A stretch of 64,000 nucleotides of DNA from an uncultured Clostridia bacterium (GTDB lineage Bacteria; Bacillota; Clostridia; Christensenellales; Borkfalkiaceae). The notes beneath the pieces are model-generated. The model made no database searches. It was not told where the DNA came from and was given only the letters and a program-made list of their open reading frames with translations. How positions within the stretch are numbered: position 1 is the stretch's first letter; every line of letters starts with the position of its first letter. This document shows, piece by piece, positions 1 to 64,000 of the stretch. The translations under genes were made by a program, and so were the position numbers. Where the stretch lies: the NCBI GenBank assembly GCA_944354035.1, contig CALVPS010000004.1, forward strand, positions 1 through 64,000. The letters run 5' to 3'.

Positions 1-1253
1 AACCTGCCGAGGAGCCCGCCGAGGAGCCCGTTGCCGCGGCAACACCCGTCGAAGAACCTGCCGAGGAGCCCGCAGCGGAAGCGGCGGAAGAGCCCGCAGC
101 CAAGGCTGCGCCCGCCGTTGAGACCGGATCTGCAGAGCGAAAAGTGATCTACACGTCGGAAGACGGTTGGTTTGTCAACGTCCGCTACGATCGCAGTTTT
201 ACGGCCAGGCTCATTCAAAGCGACGAAAGGGTAAAAGGGTACTATTCGCAGCTGAAAAACGCGCTGCTCTCCTATAAAAAGGTGACGGCGCGCACCAGCT
301 GGCAGCACGAGGCGTTTCGCCGCGGCAGGGTCACGGTGGCCAAGCTGGTGCTGCGCGGCAAGACGCTGCGCCTGTATCTGTCGCTCGATCCCGTCCGCTA
401 CGAGGGCGGCAAATATCTGGTGGAAGACGCGTCCGAGCACGCCAAATTCGAAAAGACACCGCTTTTATACCGCATCAAAAACGATCGGCGCTGCCGCTAT
501 GCCAAAGAGCTGATCGCCGACGCCATGGCGCAGGCCGAGGCGGCCGCAGGGGAGGAACAGAACGTCGATTATGCGTCGATCGCATACGAGCCGACCGAAC
601 AGCTGATCGACCGCGGCCTGGTGCGCATTATCGAAGTTCGCCGCCGCACCGACGGCGCGGGCGCCGTGATGCTTCCTTACGAAGAGGATCCGGACGACGA
701 GGACGACGTAAAAGAGGCGCCCGTCGAAGAGACGGAAGAGCCGGAAGAGGAACTTATCGAAGAACCTGCCGAGGAGCCCGTGGCGGAAGCGGCGGAAGAA
801 CCCGCAGCCGCGGCAGCACCTGTCGAAGAACCTGTCGAGGGATCCGAAGAGGCGCCCGTCGAAGAGACGGAAGAGCCGGAAGAGGAACTTGTCGAAGAAC
901 CTGCCGAGGGACCCGAGGAGGAGCCGTCGATCAGCGTGGCGGCGGCAGAGACGATGATGGCGGACGACGAGGCCGAGGCGCTCGTGGAGGTCTCCGAACA
1001 CATTGCCGTGCGCGGCAAGCAGACCATTGTAAACGTGGATACGCTGGGAGAGTACTTTTCCAACGGCGAGCAGGTGACGTTGGAAAAAATGAAGGAGCGC
1101 ATTCCCTTCCTCAACAAAAAGGCGACAGAGGTAAAGGTGCTTGCCCGCGGCGTACTCACCAAAAAACTCGAAGTAGAGGCGGACGATTTTTCGCTTGCGG
1201 CGGTCAAAATGATCGTGCTGATGGGCGGCAAAGTTTCCGTCACCAAAAAATAA
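1..1253 (+). CDS. Acidic-repeat protein with uL15-like C-terminus (5' partial)
   Basis: The reading frame is already open at base 3, so the N-terminus lies outside the window. Order seen: a Pro/Glu/Ala tract (to about base 120), a folded basic domain beginning IYTSEDGWFVNVRYDRSF (about 144-660), a second acidic tract built from EEP/VEE repeats (about 690-930), then about 75 residues (1020-1250) that resemble the C-terminal half of ribosomal protein uL15, with VNVDTLGEYF, VKVLARGVLTKKLEVEA and a closing GGKVSV. No rRNA-protein neighbours are present, so this is not the ribosomal gene itself. The middle domain is not a family I can name. Function unknown; the acidic tracts suggest a flexible linker or a binding surface for basic partners. 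Confidence 0.8.
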   Translation, partial: PAEEPAEEPVAAATPVEEPAEEPAAEAAEEPAAKAAPAVETGSAERKVIYTSEDGWFVNVRYDRSFTARLIQSDERVKGYYSQLKNALLSYKKVTARTSWQHEAFRRGRVTVAKLVLRGKTLRLYLSLDPVRYEGGKYLVEDASEHAKFEKTPLLYRIKNDRRCRYAKELIADAMAQAEAAAGEEQNVDYASIAYEPTEQLIDRGLVRIIEVRRRTDGAGAVMLPYEEDPDDEDDVKEAPVEETEEPEEELIEEPAEEPVAEAAEEPAAAAAPVEEPVEGSEEAPVEETEEPEEELVEEPAEGPEEEPSISVAAAETMMADDEAEALVEVSEHIAVRGKQTIVNVDTLGEYFSNGEQVTLEKMKERIPFLNKKATEVKVLARGVLTKKLEVEADDFSLAAVKMIVLMGGKVSVTKK

Positions 1254-1258
1254 TGCTG

Positions 1259-1282
1259 CGGCCCGCGTCTGCGGGCCGTTTC
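1259..1282 (+). terminator. Terminator after the acidic-repeat gene
   Basis: Perfect 8-bp arms CGGCCCGC / GCGGGCCG around a GTCT loop, followed by TTTCGTTT, starting 6 nt after the stop codon. Confidence 0.7.
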
Positions 1283-1350
1283 GTTTGCGGCCGCGCCGAT
1301 TGCCGTATGCAAAAATCTGCAAAAAATCGCAATAATTTTTCATTTCCCTA

Positions 1351-1379
1351 TTGAATTTTTGCGCGATTTATTTTATAAT
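1351..1379 (+). promoter_or_regulatory. Sigma-A promoter of the araBDA operon
   Basis: TTGAAT (1351-1356), a 17-bp spacer and a perfect TATAAT (1374-1379), placed about 38 bp before araB. Confidence 0.75.
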
Positions 1380-1384
1380 AGTTC

Positions 1385-1398
1385 CGTACAAGCGTACG
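1385..1398. promoter_or_regulatory. Possible operator at the araB transcription start
   Basis: Inverted repeat CGTAC-AAGC-GTACG lies immediately downstream of the -10 box, where a repressor would block initiation. AraR operators in other Firmicutes also contain GTAC half-sites but with different spacing, so assignment to AraR is only an inference; no araR gene is in the window. Confidence 0.3.
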
Positions 1399-1417
1399 AA
1401 GAAGGAAGGGGGTTATT

Positions 1418-3016
1418 ATGCAGAATAACGCAAAACAATGCATCGAAAGCGGTAAGACCGCGCTGGGCATCGAGTTCGGGTCCACGCGTATCAAGGCGAT
1501 CCTCGTAGACGAAAACAATACGCCCATCGCCTCCGGCGGACACGAGTGGGAAAACAAGCACATCAACGGCATTTGGACCTATTCGCTGGACGATATCCGC
1601 GAAGGGCTGCAGGACTGCTATGCCAAAATGGCGGCAGACGTAAAGGAAAAGTACGGCGTAACGCTTACCACGATCGGCGCCATGGGCTTTTCCGCCATGA
1701 TGCACGGCTACATGGTGTTCGATAAAAACAACAAACTTTTGGTGCCGTTCCGCACGTGGCGCAACAATACGGCTGCGGAGGCGGGCGAAAAACTCACCAA
1801 GCTGTTCAATTATCATATCCCCGCGCGCTGGTCGGTCGCGCATCTCTATCAGGCCATTTTAAACGGCGAAGAACACGTAAAAGATATCGTATTCCAAACG
1901 ACGCTGGAGGGTTACGTCCATTGGATGCTGACGGGCAAAAAGGTCATCGGCATCGGCGAGGCCTCCGGCATGTTCCCCGTCGATCCCAAAACCGGGCAGT
2001 ACGACGCAAAAAAATTGGAACAGTTCAACACGCTGGTCAAAGACAGCGTTCCTTTCCGTCTGCAGGATATCCTTCCCGAAATCCTGCTTGCCGGTGAGGA
2101 TGCGGGCAGGCTCACCGAAGAGGGAGCAAAATTCCTCGATCCCACGGGCAATTTAAAGCCGGGCATTCCGCTCTGCCCGCCCGAGGGCGACGCGGGAACG
2201 GGTATGGTCGCCACCAATGCCATTAAAAAGCGTACGGGCAATGTTTCGGCGGGAACTTCGGTATTCGCCATGATCGTGCTTGAAAAAGAGCTCAGTAAGC
2301 CTTACGACGAGATCGACCTCGTCACCACGCCCGTGGGCGATCTGGTGGGTATGGTCCACTGCAACAACTGCACGTCCGATATCAACGGCTGGGTCAATCT
2401 GTTCGGCGAATTTGCCAAGCTGGCGGGCGTGGATATCCCCAAGTGGAAACTGTACGATATGCTTTATTTCGAATCGGAAAAGGGCGAAAAAGACTGCGGC
2501 GGGCTGCTTGCCTATAACTATGTCTCAAACGAGCACGTCACAAAGGTCGAGAAGGGCAGGCCGCTGTTCGTGCGCACGGCAGAGGGCAAGTTCGATCTGG
2601 CCAACTTTATGCGCGCGCACCTCTATGCGGCGTTCGGCGCGTTAAAGGTCGGCTGCGATATCATGCTGAAAGAAGAGGGCGTAAAGCTCGATCGCATTAC
2701 GGGTCACGGCGGGCTGTTCAAAACGGAGCGCGTGGGACAGAGCTACCTGGCCGCGGCGATCAACGCGCCCGTCACCATTATGAAGACGGCCGGCGAGGGC
2801 GGCGCATGGGGCATGGCGATCCTTGCCAACTACCTCATCACCAAAAAGCCGGGCGAATCGCTGGAAGAGTACCTGGATAACCGCGTATTTGCGGGACAGG
2901 AGGGCGTTACTTTGGCGCCCGATCCCGCCGACGTGGCCGGGTTTGAAGAATTCGGCAAGCGCTACGTGAAGGGGCTGCCCATCGTGCGCGAGGCGACGCG
3001 CTCGCTACAATACTAA
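1418..3016 (+). CDS. araB: FGGY-family carbohydrate kinase, L-ribulokinase
   Basis: A 532-residue FGGY kinase. The N-terminal glycine-rich phosphate loop ([12 protein letters not shown], residues about 17-28), the second phosphate motif (GNVSAGTS near 270) and the adenosine motif (GHGGLF near 427) are all present. FGGY enzymes phosphorylate many ketoses and polyols; the assignment to L-ribulose rests on its place as first gene before araD and araA. It is of the roughly 530-residue type also seen in Bacteroidota rather than the classic E. coli AraB. SD GAAGGAAGGGGG lies just before the ATG. Xylulokinase activity cannot be excluded. Confidence 0.85.
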
Positions 3017-3044
3017 ATCCGTACGGCAAAAAAGGAGAAATAAT

Positions 3045-3749
3045 ATGTTAGAAGCGTTGAAACAAAAGGTATTAAAGGCCAATTTGGACCTTGTAAAGAA
3101 CAAGCTGGTCCTGTTTACGTGGGGCAATGTCTCCGAGATCGACCGCGCAAGCGGATTGATCGTCATCAAACCCTCCGGCGTCGAGTACGACGAAATGAAG
3201 GCGGACGACATGGTCGTCGTCGATCTGAACGGCAAGGTGGTAGAGGGCGACCTGCGGCCCTCGTCCGATACGCCCACGCACATCGAGTTCTATAAGGCGT
3301 TTCCCGATATCGGCGGCGTAACGCATACGCACTCCACCTTTGCCACGGCATGGGCGCAGGCGGGCCGCAGCATTCCTTTTTACGGGACGACGCACGCCGA
3401 CTATTTTTACGGCGATATCCCCTGCGCGCGTTCGCTTACCAAGGAGGAGATCGAGGGCGAGTACGAAAAAAATACAGGGCTTGCCATCATCGAAAAATTT
3501 ACGAAGGACGGGTTAAAGCCCCTCGAGGTCCCCGGCGTGCTCATTAAAAGCCACGGCGTGTTCTCTTTCGGAAAAGACGGCGACAACGCGGTATACAATG
3601 CGACGGTCATCGAAGAGGTTGCAAAAATGGCGTTCCTTACCGAGCATATCAATCCCGACGTTACCCGTGCCGATCGGTTCATGATGGACAAGCACTATCT
3701 GCGCAAGCACGGCAAAAACGCCTACTACGGGCAGACCAAAAAGAAGTAA
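3045..3749 (+). CDS. araD: L-ribulose-5-phosphate 4-epimerase
   Basis: 234 residues, the usual length of the class II aldolase/AraD family. It interconverts L-ribulose-5-P and D-xylulose-5-P, the last step of arabinose entry into the pentose phosphate pathway. Visible motifs: [10 protein letters not shown] near the N-terminus (phosphate and metal region), the zinc histidines in THTHST (about 92-96), [11 protein letters not shown] and SHGVFSFG (about 170). SD AAAGGAG 8 nt before the ATG; 28 nt downstream of araB, so cotranscribed. Confidence 0.95.
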
Positions 3750-3750
3750 T

Positions 3751-3927
3751 ATGATACGGACGGAAGTGATCGAATATACCCCCGATCCCCGCCGGCGCGC
3801 CGAGCGCATCGCGGCGGTCGCAAATGCGCGGGAAGCGGAGGGCGAGCGATTGATTTCTGTGTTGGCTACGCCCAATTGCGGGGCGATCCTTGTGTTCCGC
3901 GCTCCGACGGTTTCGGAGAAAAAATAA
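3751..3927 (+). CDS. Small hypothetical protein between araD and araA (58 aa)
   Basis: An ATG one base after the araD stop opens a 58-codon frame (MIRTEVIEYTPDP... ending VFRAPTVSEKK). It occupies most of the 205-bp araD-araA gap and stops 27 nt before araA. Its start has no separate strong SD beyond the purine-rich end of araD (AAAAAGAAG), so it would rely on translational coupling. No recognised domain. It may be a real small protein or a fortuitous ORF. Confidence 0.4.
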   Translation: MIRTEVIEYTPDPRRRAERIAAVANAREAEGERLISVLATPNCGAILVFRAPTVSEKK

Positions 3928-3954
3928 AATCAATTGAGGATGAGGTAAATCGTT

Positions 3955-5412
3955 ATGAAAGAAAAAGTAGTGTATTGGCTTACCGGTTCGCAGACGCTGT
4001 ACGGAGACGACGTGCTGGCGCACGTTGCACAGCACTCCGAAGAGATGGCGAACTACGTCAGCGAAAGAATGCCCGTTACGGTAAAATACCTTACCACCTG
4101 CAAGAGCTCGGACGAGATCGTAGAGGCGGTCAAAAAGGTCAACGCCGACGATAACTGCATTGGCATCATCACCTGGTGCCATACCTTCTCGCCTGCCAAA
4201 ATGTGGATCAAGGGCCTTAAAATGCTGCAAAAGCCTATGTGCCACTTTGCAACGCAGTATAACGAAAAACTTCCCTACGATACGATCGACATGGATTTCA
4301 TGAACGAAAACCAGGCCGCGCACGGCGACAGAGAGTTCGGGTACATCGTCACCCGCCTGCGCATGGACAACAAGGTGGTCGTGGGGTACTATAAGGACGA
4401 GGCCGCGTTAAAAGAACTTGCCGCATGGTGCAAGGTCGCCGCGGGTTATGCGTTCTCCAAACAGGTCAAGGTGTGCCGTTTCTCCGATAACATGCGCGAC
4501 GTTGCGGTGACCGAGGGCGACAAGGTAGAGGCGCACATCGATCTCGGCTGGCAGGTCGACTACTATCCCGTCGGCGATCTTGTCGATTACATCGATCGGG
4601 TCACCGAAAAAGAAGTGGACGCCATGATGGCGGAGTATGCCAAAAAGTATACGATGGCCACCGATCGCATCGACGTCGTGCGTGAACAGGCCAAGTACGA
4701 GATCGCGATCGATAAGTTCTGCAAAGATAAGGGCGGTTACATCGGCATTGTCGATCACTTCGGTTCGCTGCACGGCATGAACCAGCTGCCCGGACTGGCC
4801 ATTCAGGATCTGCAGGGCAAGGGCTACGGCTTTGGTGCCGAGGGCGACTGGAAGATCGCGGCGTTGGGCGCCGTTATGCAGTACATGGCCGATCAAAAGG
4901 GGACCGGCCTTATGGAAGACTACACCTACGACCTGGTAGACGGCACCTGCCTGGGCGCGCACATGCTGGAAGTTTCGCCTCAGTTTGCGGCGACCAAGCC
5001 CGAGATCCAGGTACATCCCCTGGGCATCGGCGGCAAGTCCGATCCCGCGCGCCTGGTCTTCGAAGGTATTGCCGCACCCGAGGCCGTTGCCGTCTCCATG
5101 ATCGACATGGGCGACAGGCTTCGCCTTATCGTGCAGAAGATCGAGCTCATCAAATATCCGCATAAGATGCCCAATCTTCCCGTAGCGGGCTGTATGTGGA
5201 AGTATAAGCCCAACTTTAAAGACGGCGTTGCGGCGTGGATCTATGCGGGTGGCGCGCACCATACCGTCGTCTCGTCGGTCGTCACGGCGCAGCAGATGAT
5301 CGATCTGGGCAACATGTGGGGCATCGAGGTGGTCGTGATCGACGAAAATACCGAGATCAACGAGTTTAAAAAGCAGCTTATGTGGTCGGACGTCATTTGG
5401 AAGCGCAAATAA
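3955..5412 (+). CDS. araA: L-arabinose isomerase
   Basis: 485 residues, close to the usual 470-500 of AraA. Converts L-arabinose to L-ribulose. The N-terminus (VVYWLTGSQTLYG) is the standard AraA opening; GTGLMEDYTYDL near residue 320 carries the conserved metal-binding glutamate, and the C-terminal AWIYAGGAHHTVVS is also typical. SD TTGAGGATGAGG before the ATG. Last gene of the araB-D-A operon; a strong hairpin follows. With the GH51 and GH127 enzymes nearby it explains the fate of arabinose released from arabinans. Confidence 0.97.
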   Translation: MKEKVVYWLTGSQTLYGDDVLAHVAQHSEEMANYVSERMPVTVKYLTTCKSSDEIVEAVKKVNADDNCIGIITWCHTFSPAKMWIKGLKMLQKPMCHFATQYNEKLPYDTIDMDFMNENQAAHGDREFGYIVTRLRMDNKVVVGYYKDEAALKELAAWCKVAAGYAFSKQVKVCRFSDNMRDVAVTEGDKVEAHIDLGWQVDYYPVGDLVDYIDRVTEKEVDAMMAEYAKKYTMATDRIDVVREQAKYEIAIDKFCKDKGGYIGIVDHFGSLHGMNQLPGLAIQDLQGKGYGFGAEGDWKIAALGAVMQYMADQKGTGLMEDYTYDLVDGTCLGAHMLEVSPQFAATKPEIQVHPLGIGGKSDPARLVFEGIAAPEAVAVSMIDMGDRLRLIVQKIELIKYPHKMPNLPVAGCMWKYKPNFKDGVAAWIYAGGAHHTVVSSVVTAQQMIDLGNMWGIEVVVIDENTEINEFKKQLMWSDVIWKRK

Positions 5413-5426
5413 TCCGGTTGCAGTTT

Positions 5427-5453
5427 GCGGGGCGGTACGGCGTACCGCCCCGC
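5427..5453 (+). terminator. Terminator of the araBDA operon
   Basis: Perfect 12-bp arms GCGGGGCGGTAC / GTACCGCCCCGC with a GGC loop and a short ACTTTGT tail, 14 nt after araA. The T-tract is weak, so it may also act as a 3' stabiliser. Confidence 0.6.
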
Positions 5454-5528
5454 ACTTTGTATCGCCGGGCGCGGCGTTTTGCGGTCCCATAAGGGAGGAA
5501 TGCGGATCCGATCAATCGCGGGATATAA

Positions 5529-5758
5529 GGCGCTCATGTTTGGTTGAAACCCTTGTCCGTACCGCATGGCATGCGCTGCGGTCTTTGCCTTGACTGATCG
5601 TCTGTCTTGCCGTATTTGTGGGCGTCGCATTCGCTGCGGCAAAACGCCTTTTGCCGGCATTCGCCGGAGCGGAACGCCGCGTTTCCGTTTGTCGCGCCTT
5701 ACCGCAAAAATTTACGTTGTTCAATTTTGCGAGAGCCGCGGCAGGAGTTTGGCGCCTT
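5529..5758. repeat. Dispersed intergenic repeat, copy 1
   Basis: This gene-free stretch between araA and the GH36 gene shares segments with 27592-27889. Segment A (5529-5549) matches 27869-27889 in reverse complement at 19 of 21 bases. Segment B runs from 5636 to 5758: its start (5636-5663) matches 27592-27619 at 23 of 28 bases and forms a hairpin (GGCAAAA/TTTTGCC), and its end (5722-5758) matches 27681-27717 at 31 of 37 bases. One stem pair changes A-T to G-C between copies, which suggests a selected RNA or DNA structure. No gene is evident in 5454-5817. Confidence 0.6.
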
Positions 5759-5817
5759 ACCGCCAAGGGGCGGAAAAGGATCGTTTGCATAAAATCAAGA
5801 TAGAGCAGGAGTTGCAA

Positions 5818-7887
5818 ATGTTTTTTAAAAAGTACTGTTTTGGCGATACGGCGATCTACTACATCGAGTCGCCGATCGAGGGGCACGACGGCAAGACGAC
5901 GATAGGGCTTGCCGCCTATCCCAAGGATTGGGCCCTGAAGGAGGACGCAAATTTGTGCTGCGACAGCCTTGTGCAGGTCGCATTCACCGGGGATGAAGGG
6001 CTCATCGACTACACGCAGGGCGTGACGATGCGCAACCGCGAGGGGACCGTACTGAAGGTGGAGTCGCAGGCGGCCGACGAGCGGGGCGTTATTACGCTGC
6101 TTTCGGACGGGCGCGGCAACCTGTATACGCACATTTTGGAGTATTCCTCCGCCACGGGCGTATTCAGCGTACATATTGTGTACGAAAATGCGTCCTCGGA
6201 AGAGCGTATGCTCGAGATGCTCGAAAGTCTTTCGCTCAGCGGGATCGTGGCACCGTCGTTCGGATCGAACGCTACGGTAGGGCTTCGGCTGCACCGCATG
6301 ACGAGCGCCTGGTCGCGCGAATGCCGCTTAAAGACGGACGAGTTTGCACACCTCGGCCTGGATATGAGCTGGGCGCGCTACGGCGTAAAAGTGGAAAAGT
6401 GGGGGCAGGCGGGCAGTATGCCCAACCGCGGTTACTACCCGTTTGCGGCGATCGAGGAGGCGGATGCCGATATCACCTGGGGCGTTACGATGCAGGCGCC
6501 CTATTCGTGGCAGATGGAGGTGTATCAGGAAAAGGAGAGCTGCGCGCTCTCCTGCGGGCCGGGCGACTACGAGTTTGCGCATTGGCGCAAGCGGATCCCG
6601 GCGGGCGGGACGTTCTGCACGCCCAAGGCGTACTTTACCGTAAAGGCGGGCGGGTTGAACGCCGTATGCAACGCCCTGGTCCACGAGCAGGACGCGCGCC
6701 TTGTCCTTCCGGAGAGCGAGGCGGATATGCCCGTGCTGTTCAACGAGTACTGCACAACGTGGGGCTGCCCCTCCGAAGAGAATATCCGCGCCATCCTCAA
6801 GGCGATCGAGCCTTTGCGGCTCGGTTACTTCGTCATTGACTGCGGGTGGTATAAGCCGGACGATAAGGGCTGGTGCAACGCCATCGGCGATTGGCGTGAG
6901 AGCAAGAGCCTCTTTCCGAACGGCATTTCCGCCGTCAGCAAGGCCATTCGCGCGGCGGGCATGCTTCCCGGTATCTGGTTCGAGTTCGAAAACGCCGGGC
7001 GGGATTCGCAGATCTTCTCTCGCGAGGAGTGGATGCTGAAGCGGGACGGCAAAATCATCACCAGCAAAAACCGCCGCTTTTTCGATCTGACGCAGCCGGA
7101 GGTAAAAGCGTACCTTACCGAACGCATGCTGCGCTTTTTAAAGGAAAATGATTTCCATTACATTAAGATCGATTACAACGATACGTACGGCGTCGGCTGC
7201 GACGGCGCCGAAAGCGTGGGCGAGGGCGGCCGACGCATTGCCGAAGAAAGCCTTTCCTGGCTGAATGCGATCAAAGAGGCGGTCCCGGATATGGTCATCG
7301 AAAATTGTTCCTCCGGCGGCAGCCGCATCGAGCCCATGCGCATGGGGATGGTTTCGATGTGTTCCTTTTCGGACGCGCACGAGTGCGCGGAGATCCCGCT
7401 GGTCGCGGCAAACGTCTCGCGCGTGGTGCCCGCGCGGCAAATGCAGATATGGGCGGTGCTGCGCAGGGACGATACGCCCTCGCGCACGATCTATTCGTTG
7501 TGTGCCGCCATGCTGGGGCGCATCTGCCTTTCGGGCGATGTGGCGGACATGCCCGCGGAAAAGATCGCGCTCCTGCAGCAGGGGCTTGCGTTCTATCGCA
7601 GGATAAAGTCCGTTGTGGCAGACGGAGACATTGCAGAGATCGACTGCAACGTGGAATATTACCGCGAGCCGGTGGGCAGGCAGATCTACATCAAGGATCT
7701 GGCGGGGCGGCGGCTGGTGATCGTGCATCGCCTGATCGCAGAGGCGCCCGTGGCGCTTCCGTTGGAAGGCTACCGTCTGGTCGACGCGTTTACCGATATG
7801 GACTATCGCTTTGAAGACGAAACGCTGCGGATCTTTGAGCAGGCAGATTACCGCGCCGGGGCATTTTTATTTGAAAAGACGGAATAA
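5818..7887 (+). CDS. GH36-type alpha-galactosidase
   Basis: 689 residues from the ATG at 5818, chosen because it has an SD (AGCAGGAG) and begins the beta-sandwich-like N-terminal domain; the frame stays open upstream but only through the intergenic repeat. Clan GH-D signatures: IDCGWY near residue 340, the nucleophile Asp of KIDYN (about 452), ENCSSGG, and the acid/base Asp of FSDAHE (about 519). It should cleave terminal alpha-galactosides (raffinose family, galactomannan side chains). No signal peptide, so the substrate must be imported first. Monocistronic between a repeat and a strong downstream promoter. Confidence 0.88.
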   Translation: MFFKKYCFGDTAIYYIESPIEGHDGKTTIGLAAYPKDWALKEDANLCCDSLVQVAFTGDEGLIDYTQGVTMRNREGTVLKVESQAADERGVITLLSDGRGNLYTHILEYSSATGVFSVHIVYENASSEERMLEMLESLSLSGIVAPSFGSNATVGLRLHRMTSAWSRECRLKTDEFAHLGLDMSWARYGVKVEKWGQAGSMPNRGYYPFAAIEEADADITWGVTMQAPYSWQMEVYQEKESCALSCGPGDYEFAHWRKRIPAGGTFCTPKAYFTVKAGGLNAVCNALVHEQDARLVLPESEADMPVLFNEYCTTWGCPSEENIRAILKAIEPLRLGYFVIDCGWYKPDDKGWCNAIGDWRESKSLFPNGISAVSKAIRAAGMLPGIWFEFENAGRDSQIFSREEWMLKRDGKIITSKNRRFFDLTQPEVKAYLTERMLRFLKENDFHYIKIDYNDTYGVGCDGAESVGEGGRRIAEESLSWLNAIKEAVPDMVIENCSSGGSRIEPMRMGMVSMCSFSDAHECAEIPLVAANVSRVVPARQMQIWAVLRRDDTPSRTIYSLCAAMLGRICLSGDVADMPAEKIALLQQGLAFYRRIKSVVADGDIAEIDCNVEYYREPVGRQIYIKDLAGRRLVIVHRLIAEAPVALPLEGYRLVDAFTDMDYRFEDETLRIFEQADYRAGAFLFEKTE

Positions 7888-7905
7888 CAAAACATGCGGC
7901 GGGGA

Positions 7906-7934
7906 TTGACATTTTCGCCGCTTGTTTTTATAAT
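7906..7934 (+). promoter_or_regulatory. Consensus sigma-A promoter
   Basis: TTGACA (7906-7911), 17-bp spacer, TATAAT (7929-7934): a perfect consensus. It drives the pyrophosphorylase gene starting at 7985 and probably the following genes through GH51. Confidence 0.85.
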
Positions 7935-7984
7935 AATAGTAAGGGGGCGTGCGGCCGGAAAAGGTCCGCGCCGAAGGATATCGG

Positions 7985-9211
7985 ATGGAATACAAAAGGA
8001 TAAAGGGCATGCTGGAGGCGCGCGGTCAGGCGCATCTTCTGCGGTGGTGGGACGAGTTGGACGCCGCCGCCCGCGCGCGTCTTTTGGAGCAGATCGCCTC
8101 GGTCGATTGGGATACGGTGGCGCTTTGGAACGCGCCGCCTGTTTTTTCGGCAAGGGGCGCCGTTGCGCCGCTGCCCGTTTTGCCGCGCACGGAGATAGAG
8201 GCGCGTCGCGCCGCGTTTATGCAGGCGGGCAGAGCCGCCGTGCATGCGGGCAAGGTGGCTGCCGTGTTGCTTGCAGGCGGGCAGGGCACGCGTCTGGGTG
8301 CGCACGGGCCCAAGGGTGCCGTGGATATCGGCATTACGCGGTCCGTCAGCATCTTCGGGCGGCTGATGGAAAATTTAAAGGAGGCTGCGTGCCTGTGCGA
8401 CGTGGTCATTCCGCTGTATATCATGACCAGCGAAGAAAACGACGCCGCAACGCATGCTTTTTTTGAGGAAAACGCATACTTCGGCTATCCGCAGCAGGCG
8501 GTGCGTTTTTTCCGTCAGCAAATGGGCCCGTGTGTGGACTTGCAGGGGAAAGTATTGCTGGAAGCGAAGGATCGTCTGGCGATCTCGCCCAACGGCAACG
8601 GCGGGTGGTATACCTCGCTCGAGCGGGCGGGATTGGCGCGCGAGGCGGAATCGCAGGGCGTGGAGTGGTTCAACGTATTTGCCGTAGACAACGTGCTGCA
8701 GCGCATGTGCGACCCGCTGTTTGTCGGCGCGACCCTTTTAAGCGGCTGCGCCACGGGCGCCAAGGTGGTGCGCAAGGCCTGTCCCGAAGAGCGCGTCGGC
8801 GTGCTGTGTTTGGAAAACGGCCTCCCCACGGTCATAGAATATTACGATCTAAGCGAGGAACTTGCGCAGCTGCGCGACGAACGGGGCGAGCTGGTGTACT
8901 CCGGCGGGGTCATCTTAAATTATCTGTTCCGTGCCGATGCGTTAAAGGCGATCGCCTCGGTCCGCCTCCCCGTGCACGTCGTAAAAAAGAAGGTCCCGTA
9001 TTTGGACGAGTCGGGCGTTTTGCGCGATCCCGCGCAGGAAAACGCCTACAAGTTTGAAACGCTTATTTTGGATATGATCCGCTGCGCCGGCAGCTGCCTG
9101 CCCTTCGAAGTCGTACGCGAGCACGAGTTTGCGCCCGTTAAAAATCGCACGGGGACGGACAGCGTGGAGTCGGCGCGCAAATTACTGCAGAAAAACGGAG
9201 TGGAACTGTAA
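7985..9211 (+). CDS. UTP:sugar-phosphate uridylyltransferase (UDPGP type 1 family)
   Basis: 408 residues. The nucleotide-binding signature LLAGGQGTRLGAHGPKG (near residue 90) and the downstream ISPNGNGGWY and GTDSVESA motifs match the eukaryotic-type UDP-N-acetylglucosamine / UDP-sugar pyrophosphorylase family rather than GalU. It would make a UDP-sugar from UTP and a sugar-1-phosphate (GlcNAc-1-P, Glc-1-P or Gal-1-P); the substrate cannot be fixed by reading. The ATG at 7985 is preferred over an in-frame GTG at 7949 because AAGGA sits 6 nt before it, whereas the GTG abuts its purine run. Confidence 0.82.
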   Translation: MEYKRIKGMLEARGQAHLLRWWDELDAAARARLLEQIASVDWDTVALWNAPPVFSARGAVAPLPVLPRTEIEARRAAFMQAGRAAVHAGKVAAVLLAGGQGTRLGAHGPKGAVDIGITRSVSIFGRLMENLKEAACLCDVVIPLYIMTSEENDAATHAFFEENAYFGYPQQAVRFFRQQMGPCVDLQGKVLLEAKDRLAISPNGNGGWYTSLERAGLAREAESQGVEWFNVFAVDNVLQRMCDPLFVGATLLSGCATGAKVVRKACPEERVGVLCLENGLPTVIEYYDLSEELAQLRDERGELVYSGGVILNYLFRADALKAIASVRLPVHVVKKKVPYLDESGVLRDPAQENAYKFETLILDMIRCAGSCLPFEVVREHEFAPVKNRTGTDSVESARKLLQKNGVEL

Positions 9212-9558
9212 TGGAAGAAGAAGCCGGAAAAGAGGTCGTTGCCTTTCTTGCTCAGCTGGTGCGGCTGAACGCCGCCATGAAAGAGCTGTTTGCAAGCGGC
9301 AACGTGGCGCTGTTTACCGAAATGAACGACGCCATAAAGCAGATGCACGCCATCCAGCACGGCAGCGGCGACAAGGTGCTGCAGGCGCTCGATCCCGAAT
9401 GTGTGGTCATCTACGGGAATTTCGATATGATCGTAGGCGTGCTGCGCAGCACGGAGGACGGTGTGATCGACGCCGCCGCGCAAAAGGCGATCGATAAATT
9501 TTTGCACAACATCGACGAAGCGGCGGTGAACATTGCCGCCGCCGTCGGATTGGTATAG
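9211..9558 (+). CDS. Hypothetical protein, coupled to the pyrophosphorylase gene
   Basis: 115 residues, apparently all alpha-helical (MEEEAGKEVVAFLAQLVRLNAAMKE...), with no transmembrane segment or Cys cluster. Its ATG overlaps the previous stop by one base (TAATG), so translation is probably coupled. Its acidic, helical character would suit a small regulatory or partner subunit of the uridylyltransferase. Family not recognised. Confidence 0.7.
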   Translation: MEEEAGKEVVAFLAQLVRLNAAMKELFASGNVALFTEMNDAIKQMHAIQHGSGDKVLQALDPECVVIYGNFDMIVGVLRSTEDGVIDAAAQKAIDKFLHNIDEAAVNIAAAVGLV

Positions 9559-9584
9559 CCGAAGGCGGCATACGGGAGGAAAAT

Positions 9585-11117
9585 ATGAAGACGGTTAAAA
9601 TTTTTGCAGACGCGAATCTTACGATCGGCCCGATCGACCGGCATCTGTTCGGGTCGTTCATCGAGCACCTCGGCCGCGCGGTGTACGAGGGGATCTACGA
9701 GCCCGGTCATCCCGCGGCAGATAAAGACGGGTTCCGCCGCGATGTGATCGACCTTATCCGCGAGCTCAACGTGCCGATCGTGCGCTATCCGGGCGGCAAC
9801 TTTTTATCGGGCTATGATTGGCGCGACGGTATCGGCCCGCAGGAAAACCGTCCCGTACGTCTCGATCTCGCCTGGTTTTCCACCGAGACCAACCGTTTCG
9901 GCACCGACGAATTTATGAAGTGGTGCCGTGCGGCGGGCGTCGAGCCCATGATGGCGGTGAACATGGGCACGGGGAACATTCTTGACGCGGCGCGGCTGGT
10001 GGAGTACTGCAACCACCCGGGCGGCACGACCGTTTCGGAGATGCGCCGCTCCAACGGCGCCGACAAGCCGTACGGCGTCACATACTGGTGCATCGGCAAC
10101 GAAATGGACGGCCCTTGGCAGATCGGACATCTTTCGGCAGATTCCTATGGCGAAAAGGCGCTGGAGGCGGCCAAGGTCATGCGCTGGAGCAACGGCGAAA
10201 TGGACGGCGCGCCCGGCCCTAACGGCAAATTAAAGCTGATCGTCTCCGGCTCGTCCAACCACGAAATGCCCACCTTTCCGGAGTGGGACCGCAAGGTGCT
10301 CGAACATACGTATAAGGCGATCGACCTGCTGTCGATGCACCGTTACTATATGTACAGCGCCTCGCGTAAACGCCCGCTGGAGGACTTTTTGGGCAGCGCC
10401 GACGACATGGGCGAATATATCGGCACCTTAAAAGCGACGATCGAGTATGTGCGCGCCAAGGAGCGTTCGCGCAAGCGGGTGGGTATTTCGTTTGACGAGT
10501 GGAACATATGGACGGTCAATGCGCCCCGCAGCGAGCCCCTTTGGAAGCAGGCGCCCCACCTGCTGGAAGACGTATACACGTTCCAGGATGCGCTGGTGTT
10601 TGCCGGCCTTATGAACACGCTGCTGAACAACTGCGACGCGGTGCGCATGGCCTGTCTTGCGCAGCTTGTAAACGTGATCGCGCCCGTCATGACGCAAAAG
10701 GGCGGCGGGACCTTCCGGCAGACCTCCTTTTATCCCTTTTGCTATCTTTCCAATCACGCGCGGGGCGAAACGGTGCGCGCCATTTCCGATACCGATACGT
10801 TCGAAAACATGTTCGGCTCCGCACGCTGCGTCAACGAGGCGATCACGCACGACCGCGCGGGGCGCGAAGTGTGCGTTTCACTATGCAATTATGCGCAGGA
10901 CGCGCGCGAAGTGGCGCTGGAGTTGCGTTCGTTCGGCGCATTGACGGCTGCGGAATACGTCGAAATGACATGTCCCGACCTGTTTGCGGTCAATTCGTTC
11001 GAGCAGCCGGACCGTGTGATCCCGCACAAAAAAGATGTGCCCGCGGTGCGCGGGGGCGCGAATGTTTCGCTGACCCTTCCGCCCATGAGCTGGAGCTTTT
11101 TGAAGTTCGTTTATTGA
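9585..11117 (+). CDS. GH51 alpha-L-arabinofuranosidase
   Basis: 510 residues, standard for intracellular GH51. The (beta/alpha)8 barrel carries the acid/base Glu in IGNEMDGPW (about E173) and the nucleophile Glu in ISFDEWNIW (about E305); a C-terminal beta-domain ends in SWSFLKFVY. It releases terminal alpha-L-arabinofuranose from arabinan or arabinoxylan oligosaccharides, feeding the araBDA operon upstream. No signal peptide. SD GGGAGG 7 nt before the ATG. Confidence 0.95.
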   Translation: MKTVKIFADANLTIGPIDRHLFGSFIEHLGRAVYEGIYEPGHPAADKDGFRRDVIDLIRELNVPIVRYPGGNFLSGYDWRDGIGPQENRPVRLDLAWFSTETNRFGTDEFMKWCRAAGVEPMMAVNMGTGNILDAARLVEYCNHPGGTTVSEMRRSNGADKPYGVTYWCIGNEMDGPWQIGHLSADSYGEKALEAAKVMRWSNGEMDGAPGPNGKLKLIVSGSSNHEMPTFPEWDRKVLEHTYKAIDLLSMHRYYMYSASRKRPLEDFLGSADDMGEYIGTLKATIEYVRAKERSRKRVGISFDEWNIWTVNAPRSEPLWKQAPHLLEDVYTFQDALVFAGLMNTLLNNCDAVRMACLAQLVNVIAPVMTQKGGGTFRQTSFYPFCYLSNHARGETVRAISDTDTFENMFGSARCVNEAITHDRAGREVCVSLCNYAQDAREVALELRSFGALTAAEYVEMTCPDLFAVNSFEQPDRVIPHKKDVPAVRGGANVSLTLPPMSWSFLKFVY

Positions 11118-11128
11118 CGAGGTGACCG

Positions 11129-12409
11129 ATGGCACGGAGAAGATCGAGGACGGAGCGTGCGGCGCGCGCGGCGGCCAAAAAACATCCTAAGGCATTTTTG
11201 ACAGCGGCCGTTTTACTTGCCGTCTTTGTCGCCGTGTGCGCCTGCCTGTATTTTTTCGTGTTCAAAGACGAAGTGGACAACTTCCTCGCGGGGCTGAAAA
11301 ACCCGGGCGAACCGGACGGAACGGGCACGGAGATCGCTGACGGAGACCTTGCGGAGATCTCCTCTGCCGACCTATCCATCCACTTTTTGGAGTTGGGCGT
11401 TGTGAATACGGGGGATTGCACGCTCATCAAAGTCGGCAACACCGAGGTGCTTATTGACGCAGGGGCAAAAAAGACCTCGGCGCCCACGCAGATCATGCGG
11501 GATTATGTCGCAAAGTATTGCACGGACGGCGTGCTCGAATATGTTATTGCGACGCACGCGCATGAAGATCACATTGCGGGGTTTGTCGGACAGGAAAAAG
11601 GGGATACGCGCACGGGGTTCCTCTATCAGTATAAGATCGGAACGATCATTCAATTTTCTCAACACAAAACCACGAGCGGGATCTATAACGACTATGTGGA
11701 CGCCGTGGAATATTGCAGGGAAAAAGGTACAAAAGTATACGACGCTTTGGAGTGTACGGAGGAAAAAAACGGAGCGAAGAGTACATATTATCTCGATGAA
11801 GCGCAGACCATCTCTATGAATATCCTTTATCAGGAATATTACTCCAAGGCGGCAAGCAGCGGTGAAAACAATAATTCCGTGTGTATGCTCTTAACGCAGG
11901 AATTGGATGGCGGAAAGGAGAATAACTATCTCTTTACGGGCGATCTTGAAAAATCGGGCGAGGAATCCTTGGTGGAGAACAATCCGGCTCTTCCGCACTG
12001 CGTTCTGTTCAAGGGCGGGCATCACGGTTCTTCTACTTCCTCGAATGATATTCTTTTAAGTAAGATCGCCCCCGAAAATATTGCAATATGCTGTTGTGCG
12101 GGGACGTATGAATATGCCGATAAGCCTACAGACGAAGAGCCGGAGAACTATCTGAATACGTTCCCGACGCAGGAAGCGCTCGACCGCATGGCGAAATATA
12201 CCGAAAATATTTACGTTACTTCTCTCGGGATCCTTGGGGAAGATTATTCTTCGGAAGGCGTTACCTCCATGAACGGCGACATCGTGTTCTATTACGGCGC
12301 GGGCGAAGGGGAAACGCAAAAGAGCTTAAAGCTCTGGTGCTCCAACAATACGACAATTTTAAAGGAAACGGCGTGGTTTCGCGAGAACCGCACCTGGAAC
12401 GGAGGATAG
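11129..12409 (+). CDS. ComEC/Rec2-like metallo-beta-lactamase-fold hydrolase
   Basis: 426 residues. A short Arg/Lys-rich N-terminus is followed by one membrane helix (about residues 22-44), then the MBL domain outside or anchored. Metal motifs: THAHEDHIAGF (HxHxDH type), FTGDLEKSGEESL and KGGHHGSSTSS, the same order as the C-terminal nuclease-like domain of ComEC. Unlike ComEC there is no channel domain, so it is a free-standing anchored hydrolase. An internal region (about 175-250) is more AT-rich than its neighbours. Starts 12 nt after GH51 with SD GAGGTGA. Confidence 0.8.
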   Translation: MARRRSRTERAARAAAKKHPKAFLTAAVLLAVFVAVCACLYFFVFKDEVDNFLAGLKNPGEPDGTGTEIADGDLAEISSADLSIHFLELGVVNTGDCTLIKVGNTEVLIDAGAKKTSAPTQIMRDYVAKYCTDGVLEYVIATHAHEDHIAGFVGQEKGDTRTGFLYQYKIGTIIQFSQHKTTSGIYNDYVDAVEYCREKGTKVYDALECTEEKNGAKSTYYLDEAQTISMNILYQEYYSKAASSGENNNSVCMLLTQELDGGKENNYLFTGDLEKSGEESLVENNPALPHCVLFKGGHHGSSTSSNDILLSKIAPENIAICCCAGTYEYADKPTDEEPENYLNTFPTQEALDRMAKYTENIYVTSLGILGEDYSSEGVTSMNGDIVFYYGAGEGETQKSLKLWCSNNTTILKETAWFRENRTWNGG

Positions 12410-12413
12410 CGCC

Positions 12414-13034
12414 ATGATCATTACGGCGATCACGCCGCAACAACACGATCCCGCGCGCTGTAATATCGAAGTGGACGGCCGCTTTTTTTGCGGCATGCAG
12501 TTGGTCACCGTCGCCGAGCACCGCTTAAAGGCGGGGAGCGTCGTCACCGAGGAGGAACTTTCGCAGCTGCAGCTTGCGGGCGAGCGGCAAACGGCGTTCG
12601 ATAAAGCGCTTACGCACATCTCCGCCTCCATGAAAACGGAGCGCGAAATACGCGATTTTCTGCGTCGCAAGGGATATTTGCAGGATGTCTGCGATCACGT
12701 TGCGGAAAAAATGAAGAGGTACGGCTTTGTGGATGACGCCGCCTATGCAAGGGCGTATGTCGAAAGCGCCGTCCCCAAAAAAGGCGCGCGGCTCATCCGC
12801 ATGGAATTGCGCCGGAAGGGCGTTGCGGACGAGGCGATCGATGCGGCGCTCGGTGCGCTCGGTGACGAAACATCATCGGCTGCGGCGGTGCTCGCCAAGT
12901 ATCTGCGCGGAAAAGCGGCAGACGAAAAAACGATGCGTCGGGCCTATGCGCATCTGCTGGCAAAGGGATTCGATCACGATACGGTGCGCGCCGCCCTGCA
13001 TGCGCTGCGCGGCGCATCGGACGACGAATGGTAA
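12414..13034 (+). CDS. recX: Regulatory protein RecX
   Basis: 206 residues made of tandem three-helix repeats typical of RecX (for example FDKALTHISASMKTEREIRDFL, YGFVDDAAYARAYV, KGARLIRMELRRKGV, KGFDHDTVRAAL). RecX modulates RecA filament growth in recombination and the SOS response. No recA is in the window. It starts 4 nt after the MBL gene and is followed 13 nt later by nnrE/nnrD, so all three are likely cotranscribed. Confidence 0.85.
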   Translation: MIITAITPQQHDPARCNIEVDGRFFCGMQLVTVAEHRLKAGSVVTEEELSQLQLAGERQTAFDKALTHISASMKTEREIRDFLRRKGYLQDVCDHVAEKMKRYGFVDDAAYARAYVESAVPKKGARLIRMELRRKGVADEAIDAALGALGDETSSAAAVLAKYLRGKAADEKTMRRAYAHLLAKGFDHDTVRAALHALRGASDDEW

Positions 13035-13047
13035 AGGAAGGGATCAT

Positions 13048-14505
13048 ATGTATTACGCTTATGCGAACGAAGAGATGGAGCGGGCCGACGCGGCTGCGAT
13101 CTCCGACGGAACGCCCGTATCCGAATTGATGGAGCGGGCGGGCAGCGCGCTTGCCCAAAAGGCGTCTGCCGCCATGCGCGCCCTCGGCGTGGGGGATGTG
13201 CTGTTTGTGTGCGGCGGCGGGAATAACGGCGGCGACGGTTTTGTTGCGGCGCGGATCCTGGCGGACGCGGGCGAGGAGGTTGCCGTGCTGTGCATGGCAG
13301 GGCGCTTTTCCAAGGCCTGCGCGGCGGCGCGCGACCGCTACAAGGGGGAATTGCTTGGAAGACCTCCGCGGCGGCGGTATGCCGTTGTCGTCGATTGCCT
13401 GTTTGGTACGGGGCTTGCACGGCCCGTCGGGGGGGAGGAGGCCGCGCTGGTGCAGTGGATCAATGCCTGCGGCGCTCACGTGATCGCCTGCGATCTGCCC
13501 AGCGGCCTCTCCGACGGCGGGATCGCCCTTCCCGTCTGCGTACATGCGGACGAGACGCTCACCATGGGCGCCGTAAAACAGGCGCTCATCCTTTCGGACG
13601 GGGCGGACGCGGCGGGCAGCATAGAGGTCGCCGATATCGGTATCCGGCCGTCGTGCGGCGGCGCCGAAATATGGGAGGACGCGGATGTCGCCGCCTATTT
13701 TACCGGGCGGCGCTCCAATACGCATAAGGGGACGTACGGCGCCGCATGCATTCTGGCGGGCGGTGCGTTGAGCGGCGCGGCCTTTTTGGCGGCAGGCGCC
13801 TGTTTGCGGTCGGGGGCCGGTTATACAAAGCTGTGCGTATCGGACGAGATGTATCCGTACGCCGCAGGGAAACTCCCGGCAGCCGTTTTAAAGCGCTATC
13901 AGGCGATCGACGGCGACATCCTGGCTGCCGATTGCATTGCTTTGGGTATGGGGTCGGGCGTCAGCGAACGGTTATATGTGCATATCGCCGAGCTGCTCAC
14001 CACATATACGGGAACGCTGCTGCTGGATGCGGACGCCTTAAATACCGTGTCGACATACGGGACGGAAGTGTTAAAGGATAAGTCCTGTAAGCTTATCGTA
14101 ACGCCGCACCCCAAGGAATTTGCCCGTCTTACCGGCTGTTCCGTGGGGGAGATCATGCGCGATCCGATCGGCGCAGCCGGGCGGTTCGCCGCAGATTACG
14201 GGGCGGTGGTCGTATTAAAAAATAACCGGTCGGTCATCAGCGACGGCGCGCGCGTGGCGATCAATCCCACGGGTTCGCCCGCGCTGGCCAAAGGGGGCAG
14301 CGGCGACGCGCTTTCGGGGTTTCTTGCGGGAACGTGCGCGCGCGGCGTTCCGCCGTTCGAGGCGGCGTGCGTAGCAAGCTATTTGCTTGGCCGGGCCGGC
14401 GAGCTGGCGGCCGAGCAGATCGGGGAATATGCAGCCGACGCGACCGATATCATTGCGCTTTTTGCGCAGGCGATCCGTTCGTTGAAGCAGGAAACCGAAA
14501 AATAA
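13048..14505 (+). CDS. nnr: Bifunctional NAD(P)H-hydrate epimerase / ADP-dependent dehydratase
   Basis: 485 residues from the ATG at 13048 (SD AAAGGAAGGG). The N-terminal half is the YjeF_N epimerase (CGGGNNGGDGFVAARIL, about residues 53-68; DCLFGTGLARPV); the C-terminal half is the ribokinase-like dehydratase (THKGTYGAACILAGG, GGSGDALSGFLAG near 420). Together they repair the hydrated forms NADHX and NADPHX. The bifunctional arrangement is the usual bacterial one. The frame remains open upstream inside recX, but that part is a shadow of recX. Confidence 0.93.
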   Translation: MYYAYANEEMERADAAAISDGTPVSELMERAGSALAQKASAAMRALGVGDVLFVCGGGNNGGDGFVAARILADAGEEVAVLCMAGRFSKACAAARDRYKGELLGRPPRRRYAVVVDCLFGTGLARPVGGEEAALVQWINACGAHVIACDLPSGLSDGGIALPVCVHADETLTMGAVKQALILSDGADAAGSIEVADIGIRPSCGGAEIWEDADVAAYFTGRRSNTHKGTYGAACILAGGALSGAAFLAAGACLRSGAGYTKLCVSDEMYPYAAGKLPAAVLKRYQAIDGDILAADCIALGMGSGVSERLYVHIAELLTTYTGTLLLDADALNTVSTYGTEVLKDKSCKLIVTPHPKEFARLTGCSVGEIMRDPIGAAGRFAADYGAVVVLKNNRSVISDGARVAINPTGSPALAKGGSGDALSGFLAGTCARGVPPFEAACVASYLLGRAGELAAEQIGEYAADATDIIALFAQAIRSLKQETEK

Positions 14506-14510
14506 ACGGC

Positions 14511-14547
14511 AAAAAACAGTATTATGCTAGACATAATACTGTTTTTT
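14511..14547. terminator. Bidirectional terminator with AGACATAA palindrome
   Basis: Arms AAAAAACAGTATTATG and CATAATACTGTTTTTTT around CTAGA. It ends the nnr operon on the plus strand and, read on the minus strand, the convergent membrane-protein gene. The inner part closely resembles the palindrome at 16546-16560. Confidence 0.85.
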
Positions 14548-14572
14548 TGAAAAAGAAGCGATAATTTCCCCT

Positions 14573-15328
14573 TTAAGCGTATCCAAAGGCGCGCACCAGC
14601 ACGGCCGTCGTCAACAGAAGGCTGCCCGTGATAAGGTAATAGACAGGAAAAAATACAAACAGACTCATGATCAGCAGCATCATACCGCTGACAAAAAAAG
14701 GCCGTGCGTTGCGCTTTGAAAAGGCAAGTTTTATCTTTTTTTGCAGCGTGCGGCGGGGGATCTCTCCGCAGATGAAGGGCTCCGGCATGGTCTGCGTGCG
14801 CAGGAACAGGGCGTAAACTTCGTCGCCCGCCATCGCGTTCCGCCCGAAGGCGTCAAGCAGCTGCGCCGCCTCCGGCGAGAGCGAATTGCAAAACAGCGTA
14901 AAGGCCTGCGTTCCGTGACGGCGCAAAAGTCTGGCAACGGCATCGGCCGAAAGGGGCTGCATGGTAAACTGCGGGATCATTTTTCGTCCGTCGGCACACA
15001 GCGCGTCGCCCTCGCAGTGTGCGTCCTTTCCGTCGGCGCGCAGCGCCGTAAGCAGTGCGGCGCGCACGCGTTCGGGGGTCTCCAGGGCAAGGTGCAGCAT
15101 CAGGGCGTCGCGCTGTTCGCGTTCGCGCTTTCCCAGCAGCCGCTTGCTGCGCCTTCGGTACAGGAGAACGAAGGTGAGGATGCCTGCCGCAAGTCCCGTC
15201 AGCGTTGCGCATACAAAGCATACCCACGCCTCCGCTCGCGTGCCGCGCAGGAGAGCCGCGCTCAAAAACCAGACCGATACCGCGTAAAATACGACGTCGG
15301 AAACGAGCGCGAAATTGATTTTTTTCAT
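14573..15328 (-). CDS. Membrane protein of unknown function (251 aa)
   Basis: Start at MKKINFALVSD (15328). Two transmembrane segments near the N-terminus (about residues 8-26 and 32-55), a cytosolic central domain of about 130 residues, and two closely spaced membrane helices at the C-terminus. The central domain contains GRKMIPQFTMQPLSAD and TLFCNSLSPEA, and may be a small alpha/beta fold, but I do not recognise the family. There is no clear SD before the ATG. Divergent from the nadD fusion and convergent with nnr. Confidence 0.7.
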   Translation of the reverse strand: MKKINFALVSDVVFYAVSVWFLSAALLRGTRAEAWVCFVCATLTGLAAGILTFVLLYRRRSKRLLGKREREQRDALMLHLALETPERVRAALLTALRADGKDAHCEGDALCADGRKMIPQFTMQPLSADAVARLLRRHGTQAFTLFCNSLSPEAAQLLDAFGRNAMAGDEVYALFLRTQTMPEPFICGEIPRRTLQKKIKLAFSKRNARPFFVSGMMLLIMSLFVFFPVYYLITGSLLLTTAVLVRAFGYA

Positions 15329-15363
15329 GCCGTGATTTTTGCCCGATTTTGCGTAAATTAAAC

Positions 15364-15392
15364 TTGCAAAGGCAAAAAAAGTATTGTATAAT
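15364..15392 (+). promoter_or_regulatory. Promoter of nadD-yqeK giving a leaderless mRNA
   Basis: TTGCAA (15364-15369), 17-bp spacer, TATAAT (15387-15392). Only 7 nt (ACCCGAT) separate the -10 box from the ATG at 15400, so transcription should begin at or next to the start codon. Confidence 0.75.
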
Positions 15393-15399
15393 ACCCGAT

Positions 15400-16530
15400 A
15401 TGAAACTTGCAATTTTCGGCGGATCGTTCGATCCCGTGCATGCCGAGCACGTGCGCTATGTGCGGGCGGCGATCGCCTCGCTGGGGCTGGACGGCGTGTA
15501 TGTCGTTCCCTCGTTCGAGGCGCCCCATAAACACTTCGGCGCGGCGGCTTCCGCTGCAGATCGCCTGGAAATGTGTCGCCTGGCCTTTGACGGCATCCCC
15601 GGCGTAACGGTAAGCGACTGCGAGCTCCGCCGCGGCGGCACAAGCTATACCTATGTCACATGCCGCGACTTTGCCGAAAAATTTCCCGCGGCACAGCGCT
15701 GGTTTTTGGTCGGCGCGGACATGCTGGAAGATTTTTTCACCTGGAGACAGCCCGAGGATATTTTGGCGAACGTGCGCCTTGCGGCCTGTACGCGCGGGGG
15801 CGAGCGGCCGTCACGCCTTGCCGAGCGCTTTTACGAGCGGTTCGGCACGCATTTCGACGCGGTCCCTTTCGCGGGGGAAGAAGTTTCGTCGGCGCGGGTG
15901 CGCGTCGATCTGGCGTTTGAAAGACCCGTTGCCGCACTCCATCCCGCCGTGGCCGAATACATTGCCGCCCGCGGACTGTATCGCTATCCCGCGATCGCGC
16001 CGGCGCTGGCGCTGGAAAAGCCGGAGCGGCGCGAGCACAGTTACCGCGTGGCCGTTATGGCTGTGGCGCGCGCGCGTTCGGCGAAGATCGCGGAGTGGAA
16101 GGCGCTGCTTGCCGCCGCGCTGCACGACTGCGGCAAGTATGTTGCGCCGTCTTCGCCGCTGCTGAAGGGCTTTCTTCCCCCGCAAAAGGTTCCCGCGCCC
16201 GTCATGCATCAATATACGGGCGCGTACCTGGCGCAGTATGTCTTTGGCATTTCGGACGAGGAGGTGTTGGACGCCATCCGCTACCACACCAGCGGCCGCG
16301 CCGGGATGACGCCGCTCGGCAAGCTCGTGTATTTGGCCGACCTGCTTGAAGAGGGACGCAGTTTTGCGGGGATCGAGGCACTGCGCGAGCTGTTCCGTAA
16401 GGATCTGGACGTCTGTTTTTACAGCGCGCTGCGACAGCAGACGGCCTATCTGCGGCAAACGAATAAGCCGGTATATCCGCTCACCGAACAGGCTCTCTGC
16501 TATGAAATGGCCAAAAAACAACAAATATGA
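15400..16530 (+). CDS. nadD: NadD-YqeK fusion: nicotinate-nucleotide adenylyltransferase plus HD hydrolase
   Basis: 376 residues. Residues 1-200 are NadD: GGSFDPVHAEH (nucleotidyltransferase HxGH-type loop), FLVGADMLEDF and SSARVR, making deamido-NAD from NaMN and ATP. Residues about 205-376 are the HD-domain protein YqeK (a diadenosine tetraphosphatase in other Firmicutes): EHSYRVA, LHDCGKY, YHTSGRAGM and YLADLLEEGR. These are separate adjacent genes in most Firmicutes. The start at 15400 is chosen because GGSFDPVH must lie close to the N-terminus and because the promoter overlaps any earlier start; no SD precedes it. rsfS follows, as is usual. Confidence 0.92.
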   Translation: MKLAIFGGSFDPVHAEHVRYVRAAIASLGLDGVYVVPSFEAPHKHFGAAASAADRLEMCRLAFDGIPGVTVSDCELRRGGTSYTYVTCRDFAEKFPAAQRWFLVGADMLEDFFTWRQPEDILANVRLAACTRGGERPSRLAERFYERFGTHFDAVPFAGEEVSSARVRVDLAFERPVAALHPAVAEYIAARGLYRYPAIAPALALEKPERREHSYRVAVMAVARARSAKIAEWKALLAAALHDCGKYVAPSSPLLKGFLPPQKVPAPVMHQYTGAYLAQYVFGISDEEVLDAIRYHTSGRAGMTPLGKLVYLADLLEEGRSFAGIEALRELFRKDLDVCFYSALRQQTAYLRQTNKPVYPLTEQALCYEMAKKQQI

Positions 16531-16545
16531 CCGATAAATCAAGTA

Positions 16546-16560
16546 TTATGTCAGACATAA
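16546..16560. promoter_or_regulatory. Palindrome TTATGTC-A-GACATAA between nadD and rsfS
   Basis: Perfect 7-bp arms around one base, in the 65-nt gap before rsfS and without a T-tract. Together with flanking bases (AGTATTATG) it matches the core of the terminator at 14511-14547. It may be an operator, or a weak hairpin. Confidence 0.45.
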
Positions 16561-16595
16561 CGTAATAAAAATATCAAATTTTAAGGGGGATCTCC

Positions 16596-16946
16596 ATGGA
16601 AAGTTATCAATTGGCAAGGTTGTGCGCAAAGGCGCTTTCCGAAAAGAAGGCGCAGGACATCGTCATCCTCGACGTCCATGAACAGACGGTGGTGTGCAGT
16701 TATTTTGTCATTGCCAGCGGGCGGAGCACCACGCAGGTGCGCGCGCTCGGCGACGCGGTCGAGGAAAAGCTGGAAAAGGAGTGCGCGCTTTCGCCGCTGC
16801 GCAAAGAGGGCCTGCGCGAAGGCCGCTGGGGCGTACTCGATTACGGCGACGTCGTTGTACACGTGTTCAACGAGGAATCGCGCCTTTTTTACTATCTCGA
16901 ACGCCTGTGGGATTCGGGACGGAATGTAGAGCGGTACGAGGAATAA
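16596..16946 (+). CDS. rsfS: Ribosome silencing factor RsfS
   Basis: 116 residues, the typical RsfS/Iojap length. Characteristic segments: ALSEKKAQDIVILDV, SYFVIASGRSTTQVRALGDAVEE and GRWGVLDYGDVVVHVFNEESRLFYYLERLW. It binds uL14 on the large subunit and blocks subunit joining during starvation. SD TTAAGGGGG 6 nt before the ATG; downstream of nadD-yqeK as in other Firmicutes. Confidence 0.95.
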   Translation: MESYQLARLCAKALSEKKAQDIVILDVHEQTVVCSYFVIASGRSTTQVRALGDAVEEKLEKECALSPLRKEGLREGRWGVLDYGDVVVHVFNEESRLFYYLERLWDSGRNVERYEE

Positions 16947-17420
16947 AATACGCGCGTTCATGCGTCGCGTTGCTCTGCGTACGGCGCGGAATCCGGAATG
17001 AGTGACGTTATGCAGGGAGCTCTGCGCCGTCCGGGAAGGGCGCGCACCTGCCTTGTCCGTGCAGCCTCCCTGTCTTTCGTCCGTGGTTTCGGGAGGGGCC
17101 CGGTACGTCGTACGAGGGCGTGCGGGACGTTTTTTCCGCGGGGGCGCGTTTCCCTCTGAAGCAGGCGAATGGGACGGGCGAAAATCCGCCGACCTTTTTT
17201 ACGCCTTCCGGCTGCCATGCGCCCGCACGGTATGGCAGATCGCGGATGGACGGGGAAGGATATCTCCTTTTTGGATATATCGACGGCGTGGATTTTTCGT
17301 GCGCGGCCAAGCGCAAGCGCTCTTTCGTGGTCGGGGACTTGTCGCTATGCGGAATGCGTTTCGGCAGCGTGAAAAATTTTCTTTGCGTTGGGCCGGCCTT
17401 TGTAAAAAGCTTTTCCGACG

Positions 17421-17465
17421 CAAAAGAGCGCAGGGCGTATCTCGCTCTGCGCTTTTGGTATTTTT
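17421..17465 (+). terminator. Possible terminator downstream of rsfS
   Basis: GCGCAG / CTGCGC core extended by A-T and G-T pairs around a 13-nt loop, followed by TTTTGGTATTTTT. It lies about 475 bp after rsfS, so it would end a long 3' region or a separate transcript. Confidence 0.4.
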
Positions 17466-17551
17466 GCGGTTTTACGAGGCACTGCCGCGCCCCCTTTGGC
17501 GCGGCGACTATTTTTTCACGTCCTTGCCGCAAGGGCGTGCGCCGTGTTTAT

Positions 17552-17591
17552 CGATACGGGATAGGGCGGGGTCTCGCCCTATCCCGTATCG
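17552..17591. repeat. 17-bp perfect inverted repeat
   Basis: CGATACGGGATAGGGCG, a GGGTCT loop, then CGCCCTATCCCGTATCG. Neither side has a long T-run, so it is not a classical terminator. Confidence 0.75.
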
Positions 17592-17865
17592 TTCTCGCGT
17601 CTTCTTGCGCACGGCAGACTGCGCAGAAAGCCGTTTTCCATAGCGCCCGCCAAAAGCGTGCGGCGGCGGAGCGCAGCCGTTTTCTCATCGCGTAGCCGCA
17701 TGGGCTCGGCTGCGGGCGATTTTTTAAAGTTCTTTCCTATTTTTTTGCCGAAACATGCGATCGGGGAGCCCCGGCAATTAGTACAGGCGAAAGGCGCGCA
17801 AATATTATGCGCCCGGTCTGCGTATAGCGAACCGTACGGCGCGTGCGCTATGCGCGGCGAGCGGC

Positions 17866-18111
17866 TCATTTGAAATCGATGCGCCTGGGGGCGGAATATT
17901 CCGGCTTCACGCGCTTTTTTTTGCGCTCCACCAAAAAATATACGGGGTCTTCCTGCTTTTTTTGTTTGGGCGGTTCTTCGGGCGGCAGTTTTTTTCCCAG
18001 CGTGCGGTAGCCGATGCGGGCAAGCCGAAAGCCGAAGACAAGGATAACGCATATCACAAAAATGCATACAGTGTATAGGGCGCCGAGTCCCTGAACGGAT
18101 AACAGGATCAT
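17866..18111 (-). CDS. Small single-pass membrane protein (81 aa)
   Basis: One N-terminal transmembrane helix (about residues 8-30, ALYTVCIFVICVILVFGF), then a Lys/Pro-rich stretch and the closing PVYFLVERKKKRVKPEYSAP. The basic tail after the helix predicts a cytoplasmic C-terminus. Family function unknown. Divergent from the DeoC-like gene. There is no obvious SD; the bases before the ATG (ATCACGGC) equal those before the membrane-protein start at 15328. Confidence 0.65.
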   Translation of the reverse strand: MILLSVQGLGALYTVCIFVICVILVFGFRLARIGYRTLGKKLPPEEPPKQKKQEDPVYFLVERKKKRVKPEYSAPRRIDFK

Positions 18112-18182
18112 GCCGTGATCGTACCACGATTTCGTTTGTCATAAATTCCCGATTCCGGGCATATTTTTTTGTATTTTCGGGA

Positions 18183-19049
18183 ATGCTTGCCGTGATGGAT
18201 GGTACGGTAATGTTTAAAGATCGGATCGGGCGGCGCGATCCGGGGCCCGACTCCGCCGCAAAAGGGGGCGCGGCCGACCGCTGCAGCGCGGTGCGCGCGC
18301 TCGTCATGCGGCGGCTGATCGCCGACGTGTCCGCGCCCGTGTCCGATGCGGCGTTCCGGCAGCGGTGCGGCGAGGCCTGCGCTTTGGGCGTGTACGGCGT
18401 GATCGTTTCGCCCGTGCGCGTAGCGTTGGCCCGAAAATTGTGCTCTGCGGGCGGCGTGCGCACGGTGTGTCTGATCGGCGGCTCGGGCGAGAGTTTTCTT
18501 GCGGTCAAGCGGGCCGAGGCGGCGTATGCCGTGCGACGCGGCGCGCAGGAGATATATTTCGTTCCCTGCCGCAGCGCGCTGGCAGAGGGGCACGAGGGAT
18601 ATTTGCGGCGCGAGGTAAAGCGGGTGCGGCGGGCGGTCGGGCGGCGGCCGTTGATCGTAAAGCTGGACGATCCCGCCCTGACGGAGGAGGAACGGCTGCT
18701 CGGCACCCGCGTTGCAATGGCCGCCGGCGCGGCGGGAGTCTGCGTCGGCGGCAGTCTTCCGTGCGTGCTGTGTGCCGTCCGTTCGGCCGCGGGATTACGC
18801 GTCGACGCGCGCGAGGGGAACGACGCCGAAAGCGCGCGCATTTTTTTACGCGTCGGCGAGGGGAAATTGTGCACGCAAAACGCGGCGGCCGTCGCGCGTA
18901 TGCCCCTTGGGGACGTCCCCTGCGGTCGTTCGGATGCCGCACCCTGCCCACAGCCCGAAAGCAGCGCAGACGACGTTCTGCCGGGAGATGCTGCGGCGGG
19001 CGGCGGAGGAGCGCCTCCGGCCGATCCGTCGTCCGACCGGCCGCAATAG
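18183..19049 (+). CDS. DeoC-like aldolase fold, probably non-catalytic
   Basis: 288 residues. The middle (about 35-205) follows the deoxyribose-phosphate aldolase barrel: YGVIVSPVRVALARKL, VCLIGGSGESFLAVKRAEAAYAVRRGAQEIYFVP and RRPLIVKLDDPALTEEE. The strand that should carry the Schiff-base lysine (KTSTG in DeoC) reads AAGVCVGGS, so the catalytic lysine is absent. The last 50 residues are Pro/Ala/Asp-rich and probably disordered. The start is uncertain; only a weak GGGA precedes the ATG at 18183, and in-frame ATGs follow at 18195 and 18210. May be a regulatory paralogue or a decaying gene. Confidence 0.6.
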   Translation: MLAVMDGTVMFKDRIGRRDPGPDSAAKGGAADRCSAVRALVMRRLIADVSAPVSDAAFRQRCGEACALGVYGVIVSPVRVALARKLCSAGGVRTVCLIGGSGESFLAVKRAEAAYAVRRGAQEIYFVPCRSALAEGHEGYLRREVKRVRRAVGRRPLIVKLDDPALTEEERLLGTRVAMAAGAAGVCVGGSLPCVLCAVRSAAGLRVDAREGNDAESARIFLRVGEGKLCTQNAAAVARMPLGDVPCGRSDAAPCPQPESSADDVLPGDAAAGGGGAPPADPSSDRPQ

Positions 19050-19120
19050 GCACGTCGATCCTCTTTGCGGCGGCAGGCCGCCGCTCCGCGCAGCGGCCAC
19101 GGAAAAAATTAGACAGAAAG

Positions 19121-19147
19121 ACGCGCGGTACGGCCGCGCGTTTTTTT
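19121..19147 (+). terminator. Terminator before secA
   Basis: ACGCGCGG / CCGCGCGT arms with a TACGG loop, followed by seven T residues. Confidence 0.85.
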
Positions 19148-19239
19148 GTGCCGCGGCGGCGAAAAAAGTCGTATTTTTGCCGATTCGTGCAAAAGCGTGC
19201 GTCGGAGGGATGTTTTTTTAAAACATGCGCAAAAACGCT

Positions 19240-19267
19240 TTGAATTTTCGGAAAAATATTGTAAAAT
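19240..19267 (+). promoter_or_regulatory. Probable secA promoter
   Basis: TTGAAT (19240-19245), 16-bp spacer, TAAAAT (19262-19267), about 77 bp upstream of secA. Confidence 0.6.
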
Positions 19268-19343
19268 GAGTTGGTTATAACAGAACAGGCAAGTTGCGTG
19301 TGCGGCCGTAAGGTCCGCCGCGGCAAAAAACGGAGCAAACAGT

Positions 19344-22340
19344 ATGGGATTATTTCGTTACCTTATGAGCGGCGACAGCCGGAAAAGTTTAAAAAAGCTC
19401 AGCAAAATGGCCGATCGGGTAGAGGCGCTCGCCCCTCGGTACGAGGCCATGAGCGACGCCGAGCTGCGCGGCCAGACCGAACTGTTCCGCGAACGTCTGA
19501 AAAAGGGCGAAACGCTGGATGACATTTTATACGAGGCGTTTGCCGCCCTGCGCGAGGCCAGCGGCCGCGTGCTGAACATGAAGCACTTCCATGTGCAGAT
19601 CATGGGCGGCATCTGCCTGTATCAGGGCCGCATTGCCGAAATGAAAACGGGCGAAGGCAAAACCTTTGTAGCCACCCTGCCAAGCTATCTCGAGGGGCTC
19701 TCCGGCAAGGGCGTACACATTGTAACGGTCAACGATTATCTTGCCCGCCGCGACGCCGAATGGATGGGTAAGGTGCATAAATTTATGGGCCTCACCGTCG
19801 GCGTCGTGGTGCCCGGTATGGACGACAACGCCAAGCGCGCCGCCTATGCCTGCGATATTACGTACGGTACCAACAACGAGTTCGGTTTCGACTATCTGCG
19901 CGACAACTTAAAAAACGATTTAAAGCTCATGGTCCAGCGCGAACTCAATTTCGTCATCGTCGACGAGGTCGACTCCATCCTTATCGACGAGGCACGCACG
20001 CCGCTCATCATTTCGGGGAAGGGGCAGCAGTCCTCCGCCCTCTACGAGCGGGTCGATCAGTTTGTCCGCACCTTAAAGGGCGGGTTCGACGACGATTTAA
20101 AGGACGCCGAGGAGCAGCAGAGCCGCCGGAAAAAGAGCAAAGATTCGGGCGCGCAAAAGCTTGCCGCGGCCGAAGCGCTGGCGTGGGACTATGTGGTGGA
20201 GCGCAAAGAAAAACAGGTGCGCCTCACCGAGTACGGCGCGGAGAAGGCCGAGCGCTTTTTCGGCGTGGAGAACATTGCCGACCTCGCTAACGCCTCGCTG
20301 AACCATCACATCCAGCAGGCGCTCAAAGCGCATAACTTATTCCACCTCAACGAGGAATATATCATCAATAACGGCGAGATCGTCATCGTAGACGAGTTTA
20401 CCGGCCGTCTCATGATCGGCCGCCGCTATTCGGACGGTCTGCACCAGGCCATCGAGGCAAAAGAGGGCGTAAAGGTGCGCGAAGAGAACAAAACGTACGC
20501 CACCATCACCTTCCAGAATTATTTCAGACTGTACCGCAAGCTCTCCGGCATGACGGGTACGGCAAAGACGGAGGAAGGGGAGTTCCGCACCATCTATTCG
20601 CTGGACGTGATCGAGATCCCCACCAACCGTCCCGTGCGGCGCCGCGACATGCCCGACCGCGTATATTCTACGGTCGAGGGCAAAAAACGCGCCATCGTTC
20701 GCGAGATCGTCGAGCGCCACAAAAACGGCCAGCCCATTCTTGTGGGCACGGTGTCGGTGGATAAATCGGAAGAAATTTCCCGTCTGCTCATTCGCAACGG
20801 CGTGCCGCACAACATTCTTAACGCCAAAAACCATGAGCGCGAGGCGGAGATCGTTGCGCAGGCGGGCCGCTACGGCGCCGTGACCATCGCCACCAACATG
20901 GCGGGCCGCGGTACCGATATCCTTTTGGGCGGCAATCCCGAATACCTTGCCAAAAAGCGTTTGCGCGAAGAGGGGGTGGACCGCGAAGTGATCGAGCGCG
21001 CCGCTTCCTTTACCAAGCTGGACGACGACGAAGAGTCCGATAAGGTGATCGACCGCTACAATGCGCTGTACCGCGCCTATAAAGAGAAGACGGACGAAGA
21101 AAAGCGCAAGGTCGTGGAGGCGGGCGGCCTGTGCATCATCGGTACCGAGCGGCATGAGTCGCGCCGCATCGATAACCAGCTTCGCGGGCGTTCCGGCCGC
21201 CAGGGCGATGTGGGCGTATCCATCTTCTTCCTCTCGCTCGAAGACGACCTCATGGTGCGGTTCGGCGGCGAACGCATGAAGCGCATCTACGCGATGAGCA
21301 AAATGGAGGAAGACGAGTGTCTCGACTTTAAAATTCTGACCAATCTGATCGAATATGCCCAAAAGCAGATCGAGGGCCGCAACTTTGGCATCCGCAAAAA
21401 CGTATTGCAGTACGATGACGTCATGAACACGCAGCGCACCATTATGTACGCCGAGCGTATGCGCGTCATCCGCGGTGAAAACGTGCACGATCAGATCTTA
21501 AAGTATATCCCGGGCTATGTGGAAAACGTCGTCAAAGAGACGGTGAATACCGAGCAGATGCCCGATAAGTGGAGCGAGGACGATTTGAACGCCGCCCTCG
21601 AGCGCCATCTCATTCCGGAAGGAACGCACTACGTTACGCGCGAAAAGCTGGAAAAGTGGGATGTGGAGACGGCGCTGCGGCAAATTTCCAAAAAGACGGA
21701 AAAATGTTACGAAGAAAAGATCGCGCGTATCAAAGAGGAGATGCCCGTCGTCGACTTCTCCAAGGTGGAGCGCGACGTGCTGCTCTCGTATGTCAACAGC
21801 AACTGGATCGACCACATCGACGCCATGGACCAGCTGCGCAAGGGTATCGGTCTGCGCGCCTACGGGCAGTCTGACCCCGTGATCGCCTATAAGCAGGAAG
21901 GGTTCGCCATGTTCGACGAAATGATAGAGCGCATCCAGGAGCGTACCATCCGCTTTTTGCTCAAGTGTCAGATCAAGGCGGAGCAGCGCCCCGTGCAGCG
22001 CATTTTCCCCTCGGCGAACCGTCCCGCCGCTCCGCAGGCGGCGGCGCAGCAGAACGCTTCCGCACAGCCCGTGCAGCAGTCTGCACAGCCCGTGCAGCAG
22101 CCCGTGCAGCAGAATGCTCCTGCACAGCCCGCGCAGCAGTCCGCGCGGCAGAATGCAGACGAAACGGTGACGGGTACCGAGGCGCTGCCGCAGGCTGTCA
22201 ACGTCGATGCGCTCCGCACCGGAGGCGACGTAAAATTCAACCCCGCCACCATGAAAAAAGGAAAAAAGATCGGTCCCAACGATCCCTGCCCGTGCGGCAG
22301 CGGTTTAAAGTATAAAAAGTGCCACGGAAAACCCTATTGA
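19344..22340 (+). CDS. secA: Preprotein translocase ATPase SecA
   Basis: 998 residues, longer than the usual 800-900. ATPase motifs: MKTGEGKT (Walker A, about 100), VDEVDSILIDEARTP (Walker B and DEAD-like region), TGTAKTEEGEF, MAGRGTDILLGG and RGRSGRQGD. The extra length comes from a charged insertion near residues 245-285 and from a Gln/Ala/Pro repeat linker (QPVQQ units, about 890-950) before a C-terminal SEC-C zinc motif (CPCGSGLKYKKCHG) that binds SecB or ribosomes. It drives protein export through SecYEG. SD CGGAG. Own promoter upstream. Confidence 0.98.
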   Translation: MGLFRYLMSGDSRKSLKKLSKMADRVEALAPRYEAMSDAELRGQTELFRERLKKGETLDDILYEAFAALREASGRVLNMKHFHVQIMGGICLYQGRIAEMKTGEGKTFVATLPSYLEGLSGKGVHIVTVNDYLARRDAEWMGKVHKFMGLTVGVVVPGMDDNAKRAAYACDITYGTNNEFGFDYLRDNLKNDLKLMVQRELNFVIVDEVDSILIDEARTPLIISGKGQQSSALYERVDQFVRTLKGGFDDDLKDAEEQQSRRKKSKDSGAQKLAAAEALAWDYVVERKEKQVRLTEYGAEKAERFFGVENIADLANASLNHHIQQALKAHNLFHLNEEYIINNGEIVIVDEFTGRLMIGRRYSDGLHQAIEAKEGVKVREENKTYATITFQNYFRLYRKLSGMTGTAKTEEGEFRTIYSLDVIEIPTNRPVRRRDMPDRVYSTVEGKKRAIVREIVERHKNGQPILVGTVSVDKSEEISRLLIRNGVPHNILNAKNHEREAEIVAQAGRYGAVTIATNMAGRGTDILLGGNPEYLAKKRLREEGVDREVIERAASFTKLDDDEESDKVIDRYNALYRAYKEKTDEEKRKVVEAGGLCIIGTERHESRRIDNQLRGRSGRQGDVGVSIFFLSLEDDLMVRFGGERMKRIYAMSKMEEDECLDFKILTNLIEYAQKQIEGRNFGIRKNVLQYDDVMNTQRTIMYAERMRVIRGENVHDQILKYIPGYVENVVKETVNTEQMPDKWSEDDLNAALERHLIPEGTHYVTREKLEKWDVETALRQISKKTEKCYEEKIARIKEEMPVVDFSKVERDVLLSYVNSNWIDHIDAMDQLRKGIGLRAYGQSDPVIAYKQEGFAMFDEMIERIQERTIRFLLKCQIKAEQRPVQRIFPSANRPAAPQAAAQQNASAQPVQQSAQPVQQPVQQNAPAQPAQQSARQNADETVTGTEALPQAVNVDALRTGGDVKFNPATMKKGKKIGPNDPCPCGSGLKYKKCHGKPY

Positions 22341-22368
22341 TCTTGAAAAGGGTGCGTTTTATCGGATC

Positions 22369-22388
22369 CGCCCCGTTTTTGCGGGGCG
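22369..22388 (+). other. Hairpin between secA and prfB
   Basis: CGCCCCG / CGGGGCG arms with a TTTTTG loop; no T-tract follows, so read-through into prfB is likely. Confidence 0.4.
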
Positions 22389-22455
22389 CCCTTGCTGCGG
22401 ACGGCGGGAGAGCGCCGTTCTGCGGCGGGATCGACGCAGCAGGATAAGGAAGGCT

Positions 22456-23553
22456 ATGTTTAAAGCAGACGATTACAGATTGCGCATCAAGGCGTTGGAA
22501 GAGACGCTGGGCGAGGCGAAGTACGCGCTGGATATCGACCATCGCTACGGTCAGCTCGAACAATTAAAAAAGGAACAGGAAGATCCCGCGGTGTGGCAGG
22601 ATCTTGAGCGCTCTGCCAAGATCGGCCGCGAAATTTCTTCCATTCAGGGCAAGATCGCCGCATACGAAAAGGGCAAAAAGGCGCTGGACGACGCGGGGGA
22701 GATCATTGACCTTATCGAAGAGAGCGGCGAGGAAGAGCTGGTCCCCGAGTTGGACAACATGATGTCGGCGGCGGAAAAAGATATCGAAGATATGCGCATT
22801 CGCGCCCTGTTGCGGGGGAAGTACGATAGCTCCAACGCGCTGATGTCGCTGCATGCCGGCGCGGGCGGCACGGAGGCGTGCGACTGGTGCCAGATGCTGT
22901 ACCGCATGTACTGCCGGTATGCCGAAAAAAGCGGGTACAAGGTGACCGAGATCGACCGCCTCCCGGGCGACGCCGCGGGGCTTAAATCGGTCGACTTTAA
23001 GGTAGAGGGCGAAAACGCCTACGGCTATTTGAAGGCGGAGATCGGCGTGCACCGCCTGGTGCGCATTTCCCCGTTCGACGCCAACAAGCGTCGCCAAACG
23101 TCGTTTGCTTCCGTAGAGGTCATGCCCGAAGTGGACGACGACAACGAGATCGAAATAAAGGACGAGGATATCCGCATCGACGTATACCGCTCGTCGGGCG
23201 CGGGCGGGCAAAAGGTAAATAAGACCGAAACGGCCATCCGCATCACCCACTATCCCACGGGGATCGTCGTTACCTGCCAGAACGAGCGCAGTCAGCTCCA
23301 AAACAAGGAAATGGCCTTTAAATACCTGCGCAGCCGCCTGCTGGAAAAGCAGATCGAACAGCGCATGGCCGAAGAGGCCGCATTAAAGGGCGAAACGAAA
23401 AAAATAGAGTGGGGTTCGCAGATCCGCTCGTATGTGTTCTGTCCGTATACGTTGGTAAAAGATCACCGTACTGGCTACGAAATGGGCGACGTACAGGCGG
23501 TGATGGACGGGGACATTCAAGGATTTATCATCGACTATCTCAAAAAATCATAG
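22456..23553 (+). CDS. prfB: Peptide chain release factor 2, without programmed frameshift
   Basis: 365 residues. The SPF tripeptide that reads UGA/UAA (RISPFDANKRRQTS, about residue 197) and the GGQ loop (SSGAGGQKVNKTETA, about 243) are both intact. In most bacteria the gene contains an in-frame UGA near codon 26; here the corresponding segment (AKYALDIDHRYGQLEQL) is read straight through with no stop, so the autoregulatory frameshift is absent. SD AAGGAAGG. It follows secA, a common order in Firmicutes. Confidence 0.97.
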   Translation: MFKADDYRLRIKALEETLGEAKYALDIDHRYGQLEQLKKEQEDPAVWQDLERSAKIGREISSIQGKIAAYEKGKKALDDAGEIIDLIEESGEEELVPELDNMMSAAEKDIEDMRIRALLRGKYDSSNALMSLHAGAGGTEACDWCQMLYRMYCRYAEKSGYKVTEIDRLPGDAAGLKSVDFKVEGENAYGYLKAEIGVHRLVRISPFDANKRRQTSFASVEVMPEVDDDNEIEIKDEDIRIDVYRSSGAGGQKVNKTETAIRITHYPTGIVVTCQNERSQLQNKEMAFKYLRSRLLEKQIEQRMAEEAALKGETKKIEWGSQIRSYVFCPYTLVKDHRTGYEMGDVQAVMDGDIQGFIIDYLKKS

Positions 23554-23609
23554 CGCGCAAAAAACTTTTCTTTCTTCGGAAAGGAAAGTTTGCATTTTTT
23601 AAGGACACT

Positions 23610-24152
23610 ATGAAAAAGATGGAGTGTATCGTCGACCCGGACGGTGAATTACGGTATTATGTTGCCCGCAGGAACGGTTCACGGCGTAATTGGCTCATGA
23701 AGGAGGAGTATTTTCTCTGCGATCGGTTTTTCCCCGATGGGGCGTTTCAGGCATATTGCGGCGGCGCTTTCCGGGAGATCGTCTCCGTCGATACGCTGTT
23801 GTTTCCCGAGCGGAGATATCTTTCGCGGGATCAAGCGGTTTCGGTTTCCGTGCCCGACGGGAAGCAGGTCGTTGCGGTACGCCTGATCGAGCCGGGCGAG
23901 GCGCTTGATTTTGCGCCGCAGGGGTTTGGATTTTGCGGATTTGATCTTGCGGAGGCGTTGCCGGAAGTCAGTTCGCTGGTCAATTGCGGCGGTTTTCCGA
24001 ACGCATTTACAAGCAAGGATCAGAATTCGTACGGACTTATCACCGATTACGAGAAGGCGGAAGTCATACGCAACAGGCTCGCAGAGCAATATCCGGACGA
24101 TAGTCACGGCGAATGCGGGATATATTGTGTGTTTAGAAGGTTGAACGGATGA
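23610..24152 (+). CDS. Hypothetical protein upstream of tsaD (180 aa)
   Basis: The ATG at 23610 has SD AAGGA 5 nt before it; the frame is open further up but only inside prfB. The protein is soluble, rich in aromatic and charged residues (MKKMECIVDPDGELRYYVARR...), with scattered Cys residues but no CxxC pair. Family not recognised. Its TGA overlaps the tsaD ATG by four bases (ATGA), implying coupled translation. Confidence 0.65.
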   Translation: MKKMECIVDPDGELRYYVARRNGSRRNWLMKEEYFLCDRFFPDGAFQAYCGGAFREIVSVDTLLFPERRYLSRDQAVSVSVPDGKQVVAVRLIEPGEALDFAPQGFGFCGFDLAEALPEVSSLVNCGGFPNAFTSKDQNSYGLITDYEKAEVIRNRLAEQYPDDSHGECGIYCVFRRLNG

Positions 24153-25198
24153 ATTGTGCCAAGAAGCAACCACTCATTTTAGGAATCGAATCTTCCTGCG
24201 ACGAGACGGCGGCCGCCGTCATCCGCGGGCGGGAGCTGTTGTCGGACGAGATCGCGTCCTCTGCGGCGACGCAGGCAAAGTACGGCGGCGTGGTGCCGGA
24301 ACTCGCCTCGCGCGCGCATGCGGAGGCGGTGGACGAAGTGGTCGCGCGGGCGCTGCAAAATGCAGGGGTGCAAAAGGAGCGGCTGGATGCGGTGGCGGTC
24401 ACCTACGGCGCCGGGCTGTTGGGCGCGCTGCTTGTGGGGCTTTCGTTTGCCAAGGGATTCGCCTGCGGACTCGGGATCCCGCTCATCGGTGTAGATCATA
24501 TCCGCGGTCATCTCGCGGCGGCCTATTTGGAAGACGCGTCGCTCGAGCCGCCCTTTCTTACGTTGCTTGCCAGCGGCGGGCACACCGCCATTTTGTATAC
24601 CGAGCGCGCCGATGCGTTCCGCGTGCTGGGCGGTACGCTGGACGACGCGGCCGGCGAGGCGTTCGATAAGGTGGCGCGCGTGCTGGGGCTTCCCTATCCG
24701 GGCGGCCCGCATGTAGAGGCGCTCGCGCGGGAGGGGCGCCCCGTCGTCCCCATGCCAAAAATGCTGAAGGGGCAGGGCGGATACGATTTTTCGTACAGCG
24801 GCCTTAAGACGGCCGTCATCAACTATGTGCACACCAAGGAACAGCGGGGAGAGGCGTGGAGCCGCGCCGACGTGGCGGCGTCCTTTCAGAGCGCCGCGCT
24901 CGATATCCTCGTGCAGAAGACGATAGAGGGCGCGCGCGAGACGGGCGCGAGTACGGTGACGGCGGGCGGCGGTGTGGCGGCAAACGGATATCTGCGCAGC
25001 CGCCTTTCGGACGCGTGCGCGCAGGCGGGGCTCCGCCTTGTGCTGCCCGTAAAAAAGCACTGCACCGACAACGCGGCCATGATCGCTTCGGAGGGGCTGA
25101 TCCGGTATCGTTTGGGGGATTTTGCGCCCATGTCGCTCAACGCGCGGGCAAGCATTCCGTTGGTGCGCTCGTCCGCCGTCCGTAAGGAGGAATTATGA
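24149..25198 (+). CDS. tsaD: tRNA N6-threonylcarbamoyladenosine transferase TsaD
   Basis: 349 residues, normal for TsaD/Kae1. ASKHA-fold enzyme that transfers threonylcarbamoyl to A37 of ANN-decoding tRNAs with TsaB and TsaE. Visible: GIESSCDETAAAVI at the N-terminus, iron-binding HIRGHLAAAY (HxxxH, about 113-117), LLASGGHTAILY, GGPHVEALAREG, TAGGGVAANGYLR and CTDNAAMIA. tsaB and tsaE are not in the window. The start overlaps the preceding gene by four bases. Confidence 0.97.
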   Translation: MNCAKKQPLILGIESSCDETAAAVIRGRELLSDEIASSAATQAKYGGVVPELASRAHAEAVDEVVARALQNAGVQKERLDAVAVTYGAGLLGALLVGLSFAKGFACGLGIPLIGVDHIRGHLAAAYLEDASLEPPFLTLLASGGHTAILYTERADAFRVLGGTLDDAAGEAFDKVARVLGLPYPGGPHVEALAREGRPVVPMPKMLKGQGGYDFSYSGLKTAVINYVHTKEQRGEAWSRADVAASFQSAALDILVQKTIEGARETGASTVTAGGGVAANGYLRSRLSDACAQAGLRLVLPVKKHCTDNAAMIASEGLIRYRLGDFAPMSLNARASIPLVRSSAVRKEEL

Positions 25199-27375
25199 CA
25201 AGTTACACCGTTGTCACAGCCATATGTCTTGTATATATGACCGCGCTGCTGCTGTTTATCGTATTGCGGCTTGCGCTTGCCGACCGCAGAGGGAAGATGC
25301 GCTTTTTAAAGCGTTTTAAGCGCGGTGACTTTGCGCTCATCTTTCTGGCGATGATCCCTCTGTATTTTATGGGGAACGTATACGCCGGTGCGGAAAAGGA
25401 TTTTGCCCTGTGGTCGGCCGTTCGCTCGTGCATCGATCTCGTGGTGCTCAAGTTCGACGTCTCTTCTGCCGAGGCGCTGGCAGAGGCCAGTCTGTTTTAC
25501 CGCGTCACGCTGCAGATCGGCTTCGGTCTGGTCACGCTGAACGCCGTACTGTTCGTCTTTTCGCTGTTCGGCCAGGCGGTCTGGAATGCCGTCGGCGCAT
25601 ACTTTGCCTGCCGCCGCGCCCGTCGTCTGGTCGTCGTGGTGGGGTATAACGCCAAAAGCATGAATATTCTGCGCACGGCCGAAGGCTGCGGCCGGGCGGT
25701 GCTGTTCTGCGATCCCGACAAGGAGATCCGCGAAGAGGTGCTTGCGGCGCGGCGCGCCTGCGTCCGCTTTAAAAAGGGGGACGACCTTGCCCGTATGCTG
25801 CAAAAAAAAGTGCGCACGTGGCAAGGGCGCACGGTCCGTGTGATCGTAAACACGGGCAGCGAAGAGGAGAATCTGCTGCATGCGAGCGCGCTGAGCGCGT
25901 GGATCGTTACATCGCGCACCGAGCGCGGCCTTCTGCTGGAGGACAGCCTGGAGGTGTATGTCTTCGGCACGGAACAGAGCGAATCGGCCTTTTCGCACTT
26001 TGTTGCCGAAACCAACGGCGTGGTGCGGTTTGTCAACCCGCATAAGCTGATCGCCACCGATTTTATCGAGCGCTATCCGCTGACGCAGTTTATGACGGAG
26101 CGCGAGCTCGACGTTTCCGCCGCCGCGCTGCGCGGCGACGTCGATGTAAACGTGCTGCTGATCGGGTTCGGCAAGGTCAACCGCAACCTGTTCCTCGCCT
26201 CCGTCTCCAACAACCAGTTCCTTACCCGGGGCGCCCGCGGACTTACGCCGTACGCCGTGCGCTACTGTGTCTTCGACGGCTTTGCCGGGCAGCACGCCAA
26301 AAACCTCAATCACACCTATTTCCGCTATACCGAGGCGTTAAAACAGCTGCGCGCGCACGCCGAAGCGTATCTTCCGCTTGTGGACGAGCCCGCCAGGCTG
26401 GTGTTCTCCCCCGTACAGATCGACAGCGAAAGGTTTTATCCCGCGGTGCGCAAGTATGTCGTGCAAAAGCAGAACCGCAGGGCGTACAACTATATCGTTG
26501 TATCGCTGGGGAACGATATGGTCAACTTCGACCTCGGCGAAAAGCTGGCCGCCAAACTGCGCGAGTGGGGCGCGGACGGATATTCGCGTCTGTTCGTGCG
26601 CATCGCCGACGCCGGGTTTGCGCAGACGGTGGTGCAGAAGGGGTACGGAGCACAGAGCGGCATCATTCCGTTCGGCGCCATGGATCGCACGGTATACGAC
26701 TGCGAACGCATCGTGGAAGAGGCGATCGGGCGCATGGCCAAAAAACGCCACCTGGTGTATACGGCGGAGTATTGCCGTCTTTCGCATGCGGACGAGGCCG
26801 TGCACACTGCGCGCGCGGAGTGGTTTACCAAATACCACAGGGTACAGCGCGAATCCAACGAATACGCCTGCCTCAGCCTGCGCATGAAGCTGCAGCTGTG
26901 CGGCTACGACGTGGCGCCCCTGTCCGATCCGCGCCCCGACTGCGCGCAGGAGTTTATGCAGACATACGAACGGGGCGACCCCATCCGCTATCGCACGGAC
27001 GAGGCGGGGGATCCGCTTGCGATCGACGGCAAAAGACTGATCGAGTATCGGAACGCCGATTTCGAGCGCGCCTCTTTGCGCGCCGCCCTGGCCGCGCAGG
27101 AGCACCAGCGCTGGAACGCAAACATGATATGCAACGGCTTTTTGCCCGTCTCCATGGCGGAGATCCGCTCGCCCTCCAAGGGGAAATGTTTTGAGCGGCG
27201 CATGCACCGCAACCTCACCACTTTCGAGGGTTTAAAGGCGTACCGCCGCCTCATGCAGGAGGCGCACGGCGTCGATCCAGAATCCGCCGACGTTATCCGT
27301 TACGATTACCAGATCATGGACGACGCTGCCTGGATCCTGCGCTCCGGCGGATACAAGATCGTAAAACGTCAATAA
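25195..27375 (+). CDS. Membrane protein with two Rossmann-like domains and a C-terminal RyR-like domain
   Basis: 726 residues. Three N-terminal membrane segments (about 5-27, 44-62 and 103-130) precede VVVVGYNAKSMNIL (about residue 147), a TrkA-N-like nucleotide fold, and a second similar fold at VNVLLIGFGKVNRNLF (about 318). The C-terminus holds LAAQEHQRWNANMICNGF (about 641), which fits the RyR domain pattern of a Glu-His/Trp core. The architecture recalls K+ channel/RCK proteins, but no TVGYG-like selectivity filter is visible, so ion conduction is unproven. ATGA overlap with tsaD. Confidence 0.75.
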   Translation: MTSYTVVTAICLVYMTALLLFIVLRLALADRRGKMRFLKRFKRGDFALIFLAMIPLYFMGNVYAGAEKDFALWSAVRSCIDLVVLKFDVSSAEALAEASLFYRVTLQIGFGLVTLNAVLFVFSLFGQAVWNAVGAYFACRRARRLVVVVGYNAKSMNILRTAEGCGRAVLFCDPDKEIREEVLAARRACVRFKKGDDLARMLQKKVRTWQGRTVRVIVNTGSEEENLLHASALSAWIVTSRTERGLLLEDSLEVYVFGTEQSESAFSHFVAETNGVVRFVNPHKLIATDFIERYPLTQFMTERELDVSAAALRGDVDVNVLLIGFGKVNRNLFLASVSNNQFLTRGARGLTPYAVRYCVFDGFAGQHAKNLNHTYFRYTEALKQLRAHAEAYLPLVDEPARLVFSPVQIDSERFYPAVRKYVVQKQNRRAYNYIVVSLGNDMVNFDLGEKLAAKLREWGADGYSRLFVRIADAGFAQTVVQKGYGAQSGIIPFGAMDRTVYDCERIVEEAIGRMAKKRHLVYTAEYCRLSHADEAVHTARAEWFTKYHRVQRESNEYACLSLRMKLQLCGYDVAPLSDPRPDCAQEFMQTYERGDPIRYRTDEAGDPLAIDGKRLIEYRNADFERASLRAALAAQEHQRWNANMICNGFLPVSMAEIRSPSKGKCFERRMHRNLTTFEGLKAYRRLMQEAHGVDPESADVIRYDYQIMDDAAWILRSGGYKIVKRQ

Positions 27376-27382
27376 TTTTTCC

Positions 27383-27419
27383 GACTGTCGGCCGCCGCAC
27401 TTTACGGCGGCCGTCAGTC
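27383..27419. terminator. Hairpin after the RyR-domain gene
   Basis: CGGCCGCCG / CGGCGGCCG arms, extended by five further pairs after a T-T mismatch. There is no T-run on the plus side, so termination is likely but unproven. Confidence 0.5.
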
Positions 27420-27463
27420 TATGCAAACGAGACCCCGCGATCATGAAGCGACCTCCGAAGTTT

Positions 27464-27527
27464 GAATAAAAAATTTTACGAAACGGTTTGGCGGTGCGTT
27501 CGGTATTACCGGGCTCATTTTTTATTC
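27464..27527. repeat. AT-rich 11-bp inverted repeat
   Basis: GAATAAAAAAT at 27464-27474 is repeated inverted (ATTTTTTATTC) at 27517-27527, immediately upstream of repeat copy 2. Confidence 0.55.
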
Positions 27528-27591
27528 GGAGCGAAATTCACCCGTTCCCCGTTATTCTGTAAGGGGAAAATGCGGACCGCATCTTTTCGCT

Positions 27592-27889
27592 GCGGCAAGA
27601 CGTGTCTTGCGGGCATTCGGCAGCGCCGAACGCTGCGTCCTTTCCGTCGGCTGAGCCGCTTTGCAGCCTTTTCCGTCATAAAATTTTGTGAGAGCCGTGG
27701 TAGGATTTAGGCGCCTTGCCGTTCATCGTTCTTGCAATAGATAGGATATGGCTGCGATTTTTTTCGCCGGATCCAAAATCTTGCCGCAAACGGTGCAACG
27801 CGATCGGATGCGGCAAAAATGGCGTTTCCGGGTACGGCGAATGGCGCAGCGTGGACCACGGGCAAAAATTTCAACCAAGCATGTGCGCC
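27592..27889. repeat. Dispersed intergenic repeat, copy 2
   Basis: Segment B (27592-27717) runs in the same direction as copy 1, with its hairpin GCAAGAC/GTCTTGC at 27595-27610. Segment A (27869-27889) lies downstream in inverted orientation, whereas in copy 1 it lies upstream. The two segments therefore move or evolve separately. The rest of 27376-28230 shows no gene I would support. Confidence 0.6.
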
Positions 27890-28230
27890 ACTGCTCCGTT
27901 TATGATCGGTCTGCGTCGCTCCCTTACAGGATTTCGGTAAAATGCGTATTCGTATGGTCACTGCATAAAATGTTCCGCGTTTTCCAACTTTTCGCCGCAG
28001 AACTTTTCGGCCGTTATGTCCGCGGCGGTTCCGCCTGCCGTTTTTAAAGAGTGCCGCCTTTGCGTTTGCGGCGGTCGGAATATCAAGATTGTGCTAATTG
28101 TTGGCAAGCGACGTTCTTTTCGTGCGGGCGCATGGGCGGTTATAATATGGTAAGTAAGGCGCGGAAGGCGCCGTCCGGGGCGGATGGAATCCCCTCGCGG
28201 GATAGGGTGAATGTCACCAAGGAGGCTTTT

Positions 28231-28863
28231 ATGGATCGGTTCGAAGAGATGTCCCAACTGCTGCAAAAGGGTAAGGCGCGCGACCTTTCCGCACTCGTAC
28301 AGTCGGAACTCGACGGCGGAACGTCGGCAAACGATATTCTGCTCAAGGCATTGATCCCCGGCATGAGCGCCGTCGGCGAACGCTTTAAAAAGAACGAGAT
28401 CTTTGTGCCGGAAGTGCTGATCACGGCGCGCGCCATGAATGCGGCACTTAAAATTTTGCGTCCCGCGCTGGCGCAGGCGGGCGTGGAGCCCGTCGGCACG
28501 GCCGTCATCTGCACGGTAAAGGGCGATTTGCACGATATCGGAAAAAATCTTGTAAAAATGATGATAGAGGGCACGGGGATCCGTGTGATCGATCTGGGCG
28601 TCGATTGCCCGCCCGAGCGCGTGGTAGAGGCGGTAAAGGAGTATCGTCCCGCCATCGTATGTCTTTCGGCGCTGTTGACGACGACGATGGGCAACCAGAA
28701 GGCGGTGATCGACGCGTTAAAAGAGGCGGGTTTGCGCGACAGCGTAAAGGTGATGGTGGGCGGCGCGCCCGTTACGAAGGCGTTTGCCGAGGAGATCGGC
28801 GCGGATGCCTATACGCCGGACGCGGCCACGGCGGCCGAGGTGGCGCGCGCCTATTTCAACTGA
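28231..28863 (+). CDS. Corrinoid methyl-carrier protein (MtaC/MtbC type)
   Basis: 210 residues from the ATG at 28231 (SD AAGGAGG). Helical cap domain first (residues 1-85), then the cobalamin-binding Rossmann domain with KGDLHDIGKNLV, whose His (about 101) is the lower cobalt ligand, followed by CLSALLTTTMGNQK and MVGGAPVT. It carries a methyl group between a substrate methyltransferase and an acceptor methyltransferase. No such methyltransferase is adjacent; the URO-D proteins at 45.3 and 47.9 kb are candidates. Followed by the reactivase and DUF2284 genes. A TATAAT at 28141-28146 may be its -10 box. Confidence 0.92.
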   Translation: MDRFEEMSQLLQKGKARDLSALVQSELDGGTSANDILLKALIPGMSAVGERFKKNEIFVPEVLITARAMNAALKILRPALAQAGVEPVGTAVICTVKGDLHDIGKNLVKMMIEGTGIRVIDLGVDCPPERVVEAVKEYRPAIVCLSALLTTTMGNQKAVIDALKEAGLRDSVKVMVGGAPVTKAFAEEIGADAYTPDAATAAEVARAYFN

Positions 28864-28887
28864 CAGAATCCTCCGTAGGAGCGTTCC

Positions 28888-30357
28888 ATGCGGATCACGG
28901 TGATCGCAGAAGACAGAACGGTGACGTTCGAAGCAGAAAAAGGCGTAAGTTTTTTACGTCTTTTTTCCGCGCACGATATTCGTCTTCCCGCCCGCTGCGG
29001 CGGGAACGGCACATGCGGAAAGTGCGGCATCCAAATTGTTTCGGGTGCGGTTTCCGGCGCGCAGCCGGATGCCGACGGCCGCGTGCTTGCCTGCCGCGCT
29101 CGTCCCGAAGGCGACTGCGTCGTGCGCGTGCGCGAAGAGCGCGGCGGCGGTCTTGCGGGCTTTGCCTTTTCGCGCCGGCCTGCGCCCGCGCTCCGCGGGT
29201 GGGGGGTGGCGCTCGACGTTGGAACGACGACGCTTGCGGCGTGTCTTGTGCGCCCGGGCGACGCAAAGATCGTGGCGCGCGCCTCCTGCCTGAATCCGCA
29301 GGCCGTGTTCGGGAGCGATGTCATCAGCCGCATCCGCGCCTGCGCGCAGCCCGAAAATTTACAAAAACAACATCGGTTGGTCGTGGAACGCACGGCGGAA
29401 TTGGTGCGCGGCCTGGCTGTGCAGGCGGGACTGACGCGCGTTTCGCGCATGGTCGTGGCGGGGAATGCCACCATGCTACACCTCTTTTGCGGGGAAGATC
29501 CCTCGTCCATCGGCGTGGCGCCCTTCCGCGCAAACTTTTTGGAGGAGCGCGAGTATTCCGGCGTGCGGCAGGGCCTTCCCGCCGACCGCGTGCTGCTCAT
29601 GCCGTCCATCTCGTCCTATGTCGGCGCGGATATCACGGCGGACATCGTGGCGGCGGACATGTTCCGCAGCGACGAGCGCGTGCTTTTGGTCGATCTGGGG
29701 ACAAACGGCGAAATGGCGCTGCGCGCCCCCGATGGATTGGTGTGTACGTCCACCGCGGCGGGGCCCGCGCTGGAGGGTGCGTGCATCGAGTGCGGCATGG
29801 GGGGCGTAGAGGGCGCCGTGGACCACGTGCGCGACGAAGAGGGAGCGCTGCGGTTCACCACCGTGGGCGGCGCGCCGCCCACGGGGCTGTGCGGCAGCGG
29901 ATTGGTCGACTTTGTCGCCTGTCTTCTGCGGCGCGGCGAGATCGACGAAACGGGAGCCATGCGCCGCGACCGCGTGTATCTGACCGACCGCGTATATCTG
30001 TCGCAGGCCGACGTGCGGCAGTTCCAGCTTGCCAAAAGCGCCGTAAGCGCCGGTATGAAGGCGCTGCTGCGCCGTGCGGGCGTACGGGAAGAGGAGGTCT
30101 CCCGTCTGCTGATCGCGGGCGGGCTGGGATTTTATATCGATGTACGCCGCGCGGCCGAGACGGGTCTTATCCTTCCCGCGCTCGCCGGCCGCGCGCAGGC
30201 GATGGGGAACGGCAGCCTGTACGGCGCGTACCTCGTTTTGGCGGACGAGACCTGCCGTGCCGAAGCAAGGCGGGCGGCGAGCGCGGGACGTACCATCGAT
30301 CTTTCGACGGACGCCGTTTTTTCGGAAGACTTTATCGAGGGAATGTTTTTTGCATGA
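28888..30357 (+). CDS. ATP-dependent corrinoid reactivase (RACE/RamA-like ferredoxin-ASKHA protein)
   Basis: 489 residues. The N-terminal plant-type 2Fe-2S domain shows C37, C43, C46 and C69 (ARCGGNGTCGKC...LAC). The rest is an ASKHA-fold ATPase: VALDVGTTTLAACLV, VVAGNATMLHLF, LLVDLGTNGEMAL, GLCGSGLVD and LIAGGLGFYIDV. It restores oxidised Co(II) corrinoid to active Co(I) using ATP and low-potential electrons, which could come from ferredoxin poised by the Rnf complex encoded at 50-56 kb. SD TAGGAG; 24 nt after the corrinoid protein. Confidence 0.9.
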   Translation: MRITVIAEDRTVTFEAEKGVSFLRLFSAHDIRLPARCGGNGTCGKCGIQIVSGAVSGAQPDADGRVLACRARPEGDCVVRVREERGGGLAGFAFSRRPAPALRGWGVALDVGTTTLAACLVRPGDAKIVARASCLNPQAVFGSDVISRIRACAQPENLQKQHRLVVERTAELVRGLAVQAGLTRVSRMVVAGNATMLHLFCGEDPSSIGVAPFRANFLEEREYSGVRQGLPADRVLLMPSISSYVGADITADIVAADMFRSDERVLLVDLGTNGEMALRAPDGLVCTSTAAGPALEGACIECGMGGVEGAVDHVRDEEGALRFTTVGGAPPTGLCGSGLVDFVACLLRRGEIDETGAMRRDRVYLTDRVYLSQADVRQFQLAKSAVSAGMKALLRRAGVREEEVSRLLIAGGLGFYIDVRRAAETGLILPALAGRAQAMGNGSLYGAYLVLADETCRAEARRAASAGRTIDLSTDAVFSEDFIEGMFFA

Positions 30358-30878
30358 ATGTGCGGGAATTGCGGCAAAAAATTTCGCCGATCGTGTGCGA
30401 GTCGTCTGCTGTGGAAAAAGAGGATATCGTCGTCTCGCCCGACGCCGTAAACGCGTGCCGTCAAAACTACTGCGGGCGATACGGTAAGAGTTGGTCGTGT
30501 CCGCCGGGCGCCGACGGGGAGAAGGTGTTGCGGCGGCTGCGCATGCACGCCCACGCACTGCTCTTTTCTACGGTGCACCCTCTTGAAGACAGCTACGATG
30601 CAGAGGGCATGGAGCGCGGCCGCGAAGCGCACGCTCGCGTACAGGCGCAGGTCGTTGCGCTGGCGGGTTGTACGCCGCAGGATGCGCTCGGCGCCGGCAG
30701 CTGCACGGTGTGCGGACGGTGCACCTATCCGCATGCGCCCTGCCGCTTTCCGAAAAAGATGACGCGCAGCGTGGAGTCGTGCGGGATCAGCGTGGTCGAT
30801 TTGTGCCAAAAAACGGGCCTTGCCTATACGCATGGGCCGGATACGGTGACCTATTTTTCGTTGGTATTTTTCGATTGA
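30354..30878 (+). CDS. DUF2284 predicted metal-binding protein
   Basis: 174 residues; ATG overlaps the reactivase stop (ATGA). Conserved Cys clusters: CRQNYCGRYGKSWSCPPG near residues 36-53 and CTVCGRCTYPHAPC near 118-131, with more Cys at the C-terminus. DUF2284 proteins often accompany corrinoid methyltransferase systems, and the Cys content suggests an Fe-S or zinc site. Biochemical role unknown. It completes a three-gene unit with the corrinoid protein and reactivase. Confidence 0.82.
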   Translation: MNVRELRQKISPIVCESSAVEKEDIVVSPDAVNACRQNYCGRYGKSWSCPPGADGEKVLRRLRMHAHALLFSTVHPLEDSYDAEGMERGREAHARVQAQVVALAGCTPQDALGAGSCTVCGRCTYPHAPCRFPKKMTRSVESCGISVVDLCQKTGLAYTHGPDTVTYFSLVFFD

Positions 30879-30921
30879 ACGGAACGGATAGCGCGCCGGT
30901 GCGATCGCTTGCAGGGAAAAG

Positions 30922-30964
30922 AACGGGGAGACGGCCGCTGCCTGGCAGCGGCCGTCTCCCCGTT
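30922..30964. terminator. 21-bp perfect inverted repeat between converging operons
   Basis: AACGGGGAGACGGCCGCTGCC and its exact reverse complement around a single T. It ends the corrinoid operon and, on the minus strand where CTTTTC follows, the aldolase operon. Confidence 0.8.
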
Positions 30965-31006
30965 TAGGGGTTCGGAATGAATGAGGTGAGGAAGAAGCTA
31001 AGGGTA

Positions 31007-31834
31007 TTACGCGCGGTTTTCCGAACCGAACAGGCGGATATAGCGCATGATCTCGGCGCGGACGGATTCCACCTTGCAGTTGCGCGCCTTCATATAGTTG
31101 AGGCCCGAGGAAATACCGTTGGAAAATCCGGAGGCGGCCGCCAGCGTCAAGTCGGTAAAAATATTCACTTTTGCAATGCCGCCCTCGATGCAGCGGCGAA
31201 AGTCGTTGTCGCTCAACCCGCTTCCGCCGTGCAGCACCAGGGGGGTCTCTACGGTGGAGCGGATCTCGTTCAGCCGCTCAAAGTCCAGTTTCGGCTTGCG
31301 CTGATACACGCCGTGTGCCGTTCCGATCGCCACGGCCAGTGCGTCCGCGCCCGTGGCGGATGTAAAGTGATACGCATCCTCCGCCGTGGTCAGCCGGGAG
31401 GAGGGGGCGGCGTCCGCGTCGCCGACATGACCGATCTCCGCCTCCACCGAGCAGCCGAAGGCGTGCGCGATTTTTACGATCTGGCGCGTCGCCTCTATGT
31501 TGTTTTCAAGGCTGGAGGTGGAGCCGTCGTACATGATCGAAGAAAAGCCGCACTGCAGGGCCTCCATGCAGCGCGAAAAGGTGAGGCCGTGGTCGTAGTG
31601 GACGACAACGGGTACCTTTGCCCGCTTTGCCGCCGCCACAACGGAGGGGGCGATCAGCTTGAGTTCGCCGTACGGGAGCAGGATCTCCGCCGTTCCGATG
31701 ATGATGGGGGAAGAGAGAATCTCCGCCGCTTCTATGGCCGCCTGCAGCATATCGGTATCGATCGTGTTGAACAGGCCTACCGCGTAGCGGTTTTTTTGCG
31801 CATCCTTTAATATGTCGTTTAAATTGACAAGCAT
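31007..31834 (-). CDS. Class II ketose-bisphosphate aldolase family protein
   Basis: 275 residues of the FbaA/GatY/KbaY family. Zinc and active-site motifs: VVHYDHGLTF (His-Asp-His), VEAEIGHVGD, AIGTAHGVY and LHGGSGLSD, then a phosphate loop KVNIFTDL. These enzymes cleave a ketose phosphate to DHAP and an aldehyde. As last gene after the PfkB kinase and xylose isomerase-like genes, its substrate may be a ketose-1-phosphate or ketose-1,6-bisphosphate; the length is closest to the tagatose/fructose-bisphosphate GatY group. SD GGAGAG before the ATG. Confidence 0.85.
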   Translation of the reverse strand: MLVNLNDILKDAQKNRYAVGLFNTIDTDMLQAAIEAAEILSSPIIIGTAEILLPYGELKLIAPSVVAAAKRAKVPVVVHYDHGLTFSRCMEALQCGFSSIMYDGSTSSLENNIEATRQIVKIAHAFGCSVEAEIGHVGDADAAPSSRLTTAEDAYHFTSATGADALAVAIGTAHGVYQRKPKLDFERLNEIRSTVETPLVLHGGSGLSDNDFRRCIEGGIAKVNIFTDLTLAAASGFSNGISSGLNYMKARNCKVESVRAEIMRYIRLFGSENRA

Positions 31835-31851
31835 ATGTTACTCTCCTGCGT

Positions 31852-32862
31852 TCAGAGGGGATCTTTTCGGAAACAGGCGTCCAGAGCTTGGATCTCCACC
31901 CGGTTTCCCATACCGGAAACGGCGTCTTTGGCCGACAGGCTGCTGGCCGCGGCGGCCGCCGCAAAGCGCAGCGCCTCTTTGTCGGACATCTCCGAAAGAA
32001 ACGCGTACAGGCATCCGGCGCAAAAGGCGTCGCCCGCGCCCACGGTGCCTTTGATAAATCCCTCGGGAAGGTCCAGCGAGGGGACTTTTACCGTATAGCC
32101 GGAGGCATCCATCAGGTAGCCCGCCTCCGGTGCGTGTACGACCACCTTTTCTGCCACGCCGCACTGCAAAAAAAAGTTCATGGTGCGGCGGATGTTGTCG
32201 TCGACCAGGGCGCCGTCTTCGTCGCGCGCGGGGATCCCGCTCACTTCTGCGCTCTCTATTTCGTTTAAAATGGCGTACGAGCAGTATTTCAGAGCGGGGA
32301 CGACCCGTTCGCGGAAGGCGCCGCTCGTCTCGCTTACGCAGTCGAACGAGGTTTTAATGCCGCGTTCGCGCAGGTGCTTCAGCACGCCGGCCAGGCGGGT
32401 GCCGTACTGTTCGTCCGGCGCGTCCAGGGCGTCTAAAAGCATGACATAGCCGATGTGGAACAGATCGCACTCCGGCAGGGCCTCGTAAATATCCTCCGCG
32501 CAGAATTCGCCGTTGGCGCCGCGGAAATGAAAAAAGGTGCGTTCGCCCGTCGCGCTTACGGTGATAACGTCGGAGAAGGATGTGGGAAGCTGCGAGCGCT
32601 TTACGGCGGATACGTCAATGTCGTGCTTTTTTAACTCGTTTAATACAAAGTCGCCGGGTTCGTCCCGGCCGACGCGTCCCATGGCTGCAACCGTAAGCGA
32701 GGGGTCTATCGTCTTTAAGTCGATCGCGGTGTTGGGAACGCAGCCGCCCACCGCCCGCGAAACGGACGCGACGGACGAGAGCATCCCGATCTCGGGGTAC
32801 TTGTTTACGACTTTTACGTTGTCGGCAAGCAGGTTTCCCGCCACCACAATGCTGCGATTCAT
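31852..32862 (-). CDS. PfkB-family carbohydrate kinase
   Basis: 336 residues of the ribokinase superfamily. N-terminal VVAGNLLADNVKVV, PfkB signature and C-terminal KGTVGAGDAFCAGCLYAFL (about 270-288), whose Asp is the catalytic base. Its start at 32862 has SD GGAGGTCG. It lies between the isomerase-like gene and the aldolase, 17 bp from the latter, so ketose phosphorylation is the natural inference. PfkB enzymes can act at C1 or C6; the sequence alone does not tell. Confidence 0.85.
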   Translation of the reverse strand: MNRSIVVAGNLLADNVKVVNKYPEIGMLSSVASVSRAVGGCVPNTAIDLKTIDPSLTVAAMGRVGRDEPGDFVLNELKKHDIDVSAVKRSQLPTSFSDVITVSATGERTFFHFRGANGEFCAEDIYEALPECDLFHIGYVMLLDALDAPDEQYGTRLAGVLKHLRERGIKTSFDCVSETSGAFRERVVPALKYCSYAILNEIESAEVSGIPARDEDGALVDDNIRRTMNFFLQCGVAEKVVVHAPEAGYLMDASGYTVKVPSLDLPEGFIKGTVGAGDAFCAGCLYAFLSEMSDKEALRFAAAAAASSLSAKDAVSGMGNRVEIQALDACFRKDPL

Positions 32863-32887
32863 CTTCGACCTCCGGATGTGTTCATAT

Positions 32888-32926
32888 CGTACGCTCCGGA
32901 GCGGGGATACCCCGCCCCGGCGTACG
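32888..32926 (-). other. Imperfect hairpin between the isomerase and PfkB genes
   Basis: CGTACG ends and a GCGGGG/CCCCGC core with small internal bulges. No T-run follows on the minus strand; it probably protects or tunes the polycistronic mRNA. Confidence 0.5.
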
Positions 32927-32953
32927 AATGGGGGGATGATAAGGATGGTCGGA

Positions 32954-33985
32954 TCAGACGCCCATGATCAGGTTGAGCACATACATTTCCAGCGCCTCGT
33001 AATTGCGTTCTTCAATGCACTTTTTTTCAAACGCGTAGTCGTATTGCTCCAGCTTTTTTTCCAGCGCTTTTACAACATTCAGGCTGTTGGTCAGGTGCTC
33101 GTAACACGCTTCGTCGCGCGTGGTGCGCATGGCCTTTACGTCCAGGCCGATGTACTCCCCGTGCGAGCCGTAGCCGTTTTCCTTTAGAATTTTTATTTGA
33201 TCGAACGCCTGACGCAGATTTTCGGCGCCGAAGCTGCGGTCCTGATCGAACTTCATGCCGTTTTGGTCGTTAAGGTGCACGCTGAACAGTTTGCCGAATG
33301 CCAGGGCAAACCCCATTTCGTTGGCGGGATCCAGTCCCGCGAGCACGGCGTGCGCCGATTCCTGCAGGCCGCCTACGCGGGCGGGATCTTTTGTGGCGGA
33401 CGCCACCGCCATTACGTGGCCCATGGTGCCGCAAAAGCTGCGGTCGATGGGTTCGTTCGGTTTGGGTTCGATGGCGATGCGGATGCTCTTGTCGTAATCG
33501 AGCATGCAGTTGATCGCCTCTATCAGCTGTCGTGTGGCGCGGGCGGCGCTTTTGCTTTCGGTGCATAACGTCCCTTCGCGTGCCAGCCACAGCACGATCA
33601 GCGAGCAGCCAAGCGCCTTTGCGATATCGATCGAGCGATATGCCCGCCACAGGGCAAAGGCGCGATCCTCCGCGCTGTTCGAAGTAAATCCGCCGTCGGT
33701 GCAGCGGGGATCCATCCACAGGCGCGGCGCCACAAATTCGGCCTTTAAGCCGTATTTATCCAGCAGCGCGCGTACCTTACGCGCTTCGGAAACGATCTCC
33801 TCTTCGGATAGGTCGTTAAGGCCGGGTACGGCGTCGTCGTCGTGGAACTGTACGGCGTCAAAGCCGAGTTCTTTAAATTTTTTTATCTTATCTTCCAGCG
33901 TAATTTCGCTGCGGGTAGCGGGACCGTATACGTCCGCACCCGAGGCGACGTTCCAGGGGCCGACCGAAAATTGAAAACGCGACAT
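32954..33985 (-). CDS. xylA: Xylose isomerase-like protein (actinomycete type), altered metal ligand
   Basis: 343 residues from MSRFQFSVGPWN (SD GGAGGAAA). It aligns by eye with class I xylose isomerases of Streptomyces: FHDDDAVPG (catalytic His), DGGFTSN, IAIEPKPNEP, LQESAHAVLAGL, NDQNGMKFDQDRSFGAENLR. The metal-ligand Asp of the Streptomyces HIDLNGQNG segment is replaced by His (SVHLNDQNG). The other ligands seem present. It probably isomerises xylose, glucose or another aldose, but the change could alter metal choice or specificity. Confidence 0.78.
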   Translation of the reverse strand: MSRFQFSVGPWNVASGADVYGPATRSEITLEDKIKKFKELGFDAVQFHDDDAVPGLNDLSEEEIVSEARKVRALLDKYGLKAEFVAPRLWMDPRCTDGGFTSNSAEDRAFALWRAYRSIDIAKALGCSLIVLWLAREGTLCTESKSAARATRQLIEAINCMLDYDKSIRIAIEPKPNEPIDRSFCGTMGHVMAVASATKDPARVGGLQESAHAVLAGLDPANEMGFALAFGKLFSVHLNDQNGMKFDQDRSFGAENLRQAFDQIKILKENGYGSHGEYIGLDVKAMRTTRDEACYEHLTNSLNVVKALEKKLEQYDYAFEKKCIEERNYEALEMYVLNLIMGV

Positions 33986-34162
33986 ACTTTTTCCTCCATG
34001 ATCGCAATACGCTGCGGCATCGCTTATCGTAACTATATTGCTTATCGGAAGGAAATGAAAGGCGTTTGCTTGCCATATATTAGCACGATCTTGCAAATTG
34101 CGCATTGTCGTCTGCCAATGACACACCGTGTGCGCGCCGTACGGGCTCAGGCGGCATGGGAG

Positions 34163-35668
34163 CTACTGTAGCAGGACGGCGCTGTGATGGGGCGGCAGGG
34201 GGCGCTTCGCGCACGAATACCGCGCGCGGCCGGAGATCATCGGGTCGCGGTAAACGTACGGCGCGTACGCTTTCGGAAAGGGCATGGGGACGTCGGACGC
34301 ATTGTGGAAGACGACGGCCGTCTCCGCCCCGTACGTCATCCGGTACGATAAAACGCCGTCCGCCTCGCAGGGGAGCGGGCTCCAACGCCCCAGGGTGAGC
34401 GCCCGGCTGCCGTTGCGCAGTGCGATCATACGGCGGTAAAAGGCGTACATCGAAGTACGGTCGCGCCGCTGCGCCTGCAGATCGGGCGAAAGATAGCCGT
34501 TTTTAAATTGCGTCGCGCAGGTGATGCTGCGTTCGCCCCAATCGAACGCCGTGCGCGAACGACCGAATTCATCGTCCGGACCGTAGTCGGGGCAGTAGTC
34601 GTCGGCCGCCGGCCGCATGCCGAGCTCCTCGCCGTAATACACAAAGGGCGTGCCCTCCAGCGTCAGATAGATCGCTGCCGCCATTTTTTGCAGGGCGGGC
34701 TCTGGGCAGAGGCGGTCGGCAAAGCGCGCCATGTCGTGGTTGCTTAAAAAGGGCGAATCGGTATAGGTTTCGTCGGCGAGCTTTGCGCACAGATAGGCAT
34801 TTTCCAGCCGCCTGTTCAGCATGACGGAGGGAAGTTCTCCGTGCAAAAAGTCGGCAATGTCGTTTCCCAAATTAAAATGAAAACTGCTGTCAAGACCGCG
34901 GTAGTACAGGGCGCGGACGGCGGGGGTATCCCACACCTCGCCTACCAGATAGCAGTCCGGGCGTACGCTGCGGCAAAAATCGCGGAATTCCGCCCACCAC
35001 TCCACGTTTTTGGCGTGGTACGAAAGTCCCTTTTCCACCTCTGCCACGCTGTACAGGTGCATGGCGGAGTCCAGCCGAAAGCCGCCCGCGCCCTTTTCCA
35101 GCCAAAACCGCGCAATGCGCTTGCACTCTTCGCGCACGAGCGGACAGTTGAAGTTGAGGTCGGGCATAACAGAAGAGTACAGGCCGATATACTCCCGCCC
35201 GTCGGCTGTCTTGCGCCACGGTTCCAGCTCGTTCCAGCGTACGCTGCGGTCCAAAAGGGCGGCGTCCTCCGCGTCGGCAAACCAAAACATGCGCGCTTCG
35301 GGCGAGGCGGGGTCGGCGCAGGCCTTTAAAAAGGCGGGGTGGTATTCGGAGGTGCAGTTGAACACCATGTCCATCAGCACGGTGATGCCGCGCTTTGCGG
35401 CCTCGCGCGTCAGCCGTTCAAAATCGTTTATCGTGCCGTATTCGGGCGCCACGGCGTAGTAGTTTAGCACGTCGTACTTGTGGTAGTGCGGCGACGGGTG
35501 GATGGGGGAAAGCCATATCCCGCGGATGCCGAGGCCGGCAAGGTAGTCCAGCACCTGCGTCACGCCGTTCAGGTCGCCGATCCCGTCGCCGTCGGAATCG
35601 CGAAAAAAGGGAACGTAAATGTGATAGAATACGCCGCTCGGGCAAAAGGGCCGTTTGTTGTCGTTCAT
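34163..35668 (-). CDS. GH13 alpha-amylase-family hydrolase
   Basis: 501 residues from MNDNKRPFCPSGVFYHIY (SD AGGAGG). GH13 conserved regions: II GGFRLDSAMHL (nucleophile Asp), III YLVGEVWD (acid/base Glu), IV FLSNHDMARF. Region I reads DMVFNCTSEYHP: the usual His after Asn is Cys. GIWLSPIHPSP and a C-terminal beta-domain are also visible. No signal peptide, so it acts on imported oligosaccharides (alpha-glucosidase or neopullulanase type). It heads the minus-strand operon and is divergent from the AraC-type regulator. Confidence 0.85.
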   Translation of the reverse strand: MNDNKRPFCPSGVFYHIYVPFFRDSDGDGIGDLNGVTQVLDYLAGLGIRGIWLSPIHPSPHYHKYDVLNYYAVAPEYGTINDFERLTREAAKRGITVLMDMVFNCTSEYHPAFLKACADPASPEARMFWFADAEDAALLDRSVRWNELEPWRKTADGREYIGLYSSVMPDLNFNCPLVREECKRIARFWLEKGAGGFRLDSAMHLYSVAEVEKGLSYHAKNVEWWAEFRDFCRSVRPDCYLVGEVWDTPAVRALYYRGLDSSFHFNLGNDIADFLHGELPSVMLNRRLENAYLCAKLADETYTDSPFLSNHDMARFADRLCPEPALQKMAAAIYLTLEGTPFVYYGEELGMRPAADDYCPDYGPDDEFGRSRTAFDWGERSITCATQFKNGYLSPDLQAQRRDRTSMYAFYRRMIALRNGSRALTLGRWSPLPCEADGVLSYRMTYGAETAVVFHNASDVPMPFPKAYAPYVYRDPMISGRARYSCAKRPLPPHHSAVLLQ

Positions 35669-35779
35669 GCAATTCCTCCTCGGCGCAACAATTTGTTGCG
35701 CGACGTTTTTCCGGCGTCGTTCGGCCGCCGCAGGCAAAACACGGGCGGCTTGCCGCATGCGGCTTTTGCAGCGGCGGAT

Positions 35780-35807
35780 ATTGTAACAAAAATTTAAACT
35801 ATTTCAA
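35780..35807 (-). promoter_or_regulatory. Promoter of the GH13-xylA-PfkB-aldolase operon
   Basis: On the minus strand TTGAAA (35807-35802), 16-bp spacer, TACAAT (35785-35780). Confidence 0.6.
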
Positions 35808-35877
35808 AAATTTCCAACTATTTCCGGCACTTCCAAATTTTTTTTGCAGATTTTATCGACTTTTTCGCAAAAAAGGC

Positions 35878-35905
35878 TTGCAGATTTTCGTTTTTGTGTT
35901 ACAAT
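35878..35905 (+). promoter_or_regulatory. Upstream promoter of the AraC-type regulator
   Basis: TTGCAG (35878-35883), 16-bp spacer, TACAAT (35900-35905). Confidence 0.45.
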
Positions 35906-35935
35906 TAGGCGAAAAAAGGCATGTTTTTGCAATTT

Positions 35936-35964
35936 TTGTCGTCGGATTGTAAATTCTTTATAAT
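35936..35964 (+). promoter_or_regulatory. Main promoter of the AraC-type regulator
   Basis: TTGTCG (35936-35941), 17-bp spacer, perfect TATAAT (35959-35964), leaving a leader of about 110 nt. Confidence 0.6.
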
Positions 35965-36082
35965 ATTTTGCACTAATTCATGCTTATCATACCCGCGCGA
36001 AAGTGCGCAACGCTATATTGCTTTTTGTAAAAATTTAGGATATTTTTGTGGTTTCCCCCGAAACACGGGGGGGGGTAAAAGA

Positions 36083-36967
36083 TTGAATAAAAAGCCTATC
36101 CTTTATCAAGAGCGGGTAAAAATGCCCGATGAGACCATCGGCGTCAATTGCTTTTTTCACGACTGTACCTACACGCCCGTTCCGCCCCTGTTTGCGCTCC
36201 ATTGGCACGAACACCTCGAGATCATTGCGGTACAGGAGGGGTTTTTGGAGGTGGAGATCGAAAACAAGCGGATGCGCTTCGGCCCCGGCGAGATCGCCGT
36301 GGTCAATCCCAACTATCTGCATGCGGGGCCGCGCTTTGCCCCGGGAACAAAGCTGTACTGTCTGATGGCGGATATGAATTTGTTCCGCGGCAGATATGTA
36401 GAGACGACCGAAGAAAAGTTTATCAATCCGCTGATCGAGGGCAAGATCGCCCTGCGGCCGAAAATTTCGGGCGACGACGATTTAAACGAGCTGATCCGCA
36501 AGTGCTTCCGCAGCTTTAAGGGGGAGGAACTCGGATATCAGCTGCTGTTAAAATCGTACTTTTTCGAGCTGCTGTACCGTCTGTTCCGCGACTATGTGCA
36601 GGAGAACAACAACGACGTGCATAAGCGTTTTGTGCCCGTCGCGCGCGAACGCGTAAACGCCATTTTGGTGTATGTCAACGAGCATTATGCCGAAAAGATC
36701 CGTCTGGAAGACCTGGTGGACGTGGTGCACATCAACAAGTACTACATCTGCAAAATTTTCCAGCAGTGCACGGGGCAGACGCTGCTGAATTACATCAACA
36801 TCGTACGCATCCAGAAAGCGGTGGAAAAGCTGATCGGCACCAACGAGTCGGTCACGCAGATCGCCTTTTCGGTGGGGTTCCAGGATATCAACTATTTCAG
36901 CCGCAACTTTAAAAAGGTGATGAACGTGTCGCCCACGGACATCCGTAAAAAATACCGCAGAGATTGA
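36083..36967 (+). CDS. AraC-family transcriptional regulator
   Basis: 294 residues if the TTG at 36083 is used; a long G-rich SD lies 8-16 nt before it. An ATG at 36122 is the alternative. N-terminal cupin sugar-sensing domain (LHWHEHLEIIAVQEG, GEIAVVNPNYLHAG), C-terminal double helix-turn-helix (IRLEDLVDVVHINKYYICKIF, ESVTQIAFSVGFQDINYFSRNF). It sits between the GH13 operon and the sugar-importer operon and may control either or both. Confidence 0.88.
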   Translation: MNKKPILYQERVKMPDETIGVNCFFHDCTYTPVPPLFALHWHEHLEIIAVQEGFLEVEIENKRMRFGPGEIAVVNPNYLHAGPRFAPGTKLYCLMADMNLFRGRYVETTEEKFINPLIEGKIALRPKISGDDDLNELIRKCFRSFKGEELGYQLLLKSYFFELLYRLFRDYVQENNNDVHKRFVPVARERVNAILVYVNEHYAEKIRLEDLVDVVHINKYYICKIFQQCTGQTLLNYINIVRIQKAVEKLIGTNESVTQIAFSVGFQDINYFSRNFKKVMNVSPTDIRKKYRRD

Positions 36968-36975
36968 TCTGCGCG

Positions 36976-37007
36976 CCGACGGGCGGGGCTGCCCGTCGGT
37001 TTTTTTG
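36976..37007 (+). terminator. Terminator of the AraC-type regulator
   Basis: CCGACGGGC / GCCCGTCGG arms, GGGGCT loop, eight T residues. Confidence 0.9.
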
Positions 37008-37032
37008 TGTGAAGAAAGGGATCCGCGCCGCA

Positions 37033-37062
37033 CCGCGGCGCAGGCCCGCCGCGGCTTTTTTT
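37033..37062 (+). terminator. Second tandem terminator
   Basis: CCGCGGCG / CGCCGCGG arms, CAGGCC loop, then C and seven T residues, 25 bp after the first terminator. Confidence 0.8.
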
Positions 37063-37640
37063 GTATAAGACGACCCGCGCCCGCCGCGGGCGCAAGAGAG
37101 GGCTCGCCGCCGAACAGGATCGAAGCGGGGGTGCGGGATATTATTTTGTCTCCGCCCTCCCGGGGTAACGGAGGGCGCCGATCGAAGCGGACGGGGCGTG
37201 AGGAATTGGCGCCGTGCGCCTTTTCCGTCGCGCAAAAGCGGAGCGCGTCGGGCGCAACGTCCCGCTCCCATGCAAATGCGGCGGCAAAAATAGCGGGCTT
37301 CGGCGGCGGGCGTAACCTTTTGCGGCGCAGGCGGCTGCGACGGAATACGGTGCGGCGCAGCAATTTTTTTATGCGTCGCGGCTCGCGCGTGCGCAGGCGC
37401 GTGCCTTGCACGTGCCCGTCCTTATAACGAAACCTCACATTTATTGAAAGTTATTTACGTTAAACTTGCTTAATTTCGTTATAAATTGACAATTCTATGT
37501 GTACTTATGACAAATATCGTACTAATTTTAAGCAAGAATTTATCTATGCACTCCTTATGTGCCAACCTATAATGAAGGCACAACAGGGCCGTGCGTCGCT
37601 TCAGCGCATGGTCAAAATTCGGATAAGGAGGAGTTATGAA
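37063..37640. other. Intergenic region before the sugar-importer operon
   Basis: The first 370 bp are GC-rich with overlapping meaningless frames and a hairpin at 37153-37177 (CGCCCTCC / GGAGGGCG). The composition then changes abruptly to AT-rich promoter DNA from about 37435. A TTGACA at 37486-37491 is the best -35 box but has no convincing -10 box at the standard distance. No gene is supported. Confidence 0.5.
37465..37536. promoter_or_regulatory. Paired inverted half-sites CTTGCTTAA ... TTAAGCAAG
   Basis: Perfect 9-bp inverted repeats at 37465-37473 and 37528-37536, spaced 63 bp start to start (about six helical turns), flanking the likely promoter of the importer operon. The spacing suits a DNA-bending or looping regulator such as the neighbouring AraC-type protein. 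Confidence 0.4.
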
Positions 37641-38933
37641 GTGAAAAAAGTAGTGTCCATTGTGGCGGCAAGCGTGCTTGCCGTAAGCGGAGTGATCGCC
37701 CTGGCCGGATGCCAGGAAGACAACGGTTATTCCAAAGAAGGACGTCTTGCGGTATGGGTAGGCGACGGCTTGCAGGAGATGTTTGAGACGATCGCCGAGG
37801 ATTACGAGGAAGCAACGGGCACGCCCGTCTTTATTAAATCCTACACGGGCCTTACCGCGGCGGAAAAACTTGCGCTCGACGGGCCTTCCGGCCGCGCGGG
37901 CGATATCTACGTGCAGGGCGGCGGTGCCGACCTTGCCAACGCGGTCGATCGCGGGCTGTATCTTGAAGTCGACAAGGATGCGGTCGATTTCGATACGCGC
38001 TTTGTAGAAGCCGGCCAGGAACTGATGAGCTACAACGGCAAGGCGTACGGCGTTCCCTTGGGAACGGAGACCGAGGCCATCTACTACAACAAAACGCTTA
38101 TTTCGGAGGAGGTTGCGGAAGGGTTCGAAACGTGGGACGACCTTGTGACCTGGGTAAAGGATTTCAATTCCAAAAACTCCGGCAAGTACGGCTTCCAGTT
38201 TGACTACACCAACTGCTACTACACCTGGGCGTTCAACGAGGCGTTCGGCGGCTACATCTTTGCCAAGAATGCCGACGGCACGTACGACGTAGAGGATATC
38301 GGCATCGACAACGACGGTTCGGTCGCTGCCATGGAATTTATGAAAAAGATGATCGACGAGGGCGTTACTCCCAAGGATATGACCAACGCGGTCGCCGCGG
38401 TCGAATTCCAGAACGGCAACCTCGCCATGATCTACGACGGCAGCTGGAACCTGACCAACTACCGCAACGCCATCGGCGCCAAAAACCTTGGCGTCATCAA
38501 ACTGCCCTATATCCCCGAAGCGGATAAGACGTTTGAAGACGGTACGGAAGGCGACGGCGTTCCCGTTGCGTTCGGCGGCGGCTACGGCCTTGCCATAAGC
38601 GCTTTCACGCTCAATCCCGAAGAGAGCATGGACTTCCTCGATTTTGTTACCAGCAACGACGAATACGTTTTGGAATACTACCGCGTCATCGGCCGTATCC
38701 CCGCAACGGTCAGCTGCGCCGACAACGAAGAAGTGCTTTCGGACATCGCCTTAAAGGGTTTCTATGCGCAGATGGAAAGCACCACCATCCAGCCTCCGGT
38801 AAGCGAACTTGCCGCCGTCTGGACACCTTTGGGAAGCGCCGCAACCGATATCTTTACGAACAATCAGGATGCGGAAGCCGTTATGGTAGCTACCAAGCAG
38901 GCGGTCATCGACGCCATCGAACTGCTCGGCTGA
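37641..38933 (+). CDS. Sugar ABC transporter substrate-binding lipoprotein
   Basis: 430 residues. Start at GTG 37641, 7 nt after AGGAGGAG; the nearby ATG at 37636 is followed at once by a stop (ATGAAGTGA). Signal peptide with lipobox LAGC, lipidated Cys at about residue 24. Mature protein is of the family 1 (maltose/oligosaccharide) type: LAVWVGDGLQEMFETIAEDYE, GDIYVQGGGADLANA, AMIYDGSWNLTNY, VPVAFGGGYGLAIS. It delivers oligosaccharides to the permeases that follow. Aromatic residues are abundant, as expected for a sugar cleft. Confidence 0.92.
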   Translation: MKKVVSIVAASVLAVSGVIALAGCQEDNGYSKEGRLAVWVGDGLQEMFETIAEDYEEATGTPVFIKSYTGLTAAEKLALDGPSGRAGDIYVQGGGADLANAVDRGLYLEVDKDAVDFDTRFVEAGQELMSYNGKAYGVPLGTETEAIYYNKTLISEEVAEGFETWDDLVTWVKDFNSKNSGKYGFQFDYTNCYYTWAFNEAFGGYIFAKNADGTYDVEDIGIDNDGSVAAMEFMKKMIDEGVTPKDMTNAVAAVEFQNGNLAMIYDGSWNLTNYRNAIGAKNLGVIKLPYIPEADKTFEDGTEGDGVPVAFGGGYGLAISAFTLNPEESMDFLDFVTSNDEYVLEYYRVIGRIPATVSCADNEEVLSDIALKGFYAQMESTTIQPPVSELAAVWTPLGSAATDIFTNNQDAEAVMVATKQAVIDAIELLG

Positions 38934-38981
38934 TCGCACAAACAGCAACTTGTACCAAACAAAAAATAAACCTTTTTCGTT

Positions 38982-39007
38982 CCCCGCCGCCGTTTGCGGC
39001 GGCGGGG
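38982..39007 (+). other. Hairpin between binding-protein and permease genes
   Basis: Perfect 11-bp stem CCCCGCCGCCG / CGGCGGCGGGG with a TTTG loop, without T-run. Such 3' stems commonly keep binding-protein mRNA more abundant than permease mRNA. Confidence 0.65.
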
Positions 39008-39029
39008 CAACGGAAAAAAGGAGTGCTGC

Positions 39030-40373
39030 ATGACAAGGTGGTTTACCCGCTTAAAGTTCCGCATGGAAAACGACGGCATTTCGCCCGAGCGCCGCAAACG
39101 GGGCGCATTGATGGGGCTTGCCTCCGGATGCCTGGTGGGGCTGGGGTATATCCTGCAAAAGAGCTTTGTAAAGGGCTTTGCCTATATGGCGATCGAGGTC
39201 GCCTATATTCTTTTTATGGTCTTTTGGGGCGCGAACGCCATCAACGGCCTGATCACGCTGGGCAGCGTGCCGCTGCGCGACCATTCGCTCATGCTTATGG
39301 TGTACGGTTTTATCGCCGTCATCGTCACGGGCGGGTTCCTCTGTTTCTGGGGCGCCCAGATCATGGGAACATACAAGGAATACATTAAAAAATCCAACGA
39401 ACATTACGAGCCGAAGACCCGCAAAGAGGAGTTCCGCATCTGGCTACACGAGCACACCGCCATCTTTTTTATGCTCCCCGGGCTGGTCGCCATTTCCATG
39501 GGCATCCTTCTGCCGCTCATCTTTTCCATCAGCATCGGCTTTACCAACTACGATGCCAATCACCAGCCGCCCGGACACATTCTGGAGTGGGTGGGTTTCC
39601 GAAACTTTAAAGATCTGCTTGCCATCGGCAGCGCCGCAAAGACCTTTTTTATGGTATTGGGCTGGACCATCGTATGGACCGTCTGCGCGTCCGTGCTGCC
39701 GTACGCGCTGGGCATTATCCTTGCCGTTTTATTGAACAATCCCAAGGTAAAATGCAAAAAAATATTTAAGCTGATCTATATTCTGCCGTGGGCCATCCCC
39801 GCATACATCAGTCTGCTTGTGCTGCAAAGTATGTTCGATACGGGTTACGGCCTCATCAACCAGCTGTTTGCGCTGATCAACATTCCCAAGGTGCCCTGGC
39901 TGACCAACACAAATACGGCGCGCCTGGCGCTGATCTTGATCAGCGTATGGACGGGGTTCTCCTTCCCGATGATGCTCTCGGAAAACATCATTAAAAACAT
40001 TTCCAAAGATATTGTCGAAGCGGCCACGCTGGACGGCGCTTCGCCCACGCGCATCTTTATATCGATCACGCTTCCGCTGCTGTTTTTCTCGATCTCGCCG
40101 CTGTTCATCATGAACTTTGCAGGCGCGTTCAACAACTTCAACCTCATCTATCTGGTCACGGAGGGCGGGCCGGGAGGCGTGCTTTCGGGCTACACGCTGG
40201 GCGCCGGAACGACGGATATCCTCATCAGCTGGCTGTACAAGCTGACCACCGATCAGATGAAGTACAACTACGGCGCGGCGCTGTCGCTGATCCTGTTTAT
40301 CCTGATCGCTGCGTTCAGCATCTTTAACCTGAGAAGGACGCGCGCCTTTAAAGAGGAGGATACGATGCAATGA
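39030..40373 (+). CDS. Sugar ABC transporter permease (MalF-like)
   Basis: 447 residues from MTRWFTRLKFR (SD AAAAAGGAG). An N-terminal extension of about 140 residues with extra membrane segments precedes the core permease. The EAA loop that contacts the ATPase reads EAATLDGASPTRIFISITLPLL (about 332-353). Its partner permease overlaps by 4 bp. No ATPase gene lies in the operon, so a shared MsmX-type ATPase encoded elsewhere is inferred. Confidence 0.92.
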   Translation: MTRWFTRLKFRMENDGISPERRKRGALMGLASGCLVGLGYILQKSFVKGFAYMAIEVAYILFMVFWGANAINGLITLGSVPLRDHSLMLMVYGFIAVIVTGGFLCFWGAQIMGTYKEYIKKSNEHYEPKTRKEEFRIWLHEHTAIFFMLPGLVAISMGILLPLIFSISIGFTNYDANHQPPGHILEWVGFRNFKDLLAIGSAAKTFFMVLGWTIVWTVCASVLPYALGIILAVLLNNPKVKCKKIFKLIYILPWAIPAYISLLVLQSMFDTGYGLINQLFALINIPKVPWLTNTNTARLALILISVWTGFSFPMMLSENIIKNISKDIVEAATLDGASPTRIFISITLPLLFFSISPLFIMNFAGAFNNFNLIYLVTEGGPGGVLSGYTLGAGTTDILISWLYKLTTDQMKYNYGAALSLILFILIAAFSIFNLRRTRAFKEEDTMQ

Positions 40374-41299
40374 CGGACGAAAAAACGATTGCAGGGAACG
40401 ATCCGTTGGACGCGTTGACTGCCCCGGTCGCAGCCGAAGAACAAAAGCCCAAAAAACAAAAAAAGATGCGCAAAATGACCCTGGGTTCGGTCATCGGCCT
40501 CATCTTTACCTATCTGTTCCTGATCATTGTGGCGCTCATTGTCGTAACGCCCATCATCTACATCGTGCTCATGGCGTTCAACGCGCAAAAGTCGATGTAT
40601 CTGCCTACCATCTTTCCAACAAAGTATTCGGTGGACGCCTTTGTGCGGCTGTTCGAAGATACCGATTTTTTGATCTGGTACGGGAATACGCTGCTTATCG
40701 GCGCCATGAACGCGGTGGCCTGTCTCATTTTGGTACTGCCTACCTCGTACGCGCTCTCGCGCCTGCGCTTTAAGGGAAGAAAAAACTATTTAATGATCTT
40801 TTTGGTGCTGCAAATGTTTCCCGGCACCATGGTCATCATCGCCGACTACGTGCTTTTGAACATGCTCAATCTGTTAGACAGTTATTTCGGGCTGGTCATC
40901 GTGTACTCGTGTACGGCGGTCCCGGGCAGTACCTTTATGATGAAGGGGTACTTCGACACCATCCCCCGCGAGATCGAAGAGGCCGCCATGCTGGACGGCG
41001 CCTCCCGCTTCCAGTGCATCATGCGCATCATGGTGCCGCTGGCAAAGCCCATGGTGGGGCTGATCGCGCTGTTCGGGTTCACCACGCCGTTCGGCGACTA
41101 CATGCTCTCCAGCATTCTCTTGTCCGATCCGGATAAGTTTACGCTTGCCATCGGTATCTATCACAGCATCTTCTCGCAAAAGGCGGCCGATTACGCCATG
41201 TTTGCCGCAGCTTCGCTGCTGTCCGCATTGCCTATCATCATCATTTACATGAGCCTGCAAAAGATCATCATCAATGGTCTGGGCGGCGCAACCAAGTAA
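40370..41299 (+). CDS. Sugar ABC transporter permease (MalG-like)
   Basis: 309 residues; ATG overlaps the MalF-like stop (ATGA). A hydrophilic N-terminus rich in Lys is followed by six membrane segments, with the EAA loop EAAMLDGASRFQCIMRIMVPL near residue 205. Forms the inner-membrane heterodimer with the preceding protein. Confidence 0.93.
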   Translation: MTDEKTIAGNDPLDALTAPVAAEEQKPKKQKKMRKMTLGSVIGLIFTYLFLIIVALIVVTPIIYIVLMAFNAQKSMYLPTIFPTKYSVDAFVRLFEDTDFLIWYGNTLLIGAMNAVACLILVLPTSYALSRLRFKGRKNYLMIFLVLQMFPGTMVIIADYVLLNMLNLLDSYFGLVIVYSCTAVPGSTFMMKGYFDTIPREIEEAAMLDGASRFQCIMRIMVPLAKPMVGLIALFGFTTPFGDYMLSSILLSDPDKFTLAIGIYHSIFSQKAADYAMFAAASLLSALPIIIIYMSLQKIIINGLGGATK

Positions 41300-41353
41300 A
41301 CTTTTGACCGAAGATCTCGGCAAAAATCTGATACAGGAGAAAACAAAAAGACT

Positions 41354-43381
41354 ATGAATCGTTCCATCATGTACTGGAAGTGGGATAACGATGTGCTCGA
41401 TCTCTCCGTCATGGACAAAAAGGCGGACGACCTCACCTCCCGCACCCAAATCGGCAACATTTTTTTGGGCCTCGAATGGATCGAAGACGAATACCGCGGC
41501 AAAAAGGTAAGCGCCGCGCTGCGCCGCTCCATCGAAAAGATGCACGCCGCCGGCCGCAAGGCGATGGTGGAGTGCTGTATTCGCGGCGAAGGCGCGCCCT
41601 TTTACCGTGAATATCCCGGCGAACCGGCGTACCTTGTTTCCTTTTACGAGGGACAGGCCGACGAAAACGGCAGCGGCAGCTTTTGTTTCCCGGACGAGCC
41701 GGTGTGGCACTATTGGCACAAGCGCGGCGAGGACGGCGAGCATAAACTGCTGTGCGCCTATCGCATGGTAAAGACGGGAAAATTTTCTTATGCCGAGGCG
41801 GAGCGAATCGACGGCAAGGTGACCACACGCGCGCAGAAAAAGGCGGACGGCGAGGGGTACGACATCGTCGTAGACTTTTCAGGCGTAAAGCCGGGCGACA
41901 CGGTCGCCGTTGCGGTCGGTTTCCCGCAGCCCATCGCAGATCTGGCGCACCCCAAGCTTATCGAATACTTTAAAAAGATGGTAAAGCACGCAAAATCGCT
42001 GGGTGCGGACGGCGTATTTTCGGACGAATGGGGCTACGATATGCTCTTAAAGATCAGCGAGCCCAATCCTTACGACGACAACCGTCTTAGCCTGCGGCAC
42101 GTGTCGTATTCCGTGCACTTCGAGCAGAAGCACCGCGCCTTTACGGGCGAGCCGCTGCTGGAAAACCTTATTGCGCTCTTTTACAGGGACGACGCACATC
42201 CCGCTGCCCGCTATGCGGCGGTCAATCGCTATATTAAGACGATGCGCCTCATCTGCACGCAGAACGAAGAGCAGATGTACGACGCCGTAAAGGAGATCAT
42301 GGGAAAGGACGCCTTCTGGGGCGTGCATCCCACCTGGTGGGGCAACATCCAAAAGCTCAACTTCGAGTTCTTTAAAAACGGCTTTTATTGGTGGGACGCC
42401 AAGCGCGACTACGCCCAGACGGACGAGACGATCTCTCCCGCCATCCGCGTGGCGCTGGCGCACCGCTTCGATTCGCCCGTGTGGTACAACATGTGGTATT
42501 CCATGGGCACGCGCGATATCAACACCTATTATGTGGAGACGTGGAACAACCTCCGCTACGGCGGCCGCACCCATTATTTGGGGTACGAGTGTCCCAACGA
42601 GGCGGTCGTGTTGGAATTAAAACCTGCCGGCATGCTCGAAAGCATAGAGGAGATGGATCGCCGTATCCGCATGTACGATAGGCTTGCGGTGGGGCAGCCC
42701 GACAGCCGACTGCTCATCCTGTTCGGGTTTGAATCGGTCTCCAATTGGGCGGAGATCGGCATGGATATGCCCTGGACGCCCAAAAATCCCCGTCTCGACA
42801 ACGTGCTGCTGTTGGCGCACCATGTATTCTCTTCGGTGCTGTGCGACCTAGTTCCCTCTTATGCGACGGAAAACGGCAGTCTCTATGTCAACAAAAACGG
42901 CAAGGCGCAGTACGGCACGCAGGAGTACGACGCGGTGGTGCTGGTGTATCCCGGCTCGATGACGGACTCCGCCAAACAGTTTGTGCGCTCGCTCGATCCC
43001 GAAAAGCTTGCCGTGTATTACGAGGAGAAGGAAGGCGACGCCGCGGCGTTTTCTGCCGAGCTGGCGCAAAAAGGCGCGCGCGTCGCCGAAAAGATCCCCA
43101 CGGCGGAGGAGGTGGCGGAACTTGCGCGCAGTTTGGGCGTCCCCGCCAACCGCTTCCCGTGCGGCAGCGTGCTGCAAAACGGCAGTCTCATCTTTGCCGC
43201 CGAGGGCAAGCTTCCCGTACATAACCCGCTGGAGTTGGAGTTTACCTGGAAGGGCAGACATATCCGCTTTACCGGTTACGATTCGCTTTGGATCTCCGCC
43301 GACATGGAGCAGGCGATCTATCCCGAGGGTGAACTGACGATTGACGGCAAAAAAATCCCTTCTTGCGAGGCGATCCAATGA
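41354..43381 (+). CDS. Large putative glycoside hydrolase of unassigned family
   Basis: 675 residues, no signal peptide. The first ~420 residues look like a TIM barrel: FLGLEWIEDEY, GADGVFSDEWGYDML (candidate catalytic Glu in DEWG, near 223), DAFWGVHPTWWGN, SPVWYNMWYSMG. Residues ~450-580 resemble the GATase-like domain of beta-galactosidases (RLLILFGFESVSNW, YDAVVLVYPGSMTDSAK), and the C-terminus is a small beta-domain. The layout recalls GH42-like clan A enzymes, but I cannot place it in a named family. It lies between the importer and GH127 genes, overlapping the latter by 4 bp. Confidence 0.7.
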   Translation: MNRSIMYWKWDNDVLDLSVMDKKADDLTSRTQIGNIFLGLEWIEDEYRGKKVSAALRRSIEKMHAAGRKAMVECCIRGEGAPFYREYPGEPAYLVSFYEGQADENGSGSFCFPDEPVWHYWHKRGEDGEHKLLCAYRMVKTGKFSYAEAERIDGKVTTRAQKKADGEGYDIVVDFSGVKPGDTVAVAVGFPQPIADLAHPKLIEYFKKMVKHAKSLGADGVFSDEWGYDMLLKISEPNPYDDNRLSLRHVSYSVHFEQKHRAFTGEPLLENLIALFYRDDAHPAARYAAVNRYIKTMRLICTQNEEQMYDAVKEIMGKDAFWGVHPTWWGNIQKLNFEFFKNGFYWWDAKRDYAQTDETISPAIRVALAHRFDSPVWYNMWYSMGTRDINTYYVETWNNLRYGGRTHYLGYECPNEAVVLELKPAGMLESIEEMDRRIRMYDRLAVGQPDSRLLILFGFESVSNWAEIGMDMPWTPKNPRLDNVLLLAHHVFSSVLCDLVPSYATENGSLYVNKNGKAQYGTQEYDAVVLVYPGSMTDSAKQFVRSLDPEKLAVYYEEKEGDAAAFSAELAQKGARVAEKIPTAEEVAELARSLGVPANRFPCGSVLQNGSLIFAAEGKLPVHNPLELEFTWKGRHIRFTGYDSLWISADMEQAIYPEGELTIDGKKIPSCEAIQ

Positions 43382-45288
43382 CATTGGAACGGGCTTCCGG
43401 TTCGATCGCCGCCCGCGGCTGGCTGAAAGAGTTTTTCCGCCGCGACGCACGCGGGATCACGGGCAATCTCGATAAGCTCTGCCGCGAGTGCGCGGTCGAT
43501 ATCTTCGGAAAAGACAAGGTGGACCACCAGGAAAAGGGCTATTGGAGCTCGTGGTGGACGGGAGAGATCCAGGGGAATTGGCTGAAGGGGCTGTTCGATC
43601 TGGCCTTTGTCGCCGGCGATAAGCGCCTGATCGGGCGCGCTCGCGCGATCGTGGAAAACATCCTTGCCAACCAGTCGCCCGACGGCTATATCGGCATTTA
43701 TCGGGAGGACTGCCGCTACGTCGTCACCAAACGGTTCGGCGAACTTTGGACGCAGAGTCGCGTTATGAACGCGCTGCTGTGCTATTACGAATACACGCGG
43801 GAGGAACGCGTGCTGACGGCGCTCGAGCGCATGGCCGATAACATTGTGGCCAACGTAAAGCGTTCGGTGTACGCCATTCCGGACGAGGACGGCAGCAAGG
43901 GGCACAGCCTGATGATCGTAGAGGGGCTGTATGCGCTGTACAACATGACAAAAAAACCCGCCTACCGCGACTTTTGCGAGTGGCTGTACGCCGACTACTG
44001 CGCGCATGCCTCCGAGTTCATGCAGGACGATCTGCGCCTGTGCAACCTGTTCGACCCCGACGTGCCCTTTGTCGGGCACGGGCCGCACACCTGCGAAATG
44101 CTCCGCATCCCGCTGCTGTTGTATCGCATGACGCAAAAAGAGGACTATCTTCTGGCCTTCCGCTGCGCTTTAAAAAAGCTCGGAAAAAATCTTTCGCTCT
44201 CCGGTTCCTGCAAGTCGGACGAATTTATCGGCACCTATCAGAGCACGCTTGTAATGGAGGACGCGTCGCACGCCGAGGTGTTCGGCGGTTCCGTGCCGCT
44301 GCCCACGGCCGCGTACGAGTACTGTTCGACGACCGAGCTTGCGCTCGATTACATTACGGCGGAAGAAATTTTGGGCGACGTCACGTTCGCGGATAAGTTG
44401 GAATGGCTGGTGTACAATGCGGGACTTGCCTCCAAGCACCCGAGCGGAAAGATGATCCAGTATTTGGGCGCCGACAACATGTACGATGCCTCGCACGTGA
44501 TCAATCCCCGCTACGACTATTCGCCCACGCACGACGACGCGGCCATTTGCTGCGCGCCCAATTCGTGCAGGCTGATGCCCATGTTTGCCGAGCGCGCCTT
44601 TTTGACGGACGGCCGCGCGCTGATCGCCAATTTATATCTCCCCATGCGCTTTTCTTCCCGCGCGGACGGCATGCGGGCCGAGATCGACGTGCAGACCGAA
44701 TATCCGTACCGCTACGACGTGACGTTCGCGGTGCGCGCGGCAACGCAGCCGTTTGCCTTTGCGCTGCGCATCCCCGCCTACGCACAAACGATCTCCGTCC
44801 GCAAAAACGGTGTGTCGTGCGCATACGACGTGACGGAAGGGGTCGCCTTTTTGCGCGAACGCGTCGGAGCGGGCGACCGTGTGGAGGTCGCATTTTCGCC
44901 GGAGATCAGAATGCTCCGCGCGGTAGACGGCTCGTACGCCCTCTCCTACGGAACGCTGCTGTTTTCCAAGGAGATCGCGGCGGACTGCCGCCGCTACCGC
45001 AAGTACGACGGCGCAAAGGGGTTTTACGACTGCGACTACCTGCCCAAACCGCACGAGGACTGGAACTATACGCTGCTTGCCAAAGATCCGGTAAATTGCC
45101 GTCTGGCAAAAGTGGAGCTGCGCGACGGCAAGGCTTATCCCGCCGACCGGCCCTCTATCGTGCTTGCCGTGCAGGCGCTCGACCGCAGCGCGTACCCGGT
45201 AAAACTGGAGTTGGTGCCCATCGGAGCGACCACGCTGCGGCGGACGACCTTCCCTATCTATATCGACCGAGAGGGCGTCTATCGCTGA
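43378..45288 (+). CDS. GH127-type beta-L-arabinofuranosidase
   Basis: 636 residues from the ATG at 43378, which overlaps the previous stop. The (alpha/alpha)6 barrel carries the Cys-type glycosidase zinc site: YEYCSTTE (E314, C316) and AAICCAPNSC (C391, C392), matching the Glu/three-Cys set of Bifidobacterium HypBA1, in which one Cys is the nucleophile. C-terminal beta-sandwich domains follow. It would remove beta-L-arabinofuranose, as found on hydroxyproline-rich plant glycoproteins and some arabinans. Cytosolic, consistent with the importer in the same operon. Confidence 0.88.
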   Translation: MTLERASGSIAARGWLKEFFRRDARGITGNLDKLCRECAVDIFGKDKVDHQEKGYWSSWWTGEIQGNWLKGLFDLAFVAGDKRLIGRARAIVENILANQSPDGYIGIYREDCRYVVTKRFGELWTQSRVMNALLCYYEYTREERVLTALERMADNIVANVKRSVYAIPDEDGSKGHSLMIVEGLYALYNMTKKPAYRDFCEWLYADYCAHASEFMQDDLRLCNLFDPDVPFVGHGPHTCEMLRIPLLLYRMTQKEDYLLAFRCALKKLGKNLSLSGSCKSDEFIGTYQSTLVMEDASHAEVFGGSVPLPTAAYEYCSTTELALDYITAEEILGDVTFADKLEWLVYNAGLASKHPSGKMIQYLGADNMYDASHVINPRYDYSPTHDDAAICCAPNSCRLMPMFAERAFLTDGRALIANLYLPMRFSSRADGMRAEIDVQTEYPYRYDVTFAVRAATQPFAFALRIPAYAQTISVRKNGVSCAYDVTEGVAFLRERVGAGDRVEVAFSPEIRMLRAVDGSYALSYGTLLFSKEIAADCRRYRKYDGAKGFYDCDYLPKPHEDWNYTLLAKDPVNCRLAKVELRDGKAYPADRPSIVLAVQALDRSAYPVKLELVPIGATTLRRTTFPIYIDREGVYR

Positions 45289-45308
45289 TGCCCGCAAGGA
45301 GGCATACC

Positions 45309-46322
45309 ATGACTTCCCGCGAACGCGTATTTGCGTTGCTGGACGGAAAAAAACCCGACCGCACGCCGAATTTTAACATTCTTATGGCGTTTTCCGCCCG
45401 TCAGAACGGGCATACCTACCGCGAGTACGCGTCCGACTACCGCGTATTGTGCGAGTGTGATCTAAAGTGCTGCGAAACATTTTCCATCGACCTGCTTTCG
45501 GCCATTTCCGACCCGATGCGCGAGGCCGAGGGGTTTGGCGCCCGCGTCGTTCTCCCCGAGGACGACGTGCCCTACAGCCCCGTTGCGTTGGTGGACGACA
45601 TCTATGCGGCGGCCGACGTGCTGAAGACGTACGATCCCTATAACGGACGGCGGACGGAGGACCGTCTGCGCGCGGTGGAATACTTTCGCCGCAACGGCGG
45701 CGGCTATGCCGTGGGCGGCTGGGTAGAGGGCGCCTTTGCCGAGTGCTGCGACCTGCGCGGGATCAACGACTTTTTGGCGGACGCGGCCTGCGAAGAGCCG
45801 GAGGCCATTCACGCCATGCTGCGCATCGCCAACGAGCAGGCCATCCGCTTTGCGGTGGAGCAGGTAAAGGCGGGCGCGGACATCGTAGGGATCGGCGACG
45901 CGGCGACATCGCTTATTTCGCCCGACATGTATCGGGAATTTGCCTTTCCGTATCAGAAGGCGCTTATCGACGCGATACACGCCGCCGGCGGAAGGACAAA
46001 GCTGCATATCTGCGGCAATACGACCAACGTGCTGCCGCAGATGATCGAGACGGGGACGGATATCGTCGATCTGGATTGGATGGTCGATCTTGCGCGGGCC
46101 AAACAGCTGGTCGGTGCGCGCGGCACCATTCTCTGCGGAAACTACGATCCCGTTGCCGTGTTGCTGCAGGGGACGCCCGAGCGCGTGCGGCAGAGCGTGC
46201 TTGCCTGCCGCGCCGCCGTGCCGGACGGCTACATTTCGTCTGCCGGCTGCGAAGTCCCCCGCGATACGCCGCCCGAAAATCTGCTTGCGGTGGCGGAGAC
46301 GCTGCGATCGACCGACGCTTAA
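45309..46322 (+). CDS. URO-D / MtaA-like family protein, copy 1
   Basis: 337 residues from MTSRERVFALLDGKKPDRTP (SD AAGGAGG). This is the uroporphyrinogen-decarboxylase superfamily, which includes MtaA/MtbA methylcobamide methyltransferases. KLHICGNT (about residues 233-240) has the HxC zinc pair and AGCEVPRDTPPEN the third Cys, the MtaA-type zinc set rather than the HemE active site. With no other heme genes nearby and glycosidases around it, a methyltransfer role is more likely than heme synthesis. Substrate unknown. Confidence 0.82.
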   Translation: MTSRERVFALLDGKKPDRTPNFNILMAFSARQNGHTYREYASDYRVLCECDLKCCETFSIDLLSAISDPMREAEGFGARVVLPEDDVPYSPVALVDDIYAAADVLKTYDPYNGRRTEDRLRAVEYFRRNGGGYAVGGWVEGAFAECCDLRGINDFLADAACEEPEAIHAMLRIANEQAIRFAVEQVKAGADIVGIGDAATSLISPDMYREFAFPYQKALIDAIHAAGGRTKLHICGNTTNVLPQMIETGTDIVDLDWMVDLARAKQLVGARGTILCGNYDPVAVLLQGTPERVRQSVLACRAAVPDGYISSAGCEVPRDTPPENLLAVAETLRSTDA

Positions 46323-46336
46323 GGTTGGAGGAAGTT

Positions 46337-47905
46337 ATGAACATGCCCGCATGGCTGAAAAATGCAATTTTTTACGAAATTTACCCGCAGAGCTTTTACG
46401 ATTCCGACGGCGACGGAATCGGCGACCTGCAGGGGATCATACAAAAGCTCGATTACATCGCCGGCCTCGGTTGCAACGCCATATGGCTCAACCCGTGCTT
46501 TGCCTCGCCCTTTAAGGACGCGGGATACGACGTAAGCGACTACTGCAAGATCGCGCCCCGCTACGGGACCAACGACGATGCACGCATGCTGTTTGAAGAG
46601 GCGCATCGGCGCGGCATGCATGTGTTGCTCGACCTGGTCCCCGGGCATACGTCCGATCGGCACAAGTGGTTCCGCGCCTCGGCAAAGCCGAAGCGCAACA
46701 AGTACTCCGACCGCTATGTATGGACGGACGACGCGTTCGACTATCCCGAAGGCTTTCGGGTAGAGAGCGGGCTGTACGACCGCAACGGCAATTACCTGGT
46801 CAACTTTTTCAGCTCGCAGCCGGCGCTCAACTACGGGTTTGAACGGCAGGATCACCCCTGGCAGCTCCCGCCCGACCATCCTTCCTGCGTCGCCACGCTC
46901 GAGGCCATGAAAGACGTCATGCGCTTTTGGCTGGATATGGGTTGCGACGGCTTCCGGGTAGATATGGCCAAGTCGCTCGTAAAAAACGATGAGCATCAGA
47001 CGGGTATCCGTCGGCTGTGGCAAAACGTGCGCGACATGCTCGATCGTGAATACCCGCAGGCCGTCATCCTCTCGGAGTGGTCTATGGCAAAGGACGCCGT
47101 CGACGCGGGCTTCCATCTCGATTTTTACATCCACTTCCTCTCTAAGGGGTACAACGCGCTCTTCCAGCGAGAAGGCTACAACTATGTGGAGCGCGGCAAA
47201 CAGATCGACTGTTTTTTCAACAGCAACGGCAGAGGGAACATCCGTGCGTTTACCGACGAGTACATGGATTACCTCGCCTACATTGCGGGGCGCGGCCATA
47301 TGTGCCTGCCTACGGGCAATCACGACATGATCCGCTACTCGCACCTGCGCACACAGGACGAAATGAAGATCGTCGCCGCGTTCATCATGCTGTTGCCATC
47401 CATCCCGTTCATCTACTACGGCGATGAGATCGGTCTGCCCTATGCCGAGGGGATCCCCTCCAAAGAGGGCGGATATTATCGTACCGGTTCGCGCACGCCC
47501 ATGCAGTGGACGGGCGGGAAGAACCGCGGATTTTCGCAGACGGACGGAGCGCTGTATCTGCCCGTTGACGAGTCGCCCGCTTCGCCCGACGTCGAACGCC
47601 AGCAGGCCGACCCGCAGTCGCTGCTCAACACGTTCCGCCGCTTTGCGCATCTGCGCGCAAGCGAGGAACAGCTGCAGGCGGTCAACAATCTGCAGCTTGT
47701 ATGGGCAAAGGAAAACGAATATCCTTTTGTGTTCCGCCGCGGAAAGTTTTTAGTGGCCGTCAACCCCCGTACCGAGGCGGCTTCGGCCGAGGTGCCCTGC
47801 GGGAAATGGAGCGAGCGCGCGCGCGTCAACGGCGGCGGCGTACTGGAGGGGAATACCCTTACCGTTGCGGGGATCTCGCTTGTCGTGTATGAAGAGGAGG
47901 GGTAA
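46337..47905 (+). CDS. GH13 alpha-glucosidase-type hydrolase
   Basis: 522 residues from MNMPAWLKNAIFYEIYPQSF (SD TTGGAGGAAG). GH13 regions: I DLVPGHTSDRHKWF, II DGFRVDMAKSLV (nucleophile Asp), III AVILSEWS (acid/base Glu), IV PTGNHDMIRYS. The 2-domain length and the QSFYDSDGDGIGDLQG opening fit oligo-1,6-glucosidase, alpha-glucosidase or trehalose-type subfamilies. Cytosolic. Flanked on both sides by URO-D family genes, 14 nt and 3 nt away, so it is part of the same transcript. Confidence 0.9.
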   Translation: MNMPAWLKNAIFYEIYPQSFYDSDGDGIGDLQGIIQKLDYIAGLGCNAIWLNPCFASPFKDAGYDVSDYCKIAPRYGTNDDARMLFEEAHRRGMHVLLDLVPGHTSDRHKWFRASAKPKRNKYSDRYVWTDDAFDYPEGFRVESGLYDRNGNYLVNFFSSQPALNYGFERQDHPWQLPPDHPSCVATLEAMKDVMRFWLDMGCDGFRVDMAKSLVKNDEHQTGIRRLWQNVRDMLDREYPQAVILSEWSMAKDAVDAGFHLDFYIHFLSKGYNALFQREGYNYVERGKQIDCFFNSNGRGNIRAFTDEYMDYLAYIAGRGHMCLPTGNHDMIRYSHLRTQDEMKIVAAFIMLLPSIPFIYYGDEIGLPYAEGIPSKEGGYYRTGSRTPMQWTGGKNRGFSQTDGALYLPVDESPASPDVERQQADPQSLLNTFRRFAHLRASEEQLQAVNNLQLVWAKENEYPFVFRRGKFLVAVNPRTEAASAEVPCGKWSERARVNGGGVLEGNTLTVAGISLVVYEEEG

Positions 47906-47908
47906 ACG

Positions 47909-48913
47909 ATGAACATGTACCGCTGGATAGAGGACATCCTGTCCTCCTCCCAAAAACGGCCGATGCCCGTTTTGTCCTATCCTGCGATCCAATATATGGG
48001 GATCACGGTGCGTGAACTCATTTCCGACGCCGAGTATCAGGCGGGCGGCATGAAGATCGTGGCGGATGCCGCGCAGTCGCTTGCTTCCGTCAGTCTGATG
48101 GACCTTTCGGTGGAGGCGGAATGCTTCGGCTCCCGTATCAAAGTTTCCGATAACGAGGTGCCCACGGTGGTGGGGGCGATCGTCACTTCCCCGGAGGAGG
48201 CGCAGGCGCTGCGCGTGCCGTCGTTAAAGAGCGGCCGCGCCCAAATCTACATCGACGCGATCCGCCGCGCAAAGGCACGCATCGTCGACAGGCCGGTATT
48301 TGCCGGGGTCATCGGGCCGTTTTCGCTTGCAGGGCGGCTGGTGGACGTCACCGAGGCCATGATTTTGTGCTACGAAGATCCGGATATGTTAAAGACGGTG
48401 CTGGAAAAGTGTACGCAGTTTTTAATTTCGTATATCAACGCGTACAAACAGGCGGGGGCGGACGGCGTTATGATCGCCGAGCCGCTCACCGGGATGCTCT
48501 CGCCCGATCTGGCAGCGGAATTTTCGCAGCCGTACGTTCAGAGGATCGTCCGTTCCTGTCAGGACGAGCAATTCATCGTCATCTATCACAATTGCGGCGA
48601 CGGTGCGGTGCGCATGCTGGACGGCATCCTGGCCACGGGCTGCAAGGCGTATCACTTCGGGAACGCGGTCGACATGCGCGAGGTCATGCAGAAGATGCCC
48701 TCCGATCGTTTAGCAATGGGGAATATCGATCCCGCCGGTCAGTTTTTAAACGGCACGGAGCAATCGGTGTACGAAGAGACCGCAAAGCTCTTGCGCGACT
48801 GCGGCCGCTATCCCAACTTTGTGCTTTCGTCGGGGTGCGATATTCCGCCCATGACGCCGTGGAAAAACATTCAGGCGTTTTTCAAAGCGGCAAAAGATCA
48901 CTATCGCTGCTGA
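47909..48913 (+). CDS. URO-D / MtaA-like family protein, copy 2
   Basis: 334 residues, SD GAGGAGGGG. Divergent paralogue of the protein at 45309. IVIYHNCGDGAVRML has the HxC pair (NCGD) and SSGCDIPPMTPWKN the third Cys, so the MtaA-type zinc site is kept. MIAEPLTGMLSPDLAAEF is the usual barrel segment. Last gene of the importer operon. Two such paralogues could act as substrate-specific and acceptor-specific halves, using the corrinoid protein at 28.2 kb; this is inference. Confidence 0.8.
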   Translation: MNMYRWIEDILSSSQKRPMPVLSYPAIQYMGITVRELISDAEYQAGGMKIVADAAQSLASVSLMDLSVEAECFGSRIKVSDNEVPTVVGAIVTSPEEAQALRVPSLKSGRAQIYIDAIRRAKARIVDRPVFAGVIGPFSLAGRLVDVTEAMILCYEDPDMLKTVLEKCTQFLISYINAYKQAGADGVMIAEPLTGMLSPDLAAEFSQPYVQRIVRSCQDEQFIVIYHNCGDGAVRMLDGILATGCKAYHFGNAVDMREVMQKMPSDRLAMGNIDPAGQFLNGTEQSVYEETAKLLRDCGRYPNFVLSSGCDIPPMTPWKNIQAFFKAAKDHYRC

Positions 48914-48980
48914 CCGGCAAATACGCGTCACCGCGCAGGGCTGCGGGGCGCGTCGTCGGCTACTACTTGTATGGTTTTGT

Positions 48981-49018
48981 AAACGGCCGCGGAAGCTGTA
49001 ACGCTTCCGCGGCCGTTT
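48981..49018 (+). terminator. Hairpin ending the importer operon
   Basis: AAACGGCCGCGGAAGC / GCTTCCGCGGCCGTTT, 16-bp perfect arms with a TGTAAC loop, 67 nt after the last gene. Confidence 0.7.
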
Positions 49019-49063
49019 CCCGCAGGCGGGGGCGCCGTTCGGACGAAAAGGGCGAAAAGAGGC

Positions 49064-49089
49064 GGCCCCGCAACTACAGTTGCGGGGCC
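49064..49089 (-). terminator. Terminator of the BNR-propeller gene
   Basis: 12-bp perfect arms GGCCCCGCAACT / AGTTGCGGGGCC around AC, 14 bp past the stop on the minus strand, followed there by GCCTCTTTTC. Confidence 0.7.
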
Positions 49090-49102
49090 TCTTCCGGTCA
49101 TG

Positions 49103-50248
49103 CTATTTTACCGCTTCGAGCTTTCCGATGCCGTATGTGATCTGCATCAGGCGCCTGTTCATGGGGGTGGGGGCCAGCTGGATCAGATATTCTCCGTTTT
49201 CAATGGTCGTCATCCCCATGCTCCAGCCCGCCTGCAGCGTATCGGTGTTGTAGGTGATCAGCATGGGGATACGCTCCCACGGGCCTTCGCCGTTGTGATA
49301 GTTTACATGGTAGTATCCCGGATCGCGCATGCCGATGTGCTCGCCCTCGCGCTTTGCCGTTACGATCACCGTGCCGTTTTCGCCGCCCTGCGGGATCCAT
49401 ATCACATAGGGCATGCTGCCCAAAAACAGTCCGTCGGATGTCTCCACGCGCGTGCCCTGCAGCAGAGGATCGCCCCAGTCCACGCCGTCGTCCGAAAGTT
49501 TGCAGTAAATGTCGCAGCAGGGGTAGCCGACGATCTCGTATACCATAATATATCGGCCGTTTCCCATGCGCGTTACAACGGGCATGCCGGGCCGCAGCTT
49601 GCGGTCGGGAACGGTGACTGTATACACAACGTCGCTCCAGGTCTTGCCGCCGTCGCCCGAGGTGACCAACGCCAGCGTCTGATTAAAGCGCGGGTCGCTG
49701 TGGGGGCGTTCGTCGGTGAAGGCAATGGTCAGTTCCCCGTAGGCGTTAATGTAAATATTGGGTTCCCACACAGGGCCCAGCGCGTCAAAATTTTGCTCTA
49801 CGGGCGGTCCGCCCTTTGCAACGGACGAACGGAATTCCCACGTCTTCCCGTGGTCGCGGCTGATATAAAAGGAGAGCTCGGTCGAAGTAAAGTCGAGCGG
49901 GACGGAATTTCCGCTCATCACAATGGTGCCCGCGGGCAGGTCGCCGCACGGCTGCGGCAGCTCAAAAATGTGCGGCTGAAAGCGAATACCGTAGCCGTTT
50001 TGCGTATCTTCGATCCGGGAGTATTTTTCCCAGGTCACGCCGTGGTCGCGGCTGCACATCACGGGGACCACGGGCGGCTCCTTCAAAGTGGAGTGGTCGA
50101 ATGTCGCCAGCAGCAGACCGTTTTGTTCGCCCGCATGGTGCAGTTCGATCACACGCGGGTACAGCACGCCCGACGTGTTGGAGTATACCTCTTCGTCGCG
50201 CGGCGTAAATACGACGCCCATGTTTACACGAGTAATTTTAAGTGCCAT
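49103..50248 (-). CDS. BNR/Asp-box six-bladed propeller hydrolase, possibly GH93
   Basis: 381 residues. Four Asp-box repeats are visible: SRDHGVTWE, SRDHGKTWE, SGDGGKTWS and SDDGVDWG. The N-terminal YPRVIELHHAGEQNGLLLATFD and the placement of WEPNIY and GMPVVTRMGNGRYIMVYE resemble exo-alpha-1,5-L-arabinanases (GH93) more than sialidases, whose Arg triad I cannot confirm. Arabinan degradation would suit the GH51, GH127 and araBDA genes. No signal peptide. SD AAGGGGAAA before the ATG; controlled by its own palindrome-bearing promoter. Confidence 0.75.
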   Translation of the reverse strand: MALKITRVNMGVVFTPRDEEVYSNTSGVLYPRVIELHHAGEQNGLLLATFDHSTLKEPPVVPVMCSRDHGVTWEKYSRIEDTQNGYGIRFQPHIFELPQPCGDLPAGTIVMSGNSVPLDFTSTELSFYISRDHGKTWEFRSSVAKGGPPVEQNFDALGPVWEPNIYINAYGELTIAFTDERPHSDPRFNQTLALVTSGDGGKTWSDVVYTVTVPDRKLRPGMPVVTRMGNGRYIMVYEIVGYPCCDIYCKLSDDGVDWGDPLLQGTRVETSDGLFLGSMPYVIWIPQGGENGTVIVTAKREGEHIGMRDPGYYHVNYHNGEGPWERIPMLITYNTDTLQAGWSMGMTTIENGEYLIQLAPTPMNRRLMQITYGIGKLEAVK

Positions 50249-50279
50249 AACAATGTTTCCCCTTATCTCATCGGAATGA

Positions 50280-50293
50280 TATACTGCAGTATA
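50280..50293. promoter_or_regulatory. Operator-like palindrome TATACTGCAGTATA
   Basis: A perfect 14-bp palindrome that includes the whole -10 box of the BNR-propeller promoter, so a bound protein would exclude RNA polymerase. Confidence 0.65.
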
Positions 50294-50316
50294 GCATAAA
50301 TTTGTATGTTTTTCAA
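50288..50316 (-). promoter_or_regulatory. Promoter of the BNR-propeller gene
   Basis: Minus strand: TTGAAA (50316-50311), 17-bp spacer, TATACT (50293-50288). Confidence 0.8.
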
Positions 50317-50430
50317 GATTGTTTGTAAAAAAACTTTATTTTTTCGCGACGGAGCGCGGTTCCGCGGCGAAAGGGCGCGGCATCGGCAAAAACGGGCTTC
50401 TGCGGGCGCTTCGCTTCGTGTCGTGCGGAC

Positions 50431-50458
50431 AAAAAAAGAGGCTCCCCAAAGGGAAGCC
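50431..50458 (-). terminator. Terminator of the rnf operon
   Basis: Minus strand: GGCTTCCC / GGGGAGCC stem with one U-G pair, short loop, then TCTTTTTTT, about 22 bp after rnfB. Confidence 0.85.
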
Positions 50459-50479
50459 CCGGTCGGTCGTCCGGCAGGT

Positions 50480-51298
50480 TCAGTAGCGTACTTTTATGGT
50501 ATGGCGCGGGCAGGCTTCGGCGCATTTTCCGCAGCGGCTGCACTTGTCGTAGTCGATGACGGGAAGGTTGTCCTGCATCGTAATGGCGCCCTCCGGGCAG
50601 GTCCTTGCGCACTTTCCGCAGGCGATGCAGCCGAACTTGCATACGTCCGTCACCGCCTTTCCGCGCGCGTGCGACGAGCACGCGACATACACCTTGGCGT
50701 CGGCGGGGATGCGTGCAAACAGCTGCTTCGGGCAGGCGAGGATGCATGCCCCGCACGAGACGCACTTATCGGGGTCCGCCTCGGCGCAGCCGCCCTTTAC
50801 GTCGATCGCATGCTCCGGGCAGACTTCGGCGCAGTTGCCGTTTCCGAGACATCCGTACTTGCACGCCTTTCTTCCGCCGGAAAACTTGGCCTCCTCCGCG
50901 CAGTCTTCCGCGCCGCAATAGGTAAACGCGTCTGCGGCGTTCTCTCCGCCCGAACAGCGGCACACGCTTACGGTGGGCTTGGTCTTTACGTACGCAATGC
51001 CCAATACGCCGGCAATGATCTCCTTTTCATTTGCCTCCGTCACGTGGCAGTCGCCGAGGTCCGCCTCGCCCCTGGCAAGCTTTTCGGCAAAGCCGGCGCA
51101 GCCCGTGCAGCCGCAGCCGCCGCAGTTGGCGCCGGCCAGGTGAGAGAGGACGGCTTCTATTTTTTCATCGGCATTCGTCTTGCAGAATTTTGCAACCAAC
51201 AGAATGCACACGGTCAAAACAACGGCGATCGCCGCAAACACGCCGAGCACGATCCCGACCTGCGCCCAATGGACGGACGCCATTATCGCTGTCCGCAT
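50480..51298 (-). CDS. rnfB: Rnf complex subunit RnfB (multi-FeS ferredoxin-interacting)
   Basis: 272 residues. One N-terminal membrane helix, then the Fe-S motif CGGCGCTGCAGF, a Cys-rich middle (CKYGCLGNGNCAEVCP) and several 4Fe-4S sets (CVSCGACILACP, CIACGKCARTCP, CSRCGKCAEACP). This is the clostridial, extended RnfB that accepts electrons from reduced ferredoxin. The upstream in-frame Met at residue 6 is an alternative start. Last gene of the operon, 12 bp after rnfA. Confidence 0.97.
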   Translation of the reverse strand: MRTAIMASVHWAQVGIVLGVFAAIAVVLTVCILLVAKFCKTNADEKIEAVLSHLAGANCGGCGCTGCAGFAEKLARGEADLGDCHVTEANEKEIIAGVLGIAYVKTKPTVSVCRCSGGENAADAFTYCGAEDCAEEAKFSGGRKACKYGCLGNGNCAEVCPEHAIDVKGGCAEADPDKCVSCGACILACPKQLFARIPADAKVYVACSSHARGKAVTDVCKFGCIACGKCARTCPEGAITMQDNLPVIDYDKCSRCGKCAEACPRHTIKVRY

Positions 51299-51310
51299 AT
51301 GTGTACCTCC

Positions 51311-51925
51311 TTACAGCAGCGAAAAGACGTAAAACGCCATCGCCATAAAGCTTGCCGCGACCATGGTGACGGGAAATCCCTTCATGCACTTGGCAACGGG
51401 CAGCTTTTCCAGCTTTTCGCGCACGCCGCCCATCAGTACCATGGCCAGCGTAAAACCAACGCCGGCAAACAGCGCGTATAAGAGCGCAAATCCCAGGTTC
51501 ATCGAAATACCCTGCATCACGCCGGATACGATGTCCGATACGTCGTTTACGAGCAGCAGTTCCGCCACGCCCAAAATGGCGCAGTTGGTGGTGATCAGCG
51601 GCAGATATATCCCCATCGTCTTGTACAGCGCGGGTGAAATTTTTGCGATGATCTTTTCCAGCATTTGCACAAGCGCCGCAATGACAAAGATAAAAAAGAT
51701 GATCTCCAGGTATTCGATCCCCAGCGGCACCATCACATAGGTATAGAGGGGCCAGGTGACGAGCGTGGCAAGCACCATGACCAGCGTGACGGCTGCACCC
51801 ATCGAAAGAGCGCTGTTCGTCTTTTTGGATACGCCCAAAAAGGGACATATGCCCAAAAATTTTACCAAAATAAAATTCTGCGAAAAGACGGCGGAAATAA
51901 TGATCAGCAAAATGGTAGCGGCCAT
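51311..51925 (-). CDS. rnfA: Rnf complex membrane subunit RnfA
   Basis: 204 residues from MAATILLIIISAVFSQNFILVKFLG, six membrane helices, with ITTNCAILGVA carrying the conserved half-helix Cys shared with RnfE. The start at 51925 is preferred to an upstream in-frame Met because AGGAGG precedes it and the upstream part overlaps rnfE. Homologous to and dimerising with RnfE in the ion-conducting core. Confidence 0.97.
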   Translation of the reverse strand: MAATILLIIISAVFSQNFILVKFLGICPFLGVSKKTNSALSMGAAVTLVMVLATLVTWPLYTYVMVPLGIEYLEIIFFIFVIAALVQMLEKIIAKISPALYKTMGIYLPLITTNCAILGVAELLLVNDVSDIVSGVMQGISMNLGFALLYALFAGVGFTLAMVLMGGVREKLEKLPVAKCMKGFPVTMVAASFMAMAFYVFSLL

Positions 51926-51926
51926 C

Positions 51927-52610
51927 TTATTGCACCTCCTTTTCGGCAGAGCCGTCTTCGGGCGGATCCAGCGGCCCTTCGGGCGGGCGGCGCAGGGCGC
52001 GGGCGCGCTTTGCACGCGCGCGCTTCTCTATCTGCCCGGTCGCCAGAACAAACAGCGCAATGCATATGCCGTATACAAAGAACGCCCCCGCGGAGTTGGT
52101 AAAAAATCCGATGGAAAAGTCCATGACCTTTATGCCGAAAAAGCTTCCGCTGCCCAAAAATTCGCGGATAACGCCGATCAGGGTCAGCGCAAACGTCAGG
52201 CCGAGCCCGGTAAACAAGCCGTCGATCGCGCTGTCCAGCACGGGCTGTTTGCTTGCAAAGGCCTCCGCGCGTCCCAAAATGACGCAGTTTACGACGATCA
52301 GGGGCAAAAATACGCCCATTGCGTCGTACAGCGAGGGGATATACTTTTCCAGCACCATGCGCAGCAGCGTCACCATGGTGGCGATGATCACGATGAACGC
52401 CGGGATGCGTACGGTGTTGGGGATCACTTTGCGCAGCAGCGAAATGACCACATTGCTCAGCAGCAGCACCACCGTGACCGAAAGCCCCATGCCGAAGCTG
52501 TTGACGGCCGAGGTCGACATGGCAAGCGTTGCACAGGTGCCCAATACGAGTTTGAACGTCGCGTTGTTGGTGATCAGCCCGTCGTATGCGGTCTTTACGT
52601 ATCTGTTCAT
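51927..52610 (-). CDS. rnfE: Rnf complex membrane subunit RnfE
   Basis: 227 residues from MNRYVKTAYDGLITNN (SD GGAGG), six membrane helices; VVNCVILGRAEAFA holds the conserved Cys. A charged C-terminal tail rich in Arg, Pro and Glu is added beyond the usual end. It starts within the last 4 bp of rnfG and stops 1 bp before the rnfA start codon. Confidence 0.97.
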   Translation of the reverse strand: MNRYVKTAYDGLITNNATFKLVLGTCATLAMSTSAVNSFGMGLSVTVVLLLSNVVISLLRKVIPNTVRIPAFIVIIATMVTLLRMVLEKYIPSLYDAMGVFLPLIVVNCVILGRAEAFASKQPVLDSAIDGLFTGLGLTFALTLIGVIREFLGSGSFFGIKVMDFSIGFFTNSAGAFFVYGICIALFVLATGQIEKRARAKRARALRRPPEGPLDPPEDGSAEKEVQ

Positions 52611-53227
52611 GCGGCGCCTCCCGTCAGGACCGTCCTGAAACACGTCAGCGCCGTGTTCACCGCGTTGCAGGCGGCGACGGACGAGCGCGTTGCCCCCGCG
52701 ACCAAATGGTTCAGATCGCCTGAGCCGTTTTTTTCGGCCGTAAACAGGCCGCCCTCCGCCACAAGGTCATCATATTGTGTAAATCCCTCGTAATAGGCGC
52801 TTGTCAGGCTGGAAATGGCAGACTGCTTTTCGTTGGATTCGTATACCACGCGGTCGATCCCCGTCAGGCGCAGGGTGCCGTCTTCGCGCGTGCCGCTGCA
52901 GGTGAGCACCGTCCACAGGGTCACGCTCCCGCTGTCGTAGCCGCCGTTGCCTGTAGTCTGCAGCAGATAGTTCCCGTCGTCCGGAACAAAGTAAACGCTT
53001 TCCACCGTGCCGCTTTCGTATGTCGATTGCTCCTCCGTCAGTGCGATCTCCTCCGTCTGAACGGGCTTTCCGTAGATGCGCTCGATCGAGCGGGCAAACC
53101 GCTCTTCTTCGGAAATATACAGCAGGTCGTTGCACACGGCCAGCAGCGCGCCCGCCGCCAGCACGATGACGATGAGTACGGCAAGGCTTTTAAAGGCCGT
53201 GCTCTTAAAAAATTGTTTTGCCGTCAT
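52607..53227 (-). CDS. rnfG: Rnf complex subunit RnfG (covalent FMN)
   Basis: 206 residues. N-terminal membrane anchor (about residues 14-32) and an outer domain ending in LVAGATRSS, the xGATxSS site where ApbE attaches FMN to Thr. No apbE gene is in the window. Overlaps rnfD and rnfE by 4 bp each. Confidence 0.96.
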   Translation of the reverse strand: MTAKQFFKSTAFKSLAVLIVIVLAAGALLAVCNDLLYISEEERFARSIERIYGKPVQTEEIALTEEQSTYESGTVESVYFVPDDGNYLLQTTGNGGYDSGSVTLWTVLTCSGTREDGTLRLTGIDRVVYESNEKQSAISSLTSAYYEGFTQYDDLVAEGGLFTAEKNGSGDLNHLVAGATRSSVAACNAVNTALTCFRTVLTGGAA

Positions 53228-54243
53228 TGTTCCGCCTCCTTACGCTGTTTTGCGCGCCGCTGTCTGCGATAGCCGAACGGCCGCGCCTTGATCAGCAGGT
53301 CGATCAAAAATACCGTAAAGTTCATCAAAAGAATGCAGAACGAAACGACCTCTATCCCCGCCGCCTTGCGCAGGCCCGCCGTCAGCAGGCCCAGGGCGAT
53401 GAAGTAAACGAGATTGCCGAGGCGGCTCTTGGGCGTCGTCACATAGTCGGTGGCCATGAACACGGCGCCCAGGATCAGTCCGCCCGAGAGGACGGAGGGG
53501 AGGAACGCCGCAAAGTCAAAGCCTTCCAGCGCCACGGCAAACAGGCCCGTCGTTCCGATATACAAGAGGGGCAAATACCATTTGATCACGCCGCGTGCAC
53601 ACAGATAGAGGTAGCCGACGAGCAGCGCAAGTTTGCACGTTTCGCCGATGCAGCCCGCCACGCCCGTTCCCAAAAAGAGATCGAGCGCGGAGAGCGTTGC
53701 GTTCCCCTGCAAAAAGTTGCCCAGCTGCGTGGCGCCCGCGGTCAGCGCGTCGTCCGCATAGCTCATGACGGGAGCAAATCGCGCCTCCGGGTAGGACGTC
53801 ATAAGCGTCATAAACGAAATAAACAAAAAGACGCGCCCGGCGATGGCGGGGTTTACAATGTTTTTGCCCGTGCCGCCGAACAGCATTTTTACGACGGCTA
53901 CGGCAAACATGCTGCCCAGCAGGGGCATGTACCATGCCGCCGCGTCGGCGGGCAGGCACAGCGCCAGCAGCAGCCCCGTGACAAGGGAGGTGAAGTCGAA
54001 TTGCCGAAAAAAGGCTGCGAACACGCCTTTGTCCCGCCAGAATTTGTGCTGTATCGTGTACCAGACAAATTCGGTGAGCGCCGCCGAAAGCATGCTGACG
54101 GCAATGATCACCGCGGCCTCCCAGCCGAAAAAGACGATCCCGGCGACGGCGGCGGGCAGCAGTGCGATGAGCACGTCGAGCATGATATGTTTTGTGGTGC
54201 GCCGCGACCGTATGTGCGGCGCAGGCGATACGATCGGGTTCAT
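53224..54243 (-). CDS. rnfD: Rnf complex membrane subunit RnfD
   Basis: 339 residues with about ten membrane helices. SPAPHIRSRRTTKHIMLDVLIALLPA is the standard N-terminus, and GGTGKNIVNPAIAGRVFL plus MATDYVTTPKSRLG are RnfD/NqrB hallmarks. Carries flavin and takes part in ion translocation. Overlaps rnfC and rnfG by 4 bp. Confidence 0.96.
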   Translation of the reverse strand: MNPIVSPAPHIRSRRTTKHIMLDVLIALLPAAVAGIVFFGWEAAVIIAVSMLSAALTEFVWYTIQHKFWRDKGVFAAFFRQFDFTSLVTGLLLALCLPADAAAWYMPLLGSMFAVAVVKMLFGGTGKNIVNPAIAGRVFLFISFMTLMTSYPEARFAPVMSYADDALTAGATQLGNFLQGNATLSALDLFLGTGVAGCIGETCKLALLVGYLYLCARGVIKWYLPLLYIGTTGLFAVALEGFDFAAFLPSVLSGGLILGAVFMATDYVTTPKSRLGNLVYFIALGLLTAGLRKAAGIEVVSFCILLMNFTVFLIDLLIKARPFGYRRQRRAKQRKEAEQ

Positions 54244-55535
54244 GCCTTCCTCCTCAGCTGCTCTTTTGCGGTTTTAATGGCTTGCGCCAGCGGACGGCGC
54301 GCCGGACAGATGTACGAGCAGGCGCCGCATTCGATGCAGGCAAGCACGCCGCCGTAAGTTTCCGCCTTGTCGTATTCCTTTGCGTTGACGTAAAATTCCG
54401 TCTGCATCGGCATCAGGTGCATGGGGCACACGTCGGCGCAGCGGCCGCAGTTGATGCAGTTGGTGGGCGGCTGCGTATTCGTCTCGTCCGCCGTCATAAA
54501 CAAAAATCCGCTTGTCGTCTTGGTCACAACGGCGTTTGTTCCGGTCAGCGCCGTGCCCGTCATGGGGCCGCCGGCTACCATTTTTACCGCCGTCTCTTTG
54601 ATGCCGCCGCAGGCGTTCGCCAGCGCCGAAAGGGGGGCGCCGATAGGACACAGCAGGTTTTTGGGGGTCGTAATGCCATCTCCCGACAGGGTGACCACCC
54701 GCTCGATCAGCGGCTTGCCGCGCTCCACGGCTTCGCATACGGCCAACGCGGTGGCGACGTTCTGCACCACGGCGCCAACGTCGGCGGGGAGTTTCCCGGG
54801 CGCGACCTTCCTGCCCGTGCAGCAGTAAATAAGATGCTTTTCCGAGCCCATGGGGTATTGCTTTTTCAGCAGGATCACCGGAAGACCGCTCTCTTCAAAC
54901 AGCGCCGCCGCCCGCGGCTTATTGCGCTCGATGCCGATCAGAATGCGCTGCGCGCCCAGCGCCGTCGCCATATAGCCGGCGCCACGCACAATGGCGTCGC
55001 GGTTTTCGCGCATCAGGACGTCGTCGCAGGTAAGGTAGGGCTCGCACTCCGCACCGTTTACGATCAACGTATCCACGGGAACGGGGGGAGAGAGTTTGAT
55101 GTGTGAGGGAAATCCCGCGCCGCCCATGCCGACGATGCCGCAGTCGCGGATGCGCTGCAGGATCGAGGCGGGGTCCCTCTGCTCCAGGGAGGGATAGAAC
55201 GCTTCGTCGTCGGTGCCGTCCGGGGCGATGACGACGAACATGCACCGTCCGCCGCGGCCGTCGGCGCGCTCCTCCACGGCCGTTACCGTGCCGGTAACGC
55301 TCGCATGCACGGCGGCGCACACCGTCCCCGTGCCGACTGCGATCGGCTGTCCGCGCAAGACGCGCTCCCCCGCCGATACGATCGGCTGCGCGGGGGCGCC
55401 GACGTGTTGTTTCATCGGAATTGCGATCTCGCAGCCCGCAAGATCGGGACGTTCCGCGGACATGTTTTCCGAAAGCTCTTTGCGTCCGCGCAGGCGTACG
55501 CCGCGGAAAAAGGGCTTTGCTTTGATTGCCTTCAC
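54240..55535 (-). CDS. rnfC: Rnf complex subunit RnfC (NADH-binding)
   Basis: 431 residues starting with GTG at 55535 (SD GGAGG). N-terminal barrel-sandwich (biotinyl-like) domain, the NADH/FMN-binding Complex I 51-kDa-like fold (GMGGAGFPSHIKL, NGAECEPYLTCDD), and two C-terminal 4Fe-4S motifs (CINCGRCADVCP, CIECGACSYICP). It exchanges electrons with NAD. The GTGA junction overlaps the previous gene by 4 bp, so the whole set is translationally coupled. Confidence 0.97.
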   Translation of the reverse strand: MKAIKAKPFFRGVRLRGRKELSENMSAERPDLAGCEIAIPMKQHVGAPAQPIVSAGERVLRGQPIAVGTGTVCAAVHASVTGTVTAVEERADGRGGRCMFVVIAPDGTDDEAFYPSLEQRDPASILQRIRDCGIVGMGGAGFPSHIKLSPPVPVDTLIVNGAECEPYLTCDDVLMRENRDAIVRGAGYMATALGAQRILIGIERNKPRAAALFEESGLPVILLKKQYPMGSEKHLIYCCTGRKVAPGKLPADVGAVVQNVATALAVCEAVERGKPLIERVVTLSGDGITTPKNLLCPIGAPLSALANACGGIKETAVKMVAGGPMTGTALTGTNAVVTKTTSGFLFMTADETNTQPPTNCINCGRCADVCPMHLMPMQTEFYVNAKEYDKAETYGGVLACIECGACSYICPARRPLAQAIKTAKEQLRRKA

Positions 55536-56086
55536 TCAGGTTCCTCCGTCCGAACGAGTTTTTCCCGTTCCTCAAAGAGGCGCACGGGAAGTTTTTTTAA
55601 CAAGATCGTCGCCGTTATCCCCACCAGCGCGCCCGAAAGCGCGCCTGCCGCCAGCAGATAGGGGGAGTAGACGAACAGCAGCATCGTCTGCGTCATGGCG
55701 CAGTATACCAGCAGCTGGATCACATTGTGGATGACGGCGCTTGCCGTGCTTACGCACACCAGGCTGATCCGCGGCAGTCCGAACAGCAGCAAACGGGCGG
55801 CGGCGCAGCTTACGATGCCGGCGGTCAAGCTGTAGATCAGCATGGAAACATTGCCCGCGAACAGGCTGCCGAGCACGGTGCGCACGGCCACAACGGCCAA
55901 TGCTTCCGGCAGGCCGTATACCGTCAGTGCGATCAGCGAAAACAGGTTGGCAAGTCCGAGCTTTGCGCCCGGCAAAAAGGGGAGCGGGATCAGGCTTTCC
56001 AACAGGAATGCCACAAGGCTCAGGCCGGAAAGTATGCCCAGCACGGCGATCTTTTTGCCGTTGAGGCGCGGAATGCGTTGTTTCAC
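55532..56086 (-). CDS. Gx transporter family / heptaprenyl-diphosphate-synthase component I-like membrane protein
   Basis: 184 residues from the GTG at 56086 (MKQRIPRLNGKKIAVLGILSGL). About five membrane helices with small-residue-rich segments (LPGAKLGLANLFSLIAL, ATILLKK). The family is named for a component of heptaprenyl diphosphate synthase but looks like an S-component-type transporter. The start is set by the promoter: its -10 box ends 7 nt upstream, and an ATG at 56107 lies within the promoter and would not be transcribed. First gene of the rnf transcript. Confidence 0.78.
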   Translation of the reverse strand: MKQRIPRLNGKKIAVLGILSGLSLVAFLLESLIPLPFLPGAKLGLANLFSLIALTVYGLPEALAVVAVRTVLGSLFAGNVSMLIYSLTAGIVSCAAARLLLFGLPRISLVCVSTASAVIHNVIQLLVYCAMTQTMLLFVYSPYLLAAGALSGALVGITATILLKKLPVRLFEEREKLVRTEEPE

Positions 56087-56093
56087 GTATCTT

Positions 56094-56122
56094 ATTATAG
56101 GATGCATTTCTGCAAAAGTCAA
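56094..56122 (-). promoter_or_regulatory. Promoter of the Gx-rnfCDGEAB operon, leaderless
   Basis: Minus strand: TTGACT (56122-56117), 17-bp spacer, TATAAT (56099-56094), then AAGATAC and the GTG start codon. Confidence 0.8.
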
Positions 56123-56206
56123 TGGGAAACGGCATAACAATGCGCCGCGCGGCTGCAAAAAAGACCAAAAAACCCGTGGCGCTCTACGGGCGGCCGTCGG
56201 TCGCGC

Positions 56207-56236
56207 TTGACAAGTCCGGCGCCCGCGTGGTATACT
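56207..56236 (+). promoter_or_regulatory. Promoter of the thioredoxin-reductase-like gene, leaderless
   Basis: TTGACA (56207-56212), 18-bp spacer, TATACT (56231-56236), then GATATC and the ATG. Confidence 0.8.
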
Positions 56237-56242
56237 GATATC

Positions 56243-57103
56243 ATGCAAAAAACATACGATGTGATCGTGATCGGCGGCGGGATCGCCGGATATTCCGCCG
56301 CGCTTACGCTCAACAGTTTAAAGCGCAGCTATCTTTGGTTGGGGACCGAGCGTTTCGGCCGCAAGCTGCTTTCTGCCGAATATGTGCGCAACTATCCCGC
56401 AGTGACGGGGAACGGCGCCGCATTTGCCCGCTTGCTCGAGGCGCAGTGCGCGCGCGAGGGGATCGTGTTCACCCCCGCCCGCGTAAACGGCGTGTATGCG
56501 GGCGACCCGTTCACCGTAACGGCGGGGGAGCAGGTCTATTCGGGCCGTGCGGTCATTTTGGCCACGGGCGTGGAGTCGGCCGGCTCGTTAAAGGGCGAAG
56601 AGGCGTTTTTGGGGCGCGGAGTCAGCTACTGCGCCGTGTGTGACGGAGCGCTGTACCGAAATAAGACGATCGCCGCGATCGTGGTCGGCGAAGAGTTCGC
56701 GCAGGAGGCAGAGTATCTGGCAGGGTTTGCCGCCAACGTGTATGCCTTCTGCAGCTATCCGAATGCGCGCTTTTCGGCGTCGAACATCCGGGTCTTTTCG
56801 CAGCGTCCGCTTGCGGTGGAAGGGGGGATGCGCGTGGAGCGCCTCGTTACGTCTGCGGGCCCGCTTGCCGTGGACGGCGTGTTTTTGTTAAAAAGTTCCG
56901 CGCCTCCGGCGGCCCTGTGCGGCGGTCTGGAAACGGAAAACGGCGCGGTCAGGACGGCGCGCGACGGCTCTACCAACCTTGCCGGGCTGTTTGCCGCCGG
57001 CGACGTAACGGGGCGTCCCTATCAGTACGTAAAGGCTGCGGGCGAGGGATGCATGGCGGCTTATGCGGCGCATGCCTATCTGCAGTCGAAATCATGCAAA
57101 TAA
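56243..57103 (+). CDS. Thioredoxin reductase-like flavoprotein lacking NADPH motifs
   Basis: 286 residues. FAD site GGGIAGYSAA (11-20), redox pair CAVC (C130, C133) and the C-terminal GLFAAGDVTGRPYQYVKAAGEG are those of TrxB. The NADPH-domain GxGxxA/G motif is replaced by VVGEEFAQEAEY and the HRRxxxR phosphate-binding segment is missing. This is the pattern of clostridial ferredoxin- or deazaflavin/other-donor thioredoxin reductases, so reduced ferredoxin is a likely donor. Leaderless start, no SD; divergent from the rnf operon. Confidence 0.85.
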   Translation: MQKTYDVIVIGGGIAGYSAALTLNSLKRSYLWLGTERFGRKLLSAEYVRNYPAVTGNGAAFARLLEAQCAREGIVFTPARVNGVYAGDPFTVTAGEQVYSGRAVILATGVESAGSLKGEEAFLGRGVSYCAVCDGALYRNKTIAAIVVGEEFAQEAEYLAGFAANVYAFCSYPNARFSASNIRVFSQRPLAVEGGMRVERLVTSAGPLAVDGVFLLKSSAPPAALCGGLETENGAVRTARDGSTNLAGLFAAGDVTGRPYQYVKAAGEGCMAAYAAHAYLQSKSCK

Positions 57104-57912
57104 CTACCGAGATCGAGCGGTCGATCATAAAAAAATTCCGCAAAGAGATATGGTGCCCCTTTATTAAGGCCGTAAAGCGCTACGAGCTGCTGCGCGAGGG
57201 CGACCGTGTTGCCGTGTGTATTTCGGGCGGGAAAGATTCGTTTTTGCTGGCCAAATGCATGCAGGAGCTGTGCCGCCACGGCCAGTACCGTTTCGGCCTG
57301 CAGTTTATTGTGATGGACCCCGGGTATGCACCGGAGAACAGGCGGCGTGTCGAGGAGAACGCCGCGCTGCTGGGGGTCCCCGTACGGTTTTTCGAAAGCG
57401 ATATCTTTGCCGTGGTCGACGCTGCGGGCGGCGGGTCGCCCTGCTATCTGTGCGCGCGTATGCGCAGAGGGTATCTGTACGAATTTGCCAAGGCGTGCGG
57501 CTGCAACAAAATTGCGTTGGGACATCACTTCGACGACGCAGTGGAGACCACGCTTTTAAGCATGTTTTACGGTGCGGAGATCAAGACGATGATGCCCAAG
57601 CTGCGTTCTACGGGGCATCCCGGCATGGAGCTGATCCGCCCGCTGTATGCCGTGCGCGAACGCGATATTTCGGCATGGGCGGCGTACAACGGGCTGTCGT
57701 TTCTGCACTGCGCCTGCCGATTTACCGAGCGCGTTGCAGACAAAGAGGAAGAGAGCAAGCGCCGCGAAATGAAGGCGCTGCTGGCGCAGTTGGAACAGAC
57801 GAACCCTGCGGCGGCGGACAACGTATTCCGCAGTATGCACAACGTGGCGCTCGAATGCGTGCTCGGCTGGCGCAAGGGCGGCCAACGCGGCACGTTTTTG
57901 GAGGAATATTAG
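57094..57912 (+). CDS. TtcA-like PP-loop tRNA sulfurtransferase
   Basis: 272 residues; ATG lies 10 bp inside the previous gene. PP-loop SGGKDSFLLAKCM (about 45-57) binds ATP; CYLCARMRRGYLY holds the CxxC pair and CACRF provides a third Cys, as in Fe-S-dependent TtcA/TtuA thiolases; GHHFDDAVETTLLSMFYG is diagnostic of the family. It probably thiolates a tRNA base (s2C32 type). The thiol-reductase gene before it could supply reducing power. Confidence 0.87.
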   Translation: MQITTEIERSIIKKFRKEIWCPFIKAVKRYELLREGDRVAVCISGGKDSFLLAKCMQELCRHGQYRFGLQFIVMDPGYAPENRRRVEENAALLGVPVRFFESDIFAVVDAAGGGSPCYLCARMRRGYLYEFAKACGCNKIALGHHFDDAVETTLLSMFYGAEIKTMMPKLRSTGHPGMELIRPLYAVRERDISAWAAYNGLSFLHCACRFTERVADKEEESKRREMKALLAQLEQTNPAAADNVFRSMHNVALECVLGWRKGGQRGTFLEEY

Positions 57913-57938
57913 CGCGCGGCGGCCGCGGCCGCCGCGCG
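57913..57938. repeat. 26-bp GC palindrome
   Basis: Perfect 12-bp arms CGCGCGGCGGCC / GGCCGCCGCGCG around GC, in the 40-bp gap before the Cys-rich small gene, ending 6 bp before its SD. Confidence 0.8.
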
Positions 57939-57952
57939 GACGGGAGGAATAT

Positions 57953-58345
57953 ATGACGCTTGAACAGATGCAGGAGTATCTCGATCGCATCAAATGGGAG
58001 GACAGCGAGCGGCACGGCGGCGATATGTGCGGCCGCTATGCGCGCTGCCGCTATTGTCGGCGCACGGAGGAGACGCCCTGCGCCAGGGCGCATGAGCGCC
58101 TTTTAAGCGTGCAGGCCTCTCCCGACCCCGAGCCCATTCCCGCCTGGCTGATCCCGGAGCCGGAGATCCCGGCCGACCTTCCCGCGGGGATCCCGGCGCA
58201 GGGCGCGTCCGCGGCGCGGCGGCCGACGGCCGACGGCGCGCGGGAAGAGAGGCCGCATACGATCGCGCGCGGCAAACGGGGCGGCGTGCGGCTGCTGATC
58301 CTTACGAAAAAGCCGTCTGCGGAGCGGACGCCTGCCGTTGAATGA
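57953..58345 (+). CDS. Small Cys-rich hypothetical protein (130 aa)
   Basis: SD GGGAGG before the ATG. The N-terminal 50 residues are compact with a Cys cluster (MCGRYARCRYCRRTEETPC, about 25-43) that could bind zinc or an Fe-S centre. The C-terminal 80 residues are Pro/Ala/Arg-rich and probably unstructured. Family not recognised. Transcribed with the TtcA-like gene. Confidence 0.6.
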   Translation: MTLEQMQEYLDRIKWEDSERHGGDMCGRYARCRYCRRTEETPCARAHERLLSVQASPDPEPIPAWLIPEPEIPADLPAGIPAQGASAARRPTADGAREERPHTIARGKRGGVRLLILTKKPSAERTPAVE

Positions 58346-58357
58346 ACGGACCGTGAA

Positions 58358-58382
58358 CGCCGTGCGGCGTTGCCGCACGGCG
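58358..58382 (+). terminator. Hairpin after the Cys-rich gene
   Basis: 11-bp perfect arms CGCCGTGCGGC / GCCGCACGGCG with a GTT loop; no T-run follows. Confidence 0.5.
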
Positions 58383-58411
58383 CAATGGTGTCTGCGGTCT
58401 GCAAAAAATGT

Positions 58412-58452
58412 GTTTTGCGGCCGCGGCGCACCTTACGGGCGCGCCGCAAAAC
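58412..58452 (+). other. Long-loop hairpin in the leader of the THUMP methyltransferase gene
   Basis: 10-bp arms GTTTTGCGGC / GCCGCAAAAC enclose a 21-nt GC-rich loop and end a few bases before the SD, so folding could affect initiation. Confidence 0.4.
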
Positions 58453-58468
58453 GTAAAAAGGAGAACGA

Positions 58469-59608
58469 ATGGAACTGCAGATCCCGGTGGCGTCCGGCGT
58501 GGAGGCCTCCGTCAAGCGCCAGCTGAAGGCGTTGGGATACGGGGAATGCCCTGCCCTGCAGGGGCGCATATGCCTTGCGGGCGATTGGAGCGACGTGGCG
58601 CGCCTGAACGTCTTTCTGCGCGCGGGCGAGCGCGTCCTCCTGGTGGTGGGGCAGTTTTTTGCCGACACCTTCGACGCGCTGTTCGATGGGGTGCGCGCCC
58701 TTCCGTGGGAAGAATATTTTACGCCGCACACGCATATTCTGCTGGACGGGAAGTGTGTAAAGAGCCGTCTGATGGCCGTAAAGGCGACGGGCGGCGTCGT
58801 CAAAAAGGCGATCGTGGAGCGGCTTCGGCAGACGTTGCATATCAATACGCTGGACGAACGCGGCGAGCGCGCCGTCGTCGGCGTTTTTTTATGGGAAGAC
58901 CGGGCGACGATCACGTTGGATACTTCGGGCGACGGGCTGCACAAGCGTGGATACCGCGTTCGTACCTGGGATGCTCCCCTGCGTGAAACGACGGCGGCGG
59001 CCATGGCGGAGGGCTCGTTTTTTTGCGCCGGAAAGCCGTTTGCCGATCTGTTTTGCGGCAGCGGCACCATTCCCGTGGAGGCGGCGCTGTACATGCGCAA
59101 CATTGCGCCGGGGCGTTTTCGCACCTTCGATTTCACGCGCTGGAAGTGCGCGCCCGCCGTGTTGGATGCGGCGCTGCAGGAGGCGCGCGACGGCGAGCGA
59201 CGCGGGCCGCTTCCGCCGCTGTTCGCCTGCGATATTTCCGAGCGGGCGATAGAGATCGCGCGCTATCACGCCGAACGTGCCGGCGTTTTGCGCGACATTC
59301 GCTTTGTTTGCCGCGATATGCGCGCCTTTTCTTCGGACGAACGATACGGCATCGTCATTTCCAACCCGCCGTACGGCGAGCGCTTGCGGGAGGGCGATCT
59401 GTTCGGCCTGTACCGCGATTTCGGCAAGACGGTGCGCGCACTGAACGGCTGGAGCTGCCGTTTTCTTTCGGCATACGAGGGCGCGGAGCGCGCGTTCGGC
59501 GGCCGCGCCGATAAAAAGCGGCGGCTTTACAACGCGCATCTTGCCTGCACGCTGTACGATTTTTTCGGCCCAAAGCCGGATCGGGACGGTTATTTGTCCG
59601 CTCCGTGA
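58469..59608 (+). CDS. THUMP-domain class I RNA methyltransferase (RlmL/YpsC type)
   Basis: 379 residues. N-terminal ferredoxin-like/THUMP region (about 1-165), then the SAM-dependent domain with FADLFCGSGTIPVEAALY (motif I), FACDISERAIEIARYHAERAG and ISNPPYGERL (NPPY motif for N2-guanine methylation). It should modify 23S rRNA G2445 or an equivalent site. Length matches Bacillus YpsC. SD AAAAAGGAG. Confidence 0.92.
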   Translation: MELQIPVASGVEASVKRQLKALGYGECPALQGRICLAGDWSDVARLNVFLRAGERVLLVVGQFFADTFDALFDGVRALPWEEYFTPHTHILLDGKCVKSRLMAVKATGGVVKKAIVERLRQTLHINTLDERGERAVVGVFLWEDRATITLDTSGDGLHKRGYRVRTWDAPLRETTAAAMAEGSFFCAGKPFADLFCGSGTIPVEAALYMRNIAPGRFRTFDFTRWKCAPAVLDAALQEARDGERRGPLPPLFACDISERAIEIARYHAERAGVLRDIRFVCRDMRAFSSDERYGIVISNPPYGERLREGDLFGLYRDFGKTVRALNGWSCRFLSAYEGAERAFGGRADKKRRLYNAHLACTLYDFFGPKPDRDGYLSAP

Positions 59609-59646
59609 CATTATTGTGAATTTATTTACAAGTCGCGCGCAGGCGG

Positions 59647-59675
59647 TTGACAACGGTCCGTCGGCGCACTATAAT
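59647..59675 (+). promoter_or_regulatory. Consensus promoter of the MarR-ABC operon
   Basis: TTGACA (59647-59652), 17-bp spacer, TATAAT (59670-59675). Confidence 0.88.
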
Positions 59676-59687
59676 AAAGTTGCGTTA

Positions 59688-59711
59688 TTGTTTAGGAAAG
59701 TACATTAACAA
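59688..59711. promoter_or_regulatory. Possible MarR operator
   Basis: Imperfect inverted repeat TTGTTTA...TTAACAA in the 5' leader just downstream of the promoter, where an autorepressor would be expected. Confidence 0.35.
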
Positions 59712-59732
59712 ACGGCAAAGGAGAAATGGACC

Positions 59733-60215
59733 ATGGAGATCAACGAGTACTTGCTTCGGTTTTTTCAAATCGTAAAGGAGATGGAAAATTTAGATTTCTT
59801 TTCCGGCGTTTCCAAGCTTTCGCGGACGGAGTTCCGTATGCTGCGCGAGATCGTAATGGAGGAGGAAAAGGGGAAAAAGATCATCTCGTCCGAGCTTGCC
59901 CGCCGTTTGGGGATCACGCGGTCGGCGGTCTCTCAAATCGTCACCAAGCTCGAAAAGCGCGGGGTCGTGCAGCGCGTCGATTCGCCCATCGATCATAAGA
60001 TCGCGTATGTATGCCTCTCCGACAGCGCGGTCGCCGTCTTTGAAGAACAGTGCCGCGAGGCCAACGAAATTATGGAGCGCGTGGTAAATGAATTGGGCGA
60101 AGAAAAGTTGAAGAGGCTCTTCTCTTCGTACGAGGAGTTCTGCCGCGCGGCGATGCGCGTGCAAAACGAGCGGCGCGGCGAGGAAACGGACGGGGCTGAC
60201 GGCGCGCAGTCGTAA
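59733..60215 (+). CDS. MarR-family transcriptional regulator
   Basis: 160 residues, SD AAAGGAG. Winged helix-turn-helix: SELARRLGITRSAVSQIVTKLEKRGVVQRVDSPIDHKIAYVCLS (about 48-92), with long helices at both ends for dimerisation. It precedes an ABC exporter-like fusion, the usual arrangement for MarR repressors that control efflux or stress transporters and are released by the substrate. Confidence 0.92.
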   Translation: MEINEYLLRFFQIVKEMENLDFFSGVSKLSRTEFRMLREIVMEEEKGKKIISSELARRLGITRSAVSQIVTKLEKRGVVQRVDSPIDHKIAYVCLSDSAVAVFEEQCREANEIMERVVNELGEEKLKRLFSSYEEFCRAAMRVQNERRGEETDGADGAQS

Positions 60216-60227
60216 GGTGCCTTTTTT

Positions 60228-60247
60228 CCGCCGCAGTCATGCGGCGG
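60228..60247 (+). other. Hairpin between marR and ABC genes
   Basis: CCGCCGCA / TGCGGCGG with a GTCA loop, followed by TATCTTTAT; possibly a partial terminator that lowers transporter expression. Confidence 0.45.
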
Positions 60248-60277
60248 TATCTTTATATAAAAATATTGGAGAATGGT

Positions 60278-63100
60278 ATGTTAAAGCTGGTCGATATCAA
60301 AAAAGACTATAAAATCGCGTCCGGCGTCGTACACGCGCTGAAAGGGATCGATCTGGAGTTCCGAAAAAGCGAGTTCGTGTGCATTCTCGGACCATCCGGC
60401 TGCGGCAAGACGACGCTTTTAAACATTATCGGCGGGCTCGATCATTATACCGCGGGCGACCTGATCATCCAGGGCCGTTCCACCAGGCATTATAAAGATC
60501 GCGATTGGGACGTCTACCGCAACCACCGCATCGGGTTTATTTTTCAGTCGTATAACCTGATCCCGCACCAAACGGTGCTCGGAAACGTAGAGCTTGCCCT
60601 GACCATTGCGGGCGTCGGGCGCGAGGAGCGCCGTGCGCGCGCCAGGCGGGCGCTGGAGCGTGTGGGACTGGGCGGAGAACTCGGCAAACGGCCCAATCAG
60701 CTCTCCGGCGGGCAAATGCAGCGCGTGGCCATCGCCCGCGCGCTGGTCAACAATCCCGATATTTTGCTGGCGGACGAACCGACGGGCGCGCTCGATTCCG
60801 AAACGAGCGTGCAGATCATGGAGCTCATCAGGGAGATCGCCGGCGAGCGCCTGGTCATTATGGTCACGCACAATCCCGAACTCGCCGAAAGCTACGCCTC
60901 GCGCATCGTGCGCCTGAAAGACGGCCTTATCGAGGCGGACAGCGCGCCCTACCATGCGGATGAGGAGCAGGGTGCAGACCTTCTCAAAACCGTCGCGCAG
61001 GAGCAGGAAGCGGACCTTCCCGAAGCCGCCGCACAGGGGAAGGAGATAGACCTTTCCGAAGCCGCCGCGCGGCCGGGGGTAAAAAAGGGGCGCAAGGCTA
61101 CGCCGCGCGCCCGCATGAGCCTGTTGACTTCGCTTGCGTTAAGCGCCAAAAACCTGTTCACCAAAAAGGCGCGCACCGTTTTGACGTCGGTCGCGGGCAG
61201 CATCGGGATCGTCAGCGTCTGTCTGGTGCTGGCGCTCTCCAGCGGTTTCAACAACTATGTAAAAAAGACGGAAGAGGATATGCTCTCGTACTATCCCGTC
61301 ACGATCACCGAAAGTTCCATGGATATGGCCGCGGTCATGACGAGTTTTACCGCGCCGCAGGATATGCCCGATCTCTCCCGGCTGGAAGATAAGGTATACG
61401 TCGATTCCTTTTTAACGGGCCTTGCCGAGGGCATGACGCTGCGCAACAACATTACGGAAGAATATTTGGACTACCTTGAGGAGATGGACGAGCGCTGGTA
61501 TTCCGAGATCCAGTACGGCTACGGCGTTTCGATCAGCGACAATCTGTTTACCCACGTCGATACCGCGATCGATCCCGCCGCCTCGCCGATCGAGCTGGAA
61601 ACGACCACCCGTTCTCTTTCCAACTTAAAGGATTATTACATCAGCGTGGTATATCGCGTGGCGTCGGAATACAAAGACCTGGTGTCGTTTGCCGACTTTT
61701 TCGGAGACATTGTAAACGCCATGCCCGGGACGTCCGACCTGGCCGCCGAAACGTACGGCAGCTATGTTCGGTCGCAGTACGACGTGATCGCCGGGCACTT
61801 CCCGCAGTCGGAAAACGAGATCGTGCTGGTCGTGGGCGGGAATAACCAGGTGAGCGACCTCACGCTGGCGCAGCTGGGCTTTTTAAACGAAGAAAAGTTT
61901 GCGGCGCTCTTCAAGCAGGGAGAATCGGGCGGCGACGCCTCGGAGATCCCCGAAGAGTCGCTGGTCGATTTTTCGGAGATCGTCGGCAAGCAATATACGC
62001 TGTTTTACAACGACGCGGTATATGAAAAGAATGAAAACTATACAAAGCCCACGCAGAATGCGCCGAACAAGGATCACCAATATACCTATGTGGGCGAACG
62101 GGCCGAGGAAGAGCTGACCGCCGCCGAGGGCGAGGGGATCAACCTGACCATTTCGGGGATCCTGCGCTTAAAGAGCGGGCTTACATACGGCTGTCTGACC
62201 AGCGGCCTCAACCTGACGGAATCGCTCGTACATACCTATATCGGAAATACCATGCAGAACGACTCGTTTTTAAAGTGGATCCGTGAGGAGTCGTTTATCG
62301 AGCTGGAAAACCCGCTGACGGGTCAGCCCGTCACGGTCGACGGCGAGCCGGTGCGCGTCTACCTTTCTCCCGCCGAAAATCTGGATGAGTACTACGACAT
62401 CGAATCGGAGCTTTCTTTCCTTATGGGCAGCGAGGGCGGCGCCATCTTCGAAATGCTTCGCGCGCTGCTTACGCAGTTCAACGCGTCGTTTGCCCCCGAA
62501 ACGGTGATCCGCCTGATCGGCGGCGATAACACCGTTACGTCCATTGCGCTGTACGCACGCGATTTCGACGGCAAGACCGCCATGATCGACTACCTCGACG
62601 CATGGAACGACATGCACGAGGAGGACCCCTCCGTTCAGATCACTTATACCGATACGGTGGGGCTGCTGATGGGCATGGTGCAGCAGATATTGGATATCAT
62701 CACCTATGTATTGGTGGCGTTCACTTCCATTTCGCTGGTCGTATCCAGCGTCATGATCGGGATCATCACCTACGTCTCCGTCGTCGAGCGTATCAAGGAG
62801 ATCGGCGTTCTGCGCTCGCTGGGCGCAAGGAAACAAGACATCCGCAACCTGTTCAATGCCGAAACATTCATCATCGGCCTGGCGGCGGGCATCATCGGCG
62901 TCGCGTTCTCGTACATCATTTCGCTGTTCATCAATATCATCATTCAGTCGCTTACGGGCATTGCGGGCATTGCGGCGCTGCCGTTTACCACCGCGCTCGT
63001 CATGGTGCTGGTAAGCGTTGTGCTCACGCTCATCTCCGGGCTCATCCCCGCGCAGTCGGCGGCCAATAAAGATCCCGTCATCGCGCTGCGCACCGAATAA
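60278..63100 (+). CDS. ABC transporter, fused ATPase and FtsX-type permease
   Basis: 940 residues from the ATG at 60278 (SD TGGAGA). Residues 1-220: MacB/LolD-type ATPase with [16 protein letters not shown] (Walker A), [16 protein letters not shown] (signature) and [15 protein letters not shown] (Walker B). An acidic linker with repeated [17 protein letters not shown] units follows (about 228-275). Then one membrane helix (~305), a ~480-residue extracytoplasmic domain, and three C-terminal helices of the FtsX domain. Such proteins act as mechanotransducers or peptide/antibiotic exporters rather than importers. Confidence 0.9.
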
Positions 63101-63154
63101 AATCGGCTGCGGTTGGCCATACTGCCGGTACGATGTCTTTCGGCGAGGCGCACT

Positions 63155-63247
63155 ATGGCAAAAAAGAAACGGGTAAAAATTCTTACGGACGAGGAATACG
63201 AAACTTACGTAAAGCTGCTTTTGCGTAAGGGAGAGGAGAAGAAGTGA
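63155..63247 (+). CDS. Very small basic ORF (30 aa)
   Basis: MAKKKRVKILTDEEYETYVK... ends RKGEEKK. GAGGCG lies upstream of the ATG as a modest SD, and it lies 54 bp after the ABC gene, before paired terminators. It may be a genuine small protein with a helical DEEYETYVKLLL segment; the evidence is only context and start site. Confidence 0.4.
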   Translation: MAKKKRVKILTDEEYETYVKLLLRKGEEKK

Positions 63248-63262
63248 TCCCGGTCGGAAAAA

Positions 63263-63296
63263 GCGCCCCTCAAAGCCTGCGGGCTTTGAGGGGCGC
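63263..63296 (+). terminator. Hairpin ending the MarR-ABC operon
   Basis: 15-bp perfect arms GCGCCCCTCAAAGCC / GGCTTTGAGGGGCGC with a TGCG loop. Confidence 0.7.
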
Positions 63297-63307
63297 CGTT
63301 TGCAAAC

Positions 63308-63341
63308 GCGCCGCGGCAACTGCCGCGGCGCTTGCGTTTTT
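63308..63341. terminator. Second hairpin with T-tract, between converging genes
   Basis: GCGCCGCGGCA / TGCCGCGGCGC arms followed by TTGCGTTTTT on the plus strand; the T-run reaches the stop region of the convergent minus-strand gene. Confidence 0.7.
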
Positions 63342-63885
63342 ATGATGCCTTTTTGGTACGTCTTGCTTTGATCTCGGCGTCGCGCGCAAGAATTTTATCC
63401 AGCAGCAGCTGCGCCTGCGCCGTCTTTTCGGCGGCGGCGTCCAGCCCCGCGTCGTCGCGGTCGGCTTTTCCCGCCTTATAGGGCAGCATGTCGGCTCGCA
63501 CGCCCTCCAGCGTCGTGGCGATGTTGGCGATATCGCCGTCGCGCTCCTTTTCGGCGACCGCCGTGATCGTATAAATGAGCTTATCGGCGCGGTACAGTAC
63601 GTTTGCGGCTCGTTTAAATTCCTTTAACCGCGCCGTTTTTCCCTCGCGGTACAACTGCGAAAACAGCGCCAGCTCCTGTGCAAATCCGTCAAGCTGTTTT
63701 TTCAGTTCCATATGCTTGGGAAGGCGTCCTTTGCGGTGCAGCAGCGCCAGCAGTACGAGCCCGATCACAATGACCGCGGCGTATAGCACGTATTCCAAAA
63801 TCAGCCGTCCGGGGTCTGCGGCGTCCGCGGGCGGATCGGCGGGCGTCTCTTCGGCAGCCGCCAACAGCAGATACAGGGCGTTCAT
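63340..63885 (-). CDS. Hypothetical membrane-anchored helical protein (181 aa)
   Basis: SD AAAAGGAGG. A Pro/Asp-rich N-terminus (about 1-27) precedes one membrane helix (about 30-49, YVLYAAVIVIGLVLLALL), then a long helical cytosolic or outer domain (about 55-175) ending RRTKKAS. No catalytic motif seen. The start codon overlaps the stop of the previous gene (ATGA), so the two are coupled. Confidence 0.72.
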   Translation of the reverse strand: MNALYLLLAAAEETPADPPADAADPGRLILEYVLYAAVIVIGLVLLALLHRKGRLPKHMELKKQLDGFAQELALFSQLYREGKTARLKEFKRAANVLYRADKLIYTITAVAEKERDGDIANIATTLEGVRADMLPYKAGKADRDDAGLDAAAEKTAQAQLLLDKILARDAEIKARRTKKAS

Positions 63886-64000
63886 GCGTCCTCCTTTTCG
63901 GAACGGGTTCCGGGTTCCGATTTACCGGGGTCTTCGTACATATGCACTTCCAGTTTACTGTACAGTTTTTCCACGCCGTTTTCGCGCAGCTTTTGCAAAA
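63882..64000 (-). CDS. Unidentified protein, C-terminal fragment
   Basis: Only the last 38 codons are in the window: LQKLRENGVEKLYSKLEVHM... ending SEKEDA, stop at 63882. The reading frame overlaps the next start by 4 bp. Charged and probably helical; too short to assign. Confidence 0.6.
   Translation of the reverse strand, partial: LQKLRENGVEKLYSKLEVHMYEDPGKSEPGTRSEKEDA

Follow-up and report, generated by a model that had tools for sequence, protein, structure and literature searches.

Two intergenic segments of the 64,000-nucleotide stretch analyzed here (the window) carry copies of the same element. Copy 1 is flanked by araA and a melibiase-type gene, and copy 2 by an unassigned 726-aa open reading frame and the gene for a corrinoid B12-binding protein. 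The latter gene (28051-28860) is followed by one for a RACo-type reductive activator with a 2Fe-2S domain (28888-30354, Pfam match). A perfect 14-bp inverted repeat, a terminator-like hairpin kept in congeners, is located 3' of araA at 5426-5454.

When positions 5413-5820 were compared with the window by blastn, 5630-5762 aligned with 27586-27721 in the same orientation (72% over 136 columns, E 5e-19), confirming the element that the initial annotation had described as shared by two gene-free regions. A second, inverted match of ~160 bp connects 5485-5642 with 27931-27781 (62%, E 5e-7), and the 21-bp segment noted earlier in opposite relative orientations proved to be its best part. The true element boundaries fall outside the coordinates first assigned to the copies. 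Across the 51 contigs of the genome (G000, 1.5 Mb), no match but the query's own outranked that to the other window copy (E 3.5e-14), and a third place, on contig 11, came next.

Copy 2 is flanked by an imperfect 31-bp inverted repeat with arms at 27549-27579 and 27907-27937; a profile match runs across its right half, and some RNA-fold signal is left in it (z -2.95). Copy 1 extends over 5487-5762 and consists of one kept end and an inverted module. Model R1, which had this copy in its training set, matches its A-arm at E 1e-18. No B-end was recognized past the B-side module of copy 1, which is truncated, and its RNA-fold signal is gone (z -0.3). Both window copies are old and decayed and in themselves ordinary in kind, and an intact promoter junction of the type described below is no longer present at either of them. 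Their parts are listed in Table 1.

Table 1 Features of the two element copies in the window.
Feature	Position	Strand	Basis
Copy 1 locus: stretch from araA terminator hairpin to next gene, nearly missing from six or more congeners (empty locus)	5461..5817	.	Congener comparison
Copy 1 A-arm, A-end at 5487, CATAAGGGAGGAATGCGGATCCGATC from 5488 on the + strand	5487..5627	-	Alignment; inverted blastn match to copy 2
B-side module of copy 1, opposite in orientation to the A-arm of that copy	5630..5762	+	blastn; intact order in L158
Copy 1 hairpin GCAAAACGCCTTTTGC, stem of the initial annotation	5639..5654	+	Sequence; homologous hairpins in other copies
Complete copy 2 (CTG to CAG; 373 bp; long subtype, decayed; B-end on the left and A-end on the right)	27557..27929	+	Both ends match family end motif
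Copy 2 left terminal inverted repeat (B-end) CTGTAAGGGGAAAATGCGGACC	27557..27579	+	
Copy 2 B-side module, common to copy 1 and long-subtype copies C11, C39, L158, L136, L137, L160, L226	27586..27721	+	
Copy 2 hairpin GCAAGACGTGTCTTGC, compensatory stem of the initial annotation	27595..27610	+	Sequence; homologous hairpins in other copies
Copy 2 A-arm	27796..27929	+	Alignment; model R1 E 5e-13 (copy itself in training set)
Copy 2 right terminal inverted repeat (A-end) CTGTAAGGGAGCGACGCAGACCG, read on minus strand	27907..27929	-	

The family to which the two copies belong is characterized by terminal repeats of ~22 bp in opposite orientation with the end consensus CTGTAAGGGnnnnATACGAACC. Allowing up to two mismatches, the core end motif TGTAAGGGNNNNATNCGNACC occurs at 19 places in the own genome, compared to 0 for a reversed control pattern, and many of these places form facing pairs 160-370 bp apart. 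The two ends can be told apart, as the A-end continues with ..CCCGATCAAAAGC and the B-end with ..CACGCCTTTGGCGG. Altogether, 55 distinct complete elements were obtained with lengths of 69-630 bp, mostly 273-281 bp, and the longer and shorter size classes differ by entire hairpin modules. Across 31 aligned copies there is no open reading frame common to all; a zinc-ribbon-like reading of one strand, seen in single copies, was considered as a hidden coding sequence and rejected, since no frame stays open across the 31. Searches of plasmids, phages and viral contigs gave no match to the element.

A different, related-looking modular repeat, CGGCGGAGCGC..TTCGGC..GCCGAA..CGCTCGCCGCTCCTCTTCGCAAAAAATC, was seen at L178:2112-2233, L178:5989-6107, L181:5310-5428 and L235:488-609; it has a module in common with the long subtype and may constitute a second repeat family. 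Elements also occur end to end (L160:5087-5868 and the flanks of L142, L218, L228 and L235), with CTTACAGTATACTGTAAG common to both, as if the TATA at the end of a resident copy had been the next target. At G083:C34:7706-7760 (L156), near a contig end, facing ends lie just 57 bp apart, representing either a minimal element or an assembly artefact.

Further copies of the repeat, first noticed as a pair, turned up in both DNA and profile searches. With a well-kept 281-bp copy as query, matches were found in 8 of 61 genomes, the own genome included; the congener G018 accounted for 19 match rows, and the single match outside the genus was short and weak. Scanning 85,000 species genomes for CTGTAAGGGNNNNATACGAACC yielded 107 stretches. 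Among the 80 of these that were listed, all species-named ones belong to Candidatus Gallimonas or Candidatus Coproplasma, the others being Clostridia/Firmicutes MAGs. In a sample of 248 genomes from across the order, the window's own genome gave the only exact hit. At one mismatch, the number of ends per genome was 42 in G018, 33 in G083, 12 in G017, 6 each in G015 and G001, and 4 in G011, with all controls at 0. Many ends in G083 lie ~100 bp from contig ends, as expected of repeats that break assemblies. In G018, a bacterial large SRP RNA (L168:5411-5675) lies ~1.6 kb from an intact element. The family is found in some chicken-gut Clostridia; within Candidatus Gallimonas and Coproplasma, a minority of the species carry it.

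Evidence for insertion comes from relatives with filled and empty sites. One copy in G083 (L173) interrupts a coding sequence, and the homologous genes in G064, G035, G027 and G000 are uninterrupted. When the G083 flanks were joined with one TA kept, a 2-base gap was left in the alignment to all four homologues, and the net gain therefore equals the length from CTG to CAG plus 4 bp. This gain fits a 2-bp AT duplication around ACTG..CAGT and, because the bases are palindromic, fits equally well the absence of duplication with longer ends, TACTG..CAGTA. A 2-bp TA duplication of the IS630 type predicts a 2-bp excess relative to the four homologues; AT, or TA with other element bounds, fits. With the element bounds as drawn, duplication of TA only was rejected, as the rebuilt sites would be 2 bp too long compared to the four homologous genes and the spacing between the -35 and -10 boxes would come to 19. 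A 4-bp TATA duplication was likewise rejected, the left and right tetramers being unlike in many elements. At the locus of copy 1, the gap between araA and the next gene is ~7-15 bp past the conserved terminator in G018, G064, G080, G017, G013 and G027, compared to ~357 bp in the window. A canonical copy in G083 occupies the same araA-side intergenic region at a different point, just upstream of the terminator hairpin, and thus represents an independent insertion.

On the genome sequences, the comparison of filled and empty sites demonstrates that the element is mobile. The non-autonomous mobile repeat that was among the readings first offered is supported by the inverted ends, the many dispersed, near-identical copies, the patchy distribution and the relatives with empty sites. 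Short non-coding dispersed copies, terminal inverted repeats and empty sites are also the generic marks of a MITE. The window segments are very probably degenerate copies of a MITE family, i.e., non-coding elements with terminal inverted repeats that are moved by a transposase encoded elsewhere, and this reading takes in the promoter-splitting explanation developed below. The element ends presumably bind this transposase.

In the predicted fold of intact copies, two long arms join a terminal stem, resulting in a three-armed structure. Fold z-scores were -8.4 and -9.4 for the two strands of a Gallimonas copy, and -10.3 for a member of the diverged Coproplasma-type subfamily. Conservation of pairing was assessed in an alignment of 31 diverged copies on an RNAalifold structure of 68 pairs, with shuffled and slid alignments as controls. 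Of all cells, 97.0% were paired, and 25 of the 68 pairs had changed on both sides. Double-change cells numbered 172, whereas shuffles gave 50 and slid controls no more than 36, although these counts are inflated by the relatedness of the copies. The arm sequences vary by subfamily yet stay complementary (TTTGGCG/CGCCAAA, TTTTGCG/CGCAAAA, TTTAAAT/ATTTAAA). The hairpin in which a paired change from A-T to G-C had been reported is indeed present in both window copies and corresponds to one of the modules found in the long subtype. In most of the further copies its pairs covary. Among the forms seen are GCAAGACGCGTCTTGC, the wobble form GCAAGACGCGTTTTGC and GCAAAACGTATTTTGC, and the pairing is broken in part in two degenerate copies of the own genome (contigs C11 and C39). 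The change had been taken as structure-preserving, and across the 31 copies variation does respect base pairing.

The proposal of an ncRNA gene, in turn, found no support: the curated covariance models of Rfam gave no match to the element, and both strands fold equally well, so that the pairing constraint may act at the level of DNA, through transposition or upkeep of the arms by template switching, as well as at the level of RNA. It is quite plausible, if a little short of probable, that we are dealing with a selfish structured element whose arm complementarity is upheld by DNA events such as template switching, arm inversion and gene conversion, and not by selection on the fold. The like folding of the strands points in this direction, as do the inverted B-side module of copy 1, which recombination between arm repeats would produce, and the gain or loss of modules between size classes; 25 pairs changed on both sides, spread over all arms and subfamilies, are however many for sporadic events. 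Upkeep of this kind does not conflict with the main explanation as a MITE.

Clean element ends are flanked by TA, with a T four bases out in 87-88%, giving TATA outside CTG..CAG; the ends had been chosen for having TA, yet nearly all ends listed have it. Upstream of the TATACT that flank and element form at B-ends, a TTG-type -35 hexamer is present at a distance of 16-18 bases in 20 out of 78, compared to ~2 at control offsets, and at A-ends such a hexamer was found at the right distance in 8 of 86. We rebuilt the empty sites and scored them against the sigma-70 consensus. Read from B to A, 23 of 55 sites scored at least 9 of 12, with 4.7 expected and a maximum of 11 in 300 draws of control sites with a matching central tetramer, taken from these loci. 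Read from A to B, the number was 7 compared to 5.3 expected, i.e., background, and discordant sites favored the B-to-A over the opposite orientation by 21 to 5 (p 0.0025); flanks were counted as distinct by sequence alone in these comparisons, and some insertions may share descent. The far right flank contributes the conserved T at position -7 in 12 of 15 sites with a -35 box on the left, compared to 7 of 38 without one (p 5e-5). Because the far flank supplies this T where a -35 box exists, the promoter usually predated the insertion.

An example is found on contig 7 of G018, where a putative promoter TTGCCT-17-TATAAT now reads TTGCCT-17-TATACT, followed by the element, the remainder of the old box, a ribosome-binding site and a start codon. 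Gene starts lie outward of A-ends and B-ends equally often, and the orientation bias is thus visible only relative to promoters. Statistically, these counts demonstrate that insertions hit the A-T core of predicted sigma-70-like -10 boxes (TAT^AAT), with the B-end toward the -35 box.

A MITE that targets TATA and has no real promoter preference, many TATA sites being -10 boxes in a genome of 58% G+C, is possible, and we lean against it. TATA is the central tetramer in 39 of the 55 rebuilt sites and some insertions lie in genes, but TATA-matched sites from the same loci yield 4.7 promoter matches where 23 were observed, and only one of the two orientations shows an excess. Selection against insertions within genes could make up part of the excess over controls, as it raises the share of promoters generally, though it does not produce a one-sided orientation. 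Simple targeting of TATA, together with a bias in survival, is also possible.

Several elements are placed as leaders, with the promoter on one side and the ribosome-binding site on the other. It is nonetheless very unlikely that the family is a structured regulatory RNA or leader (riboswitch-like or an attenuator) common to several genes and mobile in looks only, for despite this placement, the strong conserved fold and the many double changes, its terminal inverted repeats are tied to a constant TATA target, copies within coding sequences (L173) have already weakened the idea, relatives have empty sites, the strands fold equally well, no Rfam family corresponds to it, and the promoter-read strand has no internal terminator signal above shuffles.

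Taking the elements as MITEs that split promoters, a transposase supplied from elsewhere would move the short non-coding element into a -10 box. Since the element's end would supply ACT and rebuild the split box as TATACT, the promoter is expected to keep working, with transcription starting just inside the B-end. The element would then probably become the structured 5' leader of the transcript of the downstream gene. Promoter insertions of this one orientation could be retained as they do little harm, or the transposase could prefer promoter DNA; likewise, the orientation bias may arise from survival, as the opposite orientation may block expression, or from the enzyme. Against this explanation stands the background level of antisense promoter insertions, a level not expected from an unbiased insertion mechanism alone. 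In its strongest form, the idea is that of a transposition system that picks sigma-70 promoters, cuts the -10 box in a fixed orientation, rebuilds it and spreads one structured leader across many genes of a genome, perhaps by using DNA opened by RNA polymerase. We put this forward tentatively and consider it rather unlikely as a whole.

Neither a parent transposase nor a full-length transposon with these ends was found. DDE_3 transposases (PF13358, IS630-type) were detected in 0 of 9 genomes, and PF01609 transposases were absent from the genomes searched. No paired ends 1-6 kb apart forming one element were present in the loci read or in six genomes, keeping in mind that draft assemblies break at repeats.

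Among known systems, the nearest functional likeness is the Correia element (CREE/NEMIS) of Neisseria, which is also short and non-coding, has inverted ends and TA-type sites, often lies 5' of genes and gives transcripts that form long stem-loops. The 'Snyder promoter' of Correia elements combines a -35 box in native DNA with a -10 box that the element contributes through its initial six bases (PMC2649163). This arrangement of native -35 and element-end -10 is also seen in our elements, as judged from sequence, and constitutes a likeness in working and not membership. The CREE end is given as TATAG[CT]GGATTAA... (PMC2649163), compared to [TA]CTGTAAGGG... in our family, and the CREE end pattern is not found here. 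Correia elements further measure ~70-157 bp, whereas ours are mostly ~275 bp with two internal arms and come from another phylum. In our family, unlike CREE, the -10 box usually predates the insertion and the orientation is biased.

Of the elements with a proposed IS630 partner, RUP of Streptococcus pneumoniae comes closest. According to the account drawn on here, it is a MITE with a TA-type target, intergenic and without coding capacity, thought to be mobilized by IS630-Spn1 (PMC2229807). It differs in its length of 107 bp, in forming a single family and in having a resident IS630 partner, which the lack of DDE_3 in our nine genomes does not parallel. ERIC/IRU and other structured bacterial repeats are described in the same account as transcribed, intergenic palindromic repeats with TA at their termini (PMC2229807); ERIC/IRU differs in length (127 bp), sequence and host range, and the account as used here mentions no splitting of -10 boxes. 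One-orientation insertion into existing -10 boxes is not described in the portions of these two sources used here (PMC2649163, PMC2229807).

The open-access literature searched held no description of this MITE family, which does not prove that there is none. The family appears to be undescribed, and its one-sided pattern of promoter-splitting insertion merits specialist attention. With this family, a class of unannotated repeats at which gut Clostridia assemblies seem to break is explained. That insertions at the -10 box favor one orientation constitutes a sharp, testable prediction. If the promoter-splitting explanation is true, a mobile repeat would multiply in a compact genome by landing in promoters without destroying them, and the same structured leader would thereby be placed before many unrelated genes.
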